A DNA stretch of 64,000 bases. Source: Gammaproteobacteria bacterium. Its GTDB lineage: Bacteria > Pseudomonadota > Gammaproteobacteria > Steroidobacterales > Steroidobacteraceae. The stretch lies in the NCBI GenBank assembly GCA_947469285.1, contig CANIOW010000007.1, positions 1 through 64,000 of the forward strand, given 5' to 3'. Positions 1-64,000 of the stretch are shown here, piece after piece. Below the pieces are notes generated by a model. That model was given only the letters and a program-made list of their open reading frames with translations. It ran no database searches and had not been told where the DNA came from. The position numbers and the translations under genes are program-made. Position 1 is the stretch's first letter; each line of letters opens with the position of its first letter.

Positions 1-111
1 AATCGAATCAGGCCGCATAGCGCACTGGGCTATAGGCCACCTGCACCTGAGACGACGGTGGTGCGTTTGACGATAGTGAGCAAAATAAGCGAGACTCAGA
101 TCGCTGCGTAA
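1..111 (+). CDS. IS transposase, C-terminal fragment (cut by window edge)
   Basis: Frame 1 reads NRIRPHSALGYRPPAPE and on to a TAA at 109-111. The RPHSALGYRPPAPE signature is the well-known C-terminal end of rve-domain (IS3/IS481-like) transposases, just after the catalytic DDE core. Only 36 residues are visible; the gene continues to the left of the window, so whether the full gene is intact cannot be judged. Confidence 0.72.
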   Translation, partial: NRIRPHSALGYRPPAPETTVVRLTIVSKISETQIAA

Positions 112-174
112 CAGACATCAGAACTGGACCAATTAAAGCAGGTCGGTCAAACTATGCATGCGACCAGAAATTCC

Positions 175-217
175 GTGGACCCAGTTTGGACCCAGCTCAA
201 AATTACTGTGGACCCAG
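175..217. repeat. Subterminal GGACCCAG direct repeats of the IS end
   Basis: GTGGACCCAG occurs at 175-184 and 208-217, and TTTGGACCCAG at 185-195; a shorter CTGGACC lies at 124-130. The copies are in the same orientation. They lie between the transposase stop and tRNA-Pro, which fits transposase-binding sites at the element's terminus. Confidence 0.6.
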
Positions 218-252
218 ATGGTGTGGCGAAGGAAAAATCCCTTTAGAAACAA

Positions 253-329
253 TGGTCGGGATGACAGGATTTGAACCTGCGACACCTACGTCCCGAACGT
301 AGTGCTCTACCAGGCTGAGCTACATCCCG
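253..329 (-). tRNA. tRNA-Pro (anticodon CGG), CCA encoded
   Basis: On the minus strand the sequence folds as a cloverleaf: acceptor CGGGATG pairs with CATCCCG, the D arm contains AGCTCAGCCTGGTAGAGC, the anticodon stem CTACG/CGTAG encloses loop TTCGGGA with anticodon CGG, and the T arm contains GGTTCAAATCC. Discriminator A is at 256 and a genomic CCA at 255-253. It lies 9 bp downstream of the ispB stop on the same strand, so it may be co-transcribed with ispB; no separate promoter was convincing. Confidence 0.97.
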
Positions 330-338
330 ACTGAATGG

Positions 339-1370
339 CTATGTGTTGCGGATAACCGCGAACCGGGCGAGAGCGGCCAGCGCGTCTTTGTAGGGGGACC
401 CGGGGAGACCCTCCAACGCGGCCGAGGCCCGTTGTGCCTCGTCTTCAGCAAGCTGCGCAGTGTAGTCGAGTCCGCCGGTGGATTCAATCGCGGCCGTGAC
501 CTCCGCCAAGTGTTCCCGGCCCCCAAATTCGATGGCCTGGCGGATGATCGCCTGCTGCAGCGGCGTGCCGTGTTGCAGCGCGTAGATGAGCGGCAGTGTC
601 GGTTTGCCTTCGGCCAGATCGTCGCCCAGGTTCTTGCCGCGCTCGGTGGTGTCGCTGCGGTAGTCGAGCGCGTCGTCCACCAGCTGGAAGGCGTTGCCGA
701 GGTGCTTGCCATAAGCCGCCAGCGCGGCGCGCACCGACGGCTTGGATTCGGCCAGCACGGCAGCCACTTCCGCGCCGGCCTCGAACAGGCGCGCGGTCTT
801 GCGGTAGATCACCTCGAAATAGCGCTCCTCCGTCGTCCCGGGGTCGCGCAGATTCATGAGCTGCAGCACCTCGCCGGCGGCGATGGTATTGGTGGCCTCA
901 GCCAGAATAGCCATGATGGGCATGCGGTCGAGCCGCACCATCATCTGGAAGGCGCGGCTGTAGAGGAAGTCGCCTACCAACACGCTGGCGGTGCTGCCGA
1001 AGACCTCGTTGGCAGTATCCCGGCCACGGCGCTGGTGGCTGTCGTCCACCACGTCGTCGTGGAGCAAGGTGGCGGTGTGGATGAACTCGACCAGCGCCGC
1101 GGCGCTGATGTGTTCGGCACCCCGGTAGCCGGCGGCGCGGGCCGCGAGCACCACCAGCAGGGGACGCAGGCGTTTGCCGCCGCCCGCGACGATATACTCG
1201 CCAATACTGCTGACCAGCACCACGTCGGAGGCCAGTTCGGTGCGAATGGTCGCGTCTACCGCCGCCAGGTCGGCCAGGACGGGCGCGCGCAGCGCCGCCA
1301 GCAGGGTGGCGGGGTCGTCGGCGTGGTTTCCCTGCGCCGGTGGGGAGAGGAGGGGTGCCGAGGAGTTCAC
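339..1370 (-). CDS. ispB: Polyprenyl (octaprenyl) diphosphate synthase
   Basis: This trans-prenyltransferase extends farnesyl diphosphate with isopentenyl diphosphate to make the side chain of ubiquinone. The first aspartate-rich motif is DDVVDD and the second is DDALD, and GGGKRLRP and EVLQLMN match IspB closely through the C-terminal FAVIRNT. The GTG at 1370 gives 343 residues against about 323 in E. coli IspB; upstream in-frame ATGs would add a tail not seen in the family and would run into the rplU promoter. The start is therefore an inference. It is divergent from rplU, the standard gammaproteobacterial arrangement. Chain length (C40 or other) cannot be read from sequence. Confidence 0.93.
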   Translation of the reverse strand: MNSSAPLLSPPAQGNHADDPATLLAALRAPVLADLAAVDATIRTELASDVVLVSSIGEYIVAGGGKRLRPLLVVLAARAAGYRGAEHISAAALVEFIHTATLLHDDVVDDSHQRRGRDTANEVFGSTASVLVGDFLYSRAFQMMVRLDRMPIMAILAEATNTIAAGEVLQLMNLRDPGTTEERYFEVIYRKTARLFEAGAEVAAVLAESKPSVRAALAAYGKHLGNAFQLVDDALDYRSDTTERGKNLGDDLAEGKPTLPLIYALQHGTPLQQAIIRQAIEFGGREHLAEVTAAIESTGGLDYTAQLAEDEAQRASAALEGLPGSPYKDALAALARFAVIRNT

Positions 1371-1398
1371 TTTCCCATGGTAACAAGATACGCCGCAT

Positions 1399-1427
1399 TT
1401 GACCCAAGGGCTTGTTCCGATTACCAT
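1399..1427 (+). promoter_or_regulatory. Candidate sigma70 promoter for rplU-rpmA
   Basis: TTGACC at 1399-1404 and TACCAT at 1422-1427 are separated by 17 bp, placing a start near 1434, about 50 nt before rplU. It lies in the ispB/rplU divergent region. The -35 matches five of six consensus bases; the -10 is moderate. Confidence 0.5.
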
Positions 1428-1486
1428 TCCGGGCTCTTTCATGGCGGGGCGCTATCGCCCGGTCGTTTCTACAGGGTTTACACACA

Positions 1487-1798
1487 ATGTTCGCGGTCAT
1501 TAACACGGGCGGTAAGCAGTACCGCGTCAGCGAAGGCACTATTGTGCGCATCGAAAAGCTTGAAGCGGAAGAGGGCTCCACGGTCGAATTCGACCAGGTG
1601 CTACTCGTCGGTTCGGGCGCCGATGTGCAGGTCGGCAAGCCACTCGTCGCGGGCGCCAAGGTTACCGCTACCGTGGAAAAGCACGGCAAGGGCGACAAAG
1701 TGCGCATCGTGAAGTTCCGTCGCCGTAAGCACTACAAGCGCGAAAAGACCCACCGTCAGCACTACACGCTGATCAAAGTCACGGGCATTTCGGCCTAA
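1487..1798 (+). CDS. rplU: 50S ribosomal protein L21
   Basis: L21 binds 23S rRNA in the large subunit. The 103-residue product starts [14 protein letters not shown], exactly as the family does, and ends with the basic [26 protein letters not shown] segment. A longer reading from 1412 adds 25 residues that no L21 has, so the ATG at 1487 was chosen. rpmA follows after 30 bp and obgE after that, the conserved L21-L27-Obg set. Confidence 0.98.
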
Positions 1799-1828
1799 CT
1801 CATTTTTTTTTGCAGGAAATAACCAGCC

Positions 1829-2092
1829 ATGGCACATAAAAAGGCAGGCGGCAGTACCAAGAACGGCCGCGACTCCCACAGCAAGCGTCTGGGCGTGAAG
1901 AAGTTTGGCGGTGAGCATGTGCTCGCTGGCAACATCCTGATCCGCCAGCGTGGAACTCTTTACAAGGCCGGCCCGAATGTCGGCATTGGCACGGACCACA
2001 CCTTGTTTGCGCTGATCGAGGGCAAGGTGGCGTTCCAGAAGAAGGGCGCCGAACAGCGCACCTTCATCAGCGTGGAACCGCTGGCGGCCTGA
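1829..2092 (+). CDS. rpmA: 50S ribosomal protein L27
   Basis: L27 reaches the peptidyl-transferase centre with its N-terminus. The 87-residue protein begins [16 protein letters not shown], the canonical N-terminus with no cleavable leader, and has the usual length. An AGGA Shine-Dalgarno lies at about 1815. It follows rplU and precedes a hairpin terminator, so rplU-rpmA probably form their own transcript with some read-through into obgE. Confidence 0.98.
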
Positions 2093-2137
2093 CGGCCCCT
2101 GCGTTCCGGCGCCCTTGGCCGGGCGGTTCCGCTCTGA

Positions 2138-3235
<1,098 letters not shown>

Positions 3236-3243
3236 CCGACCGC

Positions 3244-3273
3244 AAAAAAAGCCGGCTTGAAGCCGGCTTTTTT
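3244..3273. terminator. Bidirectional terminator between obgE and rpsT
   Basis: A near-perfect palindrome: AAAAAA-GCCGGCT, loop TGA, AGCCGGC-TTTTTT. Each strand presents a GC-rich hairpin followed by a T run, so it can end obgE (plus) and rpsT (minus), which converge here. Confidence 0.92.
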
Positions 3274-3303
3274 CATTCAACGCGGCCCGGTGACGGGCGG
3301 CGC

Positions 3304-3663
3304 TTACTTAGCGGCAGCGGCCTTGGCGGCAGCGGCCTTGGCGGCAGCGGCCTTAGCGGCAGTGCCCTTGGCGGCAGTGACCTTGACGGCAGTGACCTTG
3401 ACGGTAGTGCCCTTGACGCCAGCCGACAGGCGGCTCTTGTAACGCGCGCCGGCGTTCTTGTGGATGATGCCCTTGGTGACCATGCCGTCGATGACGGGCT
3501 GGGCAGCCTTGAGGGCGGCAGCGGCGTCTTCTGGCTTGCCGGCTTCAATGGCCGCACGCACCTTCTTGATGGCGGTGCGCATGCGCGAGCGCTGCGTCAT
3601 GTTCTGGGCCCGGCGCTGGACGGCCTGGCTGGCGCGCTTCTCGGCAGACTTGATATTGGCCAA
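3304..3663 (-). CDS. rpsT: 30S ribosomal protein S20 with lysine-pentapeptide tail
   Basis: S20 is a primary 16S rRNA-binding protein. Residues 1-84 ([16 protein letters not shown]... to SRLSAGVK) align with ordinary 86-88 residue S20. The remaining 35 residues are seven tandem pentapeptides ending in Lys: [20 protein letters not shown] and three AAAAK. The start codon is TTG at 3663, with GGAG six bases upstream; E. coli rpsT also starts with UUG, which is part of its known weak, autoregulated initiation. It is divergent from murJ and ends at a bidirectional terminator. Confidence 0.96.
3307..3411 (-). repeat. rpsT: Seven 15-bp tandem repeats coding the S20 tail
   Basis: Units of 15 bp (plus-strand form CTTGGCGGCAGCGGC) repeat from 3307 to 3411. 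The three copies nearest the stop are almost identical; those nearer the S20 core have diverged to give VTAVK and GTTVK. Because the unit is five codons, gain or loss of copies stays in frame. Confidence 0.9.
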
Positions 3664-3720
3664 AGGAGACTCCGCAAAAAAACTGTGGCTGGACGAAAGA
3701 ATCGAGATTCAGAGCCGCGT

Positions 3721-3749
3721 ATGGTGCAGCGCGGCCCTGTTTTTGTCAA
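3721..3749 (-). promoter_or_regulatory. Candidate rpsT promoter
   Basis: On the minus strand a perfect TTGACA (3749-3744) is followed after 17 bp by CACCAT (3726-3721), a weak -10. Transcription would start near 3714, leaving a leader of about 50 nt before the TTG start of rpsT. Confidence 0.45.
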
Positions 3750-3804
3750 CGTTGTCGGGTGGTTGCGGCCCCGAGGGGGCGGTAGGCTGTAGACTGCCGC
3801 CCCA

Positions 3805-5379
3805 ATGAGTGTACTGCGCAATACTTCCGTCGTTGGCGCCATGACCTTTCTGTCCCGTTTGTCGGGGATGGTGCGCGACCAGGTGTATTCGGTCATGTTT
3901 GGTGCCGGCCCGCTCATGGATGCCTTTTTGGTGGCGTTCAAGATCCCCAATTTCCTGCGCCGTATTACCGGTGAGGGGGCCTTCAGCCAGGCGTTCGTGC
4001 CGATCGTGGCCGAGTATCGGCAGAAGAACACCGCGGAAGAGCAGCGCGAACTGATCGCCGGCGTCATGGGTACGTTTGGCGTGGTGCTGGCGGCGATGAC
4101 TGCCGTGGGCGTGATTGCGGCGCCGCTGGTGATCTTGCTGTTCGCGCCGGGGTTCGACCCGGGTGGCGACCGGCATGCGCTCGCCGAATCGATGCTGCGC
4201 TGGACCTTCCCCTACATCTTCTTCATCTCGTTGACGGCGCTCGCCGGTGGCGTGGTGAATAGCTATGGACGTTTTGGTGCTGCGGCGTTTAATCCGGTGC
4301 TGCTGAACTTGGTGATGATTGTCGCGGCCGCCTTTGTCGCCCCACGTTGCGCGCAGCCGGGGCTGGCGCTGGCGGGAGGCGTGTTCGTTGCCGGTGGAGT
4401 GCAGTTGGCCATGCAGCTGTGGGGGCTTAAGCGCGCGGGTCTGCTGCGCCGGCCGCAGTTCACGCTGGTGCATGAGGGCGTGCGGCGGGTAGGTAAATTG
4501 ATGTTACCCGGCATTTTCGGTAGCTCGGTGGCCCAGATCAGCCTACTGCTCGACACTTGGATCGCCTCGTTTTTGGCCACCGGCAGCATTGCCTGGATGT
4601 ACTACGCCGACCGGTTAGTCGAGTTTCCGATGGGCGTGTTCTCCATCGCGCTCGCCACGGTCATCCTGCCGGGCTTGTCCGCACACCATGCGGCGGCGTC
4701 GCCGGAGCGCTTCAACACCATGCTCGACTGGGCGCTGCGCATGGTGTTCCTGGTCACGGTACCTGCGGCCGTGGCGCTGTTTACCCTGGCCGGGCCGTTG
4801 TGCGCCACCATTTATGGCTATGGCAAATTCCATACCAACGACGTCACCATGGCTTCGTATGCCTTGATGACCTATTCGTTGGGTCTGTTGGCCTTCAGTT
4901 TGGTCAAAGTGCTTGCGCCGGGGTATTTCGCGCGGCAGGACACCCGTACGCCCGTGCGGGTTGGCATGATCTCCCTCGGCGTGAATATTGGATTCAACTT
5001 GCTGGTGGTGGCGCCTGCCGCCTATGCAGGCCTGCCAGCGCCGCATGCCATGCTGGCGTTTTCCACCGGTCTTGGTGCGACCGTGAATGCCTTCTTGCTG
5101 TGGCGCGGTCTGCGCAAGCAAGGCGTGTACCAGCCGGAAATGGCGCGCTGGCGCCGGCTGGTGGTGCAATTATTATTGGCCAACGTCGCCATGGGCGCAT
5201 TCCTGTGGTGGTTCGGTGGCGACTGGGCCGCATGGACCACTTGGTCCTGGTCGGCGCGGGTGCTGCGGCTCGGCTTGTGCGTGGTGGGTGGCTTGGCTAT
5301 CTATGCGGCAGTGCTGTTGGCCACCGGCCTGCGTCCGGCGCACCTGCGGTTGCCGGTGGCGCAGCCGGCCGGTACTTAA
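3805..5379 (+). CDS. murJ: Lipid II flippase MurJ
   Basis: MurJ moves lipid II across the inner membrane for peptidoglycan synthesis (MOP/MviN family). The 524-residue protein has the hallmark N-terminus NTSVVGAMTFLSRLSGMVRD, the FGAGPLMDAFLVAFKIPNFLRR stretch and the EGAFSQAFVPI motif, then many hydrophobic helices. The length matches the family. No strong Shine-Dalgarno precedes the ATG. murJ-ribF is the order seen in Pseudomonas and relatives, downstream of divergent rpsT. Confidence 0.97.
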   Translation: MSVLRNTSVVGAMTFLSRLSGMVRDQVYSVMFGAGPLMDAFLVAFKIPNFLRRITGEGAFSQAFVPIVAEYRQKNTAEEQRELIAGVMGTFGVVLAAMTAVGVIAAPLVILLFAPGFDPGGDRHALAESMLRWTFPYIFFISLTALAGGVVNSYGRFGAAAFNPVLLNLVMIVAAAFVAPRCAQPGLALAGGVFVAGGVQLAMQLWGLKRAGLLRRPQFTLVHEGVRRVGKLMLPGIFGSSVAQISLLLDTWIASFLATGSIAWMYYADRLVEFPMGVFSIALATVILPGLSAHHAAASPERFNTMLDWALRMVFLVTVPAAVALFTLAGPLCATIYGYGKFHTNDVTMASYALMTYSLGLLAFSLVKVLAPGYFARQDTRTPVRVGMISLGVNIGFNLLVVAPAAYAGLPAPHAMLAFSTGLGATVNAFLLWRGLRKQGVYQPEMARWRRLVVQLLLANVAMGAFLWWFGGDWAAWTTWSWSARVLRLGLCVVGGLAIYAAVLLATGLRPAHLRLPVAQPAGT

Positions 5380-5441
5380 ACCGGGGCATTAGGTCCTCAG
5401 CGGTGCCGGCCGTGCGCCCCAAGGGCAGGTACACTAGCGCA

Positions 5442-6386
5442 ATGGAAATCCTGCGCGGCCCCACGGGACTGACGCCCGTTAAGGGCACGTCGGTGGTGGC
5501 CATTGGCAACTTCGATGGGGTGCATCTGGGCCACCAGGCTTTGTTGCGCGCCACGCTTGCAGCTGTGGCTGGCGGCGGCGGTGTGCCCACGGTGCTCACC
5601 TTCGAGCCCCACCCGCGCGAGGTGTTGCCACCAGCCGTGGCCGGCGTGCCGGTGCCAGCACGCCTGCAACGCTTTCGCGAAAAGGTCGAGGTGCTGGCTC
5701 AGTGCGGGGTGCAGCGGCTGGTGGTGGCACGTTTCAACGACCACCTACGGCAGTTAGCCGCCGAAGATTTCATTCGTTGCATGCTGGTGGAGCGCCTGCA
5801 CACACGGCACGTGGTGGTGGGGTCGGGGTTTCGTTTTGGGCATCGTGGGCTGGGTTCGGCGGTCACCCTGGAGCGCGAAGGCATCGCCGGTGGTTTCACC
5901 ACGCAGACCGTGCCGCTGGTAGAAACAGCAGGTGAGACGGTGTCGAGCACGGCGGTGCGCGAAGCGCTCGACGCCGGCGATCTAGCGCGTGCCACGCGAC
6001 TGCTGGGCCGGCCATATGCGGTGTCGGGTCGGGTGGAGCGCGGTAAACAACTGGGGCGCACGTTGGGCTACCCGACGCTGAATCTGCGCTTGCAGCGTCG
6101 CCGTGTGCCCTTGGCCGGTATTCTCGCCGTACGGGTGACGGGCGGCGGACTACAGCGCTGGCCCGCAGTGGCCTCGCTGGGTACACGGCCCACCGTGGAT
6201 GTGGACGGCGAGGTATTGCTCGAGGTGCACCTATTCGACTGGCAGGGTGACCTGTACGGTGCGCGGGTGACGGTGGAATTTGTGGCCTGGCAGCGTGCCG
6301 AGCAACGTTTCGACAGTTTGCCGGCACTGGTGGTGCAGATGAATGCCGATGCGCGCGAAGCCCGCCAATGGTTGGCGCAAGCCTGA
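5442..6386 (+). CDS. ribF: Bifunctional riboflavin kinase / FAD synthetase
   Basis: RibF phosphorylates riboflavin to FMN and adenylates it to FAD. The 314-residue protein has the N-terminal nucleotidyltransferase domain with VAIGNFDGVHLGHQ and the FRFGHRGLG segment, and a C-terminal flavokinase domain (GKQLGRTLGYPTLNL). The open frame extends far upstream but that part overlaps murJ out of frame; ATG 5442 (MEILRGPTGL) is the family start. It sits 62 bp after murJ and about 100 bp before ileS. Confidence 0.96.
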   Translation: MEILRGPTGLTPVKGTSVVAIGNFDGVHLGHQALLRATLAAVAGGGGVPTVLTFEPHPREVLPPAVAGVPVPARLQRFREKVEVLAQCGVQRLVVARFNDHLRQLAAEDFIRCMLVERLHTRHVVVGSGFRFGHRGLGSAVTLEREGIAGGFTTQTVPLVETAGETVSSTAVREALDAGDLARATRLLGRPYAVSGRVERGKQLGRTLGYPTLNLRLQRRRVPLAGILAVRVTGGGLQRWPAVASLGTRPTVDVDGEVLLEVHLFDWQGDLYGARVTVEFVAWQRAEQRFDSLPALVVQMNADAREARQWLAQA

Positions 6387-6488
6387 GGTTGGGCTGAAAC
6401 CGTCTGCAGTAGGCAGGCGACAGTCTTGAGTTAAGCCTTTTTCGGCCACCCGCCCTCGGGTCGCCAGTGTGTTACGAGGACGAATGAC

Positions 6489-9374
6489 GTGGATTACAAG
6501 ACGACAGTAAATCTTCCGCAGACGGACTTCCCGATGAAGGCCGACTTGGCCAATCGCGAGCCGGGCATGCTGCAGTGGTGGGCGGAGCAGGGGATCTACG
6601 CCAAGCTACGTGCGCTGTCGAAGGCTGAGGGTCGCCCATCGTTCGTGCTGATGGACGGGCCGCCGTATGCCAATGGCACGATCCACATTGGCCATGCCGT
6701 GAACAAGGTGCTCAAGGACATCATCGTCAAATCGCGCTCGCTGGATGGCTTTGATGCGCCTTATATTCCCGGCTGGGATTGCCACGGTCTGCCGATCGAA
6801 CATCAGGTGGAGAAGACCCACGGCCGGGTGGGTCACAAGCTAGATGCCAAAGCGTTTCGTGCCGCCTGCCGCGACTACGCCGCCAAACAGGTGGCCGGCC
6901 AGAGTCTCGACTTCCAGCGACTGGGCGTGATGGGTGACTGGGGCAACCCTTACCTGACCATGGCGCCAGGCTTCGAAGCCGCGCAGCTGCGCGCCTTTGG
7001 TCAAATCCTTGCCAATGGCCACGTGGTGAAAGGCTTCAAGCCGGTGCATTGGTGTCTCGACTGCCGCAGCTCATTGGCAGAAGCGGAAGTGGAATACGAA
7101 GACCGCACCAGTCCGTCTATCGACGTGTTGTATCGCGTAGTCGATACAGTGGACTTGGCGCAGCGCTTTTCCATGGACGTTGCAGCTAATAGCCGCCTGC
7201 TGCGTGGCAACGAGCTGGCCGGCGGCGCCAATGTAGTCATTTGGACCACCACGCCATGGACATTGCCAGCCAGTCAAGCGGTGACACTCGGCGCCGAGTT
7301 CGACTACGTGCTGGCGCGTTTAGCGGATGACACGTTAGTGGTGGTGGCTGAAGCGCTGTTGTCGGCCGTGGCTGGGCGCGCTGCGGCGACGGCCACGGGG
7401 ATGGCGCCCACCGTGTTAGCGCATGCCACTGGCGCACAGTTAGAGGGCTTGCAGCTGCAGCACCCGTTCCTCGAGCGGGTGCTGCCCGTCATAGTCGGCG
7501 AGCACGTAACGCTCGATGCTGGCACTGGCTGTGTACACACCGCGCCGGGACATGGCATGGAAGACTTCCAGGTGGGCCAGAAATACGGCTTGCCGGTAGA
7601 TAACCCGGTGGCAGGGGACGGCCGTTTTGTGGAAGGCACGCTGTATGTGGCGGGGCAGAAAGTGTTTGATGCCAACATGCCGCTGGTCGAGCTGCTGCGC
7701 GAACGCGGTCGTCTGCTGGCCCATGCGCCTTACCAGCACAGCTATCCGCATTGCTGGCGCCATAAGACGCCGTTGATTTTTCGAGCGACGCCGCAGTGGT
7801 TCATCAGCATGGACAAAGCTGGCCTGCGGACTGCCGCGCTGGCGGGCATCCAAACCGTGGAGTGGACGCCGGGTTGGGGGCAGGCGCGCATTAACGCCAT
7901 GATTGAAAACCGCCCTGACTGGTGTGTGTCGCGGCAACGGACCTGGGGCGTGCCTATTCCCCTGTTCACGCACCGCATCAGTGGTGCATTGCACCCACGC
8001 AGCCAAGAGCTCATTGCGTTGGTGGCAGACCGCGTGGAACAGCACGGTATCGATGCTTGGTTTGACCTGGACCCAGCGGAGTTGCTGGGAGCCGAGGCTG
8101 CCGATTACGACCAGGCCCGTGACGTGATGGATGTGTGGATGGATAGCGGCGTGGTGCACCACTGCGTGCCGCACCTGTTCGCCGGCATGCCAGACGTGGC
8201 TGACTTGTACCTTGAAGGCTCCGACCAGCACCGTGGCTGGTTTCATTCTTCGCTGTTGACGTCGGTGGCTATGCACGGGCGACCCCCTTATCGCGGGGTG
8301 CTCACGCACGGCTTCGTGGTCGATGACAAGGGCCGCAAGATGTCCAAGAGCCTTGGCAACGTGGTGCTCCCGCAGAAAGTGGTGGGAACGCTCGGGGCGG
8401 ATGTGCTGCGGCTGTGGGTAGCTGCCACCGACTACACCAACGAAATGGGCGCCTCGGACCAGATTCTCACGCGCACCGCCGACTCGTACCGCCGCATCCG
8501 CAATACCGTGCGTTTTCTGCTCGGTAATCTCGCCGGCTTTAATCCGGCCACGGACTGCGTGCCGGTGCAGGAGCTGGTGGCTATCGACCGCTGGGCACTG
8601 GCCCGCACGGTCACTTTGCAAAGCGAAGTGCTGGCGGCCTATCGCGCCTACGAATTCCACCAGATCTATCAGAAGCTGCATAACTTCTGCGTGGTGGACC
8701 TGAGCGCCTTCTGGCTCGACATCATCAAGGACCGGCTGTACACCACACCCGCAGGGAGTCTGGCACGCCGTTCTGCGCAGACGGTGATGTATCACCTGCT
8801 GGAAGCGATGGTGCGCTGGTTAGCGCCCATCTTGAGCTTCACGGCGGAAGAGATCTGGAAAGCCCTGCCGTTGCCCGCGACCGGCGAGACCCGCGCCCAA
8901 AGCGTGTTGCTGTCCCGTTGGCATGCTTTGCCCGAGGTATTGCCGGTGGCGGCGGACACCACGGACTGGAATGCGGTGATCGCCCTCAAGGGAGCAGTAT
9001 CTGGACAGATTGAGATGCTGCGCGCTGCGGGGCAGGTGGGCTCGGGGCTGGAGGCAGAAGTCGACCTGTACCTCGACGCCGCGCACCACAGGCAGTTGGG
9101 CGGCCTTGGAGGCAGCGGTGACGAATTACGTTTTGTACTCGGCACCAGTGCTGCGCGCCTGCATCCGCTGGCCGCGCGTCCCGCAGCAGCCATGGCGGCG
9201 AAAGACTTTGCAGCGGAGTGCGTGTTCGTGGCCGTGCAGGCCAGCACGGCGCAGAAGTGCGTGCGCTGCTGGCACCGGCGTGCCGATGTTGGTCAGCACG
9301 CGGAGCACCCGGAAATATGCGCGCGCTGCGTGGGTAATGTGGCAGGGGCGGCTGAGACGAGGGCCTATGCATGA
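6489..9374 (+). CDS. ileS: Isoleucyl-tRNA synthetase
   Basis: Class I synthetase charging tRNA-Ile, with a CP1 editing domain. The 961-residue product (E. coli 938) starts at a GTG with GAGGA eight bases upstream; [17 protein letters not shown] matches E. coli SDYKSTLNLPETGFPM. The HIGH motif is HIGH in [10 protein letters not shown], and KMSKS is [10 protein letters not shown]. The C-terminus has the zinc site CVRC...CARC. It overlaps lspA by ATGA. Confidence 0.98.
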
Positions 9375-9937
9375 GCACTGATAAACCTGATTCGCTACTC
9401 AGTGAGGCCTTGGCCCACCCAGTGGAGACTGTGCGTCGCCAGTTGATGTCCGGGGCCACGGCGCTACCTTTGCTATGGCTGTCACTGTTTATTATTTTGG
9501 TGGATCAGGCCACCAAACTGTGGGTAGTGGCAGTGTTCCAGTTGTACGAACGCCTGACCTTGTTGCCCATTCTCGAGTTCACCCGTCTGCACAACACGGG
9601 CGCTGCCTTTAGTTTTCTGGCAGAGGAGGATGGCTGGCAGCGCTGGTTTTTTGTGGTCCTTGCGGCCATTGTCAGCATCGGCATTACTGGTTGGCTGCGC
9701 AAGCTCGACCCGCGTCAGCAGCCACTGTTGTGTCTGGGTCTAGCCTGCATTCTGGGCGGCGCTTTGGGCAATGTCATCGACCGCTTGCTGCATGGTCACG
9801 TGGTGGACTTCATTCATTTTCATTGGGGTGAGCGCTGGTGGTTCCCGGCATTTAATGTCGCTGATATCAGCATCACCGCCGGGGCAGGTCTGTTGATGCT
9901 CGACGCCTTTATTGAGCCTGGTCGAAAAACCAAATGA
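9371..9937 (+). CDS. lspA: Signal peptidase II (prolipoprotein)
   Basis: LspA cleaves the signal peptide of diacylglyceryl-prolipoproteins in the inner membrane. The 188-residue protein has four hydrophobic segments, the NTGAAFS box, and the catalytic aspartates in GNVIDR and FNVADI. The first 25 residues before the first helix are longer than in E. coli. It overlaps ileS and ispH by ATGA at each end, so the three are translationally coupled. fkpB, usually between lspA and ispH, is absent. Confidence 0.97.
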
Positions 9938-10890
9938 AACTGCTGCTCGCTAACCCGCGCGGCTTCTGCGCCGGTGTCGATCGGGCCATCGACATTGTGG
10001 AGCGCGCTATCGAATTGTTTGGCGCGCCGATCTATGTGCGGCACGAGGTCGTTCATAACCGCTACGTGGTGGACCGCTTGCGGACGCTGGGCGCCGTGTT
10101 CGTGGAAGAGCTGTACGAGATCCCGGATGGCGCTACCGTGATCTTCAGTGCGCATGGCGTCAGCCGCGCGGTGCAGGACGAGGCAGCACGGCGTGCATTG
10201 ACTGTGTTCGATGCGACCTGTCCACTGGTGACCAAAGTGCACATGGAAGTGACGCGCTATGCGCGTGAGGCCTGCGAAGTGGTGCTGATTGGCCATGCCG
10301 GCCACCCGGAAGTGGAAGGCACCATGGGTCAGTTCGATAGTCGCCTCGGTGGGCGCATCATGCTGGTAGAAACCCCCGAGGATGTGGCGCAGCTGGAGGT
10401 GCACGACCCCGCGCGTCTGGCCTTTGTAACCCAGACGACGTTATCGGTCGATGACACGGCGCTGGTCATCGAGGCGCTGCGCGCCCGGTTCCCGGCGCTG
10501 GTGGCGCCGCGCAAAGAAGATATCTGCTATGCAACGCAGAACCGTCAGGATGCAGTGAAGGCGCTGGTGGCGGAATGCGATGTGGTGGTGGTGGTGGGCA
10601 GTGCTAGCAGTAGTAACAGCAATCGCTTGCGCGAGATTGCCGACAAGGCTGGGTTGCCAGGGTATCTGGTGGATGGCCCGCAGGATCTGCGGCAGGAATG
10701 GTTTGCTGGCAAGCAGTGCGTGGGCGTGACCGCGGGTGCTTCGGCGCCAGAGTTGCTGGTGCAGCAAGTGGTGGCACAACTGGCGGCATGGGGTGCGCGG
10801 CCGGCGCTAGAACTGGCGGGCCGTGAAGAGCATGTGGTGTTTGCGTTGCCTAAAGCGCTGCGCGAGACGCGCTCCAGTCCTGTCGGTTAA
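9934..10890 (+). CDS. ispH: 4-hydroxy-3-methylbut-2-enyl diphosphate reductase
   Basis: IspH is the last enzyme of the MEP isoprenoid pathway, producing IPP and DMAPP with a 4Fe-4S cluster. The 318-residue protein has the conserved cluster cysteines in [16 protein letters not shown] and the C-terminal [12 protein letters not shown] context, plus HEVVHN and GHAGHPE motifs with substrate-binding histidines. It ends 22 bp before the convergent pilin operon. Confidence 0.97.
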
Positions 10891-10912
10891 CGGAGCGGTA
10901 GTGTGCGGCGCG

Positions 10913-11359
10913 CTAGCGTCGCCAGCACGTGTTGCTGGAGTCGTTGCCGGCGCTGTCGCGTGCGCTGCTCAGGCCGGTGTGGTCGAGGCGCAGTTCCACG
11001 CATTCCAGATCGGCACTGCGGTAGTTTGAGGTGGCGGTGATTTCCCAACCTTCATCGCCGAAGGCGGTTAATCGAAACTGCCAAGCAGTGGGTGGTAACG
11101 GCGGTGGTAGGAGCGCTTCGGCGCTGGCCACGCCGGTGGTGCTGAGTTGCTCGGCATAGCGGCCAAACTGCAGGCGATGGGTCTCCTGGGTGGCGGCGAG
11201 ACGCCACAAAGCCATGCGCACTTCGTGGCGTGCGGCACGCACCCGCACGCTGGCATAACCAGCGCTGGCCAGGCTGGCCAGAATGGCGGTGACTGCTAAC
11301 ACCATGACCAATTCCAAGAGCGAAACTCCTGACGACGCCAGCACGCTGCGGGGTTTCAT
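10913..11359 (-). CDS. pilE: Type IV minor pilin, PilE-like
   Basis: A 148-residue prepilin starting MKPRSVLASSGVSLLELVMVLAV: the leader is cut after G, with Glu at +5 of the mature protein and a hydrophobic N-terminal helix. The C-terminal globular domain has two cysteines (LECVEL and NTCWRR) that could form the pilin disulfide loop. The ATG overlaps the pilX stop (ATGA). By position beside ispH and last in the operon it corresponds to P. aeruginosa pilE, but pilY1 and pilY2 that normally precede it are missing. Confidence 0.85.
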   Translation of the reverse strand: MKPRSVLASSGVSLLELVMVLAVTAILASLASAGYASVRVRAARHEVRMALWRLAATQETHRLQFGRYAEQLSTTGVASAEALLPPPLPPTAWQFRLTAFGDEGWEITATSNYRSADLECVELRLDHTGLSSARDSAGNDSSNTCWRR

Positions 11360-11832
11360 GGCGGGGCTTCCAGTGAACGCCACACCGAGCGCTGGGCAGG
11401 CAAGGCAAGGGACTGGGTAGCGACGGGCAGATAGGCGTAATCCTGTTGTAGGTGAGCCAACGCGCCACCGCTGGCGCTGGCTACTGCGTCCGCACGTTCA
11501 TGCCGCTCCAAAAGGGGTTGACCCGTAGTTGCGGCTGCGCTTGGCCAGTCTCCAAGCGGCGTGACCGTGAGCACTACCCGCATGCCGGTGCCCGTGATCG
11601 TGGTGGTGCTCCATGGTGCGGTGCGTGACGGCCCGGACCGCACGGCTAGCGCCAGCGCATCTTCGGCCGCTTCAAATGCCAGCCGTCGCAGCAGTGCTGC
11701 TTGTTGGGTTTGGGCGCCGACGGCGCTGCTGGCCAGCGTCGATATCGCTACAAGGCCAGCCAACAGCAATGTCAGCAGCACGATGGGCAGCAAGAAGCCC
11801 CGGTTACTCGGTCGGATGATCAGTCGGTCCAC
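11356..11832 (-). CDS. pilX: Type IV minor pilin, PilX-like
   Basis: The 158-residue protein begins RPSNRGFLLPIVLLTLLLAGLVA, a pilin-type leader with G|F cleavage but without the +5 Glu, which is characteristic of PilX/GspK-like pilins. It then has a PilX-like region (QAALLRRLAFEAAEDALA) and a variable C-terminus. It overlaps pilW by 13 bp and pilE by 4 bp. PilX helps prime pilus assembly at the tip. Confidence 0.82.
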   Translation of the reverse strand: MDRLIIRPSNRGFLLPIVLLTLLLAGLVAISTLASSAVGAQTQQAALLRRLAFEAAEDALALAVRSGPSRTAPWSTTTITGTGMRVVLTVTPLGDWPSAAATTGQPLLERHERADAVASASGGALAHLQQDYAYLPVATQSLALPAQRSVWRSLEAPP

Positions 11833-12692
11833 GGCGTAGCCCGAGCATTGCGTAGGTACACCAGGCGCCTTGCCTCAAGACGCAGATAGCCGTCGCCCGC
11901 AGCGCTTTGTCGGCGCAAGGAGCGCGCACTGACGGTGAGTGTGAGCAGTCGCGCGCCTGCCTCCGGGGGCGAGGGGGCCAGTTGTACCTGCAAGCGCTCG
12001 ATGCCAGGCACGAGCTCTTCGTCTTCAAAGGCTGGGCCAGTAGTGCCGCCCGTTAGGCGTTTGCGGCGCAGACTGGGCAGATTGCGGGTGCCGGTGGCAT
12101 CGCGCGAGACGTAAAAGGCACTGACTTCCAACCGCGCGCTGGTTGGGACGTTGGCGGTGGTAGTTGCACTGTTGGCTGGCGGCGTGTCGGAACGTAAGCT
12201 GCCGCCGAGCGGCGTGGTCGCTACCCACAGCACCCCGCGATCCACCGCGGTGACGGTGCCAAGCGCACGGCGGACCAGCAGCAGGTCGCTGTCTGGCATG
12301 GCGCGACCATCCGGCCCGGCCGCACACAGCAATGGCCACGCCGTGCCGCTGGCCCAGCGGCGCCACTGTACGGGGTGGGTGAGGTCGTGAGCCAGCCCGG
12401 TGATGCAGCGTCCGCCAACCGGTAGCAGTGCGGGTTCGGCGCTACCCAGCGGGATGGTGTCGCTCCAGGTGGCGTTGGGTCCAGCCAGCCCAAAAGCGCC
12501 GGCCCCACGCACGTCGTTTTCCAACAGGTCGAGAGCGGTGCGGACGACCTCTTGCAACTCTAGGGCGGCTTGCACACTGCGTGCCTGTCGCCCGCTAAGC
12601 TGTAACCAGGCGGCGCTCGTGAGCACGAGCAGGCTGCCTGCCGCCAGTGCCACCACGAGTTCAGTGAGCGTGAAGCCGCGCCGCCGGGTCAC
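11820..12692 (-). CDS. pilW: Type IV minor pilin, PilW-like
   Basis: A 290-residue prepilin starting at GTG 12692 (VTRRRGFTLTELVVALAAGSLLVL), with cleavage after RRRG and Glu at +5. The large globular part carries the PilW-type pattern, including ALDLLENDVRGAGAFG. The GTG overlaps the TGA of pilV as GTGA, which decides the start over longer in-frame readings that add a basic, non-pilin stretch. Confidence 0.87.
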   Translation of the reverse strand: MTRRRGFTLTELVVALAAGSLLVLTSAAWLQLSGRQARSVQAALELQEVVRTALDLLENDVRGAGAFGLAGPNATWSDTIPLGSAEPALLPVGGRCITGLAHDLTHPVQWRRWASGTAWPLLCAAGPDGRAMPDSDLLLVRRALGTVTAVDRGVLWVATTPLGGSLRSDTPPANSATTTANVPTSARLEVSAFYVSRDATGTRNLPSLRRKRLTGGTTGPAFEDEELVPGIERLQVQLAPSPPEAGARLLTLTVSARSLRRQSAAGDGYLRLEARRLVYLRNARATPWTD

Positions 12693-13042
12693 GGGCGCGC
12701 CTCCAGAGCGACTGCGAGGCCGCGACCAGAGGTACGCGCTTGCCACTGACCCGCTGCGGGCTCGAACACCCACTCGAGCGCGAACGGTGCGGGGGGCTGG
12801 CCGTAAAGCCCCGCCCAGTGGCGCTCGAAGTCTGACCGCCATGGCTCTGGTGCTGGCACGGCGCCGACCGCGCGGGAGGCTTCCAGCGCTTCGCAGGTGG
12901 CCGCCAAGGCCCATTCTTCCGTGCCGACGGTGGCTGTCGTGGCAAGCGCCTGGACGGCGGTGCTCGCCAGTGCCAGCGAGCCGATCGCCAGCAGCGCTAG
13001 GGCCACCAGCACCTCGAGCAGGGAAAAGCCCCGTTCAGCCAC
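12689..13042 (-). CDS. pilV: Type IV minor pilin, PilV-like
   Basis: A 117-residue prepilin from GTG 13042: VAERGFSLLEVLVALALLAIGSLA, with G|F cleavage and +5 Glu, and the short helix-plus-ATCEALEASR region of PilV. It overlaps the upstream fimT-like gene by 8 bp and pilW by 4 bp. Longer readings in this frame run through the upstream pilin out of frame and are rejected. Confidence 0.85.
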   Translation of the reverse strand: MAERGFSLLEVLVALALLAIGSLALASTAVQALATTATVGTEEWALAATCEALEASRAVGAVPAPEPWRSDFERHWAGLYGQPPAPFALEWVFEPAAGQWQARTSGRGLAVALEARP

Positions 13043-13529
13043 AGCTTGCCCCCCCGTTGGTGGTGCGCACTCGCCCGGACCGCGACACCACGAGGCTGCG
13101 CGCAAAGGCACTGCCACGCAGGTCGCAGACCACCAGCGTGACCGGCGTGGCCGCGCCGCTCGGACTGAAATAGATGCTGCCGCGATTGCCAAACAGGCGT
13201 TGACCGCTCGCGGGGCTGCCGTGGCGGAGGACACCACTGGCAGCCACCTGCCAGCCGTCAGTCCACTCGCCGACGGCATCGAGACAGCCAGCGGCGCTGC
13301 CGGTGCCATTAGTGGTTGCGGCCTTTGCGCTGGCGCGGCACAGCTGGGCCGTGACCCCCGTGGCCTGCGCAGTGACCCGCGCCAGCGCCAGGCCGCGTGC
13401 CAGTTCATCGACCGTGGCGTCGCGGCCAAGATCCAGCGCGAAGTGGCGCAGGGTGGGCGCCGCTAGGCCGCCGAGCACCGCCAGGACGGCGAGGACTAGC
13501 AGTAATTCCAGGAGTGTCTGACCGCGCAT
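13035..13529 (-). CDS. Type IV minor pilin, FimT/FimU (GspH family)
   Basis: A 164-residue prepilin starting MRGQTLLELLLVLAVLAVLGGLAAP: cleavage after G3, Glu at +5. The globular domain has the GspH/FimT hallmarks: ELARGLALARVTAQATG, a C-terminal FSPSGAATPVTLVVCDL, and a final GRVRTTNGGASC. It is first in the pilin operon; P. aeruginosa has fimU in this place. ATG 13529 was chosen because upstream residues do not resemble a pilin leader. Confidence 0.87.
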   Translation of the reverse strand: MRGQTLLELLLVLAVLAVLGGLAAPTLRHFALDLGRDATVDELARGLALARVTAQATGVTAQLCRASAKAATTNGTGSAAGCLDAVGEWTDGWQVAASGVLRHGSPASGQRLFGNRGSIYFSPSGAATPVTLVVCDLRGSAFARSLVVSRSGRVRTTNGGASCG

Positions 13530-13607
13530 GTTGCCGGACTCGGAGCAAGGAGTGAGAGGGGAGAGACAGGCTAGGGCACGGGGTTGCCGCTGCGGGTGCA
13601 CCAAACG

Positions 13608-13623
13608 TTGCTGAAATCAGCAA
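13608..13623. promoter_or_regulatory. Perfect inverted repeat between pilin operon and fur-like gene
   Basis: TTGCTGA-AA-TCAGCAA is a perfect 7-2-7 inverted repeat in the 170-bp divergent region. A second palindrome, TTCGCGAA, is at 13668-13675. Either could be an operator for the adjacent Fur-family regulator, the pilin operon, or both; there is no proof. Confidence 0.4.
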
Positions 13624-13699
13624 AATGTACGCATGCGAGTGGCGGGCAGTGCGTTACTCGCCTAAACTTCGCGAAATTCGCTGGCCAAGGCGCCGCTCC

Positions 13700-14146
13700 A
13701 TGCCCACCTCTGCTGCTGTTCCTGTTCCTAAGCTGCTGCTGGCCAGCGAGCTGGTCGCGCGGCATCAGTTATTGGCGCATGGCATAAATTGCACTCCCCA
13801 GCGTTTACTGGTGGCGCAGGTCTTGTTTGCGCATGACCAGCATGTGTCGGCAGATCAGTTGCTGGCGATGGTGCGTGGTCAGGGCGCCCGGGTATCCAAG
13901 GCCACCGTGTACAACACGCTGAACCTGTTTGCGGACAAAGGGCTGGTGCGTGCCTTGCGCGTGGATGCCGAGCGAACGGTGTTTGACAGCAATACGGCGG
14001 CCCATTACCACCTGCACGACTTGGATAGTGGTGAATTATTCGACGTGGACCTCGGCGAGGTCGCTTTCTCGCGTTTGCCGACCCTGCCGTTGGGCGTCGA
14101 AACGGTTGGCGTGGATGTCATTATCCAGGTGCGCCGCACCCGCTAA
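13700..14146 (+). CDS. Fur-family transcriptional regulator without CxxC motifs
   Basis: A 148-residue winged-helix regulator. The DNA-binding half has TPQRLLVAQVLFAHDQHVSADQLL and the recognition helix region SKATVYNTLNLFADKGLV. The metal-binding half keeps HYHLHDLDSGELFDVD in place of the usual HHDHLICLDCG, so both cysteines of the structural CxxC are gone, and no C-terminal CxxC is present. This resembles the Irr-like branch more than true Fur or PerR. The start MPTSAAV at 13700 is chosen on length; an in-frame ATG at 13625 would add 25 residues. It is divergent from the pilin operon. Confidence 0.85.
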   Translation: MPTSAAVPVPKLLLASELVARHQLLAHGINCTPQRLLVAQVLFAHDQHVSADQLLAMVRGQGARVSKATVYNTLNLFADKGLVRALRVDAERTVFDSNTAAHYHLHDLDSGELFDVDLGEVAFSRLPTLPLGVETVGVDVIIQVRRTR

Positions 14147-14169
14147 GGGCACGGCGCTGGCGGCGCACC

Positions 14170-14198
14170 TTGGCTGAACTGGCCGCTTCCCTTATACT
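14170..14198 (+). promoter_or_regulatory. Promoter of tRNA-Thr
   Basis: TTGGCT (14170-14175) and TATACT (14193-14198) with 17 bp spacing; the expected start near 14205 is about 12 bp before the mature tRNA 5' end. Confidence 0.72.
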
Positions 14199-14216
14199 TC
14201 ACAGGCTTGATTGAGC

Positions 14217-14292
<76 letters not shown>

Positions 14293-14364
14293 TCCCCCTC
14301 ACCAGGGGTTCCCCTGGCGGGCCTTCGGCCGCAGGGTCGCGGTCCGCCGTTGCTGCGGGCTGTT

Positions 14365-15894
14365 ATGACCATTATCCGTGAAGATGACTTCGTGCAGAGC
14401 ATCGCTGATGCGCTGCAATTCATTTCCTATTACCACCCGGCCGATTACCTCCAGCATCTGGCGCGCGCCTATGAACGTGAGCAGTCACCGGCGGCGAAGG
14501 ACGCGATCGCGCAGATCCTGACCAACTCGCGCCTGTGCGCCGAAGGTCGCCGTCCACTGTGTCAGGACACCGGGATTGTTAACGTATTCCTGAAGGTGGG
14601 GATGGAGGTTCGCTGGGACACGCGGCATTCGCTCGCCGAGCTGGTGAACGCGGGCGTGCGCCGTGCGTACTTGTATCCGGACAACAAACTGCGTGCCTCT
14701 ATCGTGTCCGATCCTGCCTTCACCCGTAAAAACACTGGCGACAACACGCCGGCGGTCATTCACACCGAGCTGGTAGCGGGTAACACCATTGAGGTCACCG
14801 TGGCTGCCAAGGGTGGCGGTTCGGAAAACAAAGCCAAATTTGTGATGCTGAACCCGTCAGACAGCATCGTTGACTGGGTGCTGAAGACGGTGCCGACGAT
14901 GGGCGCTGGCTGGTGCCCGCCGGGCATGCTTGGCATCGGGATTGGCGGCACGGCGGAGAAGGCCATGCTGCTGGCGAAGGAATCGCTGATGCATCCGCTC
15001 GATATGCATGAACTGCTCGAGCGCGGGCCAGCGTCGCCGCTCGAGGAGTTGCGCATTGAGCTGTATGAGAAGGTCAATGCGCTGGGTATCGGCGCGCAGG
15101 GGCTGGGTGGTTTGTCGACGGTGCTCGATGTGAAGGTGGTCGACTTCCCAACCCACGCCGCGTCCAAGCCGCTGGCGATGATCCCCAATTGTGCCGCTAC
15201 GCGCCACGTCCACTTCGTGCTGGATGGCTCAGGTCCTGCGCTACTTGAACCGCCGTCTCTCGAGAGCTGGCCCAAGGTCCATTGGGCCCCGGGCAGCGAT
15301 TCTCGACGCGTGAACCTTGACACGCTTACCCGCGCTGAAGTGAAGCAGTGGAAGCCGGGCGAGACGCTGTTGCTAAACGGCAAGATGCTCACCGGTCGTG
15401 ATGCTGCGCACAAACGGATTGCCGATCTCTTCGCCCGCGGGGAGACGCTGCCGGAAGGCGTGGATTTGCGCAATCGCGTTATCTACTACGTCGGCCCCGT
15501 GGACCCGGTTCGCGATGAAGTGGTGGGTCCGGCCGGGCCCACGACCGCCACCCGCATGGACAAGTTCACTGACCTGATGCTGGAGAAGACGGGGCTGCTG
15601 GCCATGATCGGCAAGGCTGAACGCGGCCCGGCGGCCATTGAATCTATCCGCAAGCATGAGTCCGCCTATCTGATGGCGGTCGGTGGGGCAGCCTATCTGG
15701 TCTCGAAGGCCATTCGTTCTGCGCGCGTGGTGGCGTTCGCGGACCTGGGTATGGAAGCCATCTACGAGTTTGAAGTGCAGGACATGCCGGTGACGGTGGC
15801 CGTCGACGCCCTGGGGACTAGCGTTCACGTGACGGGCCCGGCGGAATGGGCATCACGCATCAAACGGCTCAATATCCCCGTAAGAGTGGCCTGA
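14365..15894 (+). CDS. Class I fumarate hydratase (4Fe-4S)
   Basis: Reversible hydration of fumarate to malate in the TCA cycle by an oxygen-sensitive iron-sulfur enzyme. The 509-residue protein is the fused alpha-beta form. Likely cluster cysteines are in RPLCQDTGIVN, AGWCPPGMLGIG and PNCAATRHVHF. The C-terminal beta part has GPTTATRMDKF and the KHESAYLMAVGGAAYL signature. The start MTIIREDDFV at 14365 matches the family; upstream in-frame codons run through tRNA-Thr. FumA of E. coli is 548 residues. Confidence 0.96.
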   Translation: MTIIREDDFVQSIADALQFISYYHPADYLQHLARAYEREQSPAAKDAIAQILTNSRLCAEGRRPLCQDTGIVNVFLKVGMEVRWDTRHSLAELVNAGVRRAYLYPDNKLRASIVSDPAFTRKNTGDNTPAVIHTELVAGNTIEVTVAAKGGGSENKAKFVMLNPSDSIVDWVLKTVPTMGAGWCPPGMLGIGIGGTAEKAMLLAKESLMHPLDMHELLERGPASPLEELRIELYEKVNALGIGAQGLGGLSTVLDVKVVDFPTHAASKPLAMIPNCAATRHVHFVLDGSGPALLEPPSLESWPKVHWAPGSDSRRVNLDTLTRAEVKQWKPGETLLLNGKMLTGRDAAHKRIADLFARGETLPEGVDLRNRVIYYVGPVDPVRDEVVGPAGPTTATRMDKFTDLMLEKTGLLAMIGKAERGPAAIESIRKHESAYLMAVGGAAYLVSKAIRSARVVAFADLGMEAIYEFEVQDMPVTVAVDALGTSVHVTGPAEWASRIKRLNIPVRVA

Positions 15895-15915
15895 TCGAGT
15901 GACTGAACTGCGGCC

Positions 15916-16146
15916 TTACTCGGCTTTGCGAAATAGCGTGAGCAGCGTTTTCTGGCCAAGGTCTGTCAACAGGGCCAGTGGCCAGAACACAGCGCATAGC
16001 AGACGGGCGGCGAGAATGGAGGTGCCACGACCGGTCGCATCGTCTGCGGCACCGCGGCCGACGCCAAGCCCGACGCCCAGCGCTACCACGCACAACACGA
16101 AACTCGTCAAAAACCAGGCCACCATTAATCCGCGAATGATCAGCAT
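15916..16146 (-). CDS. Small two-helix membrane protein, unknown function
   Basis: A 76-residue protein (MLIIRGLMVAWFLTSFVLCVV... ending LFRKAE) with two hydrophobic segments at about residues 6-30 and 44-62 separated by a polar, Gly/Asp-rich loop. GGAG lies eight bases before the ATG at 16146, and a longer in-frame reading overlaps the acyltransferase antisense. It converges on the fumarase gene and is divergent from the acyltransferase. No family was recognised. Confidence 0.6.
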   Translation of the reverse strand: MLIIRGLMVAWFLTSFVLCVVALGVGLGVGRGAADDATGRGTSILAARLLCAVFWPLALLTDLGQKTLLTLFRKAE

Positions 16147-16209
16147 GCCCGTCTCTCCGCAACCGTCGTGGCTTGTGCAGCGGCCACCTTGCGTCGCAGG
16201 ATACACCGC

Positions 16210-17070
16210 ATGAAGCTGGTATTCATGCTGCTCTCCCGCCTGCCCTTGGCCGTGCTTTATGCTTTGGGTCGGGCGCTGGGGTGGTTGCTGTTTAACCTGT
16301 TTCAGGTGCGCGGCGCGGTGGTGTCGGACAATCTCAAGCGCGTGTTTGCGCAGCTCGACGAGCCGGCTCGACGCAGGTTGTGGCGCGACTATCACCGGCA
16401 GGTGATGGACGTGGGCATGGAGGTCATTAAGGGCTTTAGCTTGCCGGCCGAGCAGTTGCGCGAACGCGTGCAATTGGCGGGTTTCGAACCGGTGCTGGCG
16501 GATATTGCCGCCGGACGTTCCGTGATGCTCGTGACCGCGCACCACTGTAATTGGGAGTGGCTGTTGTTGCGTCTGACCGAGTCGCTGCCCTGCCCGGTAG
16601 ATGCCCTGTACAAGCCGCTGCAGCCGGCGGGCGTGGAGCGTGCATTCCTCGCCATGCGTTCGCGTTTTGGCGGGCGCATGGTGCCGGCGAAAGACGTACT
16701 GTCCAAGATTCTCGCGAATCGTGAGCATCCGCGGGTGATTGCACTGGTCGCGGACCAAGTGCCGCTGTCCGCGGTGAATAAGATCTGGCTGCGGTTTCTG
16801 GGGCAGGACACGGCTTTTTACGCCGGGACGGAGGAAATGAGCCGTGCTTTGCAGTTGCCAGTGTATTTCCTGGCGATGCAGCGTCTGTCACGCGGGCGGT
16901 ACCGGGTCAGTGCCGAATTACTCGGGCGTCCCGGCGATGGCAGCCAGTTGCCGAAGGAAATGACCAAGCGCTATGCGCGGCGCCTTGAAGCCCATGTGCT
17001 GGCCTATCCAGCAGACTGGTTCTGGGGGCACCGACGCTGGAAGCTCAAAAAACCCCTGTACGGGAAATAA
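16210..17070 (+). CDS. LpxL/HtrB-family lysophospholipid acyltransferase
   Basis: A 286-residue inner-membrane acyltransferase of the lipid A biosynthesis family (PF03279). There is an N-terminal hydrophobic helix, VSDNLKRVF, the active-site motif TAHHCNWEW (H-x4-E), RFGGRMVPAKDVL, VALVADQVP and a C-terminal YPADWFWGHRRWK as in LpxL-type enzymes. ATG 16210 follows the small protein divergently. It converges on the FAAL gene with a 13-bp gap. The acceptor (lipid A, ornithine lipid or another lipid) is not readable from sequence. Confidence 0.88.
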   Translation: MKLVFMLLSRLPLAVLYALGRALGWLLFNLFQVRGAVVSDNLKRVFAQLDEPARRRLWRDYHRQVMDVGMEVIKGFSLPAEQLRERVQLAGFEPVLADIAAGRSVMLVTAHHCNWEWLLLRLTESLPCPVDALYKPLQPAGVERAFLAMRSRFGGRMVPAKDVLSKILANREHPRVIALVADQVPLSAVNKIWLRFLGQDTAFYAGTEEMSRALQLPVYFLAMQRLSRGRYRVSAELLGRPGDGSQLPKEMTKRYARRLEAHVLAYPADWFWGHRRWKLKKPLYGK

Positions 17071-17083
17071 GCGGCTCACCCGC

Positions 17084-19075
17084 TCACGCCAGCTTGTGTT
17101 CCAGATGGGCTGCCAGCGCACGAATGGTCGGATGATCAAACAGCTCCGTCAGATCCACCACCCCTGGATGGTCGCGGTCAATCTCCTCATGGATTTGAAT
17201 GAGCACCAGCGAGCTGGCGCCCACCTCAAACAAGTTATCGTCGAGTCCGACTGCCTTGGGGGCCATCGCGGTATCGACGACGTTCTTTAGCCGCTGCTCC
17301 ATCGCTGTGGCTGCCAAGCCAGCCCCCGGCCCTCCAGCCGTCTCTGCGGCGGTGGCCGCCGCGGCATCACGCTGGGCGCGCAGCGTGACCAGTTCCGCCA
17401 TTTCGGCCACAAAGGCACCGTCTAGGTATTCTTGTGCGAGCAAACCGCGCTGCAGCTTGCCACTCGTGGTCTTGGGGATGCGCTTCACCGGTACGACGTG
17501 GGCCACTTCGAGCCCGGCATGTTCGTTCACCAGTCGTGCTACGGAGTCCGCCAGCGGGAGAAACTCCTCTATGGCGCCACGATGCAGCACGAACAGCGTC
17601 AGCTCATCGGCTTCCGCACCAGCAGGACGGGCGGCTGCAGCGACCACTTTGCCCAGTTCAAGGCCCGGTGCACGGATGGCGATATTTTCAAGATCGTGCG
17701 GGTAGTAGTTCTGGCCGTTGACGAAGATGATTTCCTTTGCTCGCCCAGTGATGATGACTTCGCCGTCGTGATACAGCCCAAGGTCGCCAGTATCGAGCCA
17801 GCCGTCGGCGGTGATCACCTGAGCATTCACTGCTGGCAATTGGAAGTAGCCAGCGGTGACATTCGGTCCGCGGATCTCCAGGTGGCCGACGGTGCCGTCG
17901 GGCAGTGGGCGGCGCGCTTCATCGGTGAAGCGCACTTCGGTATTCGGAATGGGATGTCCCACGCCCATGAGGGGTAATGCATCTGGGTGCGCTGCCGCCA
18001 GTGTTTCGGCAGTGTCGCCCACGCCGAGGCGGTGCCGGTTGAAGTGCGCCACGCGGTAGTGGCCTTCCGCCAGACGAAAAGTCATCGCGAGCGTGGCTTC
18101 GGCGAGGCCGTATACCGGATACATCGCCGCCTTCTTCAAGCCCGCAGGGGCCATACGGTCGAGAAATTCCTCGCACAGAGCAGGTGAGATGGGCTCGGCA
18201 CCGTTGAACAAGATACGCACGTGATCGAGGTGCAGGTTGTCCACTGCGCGATCGCCGAGCACTTTAAGGAAGTGCCGGTAACCGAAATTCGGTGAGCACA
18301 GCACAGTGCAGTGATGGCGCTCGGCCAGTTGCAGCCAGAGCATTGGACGACGAATGAACAATTCGGTCGGCATGAGGTGCACGTTCATGCCGGCGGCGTA
18401 CATGAAGAAATTCATGCCGATGAGCCCCATGTCATGGGTCAGTGGCATCCAGCTCAGTGCGTTATCAGCGTCGGTTAAGCGCGCTGCCTGCACTACGCTG
18501 CGCAGGTTCGCGACCAGGTTAGCGTGGGTGAGTACTACGCCTTTTGGGTCGCTGGTGGAGCCGGAGGAAAACTGGATGAAAGCGGTGTCACTGGGTGCTG
18601 GGATGAGCAGGTCCGCATGCCGCTCAAGGCTGTCAATCTCATCGACCAGAAAGGCGCGCGCCCGCAGCGCTGCCACCGCGGCTTGTTCGCTCTTTTCAGT
18701 AGCAAACGCCTCGAGACGCTCGAGCGTCTTACGGTCGGTATACAGCCACGGCTGCCCGAGCTGGCGAGCAATGCGCAGCAGCTTATGTTTATGTTCGTCG
18801 CTAATTCCGGTAGCTACCGGGACGGCGACGAGCCCGCCGGCAAGGCTGGCCCAGTAACCGTCGAGAAACTGTTCGTTGTTCGCCAGATACAAGATGACCC
18901 GGTCGCCACGCTGCGCACCACGCTGCTGCAACAGGTGCAGCAGGCCGAGCGCGCGTTCATACAGTTCCCCGAAAGCCACTTCGCGGGCGCTGTCGCCGCT
19001 TTCATGGTGATAGATGGCGCGGTCGAGGGAGGCGTTGTCGCGCAGGATCTCGTTCAGCGTATTGGCGAAGGGCAT
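17084..19075 (-). CDS. Fatty acyl-AMP ligase fused to an acyl carrier domain
   Basis: A 663-residue ANL-superfamily enzyme. Residues 1-560 are a FAAL-type adenylation domain: FSSGSTSDPKGVVLTHANL (P-loop), YGLAEATLAMTF, WLDTGDLGLY and the catalytic-lysine motif TTSGKLQRG. An alanine-rich linker leads to a C-terminal acyl/peptidyl carrier domain with DNLFEVGASSLVLIQI, where the Ser would carry phosphopantetheine. FAALs load fatty acyl-AMP onto carrier domains, so the protein can activate and hold an acyl chain itself. It follows the P450 gene by 61 bp on the same strand. Confidence 0.9.
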   Translation of the reverse strand: MPFANTLNEILRDNASLDRAIYHHESGDSAREVAFGELYERALGLLHLLQQRGAQRGDRVILYLANNEQFLDGYWASLAGGLVAVPVATGISDEHKHKLLRIARQLGQPWLYTDRKTLERLEAFATEKSEQAAVAALRARAFLVDEIDSLERHADLLIPAPSDTAFIQFSSGSTSDPKGVVLTHANLVANLRSVVQAARLTDADNALSWMPLTHDMGLIGMNFFMYAAGMNVHLMPTELFIRRPMLWLQLAERHHCTVLCSPNFGYRHFLKVLGDRAVDNLHLDHVRILFNGAEPISPALCEEFLDRMAPAGLKKAAMYPVYGLAEATLAMTFRLAEGHYRVAHFNRHRLGVGDTAETLAAAHPDALPLMGVGHPIPNTEVRFTDEARRPLPDGTVGHLEIRGPNVTAGYFQLPAVNAQVITADGWLDTGDLGLYHDGEVIITGRAKEIIFVNGQNYYPHDLENIAIRAPGLELGKVVAAAARPAGAEADELTLFVLHRGAIEEFLPLADSVARLVNEHAGLEVAHVVPVKRIPKTTSGKLQRGLLAQEYLDGAFVAEMAELVTLRAQRDAAAATAAETAGGPGAGLAATAMEQRLKNVVDTAMAPKAVGLDDNLFEVGASSLVLIQIHEEIDRDHPGVVDLTELFDHPTIRALAAHLEHKLA

Positions 19076-19136
19076 CAGGTATTCCGTCGGTGGTGCCGTC
19101 AGTGGAGCTGAGGGCCGTTGGTGTAGTGCGCAGCCG

Positions 19137-20546
19137 TCAGGTGCTTACGTGGCGTCGATGGACTTGGAAGTGGAGCGGACGCAATGAACGCAGGTTCACC
19201 GCTGCCTCGATGGGGATGGGGCCTTCGTCCAGATAGTCGAGACGATAGCGGCGCACCATGCGCGCCAGATGCACGGTCATTTCGTAGAGCGCGAAGTTTT
19301 CGCCCACGCAGTGTCGTGGACCTGCGGCGAAGGGAATGTAAACCCACTTTTCGCGTGCCGCTTCCGCCTCGGGCAAAAAACGTTCGGGGCGAAATTGCTC
19401 GGGATCTGGCCAGTAGCTGGCGTGGCGCTGGATCAGGTAGGGGCTCAGCATGACATCGGTTCCCGGGGGGATGCGATAGCCACCCAGCACATCTTCTTCT
19501 ACGCTGCGCCGTGTCAGCAGCCAGCCTGGCGGATACAGACGCATGGCTTCCTTCAGCACGCCTTGCGTCCATACCAGCGACTCGCTGGCCGCATAGCTCA
19601 TGGCCTGTGGGCCCTCGCCGGGGGCGGCATTCTCGAGCGCGTCTACTTCGGTCTCCACACGGGCTACCGCTGTGGGGTGCGTGGCGAGCAGATACCAAGC
19701 CCAGTTGAGAGCGCTGGCGCTGGTTTCATGGCCCGCCACCACGAGTGTGAGGGCTTCGTCGACCAGTTCGCGGTCTGGCATGGGCTGTTCGTCTTTATCG
19801 CGTGCGTCCATTAACATCTGCAGAAAATCGAAGCGCTCCCACTGGCCGCCGCGCCGCGCCTGCACCAGTTCCACCACCAGCTTGGCCAGTGAACGGAACT
19901 TGTAGGCAAAGACCAGATCGCGTGCGGAGTGTTCGGTGACGAGGGCGAATGGGTTGTTGCCACCCATTTTTTGCTCCAGCCACTGCAGATCCTGACCGAA
20001 GATGGAGCGGAGGATGATTTCGAGCGTCAGCGTGCTCATTTCGGCGGTGATATCAAATGCAGTGGCTTGCGCGGCAGCGGCGTCCCAGCGCAGAACAGCC
20101 TGGTCAAGCGCGGCGTCGATGCAGCCGGCGTACTGCTCCACCATCTTGCGGTGGAACGCCGGTTGAATCATGCGGCGCTGCCGCTTCCAAAATTCACCTT
20201 CGCTGACCATGATGCCGTTGCCAAGCAGAATCTTCACGCGGTCAAGACCGACGCCCTTGGTGTAGTTGCGGTGGTTGGTGACCAGCAGGCGCTTGATGTC
20301 ATCGGGGTGGTTGCAGATCCAGGTGTCGCGTTTGCGGCCCGGTGCGTAAACCCGGTAAATGTCGCCATGAGCGGCCGTGCAGGCGACGAGATTCTCGAGG
20401 CTGTCCTCGGTCGAGGCCACGTCAAAAGTGCGCTCGGCGAGGGGCGGGAGGCCGGGGCGCGTTGGCTCCAGGCGCCGCGCTGGAATTTCCTCGGCTAAGC
20501 CGTCCGGGGGTGTCGACAGGGCAGGGGTGGTATCGGAGCGGCTCAT
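19137..20546 (-). CDS. Cytochrome P450
   Basis: A 469-residue soluble-looking P450 without an obvious N-terminal membrane anchor. The I-helix oxygen-binding motif is AGHETSASAL, the K-helix ExxR is EAMRLYP, the PERF region is FRPERFLPE, and the heme-ligand loop is FAAGPRHCVGENFAL with Cys. The overall form resembles CYP102/CYP4-like fatty-acid hydroxylases, but substrate assignment is inference. It is upstream of, and probably co-transcribed with, the FAAL-ACP gene, so an acyl-ACP substrate is plausible. Redox partners are not in the window. Confidence 0.92.
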   Translation of the reverse strand: MSRSDTTPALSTPPDGLAEEIPARRLEPTRPGLPPLAERTFDVASTEDSLENLVACTAAHGDIYRVYAPGRKRDTWICNHPDDIKRLLVTNHRNYTKGVGLDRVKILLGNGIMVSEGEFWKRQRRMIQPAFHRKMVEQYAGCIDAALDQAVLRWDAAAAQATAFDITAEMSTLTLEIILRSIFGQDLQWLEQKMGGNNPFALVTEHSARDLVFAYKFRSLAKLVVELVQARRGGQWERFDFLQMLMDARDKDEQPMPDRELVDEALTLVVAGHETSASALNWAWYLLATHPTAVARVETEVDALENAAPGEGPQAMSYAASESLVWTQGVLKEAMRLYPPGWLLTRRSVEEDVLGGYRIPPGTDVMLSPYLIQRHASYWPDPEQFRPERFLPEAEAAREKWVYIPFAAGPRHCVGENFALYEMTVHLARMVRRYRLDYLDEGPIPIEAAVNLRSLRPLHFQVHRRHVST

Positions 20547-20562
20547 GCCTTTAGTTTACCGC

Positions 20563-20568
20563 TATAAT
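20563..20568 (+). promoter_or_regulatory. TATAAT -10 box just upstream of the GT2 gene
   Basis: A perfect TATAAT lies in the 38-bp region between the divergent P450 and GT2 genes; no clear -35 is present. Initiation about 7 bp downstream would leave a leader of about 9-10 nt before ATG 20585. Confidence 0.4.
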
Positions 20569-20584
20569 CGCGTTTTGCTGCAGG

Positions 20585-21319
20585 ATGCCCCCTTTGCCCA
20601 CGCCGGACCTCTCCGTCGTCATTCCCGTTTGCAACGAGCAGGACAATGTTCTGCCGCTGGCCCGGGAGATTGCTGCTGCGCTGGCGGGACGCCGGTTTGA
20701 AGTGCTGTTTGTGGACGATGGTAGTACCGACGGTACGGCCGCGGCTGTGCGTGCGGCGCGCAGCGAAATTCCAGAAGTGCGGTTGCTGTGCCATTCGCGA
20801 CGCAGTGGCCAGAGTGCCGCGGTGGTCTCCGGTGTGCGTGCCGCCTTGGCAGAATGGGTGGCGACGCTGGATGGTGACGGTCAGAATGACCCCGCGGACA
20901 TTCCAGCCTTGGTTGCCGCGCAGCAGGCGGCAGGCGCCGATGTGCAGCTGGTGATGGGGAGCCGCACCACCCGCAAGGACACCTGGTTGCGGCGTTTGCA
21001 AAGCCGTATCGCCAATGGCGTCCGCGGCGGGTTGCTGAACGATGGCACGCCGGATACCGGTTGTGGCATCAAGCTGCTGCATCGCCCGACGTTTCTGCAG
21101 CTGCCGGTGTTCGACCACATGCATCGTTTTATGCCGGCGCTCTACCAACGGCAGGGCAGCCAAGTGATATCGGTGCCGGTGAATCACCGGCCACGCCTGC
21201 AGGGCGTCTCGAAATACGGCTTGTTTAACCGCTTATGGGTGGGCATCGTCGATATTCTGGGTGTCATGTGGCTGCAACGACGCTACCAGCCGGGTCTCAC
21301 CGTCCGTGAGGACCGCTGA
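20585..21319 (+). CDS. GT2 glycosyltransferase (DPM1/ArnC-like)
   Basis: A 244-residue family 2 glycosyltransferase. It has LSVVIPVCNEQDN, FVDDGSTDGT, TLDGDGQNDP (DxD region) and MGSRTTRKDTW followed by GCGIKLLHR, which fit dolichyl/undecaprenyl-phosphate mannosyl- or glucosyl-transferases. There is no long C-terminal TM tail, unlike ArnC. It begins a same-strand run with a LAB_N protein and an ArnT-like transferase, so it probably makes the lipid-phosphate-sugar donor used by the latter. The sugar is unknown. Confidence 0.88.
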   Translation: MPPLPTPDLSVVIPVCNEQDNVLPLAREIAAALAGRRFEVLFVDDGSTDGTAAAVRAARSEIPEVRLLCHSRRSGQSAAVVSGVRAALAEWVATLDGDGQNDPADIPALVAAQQAAGADVQLVMGSRTTRKDTWLRRLQSRIANGVRGGLLNDGTPDTGCGIKLLHRPTFLQLPVFDHMHRFMPALYQRQGSQVISVPVNHRPRLQGVSKYGLFNRLWVGIVDILGVMWLQRRYQPGLTVREDR

Positions 21320-21320
21320 G

Positions 21321-21641
21321 ATGGCGCTAAAACTCGACGCGGAGCATGTTTGGCTGGCTTTCGGGTTTCTGGGCCAGGCATTGTTTTCGGCACGGTTCAT
21401 CGTGCAGTGGATTGCCAGCGAACGCGAAAAGCGTAGCGTCATTCCGACGGTGTTCTGGTGGTTCAGCTTGAGCGGCGGGCTGACGCTGTTCGTTTATGCG
21501 CTATATCGCGGCGACCCGGTGTTTATCCTCGGTCAGGGTGCTGGGTTGGTGGTCTACGTCCGCAATCTGTATTTCGTGCGCCGCGAGGCGCGGCAGAAAC
21601 AAAGCGAATCGCGGGATCCGACAGGCGTTGGTCCCGCTTGA
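21321..21641 (+). CDS. LAB_N domain membrane protein (lipid A-associated)
   Basis: A 106-residue, three-helix protein of the LpxB N-terminal-domain family (PF07578): FLGQALFSARFIVQWIASEREKRSVIP and FWWFSLSGGLTLFVYALYRGDPVFILGQ. This stand-alone form commonly lies between a GT2 and an ArnT-like gene. ATG 21321 is one base after the TGA of the preceding gene (TGAGATG). Function is not established. Confidence 0.87.
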   Translation: MALKLDAEHVWLAFGFLGQALFSARFIVQWIASEREKRSVIPTVFWWFSLSGGLTLFVYALYRGDPVFILGQGAGLVVYVRNLYFVRREARQKQSESRDPTGVGPA

Positions 21642-23464
21642 ACGTAGTGGGTTTGCCCTGGCTGTCGTTGGGCCGGGGGCAGACTGGCTTGCGCGACCTC
21701 GGATGGCTGCTGTTGCTGGCGATAGTGGTGTTGGGAGCCGGGCTTGGGCTGCGTGCCCCTTGGCCGGCCGATGAACCCCGTTTCGCGCTGATCGCCTTGG
21801 ACATGCTCCAAGGCGGATCGTGGTGGGTGCCGCATATCGCCGGCGATCTCTACCAAGACAAACCACCGCTGTTTTTCTGGGCCATCGCCGCGGCTTGGCA
21901 TCTCACCGGTTCACTGCAGGTGGCTTTTCTGCTTCCGGCGTTGCTGGCTGGTTTGTTGAGTGTTGCTTTGGTGTGGGATCTGGCGCGTCGTCTCTGGTCG
22001 CGCGAAGTGGCGCTGGGCGCCGGCTTGCTGTTGCTGGCCACGGTGCAATTCCTGCTGCAGGCACGTGGGGCGCAAATCGACGGCTTTTTGCTCGGGCTCA
22101 CCACGCTGTCGTTATACGGGTTGGCGCGCCATTTATTGCTCGGACCGGCGTTTGGCTGGTACGCATTGGCTGGGTTGGCCGCTGGCCTCGGTGTGGCCAC
22201 CAAGGGTGTGGGGTTCTTGCCGTTATTGTTGTTGCTGCCGTGGGCCTTGCTGCGTCGCGCGGGCTTTGTGATGCCACTGGCGTCAGTAGGGGGGCAGCCC
22301 ACTGGCGGTTGGCGCTGGTGGCTGGCGCCCTTGGGCTTGTTGTTGGGCGTGGCCGTGTGGCTCGTGCCTATGCTGTGGGTAGTGGCGCAGTCGGCCGATC
22401 CAACGCTGATCGCCTATCGCGATGAAATACTGCTGCAGCAGACGGTGCACCGCTATGCGCATGCCTGGCATCACCAGGCGCCGCCGTGGTTTTTTGTGGT
22501 GAACGCCATTCCCGGGCTGTGGCTGCCTGGCACCTTGCTGCTGCCTTGGTTGCTTGGCCTTGTAGGCGCTAACGGCGCCGCGAGTTGGCGGGTTCATTGG
22601 CGCGCGCGCGACCCACGCACGCTGTTGTTCTTGGGCTGGGTAGTCCTGGTGGTGGTGTTTTTCTCGCTGTCTAGCGGCAAACGCGGCGTTTACGTGCTGC
22701 CGGCCTTGCCGGCGTTTGTGCTGGCCGTGGCGCCATTGATGGTCGGCACGCCAGGCTGTCCGGGGCTGTTGACATGCGCTGGAGTACGGCGGCTATCGTT
22801 TTTCTTAACGCTAGGGGCGGTCGCTGCGACGGGTGGTGGCGTGCTGTGGCTGGCCACGGTAGGGCAGGACAGCTTGCAGCACCTGGCGGAACAGAACGGT
22901 GTGGCGTCACCGCTCTCGCTGCTGTGGCCATTGCTGACCCTCGCCGGCGTCGGTGCCCTGTTGCTCGGTGTCTGCGGCCGGCGGCGCGCACACTGGGCAC
23001 TGGCGGGTCTGCTGTGGAGCGGCAGTGTGCTGCAAGGATGCTGGATCAATCCGTTGCTCGATGCCTCACGCTCTGGGCGGGCCTTCATGCAGCAGGTGGA
23101 AGCGGCAGTGCCCGCGGGTGTGGAACTGGGCGTGCTCAATTATCGCGAGCAGTTTTTGTTACAGGCCACGCGACCCTTGGTAAATTTCGGGCACCGCCGT
23201 TGGCGTGAGGGGGCCCAGGAGCCCTATGACGCAGCGCGCTGGCTGATGGGCGGTGGGCATTTCGGCGCGCCACCCCGCTGGTTGTTGGTGGAGGGCGCTT
23301 TGCTTGATGAGTGCTTTGCTGGTTCGCAGCATCGTGAGATTGGACACGCTGGCGGCCAGCAGTGGTTTTTGGTGACCTCGCCGTCCGCCATCACCTGCGC
23401 GCGCCGTGGAAACGCGGCAGCCGCGCTCCGTTATCAGCCATTGACCCCCGCAGCGACCCCCTAG
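21638..23464 (+). CDS. ArnT-like GT39/GT83 membrane glycosyltransferase
   Basis: A 608-residue multi-helix protein with the ArnT/PMT catalytic loop PWPADEPRFALIALDML and DLYQDKPPLFFWAIAA, the acidic residue and KPP motif of lipid-A/protein glycosyl transferases that take polyprenyl-phosphate sugars. Helices fill residues 20-510 and a soluble C-terminal domain follows. No ATG fits; TTG 21638 overlaps the previous stop as TTGA and was chosen, with GTG 21647 as the alternative. With the GT2 and LAB_N genes it suggests sugar or aminosugar transfer to an envelope glycolipid. Confidence 0.85.
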   Translation: MNVVGLPWLSLGRGQTGLRDLGWLLLLAIVVLGAGLGLRAPWPADEPRFALIALDMLQGGSWWVPHIAGDLYQDKPPLFFWAIAAAWHLTGSLQVAFLLPALLAGLLSVALVWDLARRLWSREVALGAGLLLLATVQFLLQARGAQIDGFLLGLTTLSLYGLARHLLLGPAFGWYALAGLAAGLGVATKGVGFLPLLLLLPWALLRRAGFVMPLASVGGQPTGGWRWWLAPLGLLLGVAVWLVPMLWVVAQSADPTLIAYRDEILLQQTVHRYAHAWHHQAPPWFFVVNAIPGLWLPGTLLLPWLLGLVGANGAASWRVHWRARDPRTLLFLGWVVLVVVFFSLSSGKRGVYVLPALPAFVLAVAPLMVGTPGCPGLLTCAGVRRLSFFLTLGAVAATGGGVLWLATVGQDSLQHLAEQNGVASPLSLLWPLLTLAGVGALLLGVCGRRRAHWALAGLLWSGSVLQGCWINPLLDASRSGRAFMQQVEAAVPAGVELGVLNYREQFLLQATRPLVNFGHRRWREGAQEPYDAARWLMGGGHFGAPPRWLLVEGALLDECFAGSQHREIGHAGGQQWFLVTSPSAITCARRGNAAAALRYQPLTPAATP

Positions 23465-23563
23465 TTCGTGGTGTTGCGGGTGTGGCGGCGGAACGGCTGC
23501 ACGGCTAGATAAATCATTATTTCCTATTTGATACAGTCATTTACCTTGCATTCCTAAAACAAA

Positions 23564-26356
23564 ATGACACAATGTGTCCCAACTGGCCGCCGTATAGGGG
23601 GCTTTCAGGGGATGCGCTTGAGTAGCGTGTATCGCGATCCTGCCCGGCAGGAAGCTCTAACGGGGTGGCCCCCCGGCGTCCCCGACGGCCGCGATTTCAC
23701 CGCTTCCGATCTGCTTTCGCCGCAATTATGGGACCGCCGTGCCGGCTTGCCGCCGCTCGGTATTGACGTCTCATGCACCAAAATCGCGATCGACTTTCAG
23801 TCACTCGAGGCTGCCACGGCCGAGGCCGTGCTGCAGCAGGACATCGAGATACTGCGCGAATCCACACGGGCAGACGCGGCTTTTATAGCGCTTTATGACG
23901 CTGCCGGTATGGCGATCGAGCGGGTGATTACTGCCAAAGCGGTCTTTACTACCGCAGCGCCGGAGAGTCTGGCGAGCGTCACCCTGGACTCATTGCCGTT
24001 TATTCGTGAGCGTCTGGGCCATAGCCGGTTACTTGAGCTGCGCGACACCCTGCAGGCGCGCGCGGAGCAGGCGGGTGAGGCGTTGGTCTTTGGTGAGCGT
24101 GGGATGCGCGCAGCGCTGGTGGTGGGCTTTGCCGTGCGCGGGCGGCCAGCCGGGTTCATTGGCCTTGGGACCGCGGTCCCGGTGGTGGGCTGGGATGTCT
24201 CGTTCCATCTGCTGTTGAAATTGATTGGCATTAGCCTTGGCAATGGACTGGACCGCGTCGGCTTGTCGCGCGACCATGCCGCCTTGCGTGAGCGCACCAC
24301 GCTGATCGAAACCTGCGCCAATGATGGCGTGTGGGAATACGACGCGCTCACGCAGGTGACGCACTTCAGTGCGCGCTGGAAGACGATGCTCGGCTATGAC
24401 ACGGCAGCGACAGTGGAACCACCCAACTGGCGTTCCCTCATGCACCCTGAAGATTTGCCGCGGGTTTCGCAGCAAGTGCGTGAGCATCTGGCGGGTCATT
24501 CCGACGGGGTGCATAGCGTTCACCGCTTGCGCCACCGCGATGGGGAGTGGCGCTGGATTGAAAGTCGCTTACGCGCACAATTGGATGCCGGCGGTGCGCT
24601 ACGGCGTCTGGTAGCGGTGGAATTTGATATCACGGACCGCAAGCGGTACGAAGAAGCGCTCTTTCGTGAAAAAGAGAGCGCGCAGGTCACGCTGCACAGT
24701 ATTGGTGATGGCGTCATCACTACCGACCGCCATGGTCGCGTGGAATACCTCAACCCCGTAGCGGAAACCTTGACTGGCTGGTACTTGGCAGAAGTCCTTG
24801 GACGCGCCATCGAGGACGTCTTCCGTACGTTCCATGAAGATACTTGTGACGCTCTCGATAATCCGCTGCTGGAAGCAGTGCAGCGCGGGAAACCCGTCAA
24901 AGCGCTACGCCCGGTACTGATGGTGCGCCGCGACGGTAATGAGCTGTATGTGCAAAGCACTGCGTCACCCCGGCGTAGCGGTGCAGGTGAAGTGGTCGGG
25001 GGCGTGCTGGTCTTCCACGACGTGACCGAGTCGCGCGAATTAAACCGTCGCCTGACCTATCACGCCAGTCACGACGTGTTGACGGGTTTGGCTAATCGGC
25101 GTGAGTTCGAGGCGCGTCTCGAGCGTGCTTTACGCAGTTCATGCGATCAAGAAGCCAGCTACGCACTGCTACATGTCGATATCGACCAGTTCAAACTGGT
25201 TAACGACACCTGCGGGCATAGGGCCGGCGATGCACTGCTCGGGCAGGTTGGCGCGCTACTCAAGAGCAAGGTGCGCTGGCGTGACGCCTTGGCGCGGTTG
25301 GGTGGCGACGAATTCGCGGTCTTGCTGGAAAGCTGCGCGCTGGATGAGGCCTTACGCATGGCGGAAGGCCTGCGTGAAGCTATTCGCACCTATCGTTTCC
25401 AATGGGACGACCGGACATTCCGCCTCAGCGCCAGCATTGGCGTGGTGCCGCTTGGTACGCATACGTTGGAAGTGGGCAGTGCGCTGTCCGCTGCCGACAG
25501 TGCCTGCCATGCAGCAAAGCAGGCAGGGCGTAACCGCGTGCACTGCTTTGAGGAAAACGACCTTGACCTGATGCGCCGGCGCCGCGAGATGCAGTGGGCT
25601 GCGCGTATTAATGCGGCACTGGAGGAAAACCGTTTTGAATTGCACCGCCAGACCATCATGCCGTTGCAAACTGAAGAGTGTGGGACCCATTTCGAATTGC
25701 TGATCCGCATGCGCGATGAGCAGGGCCGGCTGGTGCCGCCTGATCAGTTCATTGCCGCCGCCGAACGCTACGGTTTAATGCCTGCCATCGACCGTTGGGT
25801 GGTAGAAAACGCTTTTCGCTGGCTGGTGTCTGCGGCCGACGAACGGGCGGGTCTGGCCATGTGCGCCATCAATCTGTCGGGACAGAGCATGGGAGACGAC
25901 AAGTTTCTGCCCTTTGTCATCGAACAGTTTCAGCGTAGCGGCCTGGATGCTAGCAAGATCTGTTTTGAGATTACGGAAACTTCGGCCATTGCCAACTTCT
26001 CGCAGGCTAGCCGTTTTATCCAGTCCTTGCGCGGCTTGGGTTGCCGGTTCGCGCTGGATGATTTCGGTACAGGCTTGTCGTCTTTCGGTTATCTAAAGCA
26101 TTTCCCGGTCGACTTCCTGAAGATCGACGGCAGCTTCGTGAAAGACCTGGTCAACGACCCGATCGACCGTGAGATGGTGCGTTCGATCAATGAGATCGGG
26201 CATTTGACGGGCAAGAAAACGATCGCTGAATATGCCGAGAGCGCTGAGATTATTGAGATGCTACGTGGCCTTGGCGTCGACTACGCTCAGGGGTTCGGCG
26301 TGGCGATGCCAGAGCGGCTCTTCGGTGGCGAGGATTTCGCCATCCAGGCCCTGTAG
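23564..26356 (+). CDS. GAF-PAS-PAS-GGDEF-EAL cyclic-di-GMP protein
   Basis: A 930-residue cytoplasmic-looking sensor. Order: a GAF-like region at about 80-235, PAS/PAC at about 240-365 and 370-490, GGDEF at about 500-665, EAL at about 680-930. The cyclase site is intact (RLGGDEF), with an RWRD inhibitory I-site five residues upstream. The phosphodiesterase has FELLIR in place of EAL, but NLSG, FEITET, DDFGTG, KKTIAEYAE and YAQGF are kept, so it may be active. ATG 23564 or 23612 could be the start. An AT-rich region at 23511-23563 probably holds the promoter. Confidence 0.93.
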   Translation: MTQCVPTGRRIGGFQGMRLSSVYRDPARQEALTGWPPGVPDGRDFTASDLLSPQLWDRRAGLPPLGIDVSCTKIAIDFQSLEAATAEAVLQQDIEILRESTRADAAFIALYDAAGMAIERVITAKAVFTTAAPESLASVTLDSLPFIRERLGHSRLLELRDTLQARAEQAGEALVFGERGMRAALVVGFAVRGRPAGFIGLGTAVPVVGWDVSFHLLLKLIGISLGNGLDRVGLSRDHAALRERTTLIETCANDGVWEYDALTQVTHFSARWKTMLGYDTAATVEPPNWRSLMHPEDLPRVSQQVREHLAGHSDGVHSVHRLRHRDGEWRWIESRLRAQLDAGGALRRLVAVEFDITDRKRYEEALFREKESAQVTLHSIGDGVITTDRHGRVEYLNPVAETLTGWYLAEVLGRAIEDVFRTFHEDTCDALDNPLLEAVQRGKPVKALRPVLMVRRDGNELYVQSTASPRRSGAGEVVGGVLVFHDVTESRELNRRLTYHASHDVLTGLANRREFEARLERALRSSCDQEASYALLHVDIDQFKLVNDTCGHRAGDALLGQVGALLKSKVRWRDALARLGGDEFAVLLESCALDEALRMAEGLREAIRTYRFQWDDRTFRLSASIGVVPLGTHTLEVGSALSAADSACHAAKQAGRNRVHCFEENDLDLMRRRREMQWAARINAALEENRFELHRQTIMPLQTEECGTHFELLIRMRDEQGRLVPPDQFIAAAERYGLMPAIDRWVVENAFRWLVSAADERAGLAMCAINLSGQSMGDDKFLPFVIEQFQRSGLDASKICFEITETSAIANFSQASRFIQSLRGLGCRFALDDFGTGLSSFGYLKHFPVDFLKIDGSFVKDLVNDPIDREMVRSINEIGHLTGKKTIAEYAESAEIIEMLRGLGVDYAQGFGVAMPERLFGGEDFAIQAL

Positions 26357-26387
26357 GGGCTCATCCGTCTGCTGTAAAACGCTACAA

Positions 26388-26415
26388 GCTGCCTCCCACG
26401 CGAGTGGAAGGCAGC
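26388..26415. terminator. Convergent hairpin after GGDEF-EAL gene
   Basis: GCTGCCT-C-CCAC (26388-26399) pairs with GTGG-A-AGGCAGC (26404-26415) around loop GCGA, with one mismatch. On the minus strand TTGTAGCGTTTT follows, so it best serves the minus-strand gene at 26441-27046; on the plus strand there is no T run. Confidence 0.5.
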
Positions 26416-26440
26416 CTGCGAGCGTGTGTGCTGGCGAGTT

Positions 26441-27046
26441 TTAGAAAGGCAGGCCGTGCCGCGCCGCGCCCATGCACAGTAGCATTGGCACCGAGAGCAC
26501 GAAATTGGTACGCGAAGCCAGCATGGCCACCTTGCGCGCCTTGACCTTCTCTTCATCCGTGGCCGGCTTGATGCCGAGAATTTTCTTCTGGTTCGGCCAG
26601 ATGAAGTGCCACACGTTGAAGAGCATGATGGTGCCCAGCCAAGCACCGACGCCCATGGTTTGGTAACCGTCGGCCAGGGTGAACACCTTGTGCAGCGTTA
26701 CGGCTCCACCGTAAGGGGCGGCACCGAACAGCAGGTAGTAAGCCCCGGAAACCCAGGTGACCACCGCCGCCCAGCGGAACCAAAACAGTGCGCGCGGGGC
26801 AACGTATTTGTTGATGCCGGCAGCCCCTGGGCCCCCGGCGTCTGCACCAGCTGCCGCCATGGCGGGCATCTGCACCAGGTTGAAGTAGTAGAGCAGGCCG
26901 ATCCAGCACACGCCAGCCACGAGGTGCAGCGTGCGGAACAGGTTGGCGTGGTCGGGGACGACGCCGCCGGTCAGCACGGCGCTGACGACGATGCCGGCCA
27001 CAATGGCCGTGGTAATGGCACCCTTGACGGTGAGCAGTGGGTTCAT
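26441..27046 (-). CDS. Urate_ox_N (PuuD-like) membrane protein, cytochrome part lacking
   Basis: A 201-residue membrane protein matching the N-terminal membrane domain of PuuD-type urate hydroxylases (PF06181). Signature parts are HLVAGVCWIGLLYYFNLVQ, FRWAAVVTWVSGAYYL, LFNVWHFIWPNQKKILG and a final RTNFVLSVPMLLCM. PuuD proper carries a C-terminal cytochrome c domain; here no CxxCH is present. No purine-catabolism genes are nearby, so a urate role is not supported by context. GGAG/GAGAA lies just before the ATG at 27046. Confidence 0.8.
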   Translation of the reverse strand: MNPLLTVKGAITTAIVAGIVVSAVLTGGVVPDHANLFRTLHLVAGVCWIGLLYYFNLVQMPAMAAAGADAGGPGAAGINKYVAPRALFWFRWAAVVTWVSGAYYLLFGAAPYGGAVTLHKVFTLADGYQTMGVGAWLGTIMLFNVWHFIWPNQKKILGIKPATDEEKVKARKVAMLASRTNFVLSVPMLLCMGAARHGLPF

Positions 27047-27162
27047 CTGGTTCTCCCTGGGAAACGGTAGGCGGTGCGCCCGGAGTGGGGAGCCGAGTGG
27101 CCGGCAGGGGGCAGCTTGGAGCAGCCCCTACTGGACATGCCGTCTCCCCGATCAACGGCGCA

Positions 27163-27191
27163 TTGAAGGATAGGCGGCGCACCCCCATAAT
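27163..27191 (+). promoter_or_regulatory. Candidate promoter of DUF1289-grxD
   Basis: TTGAAG (27163-27168), 17-bp spacer, CATAAT (27186-27191), about 40 bp before the GTG of the DUF1289 gene. Confidence 0.55.
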
Positions 27192-27231
27192 TCAACCCGT
27201 CCGCTCGATCTATTGGCAGGAGTTATCCAGA

Positions 27232-27444
27232 GTGTCTGTTTTCCAGCCCGTCCTCAGGGCCGCGCCTCGCTCCCCCTGTGTGAATGTGTGTACGCTAGAC
27301 GGCCACGACACCTGCATGGGCTGTTTTCGCACGCGAGCCGAAATTACCGGTTGGGTACGGGCGAGTGCAGAGCAGCAGTGGGCCATCGTCACTGCCTCCG
27401 AGGTGCGGCGCCGTGGTGTGGCCGTTGGCAGTGTCTTGCCCTGA
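27232..27444 (+). CDS. DUF1289 family protein
   Basis: A 70-residue protein with the DUF1289 core SPCVNVCTLDGHDTCMGCFRT, four cysteines in C-x3-C-x7-C-x2-C, followed by EITGWVRASAEQQWAIV. The cysteines suggest metal or Fe-S binding, which is not proven for the family. The start is a GTG at 27232 with AGGAG nine bases upstream. grxD follows after 21 bp, so the two are likely one operon, which fits a role near Fe-S or redox handling. Confidence 0.82.
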   Translation: MSVFQPVLRAAPRSPCVNVCTLDGHDTCMGCFRTRAEITGWVRASAEQQWAIVTASEVRRRGVAVGSVLP

Positions 27445-27465
27445 ATGTCTTATTAGGAGTTTTCC

Positions 27466-27795
27466 ATGCTGAACGAAGCAGTCCGCAACCGTATTGAGTC
27501 TCATTTGGCGGCTTCGCCTGTGGTGCTGTTTATGAAAGGTTCGCCCGATTTTCCGCAATGCGGCTTTTCCGCGCAGGTGGTAGCGGCGTTGCGTGCCTGC
27601 GACGCCGGTTTTCGTCACGTCAACATCTTTGAAGACCCCGAGCTACGCGAAGGCCTGAAAGAATATTCGCAGTGGCCCACCTACCCGCAGCTCTACGTGA
27701 AAGGCGAGCTGCTGGGTGGCTGTGACATTCTGCTGCAGATGTTCCGCAGCGGCGAACTGAAGACCGCGCTGCAGGAAGCTGGCGCTACCGCTTAA
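27466..27795 (+). CDS. grxD: Monothiol glutaredoxin (Grx4 type)
   Basis: CGFS-type glutaredoxin that carries a 2Fe-2S cluster with glutathione and delivers it to target proteins. The 109 residues include VVLFMKGSPDFPQCGFSAQVV, WPTYPQLYVKGELLGGCDI (glutathione-binding TYPQLY and GGCD). AGGAG lies seven bases before ATG 27466. It follows DUF1289. Confidence 0.96.
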   Translation: MLNEAVRNRIESHLAASPVVLFMKGSPDFPQCGFSAQVVAALRACDAGFRHVNIFEDPELREGLKEYSQWPTYPQLYVKGELLGGCDILLQMFRSGELKTALQEAGATA

Positions 27796-27805
27796 AGTGC
27801 TCTGA

Positions 27806-27826
27806 GAGCGGGTTGCAGGCCCGCTC
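27806..27826 (+). terminator. Weak hairpin after grxD
   Basis: GAGCGGG (27806-27812) pairs with CCCGCTC (27820-27826) around a 7-base loop; only GTTC follows, so there is no real U tract. A second palindrome, CCTGCCGCGGCAGG, follows at 27830-27843. It lies between convergent grxD and rnt. Confidence 0.35.
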
Positions 27827-27864
27827 GTTCCTGCCGCGGCAGGCAGACGCCGGGTTGGCTGCGG

Positions 27865-28557
27865 TTATTCGGCGCTGGGTTCCAGCAGCGGGTTGCCCTC
27901 GGGTTCGGCACCGCGCCGCGCCCGTTGCCGTTCGAGGCCCGCTTCGAACAGCGGACGGAACTGGTTGCAGATCGTGCAAAACAGGTCGGCAGTGCGCTGT
28001 GCGTCATATGAAGCCGAATGCGCGGCTTCTTCATCCCAATCCAGCCCCGCAGCAATGGCCGCGCGTGCCAGCACCGTCTGGCCAAAGGCTACGCCGGCCA
28101 GTGTTGCGGTATCAAAACTACTGAAGGGATGAAACGGGCTGCGCTTGATGCCGCAGCGTCCGATCGCTGAATTCAGAAACCCCAAGTCAAAGGAGCTGTT
28201 GTGTCCAACCAGGATGGCGCGCGTGCAACCGTGCTCTTTCACCGCCTTCCGTACCTCGGTGAAGATGCGATCTAGCGCGTCTTTCTCCGGAATGGCGGGG
28301 CGCAACGGATGGTGCGGGTCGATGCCGTTGACGGCGAGCGAGGCGGCTTCCATATTGGCGCCGGGAAATGGCTGCACGTGGAAACGGTGGGTTTCACCAC
28401 GCCGGATCACGCCAGCTTCATCCATCTCGAGTAGTACTGCCGCTATTTCCAGCAGTGCGTCGGTCTTCGCGTTGAAGCCGCCAGTTTCCAGATCGACCAC
28501 CACGGGGAGAAAACCGCGAAAGCGTCGCCCGAGAGCGGTGGGGGAGTCGATGGCCAT
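27865..28557 (-). CDS. rnt: Ribonuclease T
   Basis: DEDD-family 3'-5' exoribonuclease that trims tRNA and stable RNA 3' ends. The 230-residue protein has VVDLETGGF (Exo I), [10 protein letters not shown] (Exo II) and [14 protein letters not shown] (Exo III, DEDDh). ATG 28557 overlaps the pyrC stop as ATGA, which decides the start over a GTG at 28566. pyrC-rnt is the usual Pseudomonas-like order. Confidence 0.96.
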
Positions 28558-29603
28558 CAAGTACACACTCCACTAACGATATCCCAGCCGATGGTTTCAC
28601 CTGCTCGGTAGGGGACCAGTTCGCCACCGGCGAACGGGTAACTGGCCGGCGGCGACCAGTCGGTGCGACGCAGGGTGAGGCTGGCCGTGTTGTGCGGCAG
28701 CCCGTAGAAATCGGCGCCAAATTGGCTGGCAAAACCTTCCAGACGATCGAGTTTTCCCACGGCTGCAAAGGCTTCGGCATACAGTTCTATGCCTGCATGT
28801 GCCGAATACACACCGGCACAGCCGCAGGCGTGTTCCTTCAGGTGCCGGGCATGTGGAGCGCTGTCAGTGCCGAGGAAGAACTTGCTGCTGCCGCTGGTGG
28901 CAGCGTCGAGCAAGGCTTCACGGTCGTGTTCCCGCTTGAGCACGGGTAGGCAATAAAGGTGTGGGCGCAGGCCGCCACGGAACATGTCGGTGCGGTTATG
29001 CAGTAGATGTTGTGGCGTGAGCGTGGCAGCTACTTTGGGTCCTTGAGCGCGCACGAATTGCACCGCTTCGCGGGTGGTGGCATGTTCGAACACCAGACGC
29101 AGTTGCGGGAACCGCCGCACCAGTGGCTGCGCCACCCGTTCAATGAATACGCGTTCACGGTCGAACACGTCGACGTCACTGTCGGTCACTTCGCCATGGA
29201 CGAGGAACGGCACGCCGCGCTCTTCCATCCGCTCGAGCACGGGGTAGACACGAACCAAATCAGTGACGCCGGCATCGGAATTGGTGGTGGCCCCTGCCGG
29301 GTAGTACTTAAAGCCAATGATTCCGTCGGTGTCCGCGGCGCGGTCCACTTCCGTGATGGGCGTGTTGTCAGTGAGATAAAGCGCCATCAGTGGCGTGAAA
29401 TTGCAGTCCGGCGGTAGGGCTGCATGGATGCGCGAACGGTAAGCGAGGGCGGCGCTGACAGTGGTGACCGGCGGCTTCAGGTTCGGCATGATGACAGCCC
29501 GACCGAAGCGGCGAGCGGTGTGCAGCACCACATCGCGCAGGGCTTCGCCGTCGCGCAGGTGCAGGTGCCAGTCGTCCGGTCGAGTGATCGTCAGCAGATC
29601 CAT
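28557..29603 (-). CDS. pyrC: Dihydroorotase
   Basis: Zinc enzyme of pyrimidine synthesis that cyclises carbamoyl aspartate. The 348 residues include [10 protein letters not shown] (zinc His), [23 protein letters not shown] (carboxylated Lys), [14 protein letters not shown] and GTDSAPH (catalytic Asp), matching the E. coli class II type of 347 residues. It is translationally coupled to rnt and follows the M17 peptidase gene by 14 bp. Confidence 0.97.
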
Positions 29604-29617
29604 GAAACGTCCTTGCG

Positions 29618-31174
29618 TCAGGCTTTAGCGTTAGGCGTCGCGGTCAGTGAGCGCAGCAAGCTGCGGTCTTGGAGCAGAGCGGTGGCATAGCGCACGCCGA
29701 AGCCAGTGATGTCAGTGGTGATATGAGCCAGGCCGCTGGTCCGTGTGGCCGGTGCGAGATCGAGGTGGATCCATGGCAAGCCGGCTCCGACAAAACGCTG
29801 CAGGAAACGCGCAGCGTAGATATGGTCGCCCTTGCCATCGATGGGGCACTGGATGACATCAGCCACTTTGGATTCCAGCTCGGTGTCGAAGTCGGCATCT
29901 AGCGGAAAACACCAGACGCGCTCGCCGCTCAGACGGCCTACGGCTTCCAGTGCGTCACGTTCGCCCAGGCGGTTGGTGAATAGGCCCGCGTAACGCTCTG
30001 TTAGGGCGCCGATACAAGCGCCAGTTAGCGTGGCGAAATCGACCAGCAAAGCCGGGCGGGTGCGTGAGGCCAGCGCTAAAGCATCGGCCAGTAACATGCG
30101 CCCCTCGGCATCGGTGTGGATGACCTGGATGCTGGTGCCGTTGGCTGCCACCACCACGTCTTGCGGTTTATAGGCATTCGCTGCCAGGTGGTTTTCCGCC
30201 AGCGCCAGCCAAGCATCCACCGGGTCGCCGTGGTTCAGTTCCGTGAGCGCCTGCAAGGTGCCAAGGGTCACGGCGCTGCCGGCCATGTCGGTGTGCATGT
30301 CGAGCATGCTGCGGTGGGGTTTGAGATTCACGCCGCCGGTGTCGAAACACACGCCCTTGCCCACTAAAGCCACGGGGGCCAGGGCGCGGCTGCCGCGTTT
30401 TTGCGCCAGTGGCGCTTTGCCCCGCGGACGATAGCGCACGCGGAGCAAACAGGCATCGGCCGCGGCATTGCCTTGCGCTACTGCCAGAAAGGCGCCGGCG
30501 CCGGCACGTTTCAAGGCGCGCTCATCTTGCACCGTGCAGGTCCAGCCATGGCGTTTGGCCAGTGCTGCCACGCGGCGACGATAGAGTGCTGGCGTCAGGT
30601 GGTTGCCGGGTAGTGCCGTCAGCCAGCGACTGAGCGCCGCGCCGCGTTCGACGGCTTGCACCTGTCGCAGCATCGCCAAGCCCAACCCGACCAGTACCGC
30701 TACGGGCTCCACGGAACGGCGCGGCCCCGGCGTGGTCCGCAAGCTGGGCGGCGGATAACGTGAGGCTACCCAAGCCGACCACAGGGCTTCGCGTGCGTGG
30801 TCGTTGCCGCCACAGAGGACGACTTCATCGAGCGCCAGCTGGCTGGCGCTCTGCACCAATCTTCCGGCTTGCGTGAGCGCGTCGAAGGGGGTGGCATTGC
30901 CCTCTAGTACGGCGAGATGCAGGCTGGCCGCCTGACGGCCAATCACGGCCGTGAAACTCAGTGGGCCAGGGGTGCGGCTGCCGGCAGTGCGCACATGGGC
31001 GAGCCAGTGCCGCAGGGCATCCCCGCCGGCGGGTGTCAGCGCGTTGGTGAGTTCCTCTGGTGTACCGAGCAGCAACAGCGCACGCCTAGCGGCACCACGG
31101 CAGGCGCTGCCGAGGGTGCTGGCGCGGCGGTGGGCGATGTCCGGCAGGACCGGCAGGAGAGGGAGGCTGGCCAT
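29618..31174 (-). CDS. M17 leucyl aminopeptidase family protein
   Basis: A 518-residue cytosolic metallopeptidase. The conserved C-terminal half has [43 protein letters not shown] (metal ligands and the NTDAEGR-type motif, here HTDAEGR) and [14 protein letters not shown]. The N-terminal third is variable and longer than in PepA. It is closer to PepB/PepA-like family members than to PepA itself. It sits upstream of pyrC on the same strand, divergent from aceE. Confidence 0.9.
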
Positions 31175-31286
31175 ACGGCCGCACAGTGTGCCTGAAAGTG
31201 GCGTGGTTCGCCCACTCGTCCGTTCGTCGCTTGCCGACGGCGCAGGCCGCAGCGCCGCGGCGGCGGCTATCTCAGTTGGGACGCGC

Positions 31287-31292
31287 TACAAT
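31287..31292 (+). promoter_or_regulatory. Possible -10 box upstream of aceE
   Basis: TACAAT at 31287-31292 lies in the 190-bp divergent region before aceE, giving a leader of about 65 nt; no good -35 is seen. A TTGACT at 31298-31303 with TATTTG 16 bp on is an alternative. Confidence 0.3.
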
Positions 31293-31364
31293 GCTCTTTG
31301 ACTAACGTTGTCAGCCTACTATTTGGCTGTTTTCGTGCTGATTGACTGCTTGCCGAGGGGGCCC

Positions 31365-34031
31365 ATGACTGACCCGACAAAATTGCCGGACCTGGATCCG
31401 GCCGAGACGCAGGACTGGCTTGAATCCATCGAAGGCGTGCTGCAGGTCCACGGCAAGGAACGCGCCCACTTCTTGATCGAACGCCTGATCGACTATGCGC
31501 GGCGCAGCGGCGCCTACCTGCCCTACACCCCAAACACCGCCTATGTGAACACCATTGGTGTGGAACGCGAAAAGCCGTATCCCGGTGATCGCGCCTTAGA
31601 GCGTCGTCTGGAAGCCTATTTGCGTTGGAACGCCATGGCCATGGTGGTCGCGGCGAACCGGCAAAACAGTGAATATGGTGGTCACATTTCCACCTATGCC
31701 TCGTCCGCCACCCTCTACGAAGTCGGGTTCAACCATTTCTGGCGCGCGCCTACGGCGGAGAACGGCGTTGGCGATCTGCTTTACGTGCAGGGTCATTCAA
31801 GCCCCGGCATCTATGCGCGAGCTTATCTTGAAGGCCGCTTAACCGACAGCCAGTTGCGGCACTTCCGCCAGGAAGTGGGTGGACAGGGCCTGTCGTCCTA
31901 TCCGCATCCATGGCTGATGCCGAACTTTTGGCAGTTCCCCACCGTCTCGATGGGGCTAGGTCCCATGATGGGTATCTATCAGGCACGCTTCATGCGTTAC
32001 CTGGAGAACCGTGGTTTGGCGCCGCATTCCGACCGTAAAGTGTGGTGTTTCCTTGGCGACGGGGAAATGGATGAGCCTGAATCGATGGGTGCGCTCACCA
32101 TGCCGGTGCGCGAGAAGCTCGACAATCTGGTGTTTGTCGTCAACTGCAATTTGCAGCGACTCGACGGTCCGGTACGCGGTAACGGCAAGATTATCCAGGA
32201 GTTGGAGGCGGCGTTTTTGGGCGCTGGCTGGAATGTCATCAAGGTGTTATGGGGCGGCCGTTGGGACCCGCTACTGGCGCGCGACACTAACGGCGCGCTG
32301 CGTCGTTTGATGGAAGAGTGTGTCGATGGTGAATACCAGAACTTCAAACAGAAGGGTGGGGCGTATACCCGCGAGCACTTTTTCGGAAAATATCCAGAGT
32401 TGCGCGAGATGGTCGCCAATCTGAGTGACGAGGAAATCTGGCGACTGCAGCGCGGTGGCCACGATTCAACGAAAGTCTGGAATGCCTATGCTGCGGCGAT
32501 GGCTCATCAAGGCACGCCCACGGTGATTTTGGCGCATACGGTGAAGGGGTTCGGTATGGGCAAAGCTGGCGAAGGCCAGAACACCGCCCATCAGCAAAAG
32601 AAGCTGGACGAGGAAGCGCTGCATGCCTTCCGTGATCGCTTCAATATTCCGGTGAGCGACGAGGAGATTTCCCAGCTGCCATTCCGTCGCCCAGCGGAAG
32701 ACAGCCCGGAGATGCAGTACCTGCGCGCGAAGCGTGCCGCGCTGGGCGGCTCTCTGCCGGCCCGTGTCGTTTCTACCCAACGCCTGGCGGTGCCGGCGCT
32801 AGAGGCCTTTCAGGGCCTGCTCGATTCGAGTGGTGACCGTGAAATCTCCACCACTATGGCTTTTGTGCGCCTGCTGGGGGTGTTGCTGAAGGACAAGGAG
32901 TTCGGTCCGCACGTGGTGCCGATAGTCCCCGACGAAGCGCGTACCTTTGGCATGGAGGGCTTGTTCCGGCAAATTGGAATCTATTCCAGCGCTGGACAAT
33001 TGTATACGCCGCAAGATGCGGAGCAGTTGCTGTACTACCGTGAGGACAAGAAGGGGCAGATTCTTGAAGAGGGCATCAACGAAGCGGGTGCCATCTGCTC
33101 GTGGATTGCTGCCGGCAGCTCCTACGCCAATCACGGCATCCCAATGGTGCCTTTTTACATCTACTACTCGATGTTCGGCTTCCAGCGCGTAGGGGACTTT
33201 ATCTGGGCCGCAGCAGACCAACAGGTGAAGGGTTTCCTGCTGGGTGCCACGGCGGGACGTACCACGCTGTCCGGCGAAGGTTTGCAGCACCAAGACGGAC
33301 ACAGCCACTTGTTGGCGAGCACGGTTCCAAGCTGCGTGGCTTACGACCCGTGTTATGCCTACGAGCTGGCAGTCATCGTGCAGGACGGCTTGCGCCGCAT
33401 GTACGGCGAAGGCGAGAGCGTTTTCTATTACCTGACGGTGATGAACGAAAACTACCTGCATCCCGCCATGCCAGATGGGGCGCAGCCGGGAATTTTGCGC
33501 GGAATGTATGCGCTGCAGATGGGTGGCAAGGGTAAATTGCGCGCACGTCTGCTCGGCAGCGGCACTATCCTGCGTGAAGTGCTAGCGGCCGCCGACATGC
33601 TGCACGAAGACTTTGGTATCCAGGTGGATGTCTATAGCGTCACCAGCTTCAGCGAGCTGCGGCGTGAGGCGCTGGAGGCAGAGCGCTGGAACCTGTTGCA
33701 TCCAGAAGCAGCACCACGCGTGCCGTACATCGAGGATTTACTGGCCACGGGCGTCGGTCCGGTGGTGGCCGCCACAGATTACATGCGTAGTGTCCCTGAC
33801 CAAGTGCGCCAGTGGATCCCAGCGCGTTATGTGACGCTGGGCACGGATGGTTTCGGTCGCAGTGACTCGCGTGCTCAGTTGCGGCATCACTTCGAAGTGG
33901 ATCGTCGCTACGTGGCGTTGGCAGCACTTAAAGCGCTGGCGGATGACGGCTTGATCGACGCCAGCACGGTGTCGCAGTCGATTGCGCGCTACGGCATCAA
34001 TCCTGAAAAACCCAGCCCGATCTTGAGCTGA
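31365..34031 (+). CDS. aceE: Pyruvate dehydrogenase E1 (homodimeric type)
   Basis: ThDP-dependent E1 decarboxylates pyruvate and acetylates the lipoyl groups of E2. The 888-residue protein has the AceE N-terminus TQDWLESIEGVLQVHG, QGHSSPGIYARAYLEGR, the ThDP-binding GDGEMDEPES...NCNLQRLDGPVRGN and the C-terminal VTDY-like ATDYMRSVPDQVRQW. ATG 31365 is preceded by GAGGGGG. It starts the aceE-aceF-lpd operon, with 10 bp to aceF. Confidence 0.98.
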   Translation: MTDPTKLPDLDPAETQDWLESIEGVLQVHGKERAHFLIERLIDYARRSGAYLPYTPNTAYVNTIGVEREKPYPGDRALERRLEAYLRWNAMAMVVAANRQNSEYGGHISTYASSATLYEVGFNHFWRAPTAENGVGDLLYVQGHSSPGIYARAYLEGRLTDSQLRHFRQEVGGQGLSSYPHPWLMPNFWQFPTVSMGLGPMMGIYQARFMRYLENRGLAPHSDRKVWCFLGDGEMDEPESMGALTMPVREKLDNLVFVVNCNLQRLDGPVRGNGKIIQELEAAFLGAGWNVIKVLWGGRWDPLLARDTNGALRRLMEECVDGEYQNFKQKGGAYTREHFFGKYPELREMVANLSDEEIWRLQRGGHDSTKVWNAYAAAMAHQGTPTVILAHTVKGFGMGKAGEGQNTAHQQKKLDEEALHAFRDRFNIPVSDEEISQLPFRRPAEDSPEMQYLRAKRAALGGSLPARVVSTQRLAVPALEAFQGLLDSSGDREISTTMAFVRLLGVLLKDKEFGPHVVPIVPDEARTFGMEGLFRQIGIYSSAGQLYTPQDAEQLLYYREDKKGQILEEGINEAGAICSWIAAGSSYANHGIPMVPFYIYYSMFGFQRVGDFIWAAADQQVKGFLLGATAGRTTLSGEGLQHQDGHSHLLASTVPSCVAYDPCYAYELAVIVQDGLRRMYGEGESVFYYLTVMNENYLHPAMPDGAQPGILRGMYALQMGGKGKLRARLLGSGTILREVLAAADMLHEDFGIQVDVYSVTSFSELRREALEAERWNLLHPEAAPRVPYIEDLLATGVGPVVAATDYMRSVPDQVRQWIPARYVTLGTDGFGRSDSRAQLRHHFEVDRRYVALAALKALADDGLIDASTVSQSIARYGINPEKPSPILS

Positions 34032-34041
34032 GGAGTACGCC

Positions 34042-35394
34042 ATGAGCCATGTTGTGGAAGTGCGCATCCCTGATCTAGGCGGTGCCTCCGGCGTCAAAGT
34101 TATCGAGTGGCTGGTGGCCGTGGGTGACACGGTGGCGCTGGAGCAGCCCTTGCTCACATTGGAGAGCGAGAAGGCGACGCTCGATGTGCCATCGCCTGTC
34201 GCGGGCAAGGTGCTGACCCTGCATGTTGCAACGGGAGCCAATGCCGGCGAGGGCACGCTAGTGGCGACGGTGGCCGCCGCCGATGTCCCCGCCTCGCCAC
34301 TGGTCGAAGCGAGCTCGCTCGCGGTGCCCAGGCCGTTATCTGCGGCACCGTCGCCTGCGACACCGGTGTCGTTACCGGCGTCAGTTGCGTCTTTGCCCGC
34401 GGCTGAAAGCGTGAGCGTGCCAGCGCCCCCCCTCTTGCCGACCACCTTACCCTCGATTAACGAAGTGAGTTTCTCCAAGGCCCACGCCAGTCCCTCGGTG
34501 CGACGCTTTGCGCGGGAACTGGGCGTTGATCTTGGGCAGGTCCGTGGCAGCGGTGTGAAAGCCCGCATCACGCACGAAGACGTCAAAGGCTGGGTGAAAC
34601 AACGGCTGTCGGGAGCTGCAGACCGTGGTGCCACAGCCGCGGCTAGCGCCAACTGGCCGCGGGTGCCAACGGCCGACTTTGCCATCTTCGGACCCGTGAG
34701 CGTGCAGCCGCTGACGCGTATCCAGCGCATCAGCGGGCCACGCTTACACGCCAGCTGGGTGAACCTGCCGCATGTCACACAGTTTGATCAGGCGGATATC
34801 ACGGCGCTGGAGGCCACGCGGCACCAGTTACAGGACGCAGCGGCCAAGCGTGGGGTCAAGCTAACGCCGTTGGCGTTTGTTATCCGCGCCTGTGCACGCG
34901 TGATTGCGCAGTACCCGAAATTTGCCTCATCGCTCGATAGTACGGGCGAAAATCTGGTCTACAAGCAGTACCTGCATATTGGTTTCGCTGCGGACACGCC
35001 CGGCGGGTTGGTGGTGCCGGTGATTCGCGACGCTGACCGTAAAGACGTGTACGCGCTGGCAGGTGAACTCGCGGAGTTATCTGCCAAGGCGCGCGCCGGG
35101 AAACTGAAGGTCACCGACATGCAAGGTGGGTGTTTTACCATCAGTTCACTCGGTGGTATTGGTGGCACGCTGTTCACACCCATCATCAACGCGCCTGAAG
35201 TGGCGATTCTCGGGGTGTCGAAGAGTGCTCATCAACCACACTGGGATGGTGCCCAGTTTGTGCCACGGCTGATGTTGCCCCTGTCTTTGTCGTATGACCA
35301 TCGGGTGATTGATGGTGCGGAAGGCGCCCGTTTCACCACGGCGCTCGCGGCGCAGCTGGCGGATGTCGCAGGATTACTGGAGGCGTTGCCTTGA
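34042..35394 (+). CDS. aceF: Dihydrolipoamide acetyltransferase (PDH E2), one lipoyl domain
   Basis: A 450-residue E2. Residues 1-75 are a single lipoyl domain with LESEKATLDVPS (lipoylated Lys), then a long Pro/Ala/Ser linker, a peripheral subunit-binding domain (ASPSVRRFARELGVDLGQVRGSGVKARI) and the catalytic domain ending SYDHRVIDGAEGARF (catalytic His). E. coli AceF has three lipoyl domains; here there is one. It overlaps lpd by TTGA. Confidence 0.97.
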   Translation: MSHVVEVRIPDLGGASGVKVIEWLVAVGDTVALEQPLLTLESEKATLDVPSPVAGKVLTLHVATGANAGEGTLVATVAAADVPASPLVEASSLAVPRPLSAAPSPATPVSLPASVASLPAAESVSVPAPPLLPTTLPSINEVSFSKAHASPSVRRFARELGVDLGQVRGSGVKARITHEDVKGWVKQRLSGAADRGATAAASANWPRVPTADFAIFGPVSVQPLTRIQRISGPRLHASWVNLPHVTQFDQADITALEATRHQLQDAAAKRGVKLTPLAFVIRACARVIAQYPKFASSLDSTGENLVYKQYLHIGFAADTPGGLVVPVIRDADRKDVYALAGELAELSAKARAGKLKVTDMQGGCFTISSLGGIGGTLFTPIINAPEVAILGVSKSAHQPHWDGAQFVPRLMLPLSLSYDHRVIDGAEGARFTTALAAQLADVAGLLEALP

Positions 35395-37139
35395 ACGTGC
35401 AAGAAGTACGCGTCCCCGACCTGGGTGACGCCAATGAGGTGTCGGTCATTGCCTTGCTGGTCAAGGTAGGTGATGTGGTGCAGCCAGAAACCCCGTTGTT
35501 CACTGTGGAAGGTGAAAAAGCCACTATCGATATTCCAGCGCCCTGCGCTGGCACGGTGGAAGCCTTGCTGGTCGAGGTCGGCACGAAAGTACGCACCGGC
35601 AGTGTGGTGGCCCGCCTCCTCACGGCAGAGTCTGCTGCGGCTCCTGTGTCTCCTGCGCCTCCTGCGAGAGTAGCGACGCCTGCACCGCCAGCCACGGTGG
35701 TTGCCCCGGTGCTGGTGGAGCCGACGGCCGATCTGCAGGTGGCATTGTTGGTGTTGGGTGCCGGTCCTGGGGGCTATACCGCCGCCTTCCGTGCTGCGGA
35801 CCTTGGCCTTGAAGTTGGATTGGTCGAACGCTGGCCGACGCTGGGGGGGGTGTGCCTCAACGTTGGCTGTATCCCCTCCAAGGCCTTGCTGCATGCGGCC
35901 AAGGTGATCGAAGAAGCGCATGACATGGCGAAGCTTGGCGTGAGCTTCGGGCCCCCCGTCATTGATGCACCGAAGCTTAAGGGTTGGAAAGACCGCATTA
36001 TCGGCAAGTTAACCACCGGGCTAACCAGCCTTGCCAAGCAGCGTAAAGTTCAAGTGCTCAAGGGCACCGGCCTGTTCCTGTCGCCGCACCGTGTGGCGCT
36101 CATTGCCGCCGACGGCACGCGGCAGGTGGTGGGCTTTGACCAGTGCATCATCGCGGTGGGTAGCGAACCGGTGCAGTTGCCGATATTTCCCGTCGACCCG
36201 CGCATCCTCGACAGCACCAGTGCATTGGAGCTTGGCCGCATAGACGGGCGACTGCTCGTGGTCGGTGGCGGCATCATCGGTCTGGAGATGGCCTGCGTCT
36301 ATGACGCGCTGGGTGCGCGGGTGTCGGTGGTCGAACTGGCCGCTGGGCTCATGCCGGGTGCAGATCGTGATTTAGTGCGGCCGCTCGAGAAGCGCTTGAA
36401 GGCACGTTACGCAGCGATTTTACTCGGCACCAAAGTGGTGAGCGTCGAGGCCTTGCCCGCAGGACTGCGCGTCACCTTCGAAGGCAAAGGCGCGCCCGAG
36501 CCGCAGCTGTATGACCAGTTGCTGGTCGCAGTGGGGCGTGTGCCTAACGGGAAGCGCCTGGCTGCTGAAGCTGCAGGAGTGACGGTGGACGCGCGCGGCT
36601 TCATTGCCGTGGATGCGCAAATGCGCACCAACGTGCCGCATATCTTCGCCATCGGGGATGTGGTGGGGCAGCCCATGCTGGCGCACAAGGCAACGCACGA
36701 AGGTAAGCTGGCGGCGGAAGTGGCGGCCGGCGAGAAGCGCGCATTTGATGCGCGCGTCATTCCTTCCGTGGCCTATACCGATCCGGAAATCGCTTGGGTG
36801 GGCCTGACGGAAACGCAGGCGGCAGAGCAGGGCATCCAAGTGGAGAAAGGGGTCTTTCCTTGGGCGGCCTCGGGTCGTGCACTGGCGCTGAACCGTGACG
36901 AGGGGTTCACCAAGCTGCTTTTTGATCCATCGACCCACCGTCTGCTGGGCGCCGGGATCGTCGGTCCGAGCGCAGGTGAACTGATTGGTGAGGCGGCGCT
37001 GGCGATCGAGATGGGGGCGGATGCTGCGGATATTGGCGGCACCATCCACCCACACCCGACGTTAACCGAGACGGTGGCCTTCGCGGCGGAGGCGTTCGAA
37101 GGCACGTTGACGGACCTGTATCTCCCCAAGAAACGCTAA
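35391..37139 (+). CDS. lpdA: Dihydrolipoamide dehydrogenase with N-terminal lipoyl domain
   Basis: E3 reoxidises dihydrolipoyl groups with FAD and NAD. Residues 1-80 form a lipoyl domain (VEGEKATIDIPAP), followed by a Pro/Ala linker and the flavoprotein: GAGPGGYTAAFRAA, the redox disulfide GGVCLNVGCIPSKAL, the NAD-binding GGGIIGLEMA and a C-terminal HPHPTLTE. The start is a TTG at 35391 that overlaps the aceF stop (TTGA). The 582-residue lipoyl-E3 form is known from Neisseria and beta/gammaproteobacteria. Confidence 0.96.
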   Translation: MNVQEVRVPDLGDANEVSVIALLVKVGDVVQPETPLFTVEGEKATIDIPAPCAGTVEALLVEVGTKVRTGSVVARLLTAESAAAPVSPAPPARVATPAPPATVVAPVLVEPTADLQVALLVLGAGPGGYTAAFRAADLGLEVGLVERWPTLGGVCLNVGCIPSKALLHAAKVIEEAHDMAKLGVSFGPPVIDAPKLKGWKDRIIGKLTTGLTSLAKQRKVQVLKGTGLFLSPHRVALIAADGTRQVVGFDQCIIAVGSEPVQLPIFPVDPRILDSTSALELGRIDGRLLVVGGGIIGLEMACVYDALGARVSVVELAAGLMPGADRDLVRPLEKRLKARYAAILLGTKVVSVEALPAGLRVTFEGKGAPEPQLYDQLLVAVGRVPNGKRLAAEAAGVTVDARGFIAVDAQMRTNVPHIFAIGDVVGQPMLAHKATHEGKLAAEVAAGEKRAFDARVIPSVAYTDPEIAWVGLTETQAAEQGIQVEKGVFPWAASGRALALNRDEGFTKLLFDPSTHRLLGAGIVGPSAGELIGEAALAIEMGADAADIGGTIHPHPTLTETVAFAAEAFEGTLTDLYLPKKR

Positions 37140-37220
37140 CCTTAACCACTGAGCCGCCGAAAGTTTTCTGTCGCACTGCAAAAGGAGTACACTGGCAGAC
37201 CCCTGTTTGAGGCGAACGCC

Positions 37221-39140
37221 ATGAATTCCCCAGAGACGGCGCCAGCCGCGATCACCTTTGCCGATTTAGGCCTTTCCGAAGCCGTGCTGGCTGCGGTCAC
37301 TGCCGTCGGCTATGAATCCCCTTCGCCCATTCAGGCGGCCACTATTCCGGCGCTGCTCGCTGGGCATGACCTGCTGGGCCAGGCCCAGACCGGTACGGGT
37401 AAAACGGCGGCCTTTGCGCTGCCGTTGCTCTCGCGCCTGAACTTGGAGCTGCCCGGTGTGCAGGCGCTGGTCATGGTGCCCACCCGTGAGCTGGCCATTC
37501 AGGTCGCTGAAGCTTTCAATAAGTACGCGGCCCATATGCCCGGCTTCCATGTGCTGCCCATCTACGGTGGCCAGAGCTATACCCCGCAGTTGAATGCGCT
37601 GCGCCGTGGTGTACACGTGGTGGTGGGTACCCCGGGTCGCATCATGGACCATCTCGACCGTGGCACCTTGTCGCTCGATTCAGTGCGCTACGCCGTGCTC
37701 GATGAAGCCGACGAGATGCTGCAGATGGGTTTCGTCGACGCCATCGACCAGATTCTCTCCAAGGTACCGCCGGAGCGGCAGGTCGCCTTGTTCTCCGCCA
37801 CCATGGCGCCGCAGATCAAGCGCATTGCCAAAACGCATCTGCGTTCGCCGCGCGAAATCAATATTCAGGGCAAGACCACCACAGCGGCGAATATTCGCCA
37901 GCGCTACTGGGTAGTGAGCGGCCTGCATAAACTGGACGCGCTGACGCGCATCCTCGAAGTGGAGCCCTTTGATGCCATGCTGGTGTTCACGCGGACCAAA
38001 CAGTCCACGGTGGAACTGGCTGAGCGCCTAGAGGCGCGCGGCTTTGCGGCTGCGGCGCTTAACGGCGACATCCTGCAGGCGCAGCGTGAACGCACCGTGG
38101 CGGCGCTGAAGTCCGGCAAGATCGATATCCTCGTGGCTACTGACGTGGCGGCCCGCGGCCTCGATGTCGAGCGTATTGGCCATGTGGTTAACTTCGACGT
38201 GCCGTACGACACCGAGAGCTATGTTCACCGCATCGGTCGTACGGGGCGCGCTGGTCGCAAGGGCGAGGCGATTCTCTTCATCGCGCCACGCGAGCGCAAC
38301 ATGCTGTCGGCCATCGAGCGTGCTACACGCTCGTCGCTGGAGCCGATGCGTCTGCCCAGCGTGAATGATGTGAACGAGCGTCGCATCGGTAAATTCCGTG
38401 AGCGTCTGGAAGCCGTAGTGGCCGAAGGCGTGTCGCCGGAATATCGCAGTGTCATTGAATCGGTGGTGCGCGAATCCGGGCAAGATCTGCTGGACGTGGC
38501 GGCGGCATTGGCGCGAATGGCGCAGGGCGATACACCGCTGTTACTGCCGACCGCGGAAGAACCCGGGTTCCGCGACGCTGCCCCACGCTCCTTGCCGCCA
38601 GAACAGCGTCAGGAACGGTTTCGCGAGCGCTCCCCTGAGGGCGGCGGCGGCGAAGAGCGTCCACGCGGCAAGTTTGTATCGCGTGAAGACCGCTTCGGTC
38701 CGCAGCAGGTGTACCGCCTAGAAGTGGGCCGCGCCCACGGCGTGCAGCCGGGGAATATCGTGGGCGCTATTGCCCACACCGGCAACCTGGAAGGCACGCA
38801 GATCAACGGCGTTGATATTCATTTCGACCACACGCTCGTGCGGCTCCCCGCGGGGTTGCCAAACGATGTGCTGGAGCGTATCTCGCAGGTGAAAGTGCGC
38901 GGGCGTTCGCTCGACATCAAGCCGGCCGATGGCGCACCCAGTTCGCCGCGGCGCGAGTTTCATGGCGGCGATGGTCGTGATGACCGTGGTCCGCCGTCGC
39001 GTCGCCCGTTCGGTCCGGGCGGTGGTGGCGGGCACGCGGGTGGTCCGGGCGGGTTCGCTGGCCCGGGTGGGCCGCGCCGTTCGTTTGGCAGCGGTGGTCC
39101 CTCCAAGCCGCACCGCAAGGGACCGCCGAAAGCCCGTTAA
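37221..39140 (+). CDS. deaD: DEAD-box RNA helicase, DeaD/CsdA type
   Basis: Helicase for ribosome assembly and cold-shock mRNA handling. The 639 residues include a Q motif (YESPSPIQAATIP), AQTGTGKT, PTRELAIQ, DEADEML, SAT and HRIGRTGRAGR, then a DbpA-like RNA-binding domain (RLEVGRAHGVQPGNIVGAI) and an RG/G-rich basic tail. Length and domain order match CsdA (629). GAGG lies before ATG 37221. It is single, convergent with the DUF1841 gene. Confidence 0.95.
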   Translation: MNSPETAPAAITFADLGLSEAVLAAVTAVGYESPSPIQAATIPALLAGHDLLGQAQTGTGKTAAFALPLLSRLNLELPGVQALVMVPTRELAIQVAEAFNKYAAHMPGFHVLPIYGGQSYTPQLNALRRGVHVVVGTPGRIMDHLDRGTLSLDSVRYAVLDEADEMLQMGFVDAIDQILSKVPPERQVALFSATMAPQIKRIAKTHLRSPREINIQGKTTTAANIRQRYWVVSGLHKLDALTRILEVEPFDAMLVFTRTKQSTVELAERLEARGFAAAALNGDILQAQRERTVAALKSGKIDILVATDVAARGLDVERIGHVVNFDVPYDTESYVHRIGRTGRAGRKGEAILFIAPRERNMLSAIERATRSSLEPMRLPSVNDVNERRIGKFRERLEAVVAEGVSPEYRSVIESVVRESGQDLLDVAAALARMAQGDTPLLLPTAEEPGFRDAAPRSLPPEQRQERFRERSPEGGGGEERPRGKFVSREDRFGPQQVYRLEVGRAHGVQPGNIVGAIAHTGNLEGTQINGVDIHFDHTLVRLPAGLPNDVLERISQVKVRGRSLDIKPADGAPSSPRREFHGGDGRDDRGPPSRRPFGPGGGGGHAGGPGGFAGPGGPRRSFGSGGPSKPHRKGPPKAR

Positions 39141-39154
39141 GGGTTTTCAGTGGC

Positions 39155-39580
39155 CTAAAGCGATTGCAGCGCTGCCAGGTAGCGCTGCTCATCCGGCGCC
39201 TGACCTTGTCGTTGGGCATCCCATAACGCGGCCCCTAAGGGCTCCATCATGCGGTGCTCCGCGGCATGTGCGCCGCCGTGGTGCCGACTCAGTCGTGCAT
39301 GGATGGCGCGGATGCCGGCGGGGCGGTCGGTGCTGACCTGTTCACGCAGCGCCAGATGCATGCCCATATGCAGGAAAGGGTTGCTCTCGCCATGCTCGGG
39401 TGTCCAATCGCGGTCGAGCGTCTCCGCTGTGAGCAGCGCGTGGTACTCCGGATGGAGGGCCACCACATCGGCCACTTGGGCCTGCAGCGCCGTTAGCGGT
39501 AGTCCCGTTTGGTGCCGTTGCCAAGCTTCGAGGTAGAGGCGTCGCAACGAATCGCGCTGCTGGTCATGGAAGACGGGCAT
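39155..39580 (-). CDS. DUF1841 family protein
   Basis: A 141-residue protein with the family signature NPFLHMGMHLALREQVSTDRP and a HHGGAHAAEHRMMEPL region. ATG 39580 (MPVFHDQQRDSLRRLY) shares one base with the nth stop (TAATG), so it is coupled to nth; a longer frame adds atypical residues. Function unknown. Confidence 0.85.
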   Translation of the reverse strand: MPVFHDQQRDSLRRLYLEAWQRHQTGLPLTALQAQVADVVALHPEYHALLTAETLDRDWTPEHGESNPFLHMGMHLALREQVSTDRPAGIRAIHARLSRHHGGAHAAEHRMMEPLGAALWDAQRQGQAPDEQRYLAALQSL

Positions 39581-40227
39581 TAGCGGGCCTTGTCCCGTAG
39601 CTGTTGCTTGCCATGCCGACACAGATCCGCCACCACACAATGGGTGCAATCCGGCTTGCGGGCCTTACAGACATAGCGTCCGTGCAGAATGAGCCAGTGG
39701 TGTGCGTCCATGAGGAACTCTGCCGGTATCCGCTTTATCAGGGCGTCTTCGACGGCTCTGACGGTTTTGCCTGGAGCCAACCCGGTGATATTGGCAACAC
39801 GAAAGATATGCGTATCCACGGCCATAGCGGGCTGACGGAAGGCGGTATTGAGTACCACGTTCGCGGTCTTGCGGCCTACCCCTGGCAGTGCCTCGAGTGC
39901 CTCACGGGTGTTAGGTACCACACCGTCGTGCTGCTCAATGAGCAGACGACACAGCTGGATAATGTTCTTCGCCTTGGCGTTAAACAGACCGATATGGCGC
40001 ACGTAAGGGATCAGCCCTGCAACGCCCAGCGCGAGAATGGTGGCTGGCGTGTTAGCCGCTGGGAACAAGCGACGGGTGGCGAGGTTAACGCTCTTGTCGG
40101 TGGCCTGGGCAGACAACACCACGGCCACTAAGAGCTCGAAGGGTGTGCTGTAGTGTAATTCGGTTCGGGGTGCCGGGTTTAATGAACGCAAACGTTCAAA
40201 AAATGCCTGGCGCTCTGCAATCTTCAT
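39580..40227 (-). CDS. nth: Endonuclease III
   Basis: Bifunctional DNA glycosylase/AP lyase that removes oxidised pyrimidines. The 215-residue protein has the HhH motif LPGVGRKTANVVLNTAF (catalytic Lys), MAVDTHIFRV (catalytic Asp) and the C-terminal 4Fe-4S loop CKARKPDCTHCVVADLC (C-x6-C-x2-C-x5-C). It overlaps rnfB by ATGA. Confidence 0.97.
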   Translation of the reverse strand: MKIAERQAFFERLRSLNPAPRTELHYSTPFELLVAVVLSAQATDKSVNLATRRLFPAANTPATILALGVAGLIPYVRHIGLFNAKAKNIIQLCRLLIEQHDGVVPNTREALEALPGVGRKTANVVLNTAFRQPAMAVDTHIFRVANITGLAPGKTVRAVEDALIKRIPAEFLMDAHHWLILHGRYVCKARKPDCTHCVVADLCRHGKQQLRDKAR

Positions 40228-40787
40228 GGAGTAGATCCGCGTAAACGTTCCGTACGTGCGGCTAGCGCAGCAGTCCGTTGGGCTTCGCGCCGTACCTGCC
40301 GGGCCTCATGCGCGGCGTAATGGCGGCGATGGCGGATGGCGTCTGCGGCCAGTTGCTGGGCATCCAGTAGCGCTGCACCGGTGTCGGTCATGGTGATGCA
40401 GTCGACGGGGCAGGGGGCGATACACAATTCACAGCCGTTGCACTGCGTGGTGATAACGGTATGCAGCTGCTTGCGCGCGCCCACGATGGCATCTACCGGG
40501 CAGGCGGGCAGGCATTTGGCACAGCCAATACACGCGGCTTCATCAATGACGGCGATTCGCGGCGGGGCAAAACTGCCACAGGCCGGGTCCAAGGGGAGTG
40601 CCGCGCAGCCGAGTACCGTGGCGAGGGCCGCGAGGGTGGAGGGGCCGCCCGGGGGGCACCGATTAGGTGGCGCGGCGCCGCTCGCCATGGCCGTGGCATA
40701 GGGCCGACAGCCTGCGTAGCCGCAGCGAGTGCATTGGGTTTGCGGCAGCAGTGCGTCGAGGCGGTCCGCCAAGGCTTGCAGCGACAT
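40224..40787 (-). CDS. rnfB: RnfB-like iron-sulfur protein lacking the membrane helix
   Basis: A 187-residue RnfB/RsxB relative. Residues 1-60 have the Fe-S domain CTRCGYAGCRPYA plus CPPGG; two 4Fe-4S ferredoxin motifs follow, CIGCAKCLPACPVDAI and CNGCELCIAPCPVDCI. The N-terminal transmembrane helix of classic RnfB is missing: the protein begins MSLQALADRLDALLPQTQC. rnfA, C, D, G and E are absent here, while metG and nth flank it as in complete rnf loci. A soluble ferredoxin role is likely. Confidence 0.9.
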   Translation of the reverse strand: MSLQALADRLDALLPQTQCTRCGYAGCRPYATAMASGAAPPNRCPPGGPSTLAALATVLGCAALPLDPACGSFAPPRIAVIDEAACIGCAKCLPACPVDAIVGARKQLHTVITTQCNGCELCIAPCPVDCITMTDTGAALLDAQQLAADAIRHRRHYAAHEARQVRREAQRTAALAARTERLRGSTP

Positions 40788-40802
40788 GGCAGTGGGGTCT
40801 GG

Positions 40803-42938
40803 CTACTTGATCAAGCTGCCGGTGATCGCGCCGACGTCAGGGGAGAGCACGTAGATGCCGCCCTGCCCGTCTTCAGCCGCGAGCACCATGCCTTCGCTCA
40901 TGCCAAAGCGCATCTTGCGTGGCTTGAGGTTGGCGACGATGACCACCTGGCGGTCCACCAGTTGTTCTGGCGCGTAGGCCGCGCGGATCCCGGAAAAAAT
41001 AGTCCGTTCATCGGCTGTGCCATCTGCCGCAACCCCGAGACTGACGCGTAGCTTGAGTAGTTTGTCAGAGCCTTCTACCCAACTGGCTTCCAGTACCTTG
41101 GCCACGCGCAGCTCTACTTTTAGTAAGGCTTCGATGTCGATGGTCGCTGCGCTCGGGAGCTCGCGCGCTGCGGCGGGCGTGGAGACCGGTGCCTTAACGG
41201 GAGCTGCGGCAGGGGTAGGCGTGGTGGATGCAGGTGTGGCCGCTGTCGGTGAGCTGGCGCCTGTGGAGGAAGGCGCGGCGTCAGCAGTGGGTGTTACCAC
41301 GAGCAGTGCCACCACTTTCGGATCAAGACGTGTGGCCAGCGGTTCATAGGGGCGCAGGGTGTGGTCGAGTAACGGGGCATCGAGATCGCTCCAGTAGGTG
41401 ACCGGCGCTTGCAGGAAGCTCTCGGCCGCTGCCGCCATCTGCGGCATGACGGGCTTCAACAGGCCAACGAGTACGCGAAACAGGTTGATGCCTTGCGAAC
41501 AGACGGCTTGGACGTCGGCGGTCCGGGCGGGGTCCTTGGCGAGCAGCCAGGGCTTTTGCGTGTCGATGTATTGATTGGCCTTGTCGGCTAGCAGCATGAC
41601 CTCGCGTAGCGCAGCGGCGTAGTCACGGCTTTCGTAGAGCGCTGTGATCTGTGCCCGGCCGGCGACGAACTCAGCGTAGAGCGCCGGTTCCGGCAGAGCC
41701 GCTGCCAGACGGCCGTCGAAGCTGCGTGTCAGGAAGCCGGCGCAGCGGCTGCCGATATTCACCACTTTTCCGACCACCTCGGCGTTGAAACGGCTGGTGA
41801 AATCTTCGAGGCTGAGGTCGAGGTCGTCGAGACCAGCCGTGAGCTTGCTGGCGAAGTAGAAACGCAGTGCCTCGGGCGGTAACAGCTCAAGATAATGGCG
41901 TGCAGTGATAAACGTGCCACGGCTCTTCGACATCTTCTGGCCGTTCACGGTCAGGAAGCCATGCACAAACACGCCGTTCGGTGTGCGCAGGCCGGCGCCG
42001 TGTAACACGGCGGGCCAGAACAAGGCATGGAAATACAGGATGTCCTTGCCGATGAAGTGATACAGCTCGGTGTTGGCGGCGGCGGCACCCGCGGCGTCCC
42101 AGAATTCGGCGTAGGCGCTTGCCACGTCGACACCGCGCTTGGCGGACAGGGCGTCAAAACTGCCGATGTAACCGATGGGCGCGTCGAGCCAGACGTAGAA
42201 GAATTTTCCTGGTGCGCCCGGGATGCCGAAACCAAAGTAGGGCGAATCCCGGGAAATATCCCAGTCACGCAGTCCCGCGTTGAACCACTCGTCCAGTTTG
42301 TTGGCGACGCTGGTATCGACCGTGCCACTGCGGACCCATTCGCGCAGCAGTGGCTCGAAGTGCCCGAGCTGAAAGAACAGATGTTCGCTCTCGCGTTCTT
42401 CCGGCGTCGTGCCGGAAACGACCGACACGGCGTTGAGCAGCTCTGAAGGTGAATAGGTGGCGCCACACTTCTCGCAGCTGTCGCCATACTGGTCGGGAGC
42501 CGCGCAGCGTGGGCAGGTGCCCTTGACGTAACGGTCTGGCAGAAACATACCAGCCTGGGCGTCGTAGGCTTGTCGGATGGTGCGCCGGGTGATGTGTCCG
42601 GCCGCCTCTAGCGCCGCGAAGATTTGTTCGGTGCGGTGTTGGTTTTCGGGCGCATGCGTGCTGTGGAAATGGTCGAAGCCGATGCCAAAGTCAGCGAAGT
42701 CGCGGGCGTGTTCCGCTCCCACCCGCGCGATCAGCGCTTCGGGAGTGATGCCTTCTGTCTGTGCCCGCAGCATGATCGGGGTGCCGTGCGTGTCGTCGGC
42801 GCACACGTAGGTACAAGCATTGCCCGCTAGACGTTGGTGGCGCACCCAAATATCGGTTTGGGTGTACTCGACCAGATGGCCGATATGCAGCGGGCCATTG
42901 GCGTAGGGCAGGGCACTGGTGACAAGAATACGGCGCAT
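40803..42938 (-). CDS. metG: Methionyl-tRNA synthetase
   Basis: Class I synthetase for tRNA-Met. The 711 residues start [16 protein letters not shown] at 42938; HIGH is [14 protein letters not shown] is [10 protein letters not shown], and the zinc knuckle is [19 protein letters not shown]-terminal EMAP-II-like tRNA-binding domain ([16 protein letters not shown]) is joined by a long Ala/Thr/Pro-rich linker of about 50 residues, longer than usual. A 43-residue upstream frame extension is not family-like. Confidence 0.97.
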
Positions 42939-42970
42939 GGCGGGCTGGGGTCCGGGACGGTAAGGCCCCA

Positions 42971-43621
42971 TTATGCCAAACGTAGGTGCCCAACCTTGGC
43001 CCAATAACGGGTAGCGGTCAGCGCCTGCCACTGCGTGAGCACGCCGGCGGGGCGGCGCTCCCAGCATCCCGAGCTCAGATCGTAGAGTTCTTCACCCGCG
43101 GGTGGGTGGCCAGGCGGGTGGGGCAGCGTGAATTCTGTCCCCGCGGCGGCTTCTATGAGCCAGGTGGATTCGAGCTGATAACCGCCTAACCACAGGCCCC
43201 GCAGCGTGCCGCCGCTGCTCGCCAGCGGCTGCCAGCCAGCGCTCGGGTCAAGGGTGTCGATCACTCGCCGCCTCTGGTCCGTGTCGGTCAGATGCCGCAG
43301 TTTCACCAACAGTTCGCAACCAGTCACGCTGCCGGGCGCGTGAGTCGAACCGTGTGGGCTGCGCATGAAGGTGCCGGCCGGATAGCTACCGTGTTGGTCG
43401 TGGAAGGTGCCGGAGAGCACGAGAATCTCCTCGCCCCAAGGGTGGCTATGCGCCGTGAAACTTGAGCCTGGCGCATAGGTGACGCGCGACAGACAGCGTG
43501 CCTGCTCCTGCCCATCACGCTCAATCATGCGGCGGTGGACCCCTGGCATCGGTGACGGGCTCCAGGCCAGCGTCTCCGTGTCGACATGGGCAGCGAGGCT
43601 TAGGTCGGCGTGGAGTTTCAC
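42971..43621 (-). CDS. ChrR-like cupin protein
   Basis: A 216-residue protein from GTG 43621 ([33 protein letters not shown]). It has a ChrR-type cupin: [27 protein letters not shown] with probable metal ligands HxH, E and a later H, and a second cupin-like half at about 120-216. ChrR is the anti-sigma factor for singlet-oxygen sigma-E, but the N-terminal zinc anti-sigma part is absent. It follows two PilT-like genes by 13 bp and precedes metG by 32 bp. The start codon is not marked by a strong Shine-Dalgarno. Confidence 0.75.
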
Positions 43622-43634
43622 AGCAGCACGCGCT

Positions 43635-44696
43635 TCAGGCCTGGCCTTTGTACTGCTCGAATTTCGCTTTGTTGAAGGCCTTGGCGTAGGCGTTTTTGCC
43701 GCTAATGCGCCGCGCATCCAGCAATAGCTGGAGCGCATTGTCCATGGTGCGCATGCCATGCACTGCGCCAGATTGCATGACGGTTTCGAGCTGGTCGTTC
43801 TTGCCCTGGCGGATAAGGTTGGCGACGGCGGGTGTGTTGACGAGGATCTCGAGTGCCGCGACCCGGCCAGGGGTGCCGGCGGTAGGGACCAGCTGTTGCG
43901 AGATAACACCGCGCAGACTGGTCGACAGCATAGTGCGTACCTGCGACTGCTTGTCTGCCGGGAACGCGTTGATGATGCGGTCGATGGTTGGCGCGGCGCC
44001 GTTGGTATGCAGCGTGCCCATCACTAGAATGCCGGTTTCAGCTGCGGTAACCGCGACGCTGATGGTCTCAAGGTCGCGCATTTCACCCACCAGAATGACG
44101 TCCGGGTCTTCGCGCAGGGCGCCATGCACGGCACTGGCGAAGGAGTGGGCGTGAACTCCAACTTCGCGTTGGCTGATAAGGCAGCTTTTGCGTTGGTGGA
44201 CGAATTCGATGGGGTCTTCGATGGTGAGAATATGGCCACGGATCCGCGTATTGATGTCATCAATCATTGCCGCAAGAGTGGTGCTTTTGCCGCTGCCAGT
44301 TTTTCCCGTGACCAGAATGAGGCCGTTGGTCACGCGGCACAGTGACCGTACCGCCTCTGGCATATCCAGTTCGGTCAGGGTTTTGGTCTTGCTGGGAATA
44401 GTACGGAAGACCGCACCCAGACCGCTAAGATGGCGTAGGACGTTGACGCGAAACCGGGCCACGTCGGGGATGGAATAGGCGAAGTCGGCCCCATCTTGCT
44501 GCGCCAAGCGCTCTTGGGCGCGCCGCGGCATGATTTCCAGCAGCGTCTCTTGCACGAACGCAGGATCCAGCGACGGTTCACGCAACGGCTGTAGCTCGCC
44601 GTACTGGCGCAGCCGCGGCGGGTCGCCGGCCATAAAGTGCAGGTCTGAACCGCTGCGTTTAAGTACTTCGAGCAAGTATTCGTCGATGCGTGCCAT
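43635..44696 (-). CDS. PilT-family type IV pilus retraction ATPase (copy 1)
   Basis: A 353-residue hexameric secretion ATPase. It has Walker A GKTGSGKST, Asp box LTIEDPIEFVH, Walker B DPDVILVGEMRD, and His box GTLHTN. Starting MARIDEYLLEVLKRSGSDLHFMAGDPP it aligns with PilT over its whole length, and the EDPDVILVGEMRD form is PilT- rather than PilU-like. It lies 7 bp after a second PilT-like gene. It powers pilus depolymerisation, if it is used. Confidence 0.92.
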   Translation of the reverse strand: MARIDEYLLEVLKRSGSDLHFMAGDPPRLRQYGELQPLREPSLDPAFVQETLLEIMPRRAQERLAQQDGADFAYSIPDVARFRVNVLRHLSGLGAVFRTIPSKTKTLTELDMPEAVRSLCRVTNGLILVTGKTGSGKSTTLAAMIDDINTRIRGHILTIEDPIEFVHQRKSCLISQREVGVHAHSFASAVHGALREDPDVILVGEMRDLETISVAVTAAETGILVMGTLHTNGAAPTIDRIINAFPADKQSQVRTMLSTSLRGVISQQLVPTAGTPGRVAALEILVNTPAVANLIRQGKNDQLETVMQSGAVHGMRTMDNALQLLLDARRISGKNAYAKAFNKAKFEQYKGQA

Positions 44697-44703
44697 GGTG
44701 TTC

Positions 44704-45795
44704 TCAGCTCGCCGTTTCAAATTTTGGCAGCAGTGATGGATCGGTCACGAAACGCGCGAAGGTTTTACGGTCGGTGGCGTAGTGGTAAGCGTCATCCGGG
44801 TCTATTTCTTTGGCCGTCAGTGCTGCCTGCAGGGCTTGGTCCAGCGTCTGCATGCCGTAATCACGGCCCATCTGCAGTTGGGCTGGTAACTGAAAGGTCT
44901 GGTCTGTTTGAATGAGTTTGGCGATGGCTCGGGTCATGACCAGCGTTTCGACCACAGCGCGACGTCCCTTGCCATCCGGTTTTTTCACGAGTACCTGAGT
45001 GATGACGGCGATCAGGCTTTGTCCTAGGAAGCTCTTGGTCTGTTCGCGTTCATCAATGGGCAGTGCATCGAGGATTCGGTCGATCGTCTTGACGGCACTG
45101 GTCGTGTGCAGCGTGCCGAATACCAAGTGGCCCGTTTCTGCGGCGGTCATCGCCATACGGATGGTGTCGGCATCGCGCATTTCGCCCACCAGAATGACGT
45201 CTGGATCTTCACGCATGGCGGCGCGCACACCGTCGGCGAAGGTGGGTACATGGGTGTGAAGTTCGCGTTGCACCACTTGGGATTGCTGGCTGTGGTGGAC
45301 GAATTCGATGGGGTCTTCAAGAGAAATGATGTTGACCCGTCGGGTGCGGTTGAGATGGTCGATCATCGCTGCCAGCGTAGTGCTCTTCCCCGTACCCGTT
45401 GCGCCAGTCACGAGGATCATGCCCTGATGGTGGTCTAGCAGTTGCGTGACGATGGGCGGCATGCCGAGTGAATCCAGTAACGGGACATTGTCTGGAATGG
45501 CGCGAAATACTGCGCCGACACCGGTGTCCTTACGAAACACGTTCACGCGAAAACGCCGGCCATCTTCAGCGACGTACGAGAAATCCAGGTCATGCCCTTC
45601 TTGGAACTGTGTCGCTAGGTTGGGCGTCAGTATTTCGGTGACATAGCCTTCCAGTTCGGCATGCCCGAGGTCGCGGAAACGTACCGGGAGCAAGTCGCCG
45701 GCGATGCGTAACATGGGTGGCACGCCCACGGCCAGGTGGATGTCCGAGGCTCCCTGTGCACAGCCCAGTTTCAGGAAGGCGTCGATACGTGGCAT
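44704..45795 (-). CDS. PilT-family type IV pilus retraction ATPase (copy 2)
   Basis: A 363-residue paralogue of the previous gene: Walker A GATGTGKST, Asp box ISLEDPIEFVH, Walker B DPDVILVGEMRDADT, His box GTLHTT. The C-terminus is longer (YATDRKTFARFVTDPSLLPKF). Neither copy has the PilU features (QAPDVIMIGE), so the tandem is not an ordinary pilT-pilU pair. It begins 4 bp after the HEAT-kinase stop. Canonical pilT may be elsewhere in the genome. Confidence 0.92.
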   Translation of the reverse strand: MPRIDAFLKLGCAQGASDIHLAVGVPPMLRIAGDLLPVRFRDLGHAELEGYVTEILTPNLATQFQEGHDLDFSYVAEDGRRFRVNVFRKDTGVGAVFRAIPDNVPLLDSLGMPPIVTQLLDHHQGMILVTGATGTGKSTTLAAMIDHLNRTRRVNIISLEDPIEFVHHSQQSQVVQRELHTHVPTFADGVRAAMREDPDVILVGEMRDADTIRMAMTAAETGHLVFGTLHTTSAVKTIDRILDALPIDEREQTKSFLGQSLIAVITQVLVKKPDGKGRRAVVETLVMTRAIAKLIQTDQTFQLPAQLQMGRDYGMQTLDQALQAALTAKEIDPDDAYHYATDRKTFARFVTDPSLLPKFETAS

Positions 45796-45799
45796 GGCG

Positions 45800-48328
45800 T
45801 TACTTCTGCAGCAGGAAAGTTTCTAGTGCGTCGCGCAGCTCTTCCATTGACTGTTGACGCTGGTTTTTGTCAACCGACATGGCTTTCATGACCACCTCCG
45901 AAAGACCTGCCGGCAGGTTTGGATTTAAATCAATCGGCGCGCGCGCCTTGCCTTGTACATGCTGGTACATGACGGACATGTGGTCGCCGCGACTATAGGG
46001 TGGTACGCCCGTGAGCATCTCGTAGAGGATGACACCGAGCGAGTAGATGTCAGAGCGAGGATCCACCTTCTTGCCAAGAATTTGTTCCGGGGCCATGTAC
46101 TTGGGCGAGCCGATGACATAGCCGGTCTTGGTCAGGTGGGTTTCTGATTCGCGTTGAGCGGCGGCCACCCCGAAGTCCACGATCTTGAGCAGGTCGTCCT
46201 GATTGATGAGAACGTTGGCTGGTTTCAGGTCGCGGTGAATGATGCCTACCTGGTGCGCCACCGTCATGCCGTTGGCAATATCGATTCCGAACTGTAAGGC
46301 ACGTTGGAGATTCAAGGGCTTGTCGTCACGCAGTTCCGCGCCCAGTGTGTGGCTTGGGAAGTATTCCATCGAAATGGCATACAGGCCTTGCACTGACAGG
46401 AAATCGTAGATGCGAATGACGTTTCGGTGAGTGATCTTGCGTGAGTAACGCAGTTCGTGAACGAAACGCTGCAGGACTTCTTCATCTTCGGCCACGTTGG
46501 CATTGAGGAATTTCAGAATGAGGCGCTCGTCGACCACGGTGTCTTCCATGAGCAGCACCGTGCCAAAGGCGCCCTTGCCTATTTTGTCGACGTATTTGTA
46601 GCGGCCTTCGATCATGTCGCCTGGGCGTAGAGCGGTGATGTCCAGTGTGGGCGTGCCTGCCGGCAGCGCCTTCGGCGAACGAATCGCTGCGGTGCTGCTG
46701 GTGGAGCTGGTGTCATTGCTAATGCCTGTGCCTGTGCCGATGCCGACACTGACGCCAGTACTGATCCCGGTGCTCGCGGTATTGTTGAGCTCCAGACGAA
46801 ACTTCGCGGCGCGCTGACGGCCCGTGGTGTCGTTCAGTAGGGTATGCGCCGGCTCTGCCATGCGACGCGCTTGTGCGTTGGCGATGATCATGCTCGGCGA
46901 GTAGCGCGCGTCCATCGCTTCGATGGCCTGCAGCGCGGCGTGATGTAAAGCGGGTTCGCCGGTCTGTGTGGCCAGCTGGCGAATGGTTTCACGCACGGTT
47001 TCAACGGTCGAGTCGTCGACGAGCCGTGGGAGTGCGCCGAGAGCTTCAATACGGATGGCGGGTTCGGTATGGGGCAGCTGTGCCAATACTGCGTGTAGCG
47101 CTTGTGCATCGCCGAGTTTGCCGATGGCGCGCAAGGCAGTTGGAATGCTGCGCGGCGCGCCTTCCAGCATTTCCAGTAGCCGCGGCATAGCCTTACGGTT
47201 GCCGATCTCAGCCAGAGCGTCGACTGCGCGTTCGCTGACCCACCAGTCGGTGTCGCGAGTGGCTTCGATCAGGCTGTCGACCGCACGCTCGTCCTTGGTC
47301 TGATTTAAGATTTCGATGGCAGCGCGGCGCAAGTCGTCGTCCTTATCGCGCACCAGTTGTAAGACGGCTTCAAGCACGCGCGGACCGCCGATCTTTGCTA
47401 ACGCATCGGCAGCACGAGAGCGGACCCACCAATCTGCATCTTTTATGGCCTCAAGCAGAAATTTCACGGAACGGGCATCGCCTACTTCGTTGAGGACTTC
47501 TACCGCGGCACGTCGCGCATACTCGTTTTCGTCTTTCAGCACTTCTACCAGATGCTTAACGACTTCTGGGTCGCGGGCCCGGATGAGGATTTCGATGGCT
47601 CTGTTTTGGACTTCAAGGTCGGCGTCGCGTAACAAGTTGGCGATGATGGCGACGTCAACCGGGCCGTCCATCTTGGCGAGGGCCACGAGCGCCGACTGGC
47701 GGATAAGTCGGTTCGAATCCCGTAGCTGGTGCTGCAGCGCATTACGCACGATGGGCAAGTTGAATCGCGCCACCAACTGGATGATATTCAAGCGCGCGAT
47801 TGGGTCTTTGCCTTCGAGGCGGGCTAGCAAGTCTGGCAGCGACGACTCGTCCATAATCTCGGCGATCAGTTTGAACAGCGTGTTGCGGTCGCTACCTTCT
47901 TGGCTGTAGGCGGCCTGCATCAGGTCGCGAACCTGAAAGCGCGACCGCTGGGCGGTGATGATGTCGATCACTGGGGTGCGTGGAAGGTCGTCGGCATGCA
48001 ACAGGTCGAGCAGTGCGGCGGCGGGCACGTTGCGGGCCCCTGACAGCGCCAAGGTGACGCCGGACACCACCCGTGGGTTGGGGTCGGTTAGTGCTTTGAC
48101 ATAGGCCGGAAAGCTGCGCGCGTCGGCCAGTTGGGACAGGATATCGACGAAGGCCAGCGTGGCCTTTTTTTCGCTGCGCGCTAGTTCAGCGATGACCAAG
48201 GGAACGACTGCGGGCCCAAGTCCCAAGAGTTTCGCGAGCGCAGCACGGCAGGCCGGTCGGTCCGGCTCGGCTATCTCACGAACGGTGCTCAGCCACCGTT
48301 CGGCGCGCATGGAGGTGAATAAACCCAT
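45800..48328 (-). CDS. HEAT-repeat protein with C-terminal Ser/Thr protein kinase domain
   Basis: An 842-residue cytoplasmic protein. Residues 1-500 are a long series of HEAT/PBS-lyase-like helical repeats, several with a DWWVR/S-x-RAxDALAxIG pattern. A Ser/Gly/Thr-rich linker follows (about 510-560), then a Hanks-type kinase at 570-842: GKGAFG, ATP-binding Lys 606 (LILKFL), HRDLKPAN (698-705), DFG 718-720, APEQ and SDIYSLGVILYEML. All catalytic residues are present. It is the first gene of the run into two PilT-like ATPases. Ser/Thr kinase input into pilus motors is inferred. Confidence 0.92.
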   Translation of the reverse strand: MGLFTSMRAERWLSTVREIAEPDRPACRAALAKLLGLGPAVVPLVIAELARSEKKATLAFVDILSQLADARSFPAYVKALTDPNPRVVSGVTLALSGARNVPAAALLDLLHADDLPRTPVIDIITAQRSRFQVRDLMQAAYSQEGSDRNTLFKLIAEIMDESSLPDLLARLEGKDPIARLNIIQLVARFNLPIVRNALQHQLRDSNRLIRQSALVALAKMDGPVDVAIIANLLRDADLEVQNRAIEILIRARDPEVVKHLVEVLKDENEYARRAAVEVLNEVGDARSVKFLLEAIKDADWWVRSRAADALAKIGGPRVLEAVLQLVRDKDDDLRRAAIEILNQTKDERAVDSLIEATRDTDWWVSERAVDALAEIGNRKAMPRLLEMLEGAPRSIPTALRAIGKLGDAQALHAVLAQLPHTEPAIRIEALGALPRLVDDSTVETVRETIRQLATQTGEPALHHAALQAIEAMDARYSPSMIIANAQARRMAEPAHTLLNDTTGRQRAAKFRLELNNTASTGISTGVSVGIGTGTGISNDTSSTSSTAAIRSPKALPAGTPTLDITALRPGDMIEGRYKYVDKIGKGAFGTVLLMEDTVVDERLILKFLNANVAEDEEVLQRFVHELRYSRKITHRNVIRIYDFLSVQGLYAISMEYFPSHTLGAELRDDKPLNLQRALQFGIDIANGMTVAHQVGIIHRDLKPANVLINQDDLLKIVDFGVAAAQRESETHLTKTGYVIGSPKYMAPEQILGKKVDPRSDIYSLGVILYEMLTGVPPYSRGDHMSVMYQHVQGKARAPIDLNPNLPAGLSEVVMKAMSVDKNQRQQSMEELRDALETFLLQK

Positions 48329-48468
48329 ATACCCGCAATTATGCCATAGCAGTGCCGGTGCAAAGTCTGCTAAATCAGCGGGTTGGGTCGCAACTTTCGG
48401 TATGATGGCGCGCTCTTTACGGCGCTCCGGCCGAGACCCTTTGCCTTCCTGCTCACAAGCGAGTTGCT

Positions 48469-49578
48469 ATGTCTTCCAGTTCCGTCCCGCCGGGCGCGTC
48501 CCCGGACTCCGTGCTGACCGATCTGGCCGCCCGTTGCCTAGACCCCGTGATTGGCCGGCCTTTGGGTACTTTGGGCACGGTCAGTGTCATGGCCGTTGGG
48601 GAACGTTGGCGCGTGGTGGTGTCGCTGCCATTCCCGGTCGGGGGTCCGCTAGGCGGACATGCCGCGGCGTTGCGCCCGGCTTTGGCCGCGGCGCTTGTAT
48701 TGGACAAAGAGCGACTCGATCTCGAAGTCCTGGCAGAAATTCCTGTCGGTCCGGTGCAAGGCCAACTCACGCCTCTGCCGGGCATTCGCAATGTCATCGC
48801 GGTGGCTTCCGGCAAGGGTGGCGTAGGCAAGAGCACGGTGGCGGTGAATTTGGCGCTGGCCTTGGCCGCTCAAGGAGCGCGAGTTGGGCTATTGGATGCA
48901 GATATTTACGGGCCGAGCCTGCCGTTGTTGCTCGGGTTGCAGGGTGAGCGGCCGTTGTCGCGCGATGGCAAGTCATTCGAGCCGTTGCGGGCACATGGCG
49001 TGGAGGCCATCTCCATCGGGTTTCTCATTGATGCCGAACAACCCATGGTCTGGCGTGGCCCCATGGTCACTCAGGCGCTGACCCAATTGCTCAGCGACAC
49101 CCGCTGGGGCGAACTGGATTACCTGCTCGTGGACATGCCGCCAGGCACGGGCGATATCCAGCTGACCTTGGCGCAGCGGGTGCCGGTCAGTGGCGCCATC
49201 ATCGTCACCACACCGCAAGACATTGCCCTACTCGATGCCCGCAAGGGACTGAAAATGTTCGAGAAAGTCCAGGTTCCGGTGCTTGGGGTGGTGGAGAATA
49301 TGGCGTTGCATGTCTGCAGCCAGTGCGGCCATTTAGATCCCATCTTCGGCGAGGGGGGTGGCGAGCGTCTGGCGCTGGATGCGCACGTGCCCTTGCTCGG
49401 CCGGCTGCCACTGGACCGCCGCATTCGTGAGGATGCGGATGCCGGCCGACCCACGGTGGTGGCGGACCCGGAGGGAGCGGTGGCGGCGCTGTACCATGCG
49501 ACGGCACGACGTGCGGTTGCGGAACTGGCGCTACGCGCGGCGCCGGCGGCACCGGTCATCAGTTCAGACGACACGTGA
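48469..49578 (+). CDS. mrp: Fe-S cluster carrier ATPase Mrp/ApbC
   Basis: A 369-residue P-loop protein that holds and transfers Fe-S clusters. The N-terminus is a MIP18-like domain (LDPVIGRPLGTLGTVSVM), the ATPase has ASGKGGVGKSTVAVNLA, and the cluster cysteines are in HVCSQCGHLDPIFGEGGG. It is followed by dcd after 39 bp. In Pseudomonas-like genomes metG, mrp and dcd adjoin; here the kinase-PilT cluster separates metG from mrp. Confidence 0.95.
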   Translation: MSSSSVPPGASPDSVLTDLAARCLDPVIGRPLGTLGTVSVMAVGERWRVVVSLPFPVGGPLGGHAAALRPALAAALVLDKERLDLEVLAEIPVGPVQGQLTPLPGIRNVIAVASGKGGVGKSTVAVNLALALAAQGARVGLLDADIYGPSLPLLLGLQGERPLSRDGKSFEPLRAHGVEAISIGFLIDAEQPMVWRGPMVTQALTQLLSDTRWGELDYLLVDMPPGTGDIQLTLAQRVPVSGAIIVTTPQDIALLDARKGLKMFEKVQVPVLGVVENMALHVCSQCGHLDPIFGEGGGERLALDAHVPLLGRLPLDRRIREDADAGRPTVVADPEGAVAALYHATARRAVAELALRAAPAAPVISSDDT

Positions 49579-49617
49579 AGCGCACTGGCCGCACACCCGA
49601 ATGAGGAATCGCAGTAC

Positions 49618-50184
49618 ATGAGTATCAAGGCTGACCACTGGATCCGCCGTATGGCCACGCAGCACGGCATGATTGAGCCGTTCGAGCCCGGTCAGGTGCG
49701 CAGCGTGGATGGGCAAAAGATCGTTTCCTATGGCACCTCGAGTTATGGGTACGACGTGCGTTGTTCGCGTGAGTTCAAGATTTTCACTAACATCAACAGT
49801 ACGATCGTGGATCCCAAGGCCTTTGATCCACAGAGCTTTGTGGATGTGGAAGCCGACGTGTGCATCATCCCGCCGAACAGTTTTGCGCTAGCGCGGACGG
49901 TTGAATACTTCCGTATCCCGCGCAGTGTGCTCACTATCTGCCTTGGAAAAAGCACTTATGCGCGTTGCGGCATCATCGTCAATGTCACGCCACTGGAGCC
50001 TGAATGGGAAGGCCATGTGACGCTCGAGTTTTCTAATACCACCACGCTACCGGCAAAAATCTATGCCAACGAAGGCGTGGCGCAGATGCTGTTCTTCGAG
50101 AGTGACGAAGTCTGTGGTACCAGCTACGCGGACCGCGGCGGCAAATACCAGGGACAGACGGGCGTGACTTTGCCAAAAACCTGA
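49618..50184 (+). CDS. dcd: dCTP deaminase
   Basis: Converts dCTP to dUTP for dTTP synthesis; homotrimer. The 188 residues carry [46 protein letters not shown] (catalytic Glu) and GVAQMLFF, matching E. coli Dcd (193) throughout. It converges on the DUF3108 gene with 5 bp between stops. Confidence 0.97.
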
Positions 50185-50189
50185 GTGGT

Positions 50190-50978
50190 TTACGGCTGGT
50201 AGCTGCTGACGCTGAAAGACATGAGTGGCTGGCCGCGCCGGGTCTGTTCAGCCTTCACTGGCAGGTAACCGTAGGTTGGCGCATACCAAGTACGCGTGAT
50301 GCGGTCCGAACCCGGGCGTGAAGAACGCCAGATGACCGTATCCAAGGGCCCGAGCGCGGTGTTAAGCCGCTCGTGACCCGCGAAGACATAGTCGTAGTCC
50401 TTGGTCTGGTCTTTTTCGATCATCACCAGGCGTTGTGGCGATCGGCCTTGCTGTAGTAGCCAGCGCACCTGCAGGCTGATGGTCAGCGCGTCTTGCAGCC
50501 CGACGCTTAGCGGCAAATCCACCGGCTTATCCTCCGCCACGCCCGTGACGCGTCCCTGTGCCCAGTCAAAGTCGAGGCGCACGTCGCGGCTGGTGTTATG
50601 GCTACCGTCCTCCAGACGGTAAGCCTCAGGGCGCACCCCGTCTGCGGTGTAGGTGAACTGCGTGCGTTGAGTGATGGTGCCTGGCAGGAACAGTGCCGCC
50701 AGGCCCTTCGGGACCGAGCGGTTGGTAAAACTGAACCGAAGACGGCCATCGGGACCTGGCGCGGCAGTCTCGAGGCGGGTGTCGCTGGTGCCAGCGTCCA
50801 TGCCGCGGTATTTCACGGCAAAGCGTGCGCTGTGCGGGGTGAGAGATTCGGCCGTTGGTGATGCCGCGGTCGCCGTCAGTGCCGTCAGCGACAACGCCAA
50901 GGCCAAGGCCAAGGCCAAATCCAAGACCGGCCGCTTGCGTGCGTGGTGGTGCAGGGCAGGTCGGGAACCAGGCAGCAT
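50190..50978 (-). CDS. DUF3108 secreted/periplasmic protein
   Basis: A 262-residue protein starting at ATG 50978 (GGAG seven bases upstream): a signal peptide with an LALALALALSL core is followed by the DUF3108 fold (RFAVKYRGMDAG, ... SFSVSSYQP). The hydrophobic core is coded by a hexanucleotide repeat. It lies after purN on the same strand, a common Pseudomonas-like neighbourhood. Function unknown; probably periplasmic or outer-membrane. Confidence 0.82.
   Translation of the reverse strand: MLPGSRPALHHHARKRPVLDLALALALALSLTALTATAASPTAESLTPHSARFAVKYRGMDAGTSDTRLETAAPGPDGRLRFSFTNRSVPKGLAALFLPGTITQRTQFTYTADGVRPEAYRLEDGSHNTSRDVRLDFDWAQGRVTGVAEDKPVDLPLSVGLQDALTISLQVRWLLQQGRSPQRLVMIEKDQTKDYDYVFAGHERLNTALGPLDTVIWRSSRPGSDRITRTWYAPTYGYLPVKAEQTRRGQPLMSFSVSSYQP
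50896..50925 (-). repeat. GCCAAG hexanucleotide repeat in signal peptide
   Basis: Four to five tandem copies of GCCAAG (last copies GCCAAA, TCCAAG) at 50896-50925 encode the Leu-Ala repeat of the DUF3108 signal peptide. Changes of copy number would stay in frame and alter h-region length. Confidence 0.75.
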
Positions 50979-50992
50979 GGGGGACTCCGCGA

Positions 50993-51652
50993 TTAAGGTG
51001 GCGTCACCTGGATTGGCTCCGTGAGCGGTTGCTGGTCTAACAGCGGTTGTCCGCCATTCCAGTCCAACCGCCCAAGCGCCGCCCAACGCGCCACGGTGGG
51101 ATACAGTTTGTGCTCGGCTGCCTGAACGCGCGCTGAAAGCGTCTCGCTGGTGTCGTCGGCCATCACGGGCAAACGGACCTGTGCAATCCGCGGGCCACCG
51201 TCGAGTTCGGCGGTGACGAAGTGCACGGTACTGCCATGCTCGGTCTGGCCATCGGCTAGCGCACGCTCATAGGTATGCAAGCCTGGGTAGAGCGGCAGCA
51301 ATGACGGATGGAGGTTGAGCAGCCGGCCGGCAAATTGTCGGCAGAATGCCGGGGTTAGGATGCGCATGTAACCCGCGAGCAGAACCCAGTGTGGGTGGGT
51401 GGCGGCGATGTCAGCCGCCAGTGCGGTGTCGAAGGCCTCGCGCGTAGCAAAAGTCTTGGGTTCGCGCGTGACTATGGGTAGAGCACGCTCACGTGCAAGC
51501 GCTACGCCCAAGGCCGTCGGGCGGTCGCTGAACACGCCGCAGAGAGTGGCGGGCACCGTGCCGGCCAGCACCGCGTCATGCAGCGCGCGCAAAGTGCTGC
51601 CACGCCCGGACAACACCACGGCGATACGCGGCCGGTCAGGCGTAGCGGACAC
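50993..51652 (-). CDS. purN: Phosphoribosylglycinamide formyltransferase
   Basis: Transfers a formyl group from 10-formyl-THF to GAR in purine synthesis. The 219-residue protein has [46 protein letters not shown] (Asn, His of the active site) and [13 protein letters not shown] (Asp). GTG 51652 is preceded by GGGAG; GTG 51667 is an alternative start. It overlaps purM by 17 bp, giving a purM-purN operon. Confidence 0.95.
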
Positions 51653-52655
51653 CGGCTTCTCCCGCACGGACCTCGCCGAGTAGGCGGGGCGCTTCGCCCA
51701 GCTCGCGCAGGCGCGCCATGATGGCCTCCGCGTCGGTGGCCGCCACGTGCACCGTCATGCCGATGCCGCAGTTAAAGGTGCGGAACATTTCGGCGTCATC
51801 GATGCCGGCCGCCTGTTGCAGCCAGCCAAACACCGGCGGCAGGGCCAGTGCGGTGCGCTCAAGGACGATGCCGAGCCCTTCAGGAATGACGCGTGGCAGG
51901 TTGTCCGTGATGCCGCCGCCCGTCACATGGGCCAAACCGTGTACATCGAATTCACTGAGGAGTTGTAGCAGTGGTTTGACGTAAATGCGCGTGGGTGCCA
52001 TCAGGCGGTCGAATAAGGCTTGGCCTTCGACTTGTGTCGCATCGGTAGCGCCGGTGTGCGCAATGAGGCGTCGGATAAGTGAATAGCCGTTGGAATGTGG
52101 CCCGGAGGAGGGCAGGCCGATGACCACATCGCCGGCGCGCGTTTTGCTGCCATCGATGATGCGGTCTTTTTCCACCACGCCTACCGTAAAGCCTGCGAGG
52201 TCGTAGTCGCCCGCGTGGTACATGCCCGGCATTTCAGCGGTTTCACCGCCGACCAAGGCGCAACCCGCTTGCAGACAGCCCTCGACGATCCCGGCGATGA
52301 CCCGTTCGGCTACTGCTACCTCGAGTTTGCCGGTGGCGTAGTAATCCAGAAAGTACAAGGGTTCTGCGCCTTGGACGATGATGTCGTTAACGCACATCGC
52401 GACCAGATCGATACCGACCGTGTCGTGTCGGCCAGTGTCGATGGCGAGGCGCAGTTTGGTGCCCACGCCGTCCGTACCCGAGACCAGTACCGGGCGCCGG
52501 TAGCGGTCCATGGGGACTTCGACCAGCGCGCCGAATCCACCCAAGCCACCGAGGACCTCGGGACGTCGGGTACGCCGCACCAGCGGCTTGATGCGTTCGA
52601 CGAGTTCGTCGCCAGCGTCGATGTCAACGCCGGCGTCGCGATAGGTAATGGCCAT
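51636..52655 (-). CDS. purM: Phosphoribosylaminoimidazole synthetase
   Basis: AIR synthetase of purine synthesis. The 339 residues start [25 protein letters not shown] and contain [36 protein letters not shown] and [19 protein letters not shown], all family signatures. It is divergent from the DUF2066 gene across 41 bp. Confidence 0.97.
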
Positions 52656-52675
52656 GGAACCCTGCGGGTGGAGGC

Positions 52676-52690
52676 TAAAATGGTATTTTA
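52676..52690. promoter_or_regulatory. Palindromic double -10 between purM and DUF2066
   Basis: TAAAAT-GGT-ATTTTA is a perfect 6-3-6 palindrome in the 41-bp divergent spacer. Each arm is a -10-like TAAAAT for one of the two directions, purM leftward and DUF2066 rightward. Neither -35 is strong. Confidence 0.45.
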
Positions 52691-52696
52691 CATGGC

Positions 52697-53797
52697 ATGC
52701 TGCACCCCATGCCCACCTTTACTGCTTTGTTTCGTCGCACCCCACCCCTGCCGTCGGCGGGCACCCGTCGCCGGAGCGCTGGCCGAGGGTTCGTGCTGGC
52801 CAGTGCCGTGGCGGGGCTGATGGTGGCACTCGTCTGGCCCCTGCGGGCACCGTCGGCACCCGTGGTTGGCCTGTATGAAGGCACGGTGGCGGCCACCGAT
52901 CGCAGCGAACGGGGCCTGGCGCTGCTCTATCCCGAGGCGCTCAAGCAGGTCGCAGTGCGCGTCACCGGACGCCCTGGCGCGGCCGTCGATCCAGCGCTCG
53001 CGGCACTGTTCGCCGATGCTAATCGGTACGTACAGACCTGGCGTCCCGCCGGCCCGGGTCAGGTGGCCGTGGGTTTCGATGCGCAAGCCGTGGAGGCTGC
53101 ATTGGCCGGTGCCGGTCAGCCGCTATGGCCGGCAGACCGTCCCACAGTGTGGGTGGTGCTGGTGCTGGAGCGTTTAGCCAGTAGCGGCGGGTTCACGCGG
53201 ACGCTCGTCACCAGCAGCATGACCGGTGAGGAACGGCGTGGTCTTGAGCGGATGGCCCAATGGCGTGGGTTGAACCTGGCTTGGCCGACGTCGGAAGGGG
53301 CGCTGGCGGTGACAGAGTCCGCCATGGCCGGTCCGTTAGAGAGCCTACTGGCCGCGGCCCGAGAGCAGCGCGCGGAGGCGGTGTTATGGGTGCGCACCAG
53401 TGCCACCCCCGGTACGGCGACCCAGTGGGCCTTCGCCACGGAGGGCCTGACCCAGCAGGGTCGGGCCGACGGTGGCGTGGGTTTGCAGGCCTTGGCGGAT
53501 GCTGTGGCCGGTCGCGACGCAGGTGCCCCCGGGGCTGGGCTGACCCAAGTGAATGTGGTGGTGACGGGCCTTGAAAACTTCCCCGCCTATACCACCGTGA
53601 TTAATCGGCTAGAAGCCCAGCCAGCGGTGCGTGACTTGGTGGTCGTGGAGGCCGCTGGCAGTTTTCTGCGCTTACGTTTACGGTTGCGTGGCGATCCGGC
53701 AGCGTTGGTGCGCGTGCTCGCGCAGGAAGGAAGCTTGCTCGTTGACCCGACGGGCACTGGCGGAGATGGTAGTTTGCGGCTGCGACTGCAGCGCTGA
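52697..53797 (+). CDS. DUF2066 domain protein, signal-anchored
   Basis: A 366-residue protein with an N-terminal arginine-rich stretch and a hydrophobic signal/anchor segment (about residues 30-50), then the DUF2066 region with [19 protein letters not shown] and a hydrophilic C-terminus. DUF2066 genes lie between purM and hda in many gammaproteobacteria, and this one does too. ATG 52697 or 52709 could be the start. Function unknown. Confidence 0.82.
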
Positions 53798-53821
53798 AGC
53801 GGAGGCAGCAAGCACACCCTC

Positions 53822-54463
53822 ATGTGGCGACATCTCCCTAATGCCCTGTGCGTCTTACGCATCTTGCTGATCGTACCTATCGCTTGGGCACTGCTGCATG
53901 GGGCAGTGTTGACGGCACTGGTAGTATTTGCGTTGGCCGCCTTCACTGACGCCCTGGATGGCTTTCTGGCCAAACGTTTCCACTGGGAGTCGGAACTGGG
54001 TAAACGCCTCGATCCACTGGCCGACAAATTGTTGCTGGTGACCGTGTTCGTGGTTATTGCGCTGCTCGAGTGGGTGCCATTTTGGCTCGCCGCGGCGGCA
54101 GTGCTGCGTGACCTCTTGATCACTGTCGGTGGATTGACCTACCTGTACTTGTACGGCGATCCAAAAGGTCAACCGACGTTTATCAGTAAAGCGAATACGC
54201 TGTTGCAGGTGGTGCTGGTCTTGTGGGTGGTGGGTGCCGCTGCTGGCATTGGCGTGCTGGCCAGCCCAGCTGTTGCGCCGTTGATGGCGGCGCTTGGCGC
54301 GCTGACTTTCAGCACGACGGTGGTCAGCGGTCTGGATTATGTGTTGACCTATTCGCGCAAGGCGCAAGTGGCGTATCAGGCAAAACGTCTGCCGCAACAT
54401 CCGGCCACGGCGGCGGCTACTCAGGCCGCTTCGCGTGTGTCGCCACCGTTAGCCGAAGGCTGA
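53822..54463 (+). CDS. CDP-alcohol phosphatidyltransferase
   Basis: A 213-residue integral membrane enzyme with the family signature DALDGFLAKRFHWESELGKRLDPLADK, which fits DxxDGxxA-x...GxxxDxxxD but with Lys for the usual Arg. About five TM helices. It resembles PgsA/CLS-like enzymes; the product lipid is not decidable. It is in line between DUF2066 (24 bp) and hda (4 bp), so probably in one operon. Confidence 0.85.
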   Translation: MWRHLPNALCVLRILLIVPIAWALLHGAVLTALVVFALAAFTDALDGFLAKRFHWESELGKRLDPLADKLLLVTVFVVIALLEWVPFWLAAAAVLRDLLITVGGLTYLYLYGDPKGQPTFISKANTLLQVVLVLWVVGAAAGIGVLASPAVAPLMAALGALTFSTTVVSGLDYVLTYSRKAQVAYQAKRLPQHPATAAATQAASRVSPPLAEG

Positions 54464-54467
54464 GAAC

Positions 54468-55163
54468 GTGGAACAGCTACCTCTCGGCGTGCGTTTGCGC
54501 GCCACCGCCGTGTTTGAGAGTTTCGCGCCGGGTCGTCACGCCGCGTCATTGGCCGCTGTGCGCGACCTGGCGGCCGGCGTTACCACTGCGCCGTTATGGC
54601 TCTGGGGAGCTGCCGGCAGCGGCAAGACGCATCTGCTGCAGGCCGCGCTGGCGGCACCGGCGCCGCAACGCAGCCCGACAGGCGCCGCTTATCTGCCGCT
54701 GGGGCGGCCGGGTTTGCAGCCCGCGATGCTGCAGGGGCTAGAAAACGTTGGCCTGCTAGCGCTCGATGAAGTCGAGGCGGCTGCCGGGCAACCCGCCTTG
54801 GAAACAGCGCTGTTCCATCTATGGAACGGCGTGCTGGAACGGGGGGGGCGCTTGCTGCTCGCTGCCCGCCAGCCACCAGCGGGGCTGGCCATCCAGCTCC
54901 CTGATCTGGCCTCGCGTTTCAGCAGTTGTTTGGTCATGCACCTGCCCGTGCCGGATGACAGCGAGTTGCCAGAGGTGCTGCGTCATCTCGCGGCGCATCG
55001 TGGGCTGCAGGTGGGGCCGGAGGCATCGGCCTGGTTGTTGCGGCGGGTGCGACGCGACACGCATGAGCTCGCCGCCCTGATGGAACGACTGGATGCAGCG
55101 GCGCTGGTGGCGCAGCGCGCGCTTACGGTGCCGTTTTTGCGCGAGGTGCTGGGGGCGGACTGA
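54468..55163 (+). CDS. hda: DnaA regulatory inactivator Hda
   Basis: Hda with the beta clamp promotes hydrolysis of ATP bound to DnaA. The 231-residue AAA+ protein has Walker A WGAAGSGKTH, Walker B LLALDEVE and sensor residues in ASRFSS. The start MEQLPLGVRL at GTG 54468 carries QLPLGV, close to the clamp-binding motif QLSLPL of E. coli Hda. The last 41 bp overlap the convergent DUF2069 gene. Confidence 0.87.
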   Translation: MEQLPLGVRLRATAVFESFAPGRHAASLAAVRDLAAGVTTAPLWLWGAAGSGKTHLLQAALAAPAPQRSPTGAAYLPLGRPGLQPAMLQGLENVGLLALDEVEAAAGQPALETALFHLWNGVLERGGRLLLAARQPPAGLAIQLPDLASRFSSCLVMHLPVPDDSELPEVLRHLAAHRGLQVGPEASAWLLRRVRRDTHELAALMERLDAAALVAQRALTVPFLREVLGAD

Positions 55164-55500
55164 GTCGCAGCCAGGCGGCAGCGCCGATGAACACGGCGAA
55201 GGCGGCGAATAGCGTGATGGCCGCAAAAGTGTGCGCGCCTGGGTTGGCGAGCAGTTCCATCAGGGCATAGGCGAGGGTGGGCGCAGCGAGGATGGCTGCT
55301 AGTACATGCGCACGGCGGTTACCGCGCCAGACTAGTGGCCACAACACCAGCCACGGCCCCACCGTGAACGCGATGGCCAGTACAGCACCCGTCGGCTGCA
55401 GCCGCAGGCTGTGCCAGAGCGTTAACGTGGCGACCAGGGTGGCCCAGGAAAGCTGTAGCCATTGCCTGGCTCGTGTGGCCAGTGCCCGAGTGTGCGTCAT
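55123..55500 (-). CDS. DUF2069 membrane protein
   Basis: A 125-residue protein with four hydrophobic segments (LVATLTLW, AVLAIAFTVGPWLVLWPLVW, LAAILAAPTLAYALMEL, FAAITLFAAFAVFIGAAAWL), fitting DUF2069, which usually follows wrbA. ATG 55500 overlaps the wrbA stop as ATGA. Its 3' end overlaps hda on the opposite strand. Function unknown. Confidence 0.82.
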   Translation of the reverse strand: MTHTRALATRARQWLQLSWATLVATLTLWHSLRLQPTGAVLAIAFTVGPWLVLWPLVWRGNRRAHVLAAILAAPTLAYALMELLANPGAHTFAAITLFAAFAVFIGAAAWLRLSPPPAPRAKTAP

Positions 55501-56102
55501 GTGCTTGTCCGCAGTCGACGGGCCAGGTCCGCTACGCGAGCGCCTAAGGCGCGCGCGAGGTGTTGCTCGTCGGCACTGAGTACGCCTTGGGTGGCGGCGG
55601 TGTCGCCCACGTGACCGGCGCCATAGGGCCCGCCACCGGTGAGAGTGTTCCGTAGCACCGGGTCGGTGTAGGGGAGGCCAACCAGCACCGCGCCGTGATG
55701 TAGCAGCGGCACCATCATGGTCAATAGCGTACTTTCCTGACCACCATGGGCGGTCTGCGAGCTGGTGAAAACGCCGGCCGGCTTGCCTTCGAGCGCACCA
55801 CCCCACCATTGGGCGCTGGTGGAGTCGATGAAATGTTTGAGGGGTGCCGCCATGTTGCCAAAGCGGGTGGGACTGCCGAGGACCAGACCGGCGCATTCCG
55901 CCAGATCTGCCGGCAGGACGTAGGGCGGGCCGTCCGTCGGCACGGCGGGTTGGGGTTCGCTGATGACTGTGACCACCGGCGGCACCGTGCGCAAACGAGC
56001 GCTCATTCCCGCGACGGACTCGATGCCGCGACAGACTTGGCGTGCCAAGGCGGCGGTGCTGCCGTGGCGTGAGTAATACAACACCAGGATCTCTATCGTC
56101 AT
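55497..56102 (-). CDS. wrbA: NAD(P)H:quinone oxidoreductase WrbA
   Basis: FMN-dependent flavodoxin-like quinone reductase. The 201 residues have LYYSRHGSTAALA, LGSPTRFGNMAAPLKHFID, TAHGGQESTLLTM and GGGPYGAGHV. ATG 56102 with GAGGAAG upstream; an in-frame upstream extension is not family-like. It is coupled to the DUF2069 gene. Confidence 0.95.
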   Translation of the reverse strand: MTIEILVLYYSRHGSTAALARQVCRGIESVAGMSARLRTVPPVVTVISEPQPAVPTDGPPYVLPADLAECAGLVLGSPTRFGNMAAPLKHFIDSTSAQWWGGALEGKPAGVFTSSQTAHGGQESTLLTMMVPLLHHGAVLVGLPYTDPVLRNTLTGGGPYGAGHVGDTAATQGVLSADEQHLARALGARVADLARRLRTST

Positions 56103-56285
56103 GAACTTCCTCGTCTTTTTAGCGGCATCTACGCCCAATTGTGACCAGTTGCTGCTTTCACGCAACGCATTTCGATGGGCTCCCTTGCCGGGTCTGTGGC
56201 CCTGCCGCAAAAGAGTGTCTTGACGGGCGGGTCAGGCCGCTAGTAGCGTCGGGTTAGCCGTCTTCTGCGGCGTGACCATCATGGC

Positions 56286-56630
56286 ATGAATTCATACCAC
56301 TATCGTCTGCTCCCGGGGTCGCTGTGCTGTCTGCTAGCACTGTCGGCGGCTGGCTGTGCCTCCGTGCCGGCACAGGAGATGAGCGACGCGCGTCAGGCCA
56401 TTCATGCTGCCCAGAGTGCGGGCGCGGCGCAGGTGGTGCCCGGCACGCTGAGCGAAGCGCAAAGTCGCTTGAAAGCCGCGGAAGAAGCGCTGCGGCTGCA
56501 CCAGTTTCGCGATGCGCGGCGTGAGGCTGAACAGGCCAACCGGCGTGCCCGGGAGGCCTTGCGCGCTACCGAGGCACAGCCGAAGGACGGATCAATCTCC
56601 GCACCAACGCAGTTGCCCTCACCGCGGTAA
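56286..56630 (+). CDS. DUF4398 lipoprotein
   Basis: A 114-residue lipoprotein: signal peptide, lipobox LSAAGC at residue 24, then an alanine-rich helical region (MSDARQAIHAAQSAGAAQ, SEAQSRLKAAEEAL, ARREAEQANRRAREA), the DUF4398 pattern. It is divergent from wrbA; a TTGACG at 56220-56225 may be part of its promoter. Function unknown. Confidence 0.82.
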   Translation: MNSYHYRLLPGSLCCLLALSAAGCASVPAQEMSDARQAIHAAQSAGAAQVVPGTLSEAQSRLKAAEEALRLHQFRDARREAEQANRRAREALRATEAQPKDGSISAPTQLPSPR

Positions 56631-56651
56631 CAGGCAACGGCTGGTGGTGCG

Positions 56652-57272
56652 CTAGCCGCGCCAGCGACTGGCCAGTCGTGACAGCACCAGGTCTGGATAT
56701 TGGCGGCGGCCGAGGCTGCCGTTGTAGCGCGCCAGCGCGCGCACATAGTCGTTGCGCTCGATATACAGGTAGTAGCCAAGAATCTCCGCACCGAGGCGGA
56801 TGTTAAAGTCGGCATCACCGAACAAGCGGTTTTCAACGCCCAGTTCGCGTGGCCAGAATGGCATCACTTGCATTAAGCCCACCGCGCCTGCCGATGAAAC
56901 CGCATAGCGGTCAAAACGGCTCTCTACGTCCATGACGGCCAGCAGCAGTTCCGGCGGCATGCGCAACGCAAACCGCTTGTCGCCACGGTATTCGCGCATG
57001 ACCCGATGGGCATGGCAGTAGGCGTGACTGAGGATCTGGCGACGCTGTGCGATGTCGTGAACGAACTGTGCCAGTTGCTGCTCATGCAGCTTAAAGAACA
57101 CGGCCTCGTCAAAGCGGTCGGCGAAGGCATGGCAGCTGCTGTTGCCGAGCGCCGCTTGTAGCAGCGGGCCCAGCGCTGCGTCCTGCTGTGCGCCGGTGGT
57201 GTAGGTGGCCGTCCTCGCCGTGGGAGCGGCGAGGGCCAGCAGCAGGATCAGGACATAAGCGCTGCGTGGCAT
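56652..57272 (-). CDS. Lytic transglycosylase, SLT domain
   Basis: A 206-residue secreted protein with an N-terminal signal peptide (SAYVLILLLALAAPTARTATYT) and a goose-lysozyme-like SLT domain: MDVESRFDRYAVSSAGAVGLMQVMP with catalytic Glu and AVGLMQV, and ARYNGSLG. It cleaves peptidoglycan glycan strands. ATG 57272 shares its A with the proS stop (TGATG), so it is coupled to proS. Confidence 0.93.
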   Translation of the reverse strand: MPRSAYVLILLLALAAPTARTATYTTGAQQDAALGPLLQAALGNSSCHAFADRFDEAVFFKLHEQQLAQFVHDIAQRRQILSHAYCHAHRVMREYRGDKRFALRMPPELLLAVMDVESRFDRYAVSSAGAVGLMQVMPFWPRELGVENRLFGDADFNIRLGAEILGYYLYIERNDYVRALARYNGSLGRRQYPDLVLSRLASRWRG

Positions 57273-58999
57273 CAGCGCCCGATGCGCTCTTGCAAGAAAG
57301 CCAGTGCGCCTTCCAGCGGCATGGCCTCGTTGTCACTGGCGCGGCGATGGCGATATTCCAGCGTGCCGGCTTCCAAGCCGCGTTCGGCCACGACCACCCG
57401 ATGCGGAATGCCCCACAGTTCGGCATCAGCAAATTTCACACCCGGCCGCGCGTCGCGGTCGTCGATCAGGACCTCGACACCGGCCGCCTGCAGTTGTGCG
57501 TAGAGCTTTTCCGCTACCTCGCTGACGCGCGGGCTTCTGGCGGCGTTTAACGGCACCACCACCACCTGATACGGAGCGATGGGTTCTGGCCAGACGATGC
57601 CGCGTTCGTCATGATTTTGTTCGATCGCAGCAGCCACCACGCGGGTCACGCCAATGCCGTAACAGCCCATGAACGGGACGGCATCCTTGCCTTGATCGTC
57701 GAGCACGGTGGCTTTCATCGTCGCGCTGTATTTCTGCCCCAGCTGGAAGATATGGCCGACTTCAATGCCGCGGACAAGACGCAGTTGGCCAGTGCCGGTA
57801 GGGCTTGGGTCGCCGTCGACGACATTGCGCAGATCGGTGATGATCGGCTCCGGCAGGTCGCGTCCCCAGTTCACGCCGCTCAGGTGCACGTCTTTGCGGT
57901 TGGCGCCGCAGACAAAGTCGGCCAGTGCCGCCGCCGAGTGGTCGGCAAAGACTTTGACGCCCCGCGCAGCCAGACCGACCGGGCCGATGAAGCCGGGTTC
58001 GCAGCCGATGACCTCCAGGATGCGTTCCGGTGCTGCCAGATGCAGCGGATTGGCCACGCCCGGCAGTTTTTGCGCTTTGATGGCGTTCAGTTCGTGGTCG
58101 CCACGCAAGCACAGCGCCACCAGTTGCCCATCCTCACCGTCGACCACGAGAGTTTTCAGCACTGTGGCGGCGGTACAAGCCAGCAAGGCGGTGAGCGTCT
58201 CGATGGTCTTGGTGCGCGGCGTGTCGATATCCGTGACCGGGCGTGTGGCCGGGCCGCGGGGGGTGGCCGGGGCCATGGCCTCGGCTTTTTCGACGTTGGC
58301 CGCATAGTCATCGCCGTCCGAGAAGGCGATCGCGTCCTCCCCGGAGTCCGCCAGGACGTGGAATTCCTGCGAGCCGGTGCCGCCAATGCTGCCGGTGTCG
58401 GCCTGCACGGCACGGAAAGTCAGCCCCATGCGGGTGAAGATGGCCGTGTAGGCGCGGTACATCGCCGCATAGCCGCGCTGCAGGCAGGCTTCGTCCAGAT
58501 GGAAGCTGTAGGCGTCCTTCATGAGGAATTCACGGGCGCGCATCACGCCGAAGCGCGGCCGCACTTCGTCGCGGAACTTCAGCTGGATCTGGTAAAAATT
58601 CACCGGCAGCTGGCGGTAACTGTGTAGCTCGCGGCGCGCCAGGTCGGTGACCACTTCCTCATGGGTCGGGCCATAGACATATTCGCGTTGATGGCGGTCC
58701 TTAAAACGCAGCAGTTCCGGTCCAAACTGGCCCCAACGACCCGATTCCATCCACAGCTCCGCTGGCTGCGTGGTGGGCATGAGTATCTCCAGGGCGCCGG
58801 CGCGGTCCATTTCTTCGCGCACGATGGTTTCCACCTTGCGCAGGACCCGCAGACCCATCGGCAGCCAGGTATATTGCCCGGCCGACAGTCGCCGAATGAG
58901 GCCTGCGCGAAGCATGAGCTGGTGGGAAATGACCTCCGCCTCAGCGGGGACTTCCTTAAGGTTGGCGATGGGGTACTGGGACAGGCGCATACGGGGCAA
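57272..58999 (-). CDS. proS: Prolyl-tRNA synthetase
   Basis: Class II synthetase for tRNA-Pro. The 575 residues have the bacterial motifs: [40 protein letters not shown] (motif 1), [15 protein letters not shown] and [18 protein letters not shown] (motif 2), [17 protein letters not shown] (motif 3), with an editing INS domain between. The length is typical (E. coli 572). It precedes the transglycosylase and is divergent from pssA. Confidence 0.97.
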
Positions 59000-59086
59000 T
59001 CTCGGCTGAAGTGAGCGTAGTGCGTCAGTTTAGCCGAGGTGCAGTATCATTCCCCGGCCTTTCCCACCCAACGACCGGGACGCCAC

Positions 59087-59863
59087 ATGCAAGCTGAAGA
59101 GCCTGGCCGCCCCAGACGCGCCATTTACCTCCTGCCGAATTTACTGACCACCACCGCCTTGTTCGGTGGGTTTTACGGCATTGTGGCCGCTATTGGCGGC
59201 AATTTCGAACGCGCAGCCTTGTCACTGTTCGTGGCTGCCGTGTTTGACGGCCTAGACGGGCGCGTGGCCCGCTGGACCAAGACCGAGAGTGCTTTTGGTA
59301 AAGAGTACGACAGCCTGTCCGACATGGTGTCGTTCGGGGTGGCTCCGGCGCTGATTAGCTACCAGTGGGGCATTGCCGGCATCGCTGACTACGGCACGGC
59401 TTGGGCGCGCTTCGGCTGGTTGGCCGCCTTTTTCTATGCGGTGGCGGCGGCGCTGCGCCTGGCGCGTTTTAATACCCGTACGGGCTCGGTCGACAAGCGC
59501 TATTTCGAGGGATTGCCCTCGCCAGCAGCAGCGGCCTTGGTGGCCAGCTTCATTTGGACGGCGGATACCTTTGACTTGGGCCATCAGGCGGGTCTGGCGG
59601 GTCTGGCGCTGGGGTTTGGTGTGACGGCCTTGGCCGGTGCTCTGATGGTCAGCCAGTTTGCTTATCCGAGCTTTAAAAACGTGGGGGCCACCAAGCGGGT
59701 GCGCTTTGCTTCATTACTCTTGGTGCCACTCACGTTTATGGCCATCGCAGCCAACCCACCGGCCATGTTGCTGGCTTTCAGCGGCACCTTCGCGCTCTCG
59801 GCGCCCCTGTTGTGGGCCTTCCGGCGCTTGCGCCGCCGCCCACGCGAGGCGGGTGAAGGCTGA
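59087..59863 (+). CDS. pssA: CDP-diacylglycerol-serine O-phosphatidyltransferase
   Basis: Type II (membrane) phosphatidylserine synthase. The 258 residues have many TM helices and the CDP-alcohol motif FDGLDGRVARWTKTESAFGKEYDSLSDM (DxxDGxxAR...GxxxDxxxD). IYLLPNLLTTTALFGGFYGI is the family N-terminus, so ATG 59087 is preferred to 59039. A TATCAT at 59045-59050 may be its -10. Confidence 0.94.
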   Translation: MQAEEPGRPRRAIYLLPNLLTTTALFGGFYGIVAAIGGNFERAALSLFVAAVFDGLDGRVARWTKTESAFGKEYDSLSDMVSFGVAPALISYQWGIAGIADYGTAWARFGWLAAFFYAVAAALRLARFNTRTGSVDKRYFEGLPSPAAAALVASFIWTADTFDLGHQAGLAGLALGFGVTALAGALMVSQFAYPSFKNVGATKRVRFASLLLVPLTFMAIAANPPAMLLAFSGTFALSAPLLWAFRRLRRRPREAGEG

Positions 59864-59865
59864 TC

Positions 59866-60633
59866 ATGGACGCGCGGCGGCTCGCCTACCTCGAGGCGAT
59901 GGGAATCGACGCCTATGCGCGGCGCGGCGCCGTGACGCCGCCGCCGCCGGTGGTGTCGTCCCCGGCGGAGCGTTCGCCCGTGGTGGCCCAGTCTCCTGGG
60001 GCGCGGTCACCAGTGACGGCCCAGCGGGTCGCTGAGCAGGCTCCTGCCACGGGCGCGCACCCCGCTGGTGCTCTGTCGTGGGAAGCGCTGACGGCTGCCG
60101 TGCCGGGTTGTACCCGCTGTGGTCTGTGTGAGGCGCGTACGCAAACGGTGTTTGGTGCGGGCGCAGGTCAGGCGCGCTGGATGATCATCGGTGAGGCACC
60201 GACGGCTGAAGATGACCGTCTGGGCGAAGTGTTCAGCGGTCGTGCCGGCGAGCTGCTCACTTCCATGCTCAAAGCCTGTGGTCTGGCGCGGGAAGATGTC
60301 TATTTGGCTAACGTGCTGAAGTGCCGCCCGCCAGACAACCGTGATCCGACGCCTGCAGAGGTGGCGGAATGTCTGCCTTACCTCATGAACCAGATCACGC
60401 TGGTGAATCCGGCGCTGATCCTGTGCGTAGGGCGAGTGGCGGCACAATACCTGCTCGGTACTGCAGAGCCCCTCAGCAAATTACGCGGTCAAGTGCATAC
60501 CTTGGGTCCGGGTGCCTGGCCGCTGGTGGTTACTTATCACCCCGCCTATCTGCTGCGTTCGCCCAGCGACAAGCGCGCCGCATGGGAAGACTTGCAGTAC
60601 GCCATGGCGCAGGTGCCGCCGGTGGTGGCCTGA
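59866..60633 (+). CDS. Uracil-DNA glycosylase, family 4
   Basis: A 255-residue base-excision enzyme. The 4Fe-4S cysteines are CTRCGLC and, after NVLKCRPP, AEC; the active-site region is IIGEAPTAEDDRLGEVFSGRAGELL and the late motif is TYHPAYLLRSPSDK. A Pro/Ser/Val-rich region of about 50 residues precedes the catalytic domain, a feature of many gammaproteobacterial members. It starts 2 bp after pssA. Confidence 0.92.
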   Translation: MDARRLAYLEAMGIDAYARRGAVTPPPPVVSSPAERSPVVAQSPGARSPVTAQRVAEQAPATGAHPAGALSWEALTAAVPGCTRCGLCEARTQTVFGAGAGQARWMIIGEAPTAEDDRLGEVFSGRAGELLTSMLKACGLAREDVYLANVLKCRPPDNRDPTPAEVAECLPYLMNQITLVNPALILCVGRVAAQYLLGTAEPLSKLRGQVHTLGPGAWPLVVTYHPAYLLRSPSDKRAAWEDLQYAMAQVPPVVA

Positions 60634-60645
60634 GGTGCGCTACTG

Positions 60646-61197
60646 ATGGCGCCGCAGTCCACTGATACCGCGCGTCCCGCGGCGCGTGCTGTGGCGCCGG
60701 CGGGTCTGCGTCAGCGTCGCATGCGCGAAACCGACTTGCCAGCGGTGGTGGCCATTGAGAACGAAGGCTACGCTTTCCCGTGGAGCGAAGAGATCCTGCG
60801 CGACTGCTTGCGCGCTGGCTACACCTGCCGGGTGCTGGATGATCGCGATGGCGTTTGCGGTTACGGCATCCTCTCAATGGGAGCCGGCGAGGCGCATGTG
60901 CTGAATATTTGCATCGATGCCTCGCTGCGCGGTAGTGGCGCGGGTCGTCGCTTGCTGTACTGGCTGTTGCATCGTGCACAAGCGGCAGGCAGCGAGGCAG
61001 CCTTTCTCGAAGTGCGGCCGAGCAATGTGGCCGCGGTCCGGCTCTATGAGAGCAGCGGTTTCAAACAAGTGGGTCTGCGCCGCGGCTACTATCAAGCAGT
61101 GGGTGGGCGCGAGGACGCACTGGTGTATCGTCTGGGCCTGCTGGAGTGGCCCGAGCCGGGCGTGGTTGTGACCGCACCGCTGCCTGGCGAGCCTTAG
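60646..61197 (+). CDS. rimI: Ribosomal protein S18 alanine N-acetyltransferase
   Basis: GNAT-fold acetyltransferase acting on S18 N-terminus. The 183 residues include [22 protein letters not shown], the acetyl-CoA loop [11 protein letters not shown], and [28 protein letters not shown]. The N-terminal 20 residues are extra. It follows the uracil glycosylase by 12 bp. Confidence 0.92.
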
Positions 61198-61292
61198 CCA
61201 TTGCGTCCCCGGCCTGCGGCTCGTTCGCGGCACCTTTTGTTTGCGGCCAAGCGCCGTCTTGTTACCCCTTCTCCGTACGGATTCCACACCCC

Positions 61293-62864
61293 ATGTCGCT
61301 CCCGCGCCGCACCTTTGCCATCATTTCTCATCCGGACGCCGGCAAGACCACGCTGACTGAGAAACTGCTGTTGTTCGGTGGTGCCATCCAGATGGCCGGT
61401 ACCGTGAAGGGTCGTAAGGCCGCGCGTCACGCCACTTCGGACTGGATGGCGCTCGAGCAGCAGCGCGGCATTTCCGTGACTTCATCCGTGATGCAGTTTC
61501 CTTACCGCGACCACCTGATTAATCTGCTCGACACCCCCGGCCACGAAGATTTCAGTGAAGACACCTATCGCACGCTCACTGCCGTGGACAGCGCGTTGCT
61601 GGTGATTGACTGTGCCAAGGGCGTAGAAGAGCGCACGGTGAAACTGATGGATGTCTGCCGTCTGCGCGACACCCCCATCATGACGTTCATTAACAAACTG
61701 GACCGCGAGGGCCGCCCGCCCATCGAGCTGATGGACGAAGTGGAACAGGTGCTGAAGCTGCGCTGCACGCCGGTCACCTGGCCGATCGGCATGGGGCGCC
61801 GCCTGAAAGGCATTTATCATTTACTGGAAGACCGCATCTACGCCTATGAGGCCGCAGAAAAAGGCCGTGCCGGCACCAACCTGATCATCGACGGTCTGGC
61901 GTCTGCAGCGGCCAGCGAATTTCTGGGGGATGACGCGCGCGAGTTCCGTGACGAGGTGGAATTGGTGCGGGGCGCTACGCCAACATTCGATGCTGCGGAG
62001 TATTTGGCGGCGAAGCTGACGCCGGTATTTTTTGGCAGCGCGATCAGCAATTTTGGCGTGGAAGAATTGCTGAACACTTTCGTGGCGCAGGCGCCAGGGC
62101 CGCGCCCGCGCGCTACCACGACGCGCGAAGTGCAGCCAGAGGAAGCCAAGTTGACGGGCTTTGTGTTTAAGATTCAGGCCAATATGGATCCGTCCCATCG
62201 CGACCGCATCGCTTTTATGCGACTGTGCAGCGGTCAGTACCTGCGTGGCATGAAGCTTTACCATGTCCGCCTCGGCAAGGAAGTCCGGGTGGCCGACGCG
62301 CTGACCTTTATGGCTGCCGACCGCCAGACGGCGGATGAAGCGCATGCGGGCGACATTATTGGCCTGCACAACCACGGCACCATCGGTATTGGCGATACCT
62401 TCACCGAAGGCGAGAAGCTGTCGTTCACCGGTATTCCCAACTTTGCGCCAGAGATTTTTCGGCGCGCGGTGCTCAAAGATCCGCTGCGCATGAAAGCTTT
62501 GCAAAAAGGCTTGGCGCAGTTATGCGAGGAAGGCGCTACGCAGTTGTTCAAGCCGCTGCGCAATAATGACCTGATTCTCGGTGCGGTCGGCCAGTTGCAA
62601 TTCGACGTGGTAGCCTTTCGCTTGCAGGACGAATATGGGGTGCAGTGCATCTTCGAGCCGATTGGCGTCGCAACGGCTCGGTGGGTGCGCTGTGGGGACG
62701 ATAAAAAGCTCGCGGAATTTCGCGAAAGAGCCTACGAGTACCTGTCCATGGACCATGCTGGTGAACTGGTGTATCTGGCGCCCACGCGTGTCAATCTGTC
62801 GCTGACCCAAGAGCGCTGGCCCGGTGTGACCTTCCGCGAGACGCGCGAGCATCTGGCGGCATGA
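61293..62864 (+). CDS. prfC: Peptide chain release factor 3
   Basis: GTPase that recycles RF1/RF2 from the ribosome. The 523-residue protein has [15 protein letters not shown] (G1), [10 protein letters not shown] (G2), [18 protein letters not shown] (G3), FINKLDRE (G4), as in E. coli RF3 (529). The start [12 protein letters not shown] at 61293 matches the family; upstream in-frame codons overlap rimI. It overlaps the next gene by ATGA. Confidence 0.97.
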
Positions 62865-64000
62865 GCGCCGCGGAACGCAGAGGGGTGATGGCGCGCCGTC
62901 CGGTCTGGTCCTGGGCGCTAATCGACTGGGGTAACTCGGCCTTTGCGACTACCGTGATGGCGGGTTTCTTTCCGGTGTTTTTCAAGCAGTATTGGTCGGC
63001 GGGTGTGCCGGTCACGGAGACTACCTTCCGCCTTGGCGTGGCCAACGGCATTGCCAGCGCCTTGATTGCGCTGGGTGCGCCGCTGCTCGGCGCCATCGCT
63101 GATCGTGCGGGCCGACGGATGTTTCTGCTCATCCTTGCTACTTTTCTGGGCGCAAGTATGAGCGCGGCGCTCTACTGGGTAGGCCAGGGACAGTGGCAGT
63201 GGGCCACCGCCTGCTATGTGGTAGCGGCGCTGGGCTTTTGGTGGAACAGCCAGTTTTGCGACAGTCTGCTGACCGACGTGGCGGTGGAGGCGGAGTACGA
63301 CTTCGTCTCCGCTTATGGTTATGCGCTGGGTTATCTCGGTGGCGGGCTGCTGTTCATCGTCAATGTATTGATGGTGACCCAACCCGCTTGGTTTGGTCTG
63401 CAAGATGCCGCTGAAGGGGTGCGCCTGTCGTTCCTCACGGTCGGTGTGTGGTGGGTGGTGTTCACCGTGCCGGCTATGTTGTTTGTGCGCGAAACTCGGC
63501 CCTTGGTGCGCCCCGGTGTCCTACTTGCCATGCGTGAGGGGGTTCGTGAGCTGTTAGCAACGCTGCGCGGTTTGCGCCAGCAGCAGGCGCTGCTCGCGTT
63601 TCTATTGGCCTATTGGTTTTATATCGACGGCGTGAATACGGTTATCAAAATGGCCGTGGATTATGGTTTGTCGATTGGACTGCCTTCTGCGGCGTTGCTT
63701 AAAGCCTTGCTGTTGACGCAGTTCGTGGCGTTTCCGGCCGCGCTGGGGTTTGGGGTGATCGGTCGCAAGCTGGGCCCGCGGAACGGTATTTTCATCGCCA
63801 TCGCCGTGTATACCGCGGCTACTTTCGGTGCTGCGTTCCTGCACACAGAAGGCGAGTTCTACGTGATGGCGGTGGTGATCGGTCTGGTGCAAGGTGGCAT
63901 CCAGAGCCTGTCGCGCAGCTACTTTGGTCGTCTGGTGCCGGCAGGCCGCGCCGGCGAGTACTTTGGTTTTTACAACATGATGGGGAAGTTCGCTTCCATT
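62861..64000 (+). CDS. UMF1-family MFS transporter (cut by window end)
   Basis: The frame from ATG 62861 is open to the end of the window (380 codons). The first part reads [19 protein letters not shown], the UMF1/Atg22-like signature, followed by alternating hydrophobic helices, [15 protein letters not shown] and a second-half [12 protein letters not shown]. The substrate is unknown. It is coupled to prfC by ATGA. The C-terminus is not visible. Confidence 0.88.

Follow-up and report, generated by a model that had tools for sequence, protein, structure and literature searches.

Bacteria move and sense surfaces with type IV pili, and the described controls of the pilus motor are mainly second messengers and two-component systems. 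Eukaryote-like Ser/Thr kinases also enter this picture, since SpkA and SpkB affect type IV pilus motility in Synechocystis; comparing by description only, we know of neither a HEAT arm nor a PilT pair of its own for either kinase. Outside the pilus field, the PpkA–PppA–Fha proteins of type VI secretion presumably form a comparable set of kinase, PP2C phosphatase and FHA protein. As for the motors themselves, PilU works only through PilT, and the C-terminal motif AIRNLIRE, proposed to face the cytoplasm, is conserved in PilT and not found in PilU (PMC6762196). Extra PilT paralogues that alter pilus dynamics are also described, namely PilT2 of Neisseria and the multiple PilTs of Geobacter (PMC10790696, PMC5065972), and phosphorylation is not mentioned in the Neisseria PilT2 paper. 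In the open-licence literature searched, there is no report of a direct Ser/Thr kinase input to a pilus motor, nor any description of a kinase–PilT–PilT system under searches for PilT phosphorylation, for PilT together with FHA, PP2C or HEAT, and for Hanks-type kinases together with twitching, although such absence is no proof. The switching of pilus retraction motors is poorly known, and the unit analysed here provides a concrete and genetically separable candidate.

The locus and its kinase

The locus lies in the window, that is, the whole stretch of 64,000 nucleotides that was analysed. Pfam and NCBIfam profiles were used to assign the domains of its genes, and the relevant features are the following.

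40803..42938, minus strand: metG, methionyl-tRNA synthetase; constant downstream neighbour inside the order only
42971..43621, minus strand: ChrR-cupin-like protein, GTG start, 216 aa; PF12973 at 2.3e-31
43635..44696, minus strand: PilT-B, PilT/PilU-family ATPase, 353 aa; sister clade of PilT-A
44704..45795, minus strand: PilT-A, PilT/PilU-family ATPase, 363 aa; own clade
45800..48328, minus strand: HEAT-repeat Ser/Thr kinase, 842 aa; HEAT_2 at 3.1e-51 and Pkinase at 3.8e-49
48469..49578, plus strand: mrp-type P-loop ATPase; constant divergent upstream neighbour inside the order only

The four minus-strand genes from kinase to cupin are separated by 4, 7 and 13 bp, exactly as the original prediction had them, and the start of metG (42938) lies 32 bp past the cupin gene. 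The same prediction took the last gene for a ChrR-like cupin, with which the PF12973 match agrees, and counted it as a member of the unit, which does not hold. The cupin gene is present in the window's genus alone (L009 and L010, from the same genomes as L204 and L205) and is, therefore, a late addition to the locus. A cupin as fourth component was ruled out by this genus-restricted distribution, and the protein probably stands outside the core system. The core is made up of three genes, which encode the HEAT-repeat/PknB-type kinase, PilT-A and PilT-B.

The kinase combines five HEAT_2 stretches with a complete Pkinase domain, arranged as a HEAT solenoid (residues ~1-490), a disordered linker (~491-561; residues 480-560 show no conservation among the orthologues) and a PknB-like catalytic domain (~570-840). 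All the catalytic residues are in place (GxGxFG 584-589, K606, E625, HRD 698-700, DFG 718-720 and APE 746-748) and are near-invariant in an alignment of 95 orthologues. In the AlphaFold2 model, the HEAT arm forms a helical solenoid over residues 1-490 with pLDDT mostly >90, while the kinase domain is of medium confidence and has its best structural matches in PknB. With the PASTA-kinase profile NF033483 (PknB/Stk1), the score of 285 bits falls short of the cut-off (450), and only the kinase part matches. Profiles, alignment and model agree with the long HEAT N-terminus and the complete catalytic residues that had been predicted, and the protein can be classed from its sequence as an intact, PknB-like Hanks-type Ser/Thr kinase. 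Moreover, two segments of the HEAT arm, RRAAVEVLN and DWWVR, are near-invariant within residues 260-372 of the 95 orthologues, and this conserved ridge could be a candidate partner site. Nevertheless, part of the DxDWWVR pattern is what HEAT_2 and alphaRep repeats share in general, and the conservation of DWWVR in the arm is no proof of such a site.

Conservation inside and outside the order

Inside the window's order, a scan of genome contigs recovered 80 loci, mainly from Steroidobacteraceae and relatives. Within contig reach, the order mrp (divergent), HEAT-kinase, PilT-A, PilT-B and metG was found in 80/80 named loci, and a strong kinase match was obtained in ~50 of 59 relatives. The unit had been proposed to be an inserted module splitting metG from mrp. 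These two genes do flank it; however, the same arrangement runs throughout the order and, therefore, the unit is not a recent insertion here, so that an insertion between metG and mrp was ruled out for this lineage. Cultured strains that carry the unit are Peristeroidobacter soli, P. agariperforans, Steroidobacter gossypii and Povalibacter uvarum.

Two side observations concern these order-level loci. The identity of MetG to the window's protein is two-peaked among them (~44-47% and 53-80%), a pattern that the adjoining genes do not share. In addition, the record CALQLF020000003.1 (L010) has an actinobacterium, Candidatus Planktophila lacus, in its title and carries a gammaproteobacterial locus with a kinase 73-74% identical to that of the window; its title or binning is probably wrong.

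Outside the order, distribution was followed in a family-even class sample of 369 genomes, with thresholds of E <= 1e-60 for the kinase and E <= 1e-105 for PilT-A orthologues; the counts rest on draft assemblies. The kinase was found in 51/369 genomes, which represent 24 families once the divergent family f169 is left out. Kinase, PilT-A and PilT-B are contiguous in 36/40 loci of other families, where the ATPases are ~53-68% identical and the gap from kinase to PilT-A has a median of 3.5 bp. None of these 40 loci lies between mrp and metG, and their settings vary by family, with riboflavin/nusB-type genes in one group and a penicillin-binding-protein or NlpC/P60 gene elsewhere. Among the four non-contiguous loci, one stops at a contig edge (L186) and another is interrupted by a stretch of N (L191), whereas in the remaining two, both of one family (G220 and G421), kinase and PilT pair are both kept, each on its own contig and next to kilobases of unrelated DNA. 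An apparent loss of the kinase domain or of the PilT pair in genome G340 was ruled out, as it coincides with an assembly gap of N. Since the three genes are found together in unrelated genomic places in other families, they form a real and portable unit.

Co-occurrence leads in the same direction. PilT-A orthologues are present in 45/369 class genomes, and 45/45 of them have the kinase, with 0 exceptions (Fisher p ~1e-51, a value uncorrected for shared ancestry and descriptive only). The six kinase genomes without PilT-A comprise three of family f169 and three fragmented or gapped assemblies. In the search with PilT-B, kinase genomes gave 417-480 bits and kinase-negative genomes, picked for the four or five PilT-family genes that most of them contain, gave at most 345 bits, which correspond to their canonical PilT. 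Even within a single genus, one genome has the trio (G101) and another is devoid of it (G241). A phylum-wide sample gave 0 carriers among 398 other genomes, the genomes listed being highly complete and of the same class, so that this figure has little bearing on other classes. The physical tie between a Hanks-type kinase and PilT-like ATPases, which was the centre of the original prediction, is therefore upheld: the kinase–PilT–PilT order is conserved inside the order and beyond it, the neighbours are kept together, and their co-occurrence is essentially perfect. A shared function of the three genes is strongly supported.

The f169 genomes deserve a separate mention. They contain a divergent HEAT-type kinase (L189 and L187 in G321 and G211, respectively, and also G416), with 39-46% identity in the kinase domain, whose gene follows a ClpB-like gene in the loci examined and is not accompanied by any PilT pair. 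As carriers of a divergent HEAT-kinase, these three genomes, apparent counter-examples to the co-occurrence, were set aside.

Two PilT paralogue clades

Both ATPases belong to the PilT/PilU family TIGR01420, whose cut-off of 319 bits they exceed with scores of 414 and 441, and the best PilT structure match reaches 326 bits vs 154 for DotB. In a tree of 292 sequences, built without labels and labelled by best BLAST match, each of the four groups PilT-A, PilT-B, PilT and PilU is monophyletic. The first two form sister clades (support 1.0) placed beside PilT (0.77), outside both the PilT clade and the PilU (PilU1) clade, and thereby define two new clades of PilT paralogues. The Walker A Lys, the Walker B Glu and the Asp-box Glu/Asp are invariant in 124 PilT-A and 119 PilT-B sequences. 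Both His-box histidines are kept in PilT-A (124/124), while the first of them is replaced in PilT-B (119/119; Ile in 116, Val in 3), and Met stands for Thr just before this position in 86/119 PilT-B sequences. In PilB, an apparently equivalent Thr lies at the subunit interface with a His-box histidine on either side, and the HIS box has been suggested as a mediator of inter-chain cooperativity (PMC5424180). This asymmetry, with one complete site and one altered interface, suggests that PilT-A and PilT-B may work together.

The AIRNLIRE motif is absent from both proteins, reading AI(A/G)KLIx(T/S) in PilT-A and AVANLIRQ in PilT-B. The Arg of AIR is replaced by Ala, Gly or Ser in every PilT-A sequence and in almost all those of PilT-B, whereas it is kept in 21/21 PilT, and the pair might, therefore, not drive retraction. 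The description of both proteins as PilT-like and not PilU-like is correct as regards their grouping nearer PilT; however, it fails to the extent that the hallmark motif of PilT is missing from both.

In the window's genome, the pair brings the number of PilT-family ATPases to five, the others being encoded on another contig (G000:C21; L004:1492-3707 and L007:1360-2526), where a canonical pilT precedes pilU and one more PilU-like gene. PilQ and PilB/PilC-type genes are also present and, thus, a type IV pilus on which an extra pair could act is likely available. Nearly all carriers likewise have a higher-scoring canonical PilT-family protein.

A candidate kinase-controlled motor pair

We favour, with a probability of roughly 0.55, the reading that the kinase, PilT-A and PilT-B constitute one regulatory unit, in which an accessory motor pair of the type IV pilus is regulated by phosphorylation. 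PilT-A and PilT-B would pair up in mixed or stacked hexamers, as PilU acts through PilT, and would act at the base of the pilus, where they would add to canonical PilT/PilU a further motor for retraction or gating. The kinase may be kept on the pair by its HEAT solenoid, and the pair would be switched by Ser/Thr phosphorylation through the kinase and a PP2C phosphatase, and FHA proteins, where encoded nearby, may read the phosphorylated form. Information could flow either way, from the kinase to the motor or from the state of the motor to the kinase and FHA outputs. Phosphorylation of PilT-A/PilT-B by the kinase, a complex of the products and pilus dynamics as the output are what we infer. Against motor control, sharing an operon need not mean that kinase and substrate are encoded together, and the window's order keeps the trio without adjoining genes for DUF6812, FHA or PP2C.

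Such neighbours occur at distant loci. Directly upstream of the kinase, most loci outside the order have a gene for a DUF6812-family protein (~157 aa), which was detected in 36 genomes of the class sample, 36/36 kinase-positive (e.g., L163:3779-4261 and L151:6306-6773), and in neither the window's genome nor its order. Its relatives in the Protein Data Bank are chance-level matches only and no paper on DUF6812 was found in the open-licence literature searched, so that the neighbourhood of the trio supplies a first context for this family. Within the stretch covered around each trio, an FHA-domain gene is present in 23/40 distant loci and a PP2C gene in 10/40. After its domain, the FHA protein near distant trios has a conserved EPTMFIKAE...ETQ segment, which we take to recall the phosphorylated ETT motif of GarA/OdhI. 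The window's genome also contains, on a separate contig, a second Ser/Thr kinase operon (L214:5779-10011; G000:C5), in which an 879-aa kinase, apparently with membrane segments, is joined by a PP2C phosphatase and by a double-FHA relative of the FHA protein that accompanies distant trios.

The neighbouring genes bear on a reverse flow of information, in which binding or ATP turnover of PilT-A/B at the pilus base would activate the kinase and, through it, FHA proteins, FHA-cyclase or FHA-HD-GYP, making the unit a surface sensor and not a motor controller. Genes of this output type flank distant trios (class III cyclase-FHA in 7, FHA-GAF-HD-GYP in 6 and FHA in 16 of 40), and a pair without AIRNLIRE fits a role other than retraction. 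However, neither these outputs nor a PP2C gene stand beside the trio in any of 96 loci of the window's order, where the trio is kept anyway, and we consider this possibility rather unlikely. A role away from the pilus, with PilT-A/B powering another hexameric-ATPase process, such as a secretion-like or polar complex, under regulation by the kinase, appears improbable. The PilT/VirB11 superfamily does include DotB-type ATPases with other jobs, the trio is adjoined by no pilus gene, and both the AIRNLIRE arginine lost from the two proteins and the altered His box of PilT-B would suit such a role; nevertheless, the best matches of the pair are PilT proteins, carriers nearly always retain a canonical PilT-family protein, pilQ occurs in the window's genome along with pilB/pilC-type genes, and no other machinery gene is recurrent in the flanks of the trio. 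Finally, that the three genes are mere neighbours by descent without shared function is highly improbable and already contradicted: vertical inheritance along with mrp and metG would explain the arrangement inside the order, but not the intact trio in unrelated settings outside it, its absence as a set from kinase-negative genomes or the retention of kinase and pair where they are unlinked.

Returning to the favoured motor-control reading, co-inheritance over about two dozen families points to an undescribed route of pilus control, and cultured carriers make the question open to gene removal. In its broadest form, we put at about even odds that this is a previously undescribed system, widespread in Gammaproteobacteria, that controls or senses type IV pilus dynamics. 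A Hanks-type kinase on a HEAT scaffold and its dedicated PilT-family pair, joined in many lineages by DUF6812, FHA and PP2C proteins, would do so with the motor itself as either the target of Ser/Thr phosphorylation or the source of the signal.

Compared with PilT/PilU of type IVa pili, the pair shares the TIGR01420 family, the same length, the intact Walker A, Walker B glutamate and Asp box, and the encoding of two paralogues side by side. It differs in forming separate sister clades, in being additional to canonical pilT-pilU, in having a kinase in the same operon, in the lack of AIRNLIRE from both members and in the loss of the first His-box histidine from PilT-B. PilT2 of Neisseria and the PilTs of Geobacter resemble PilT-A/B in being extra paralogues. 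Lastly, the kinase has in common with Hanks kinases of the PknB/Stk1 type that operate with PP2C and FHA proteins, such as PknB with GarA, a PknB-like catalytic domain and, at part of the distant loci, nearby PP2C and FHA genes; however, a HEAT solenoid replaces PASTA or any other sensor in this kinase, and its partner genes encode PilT-like motors.
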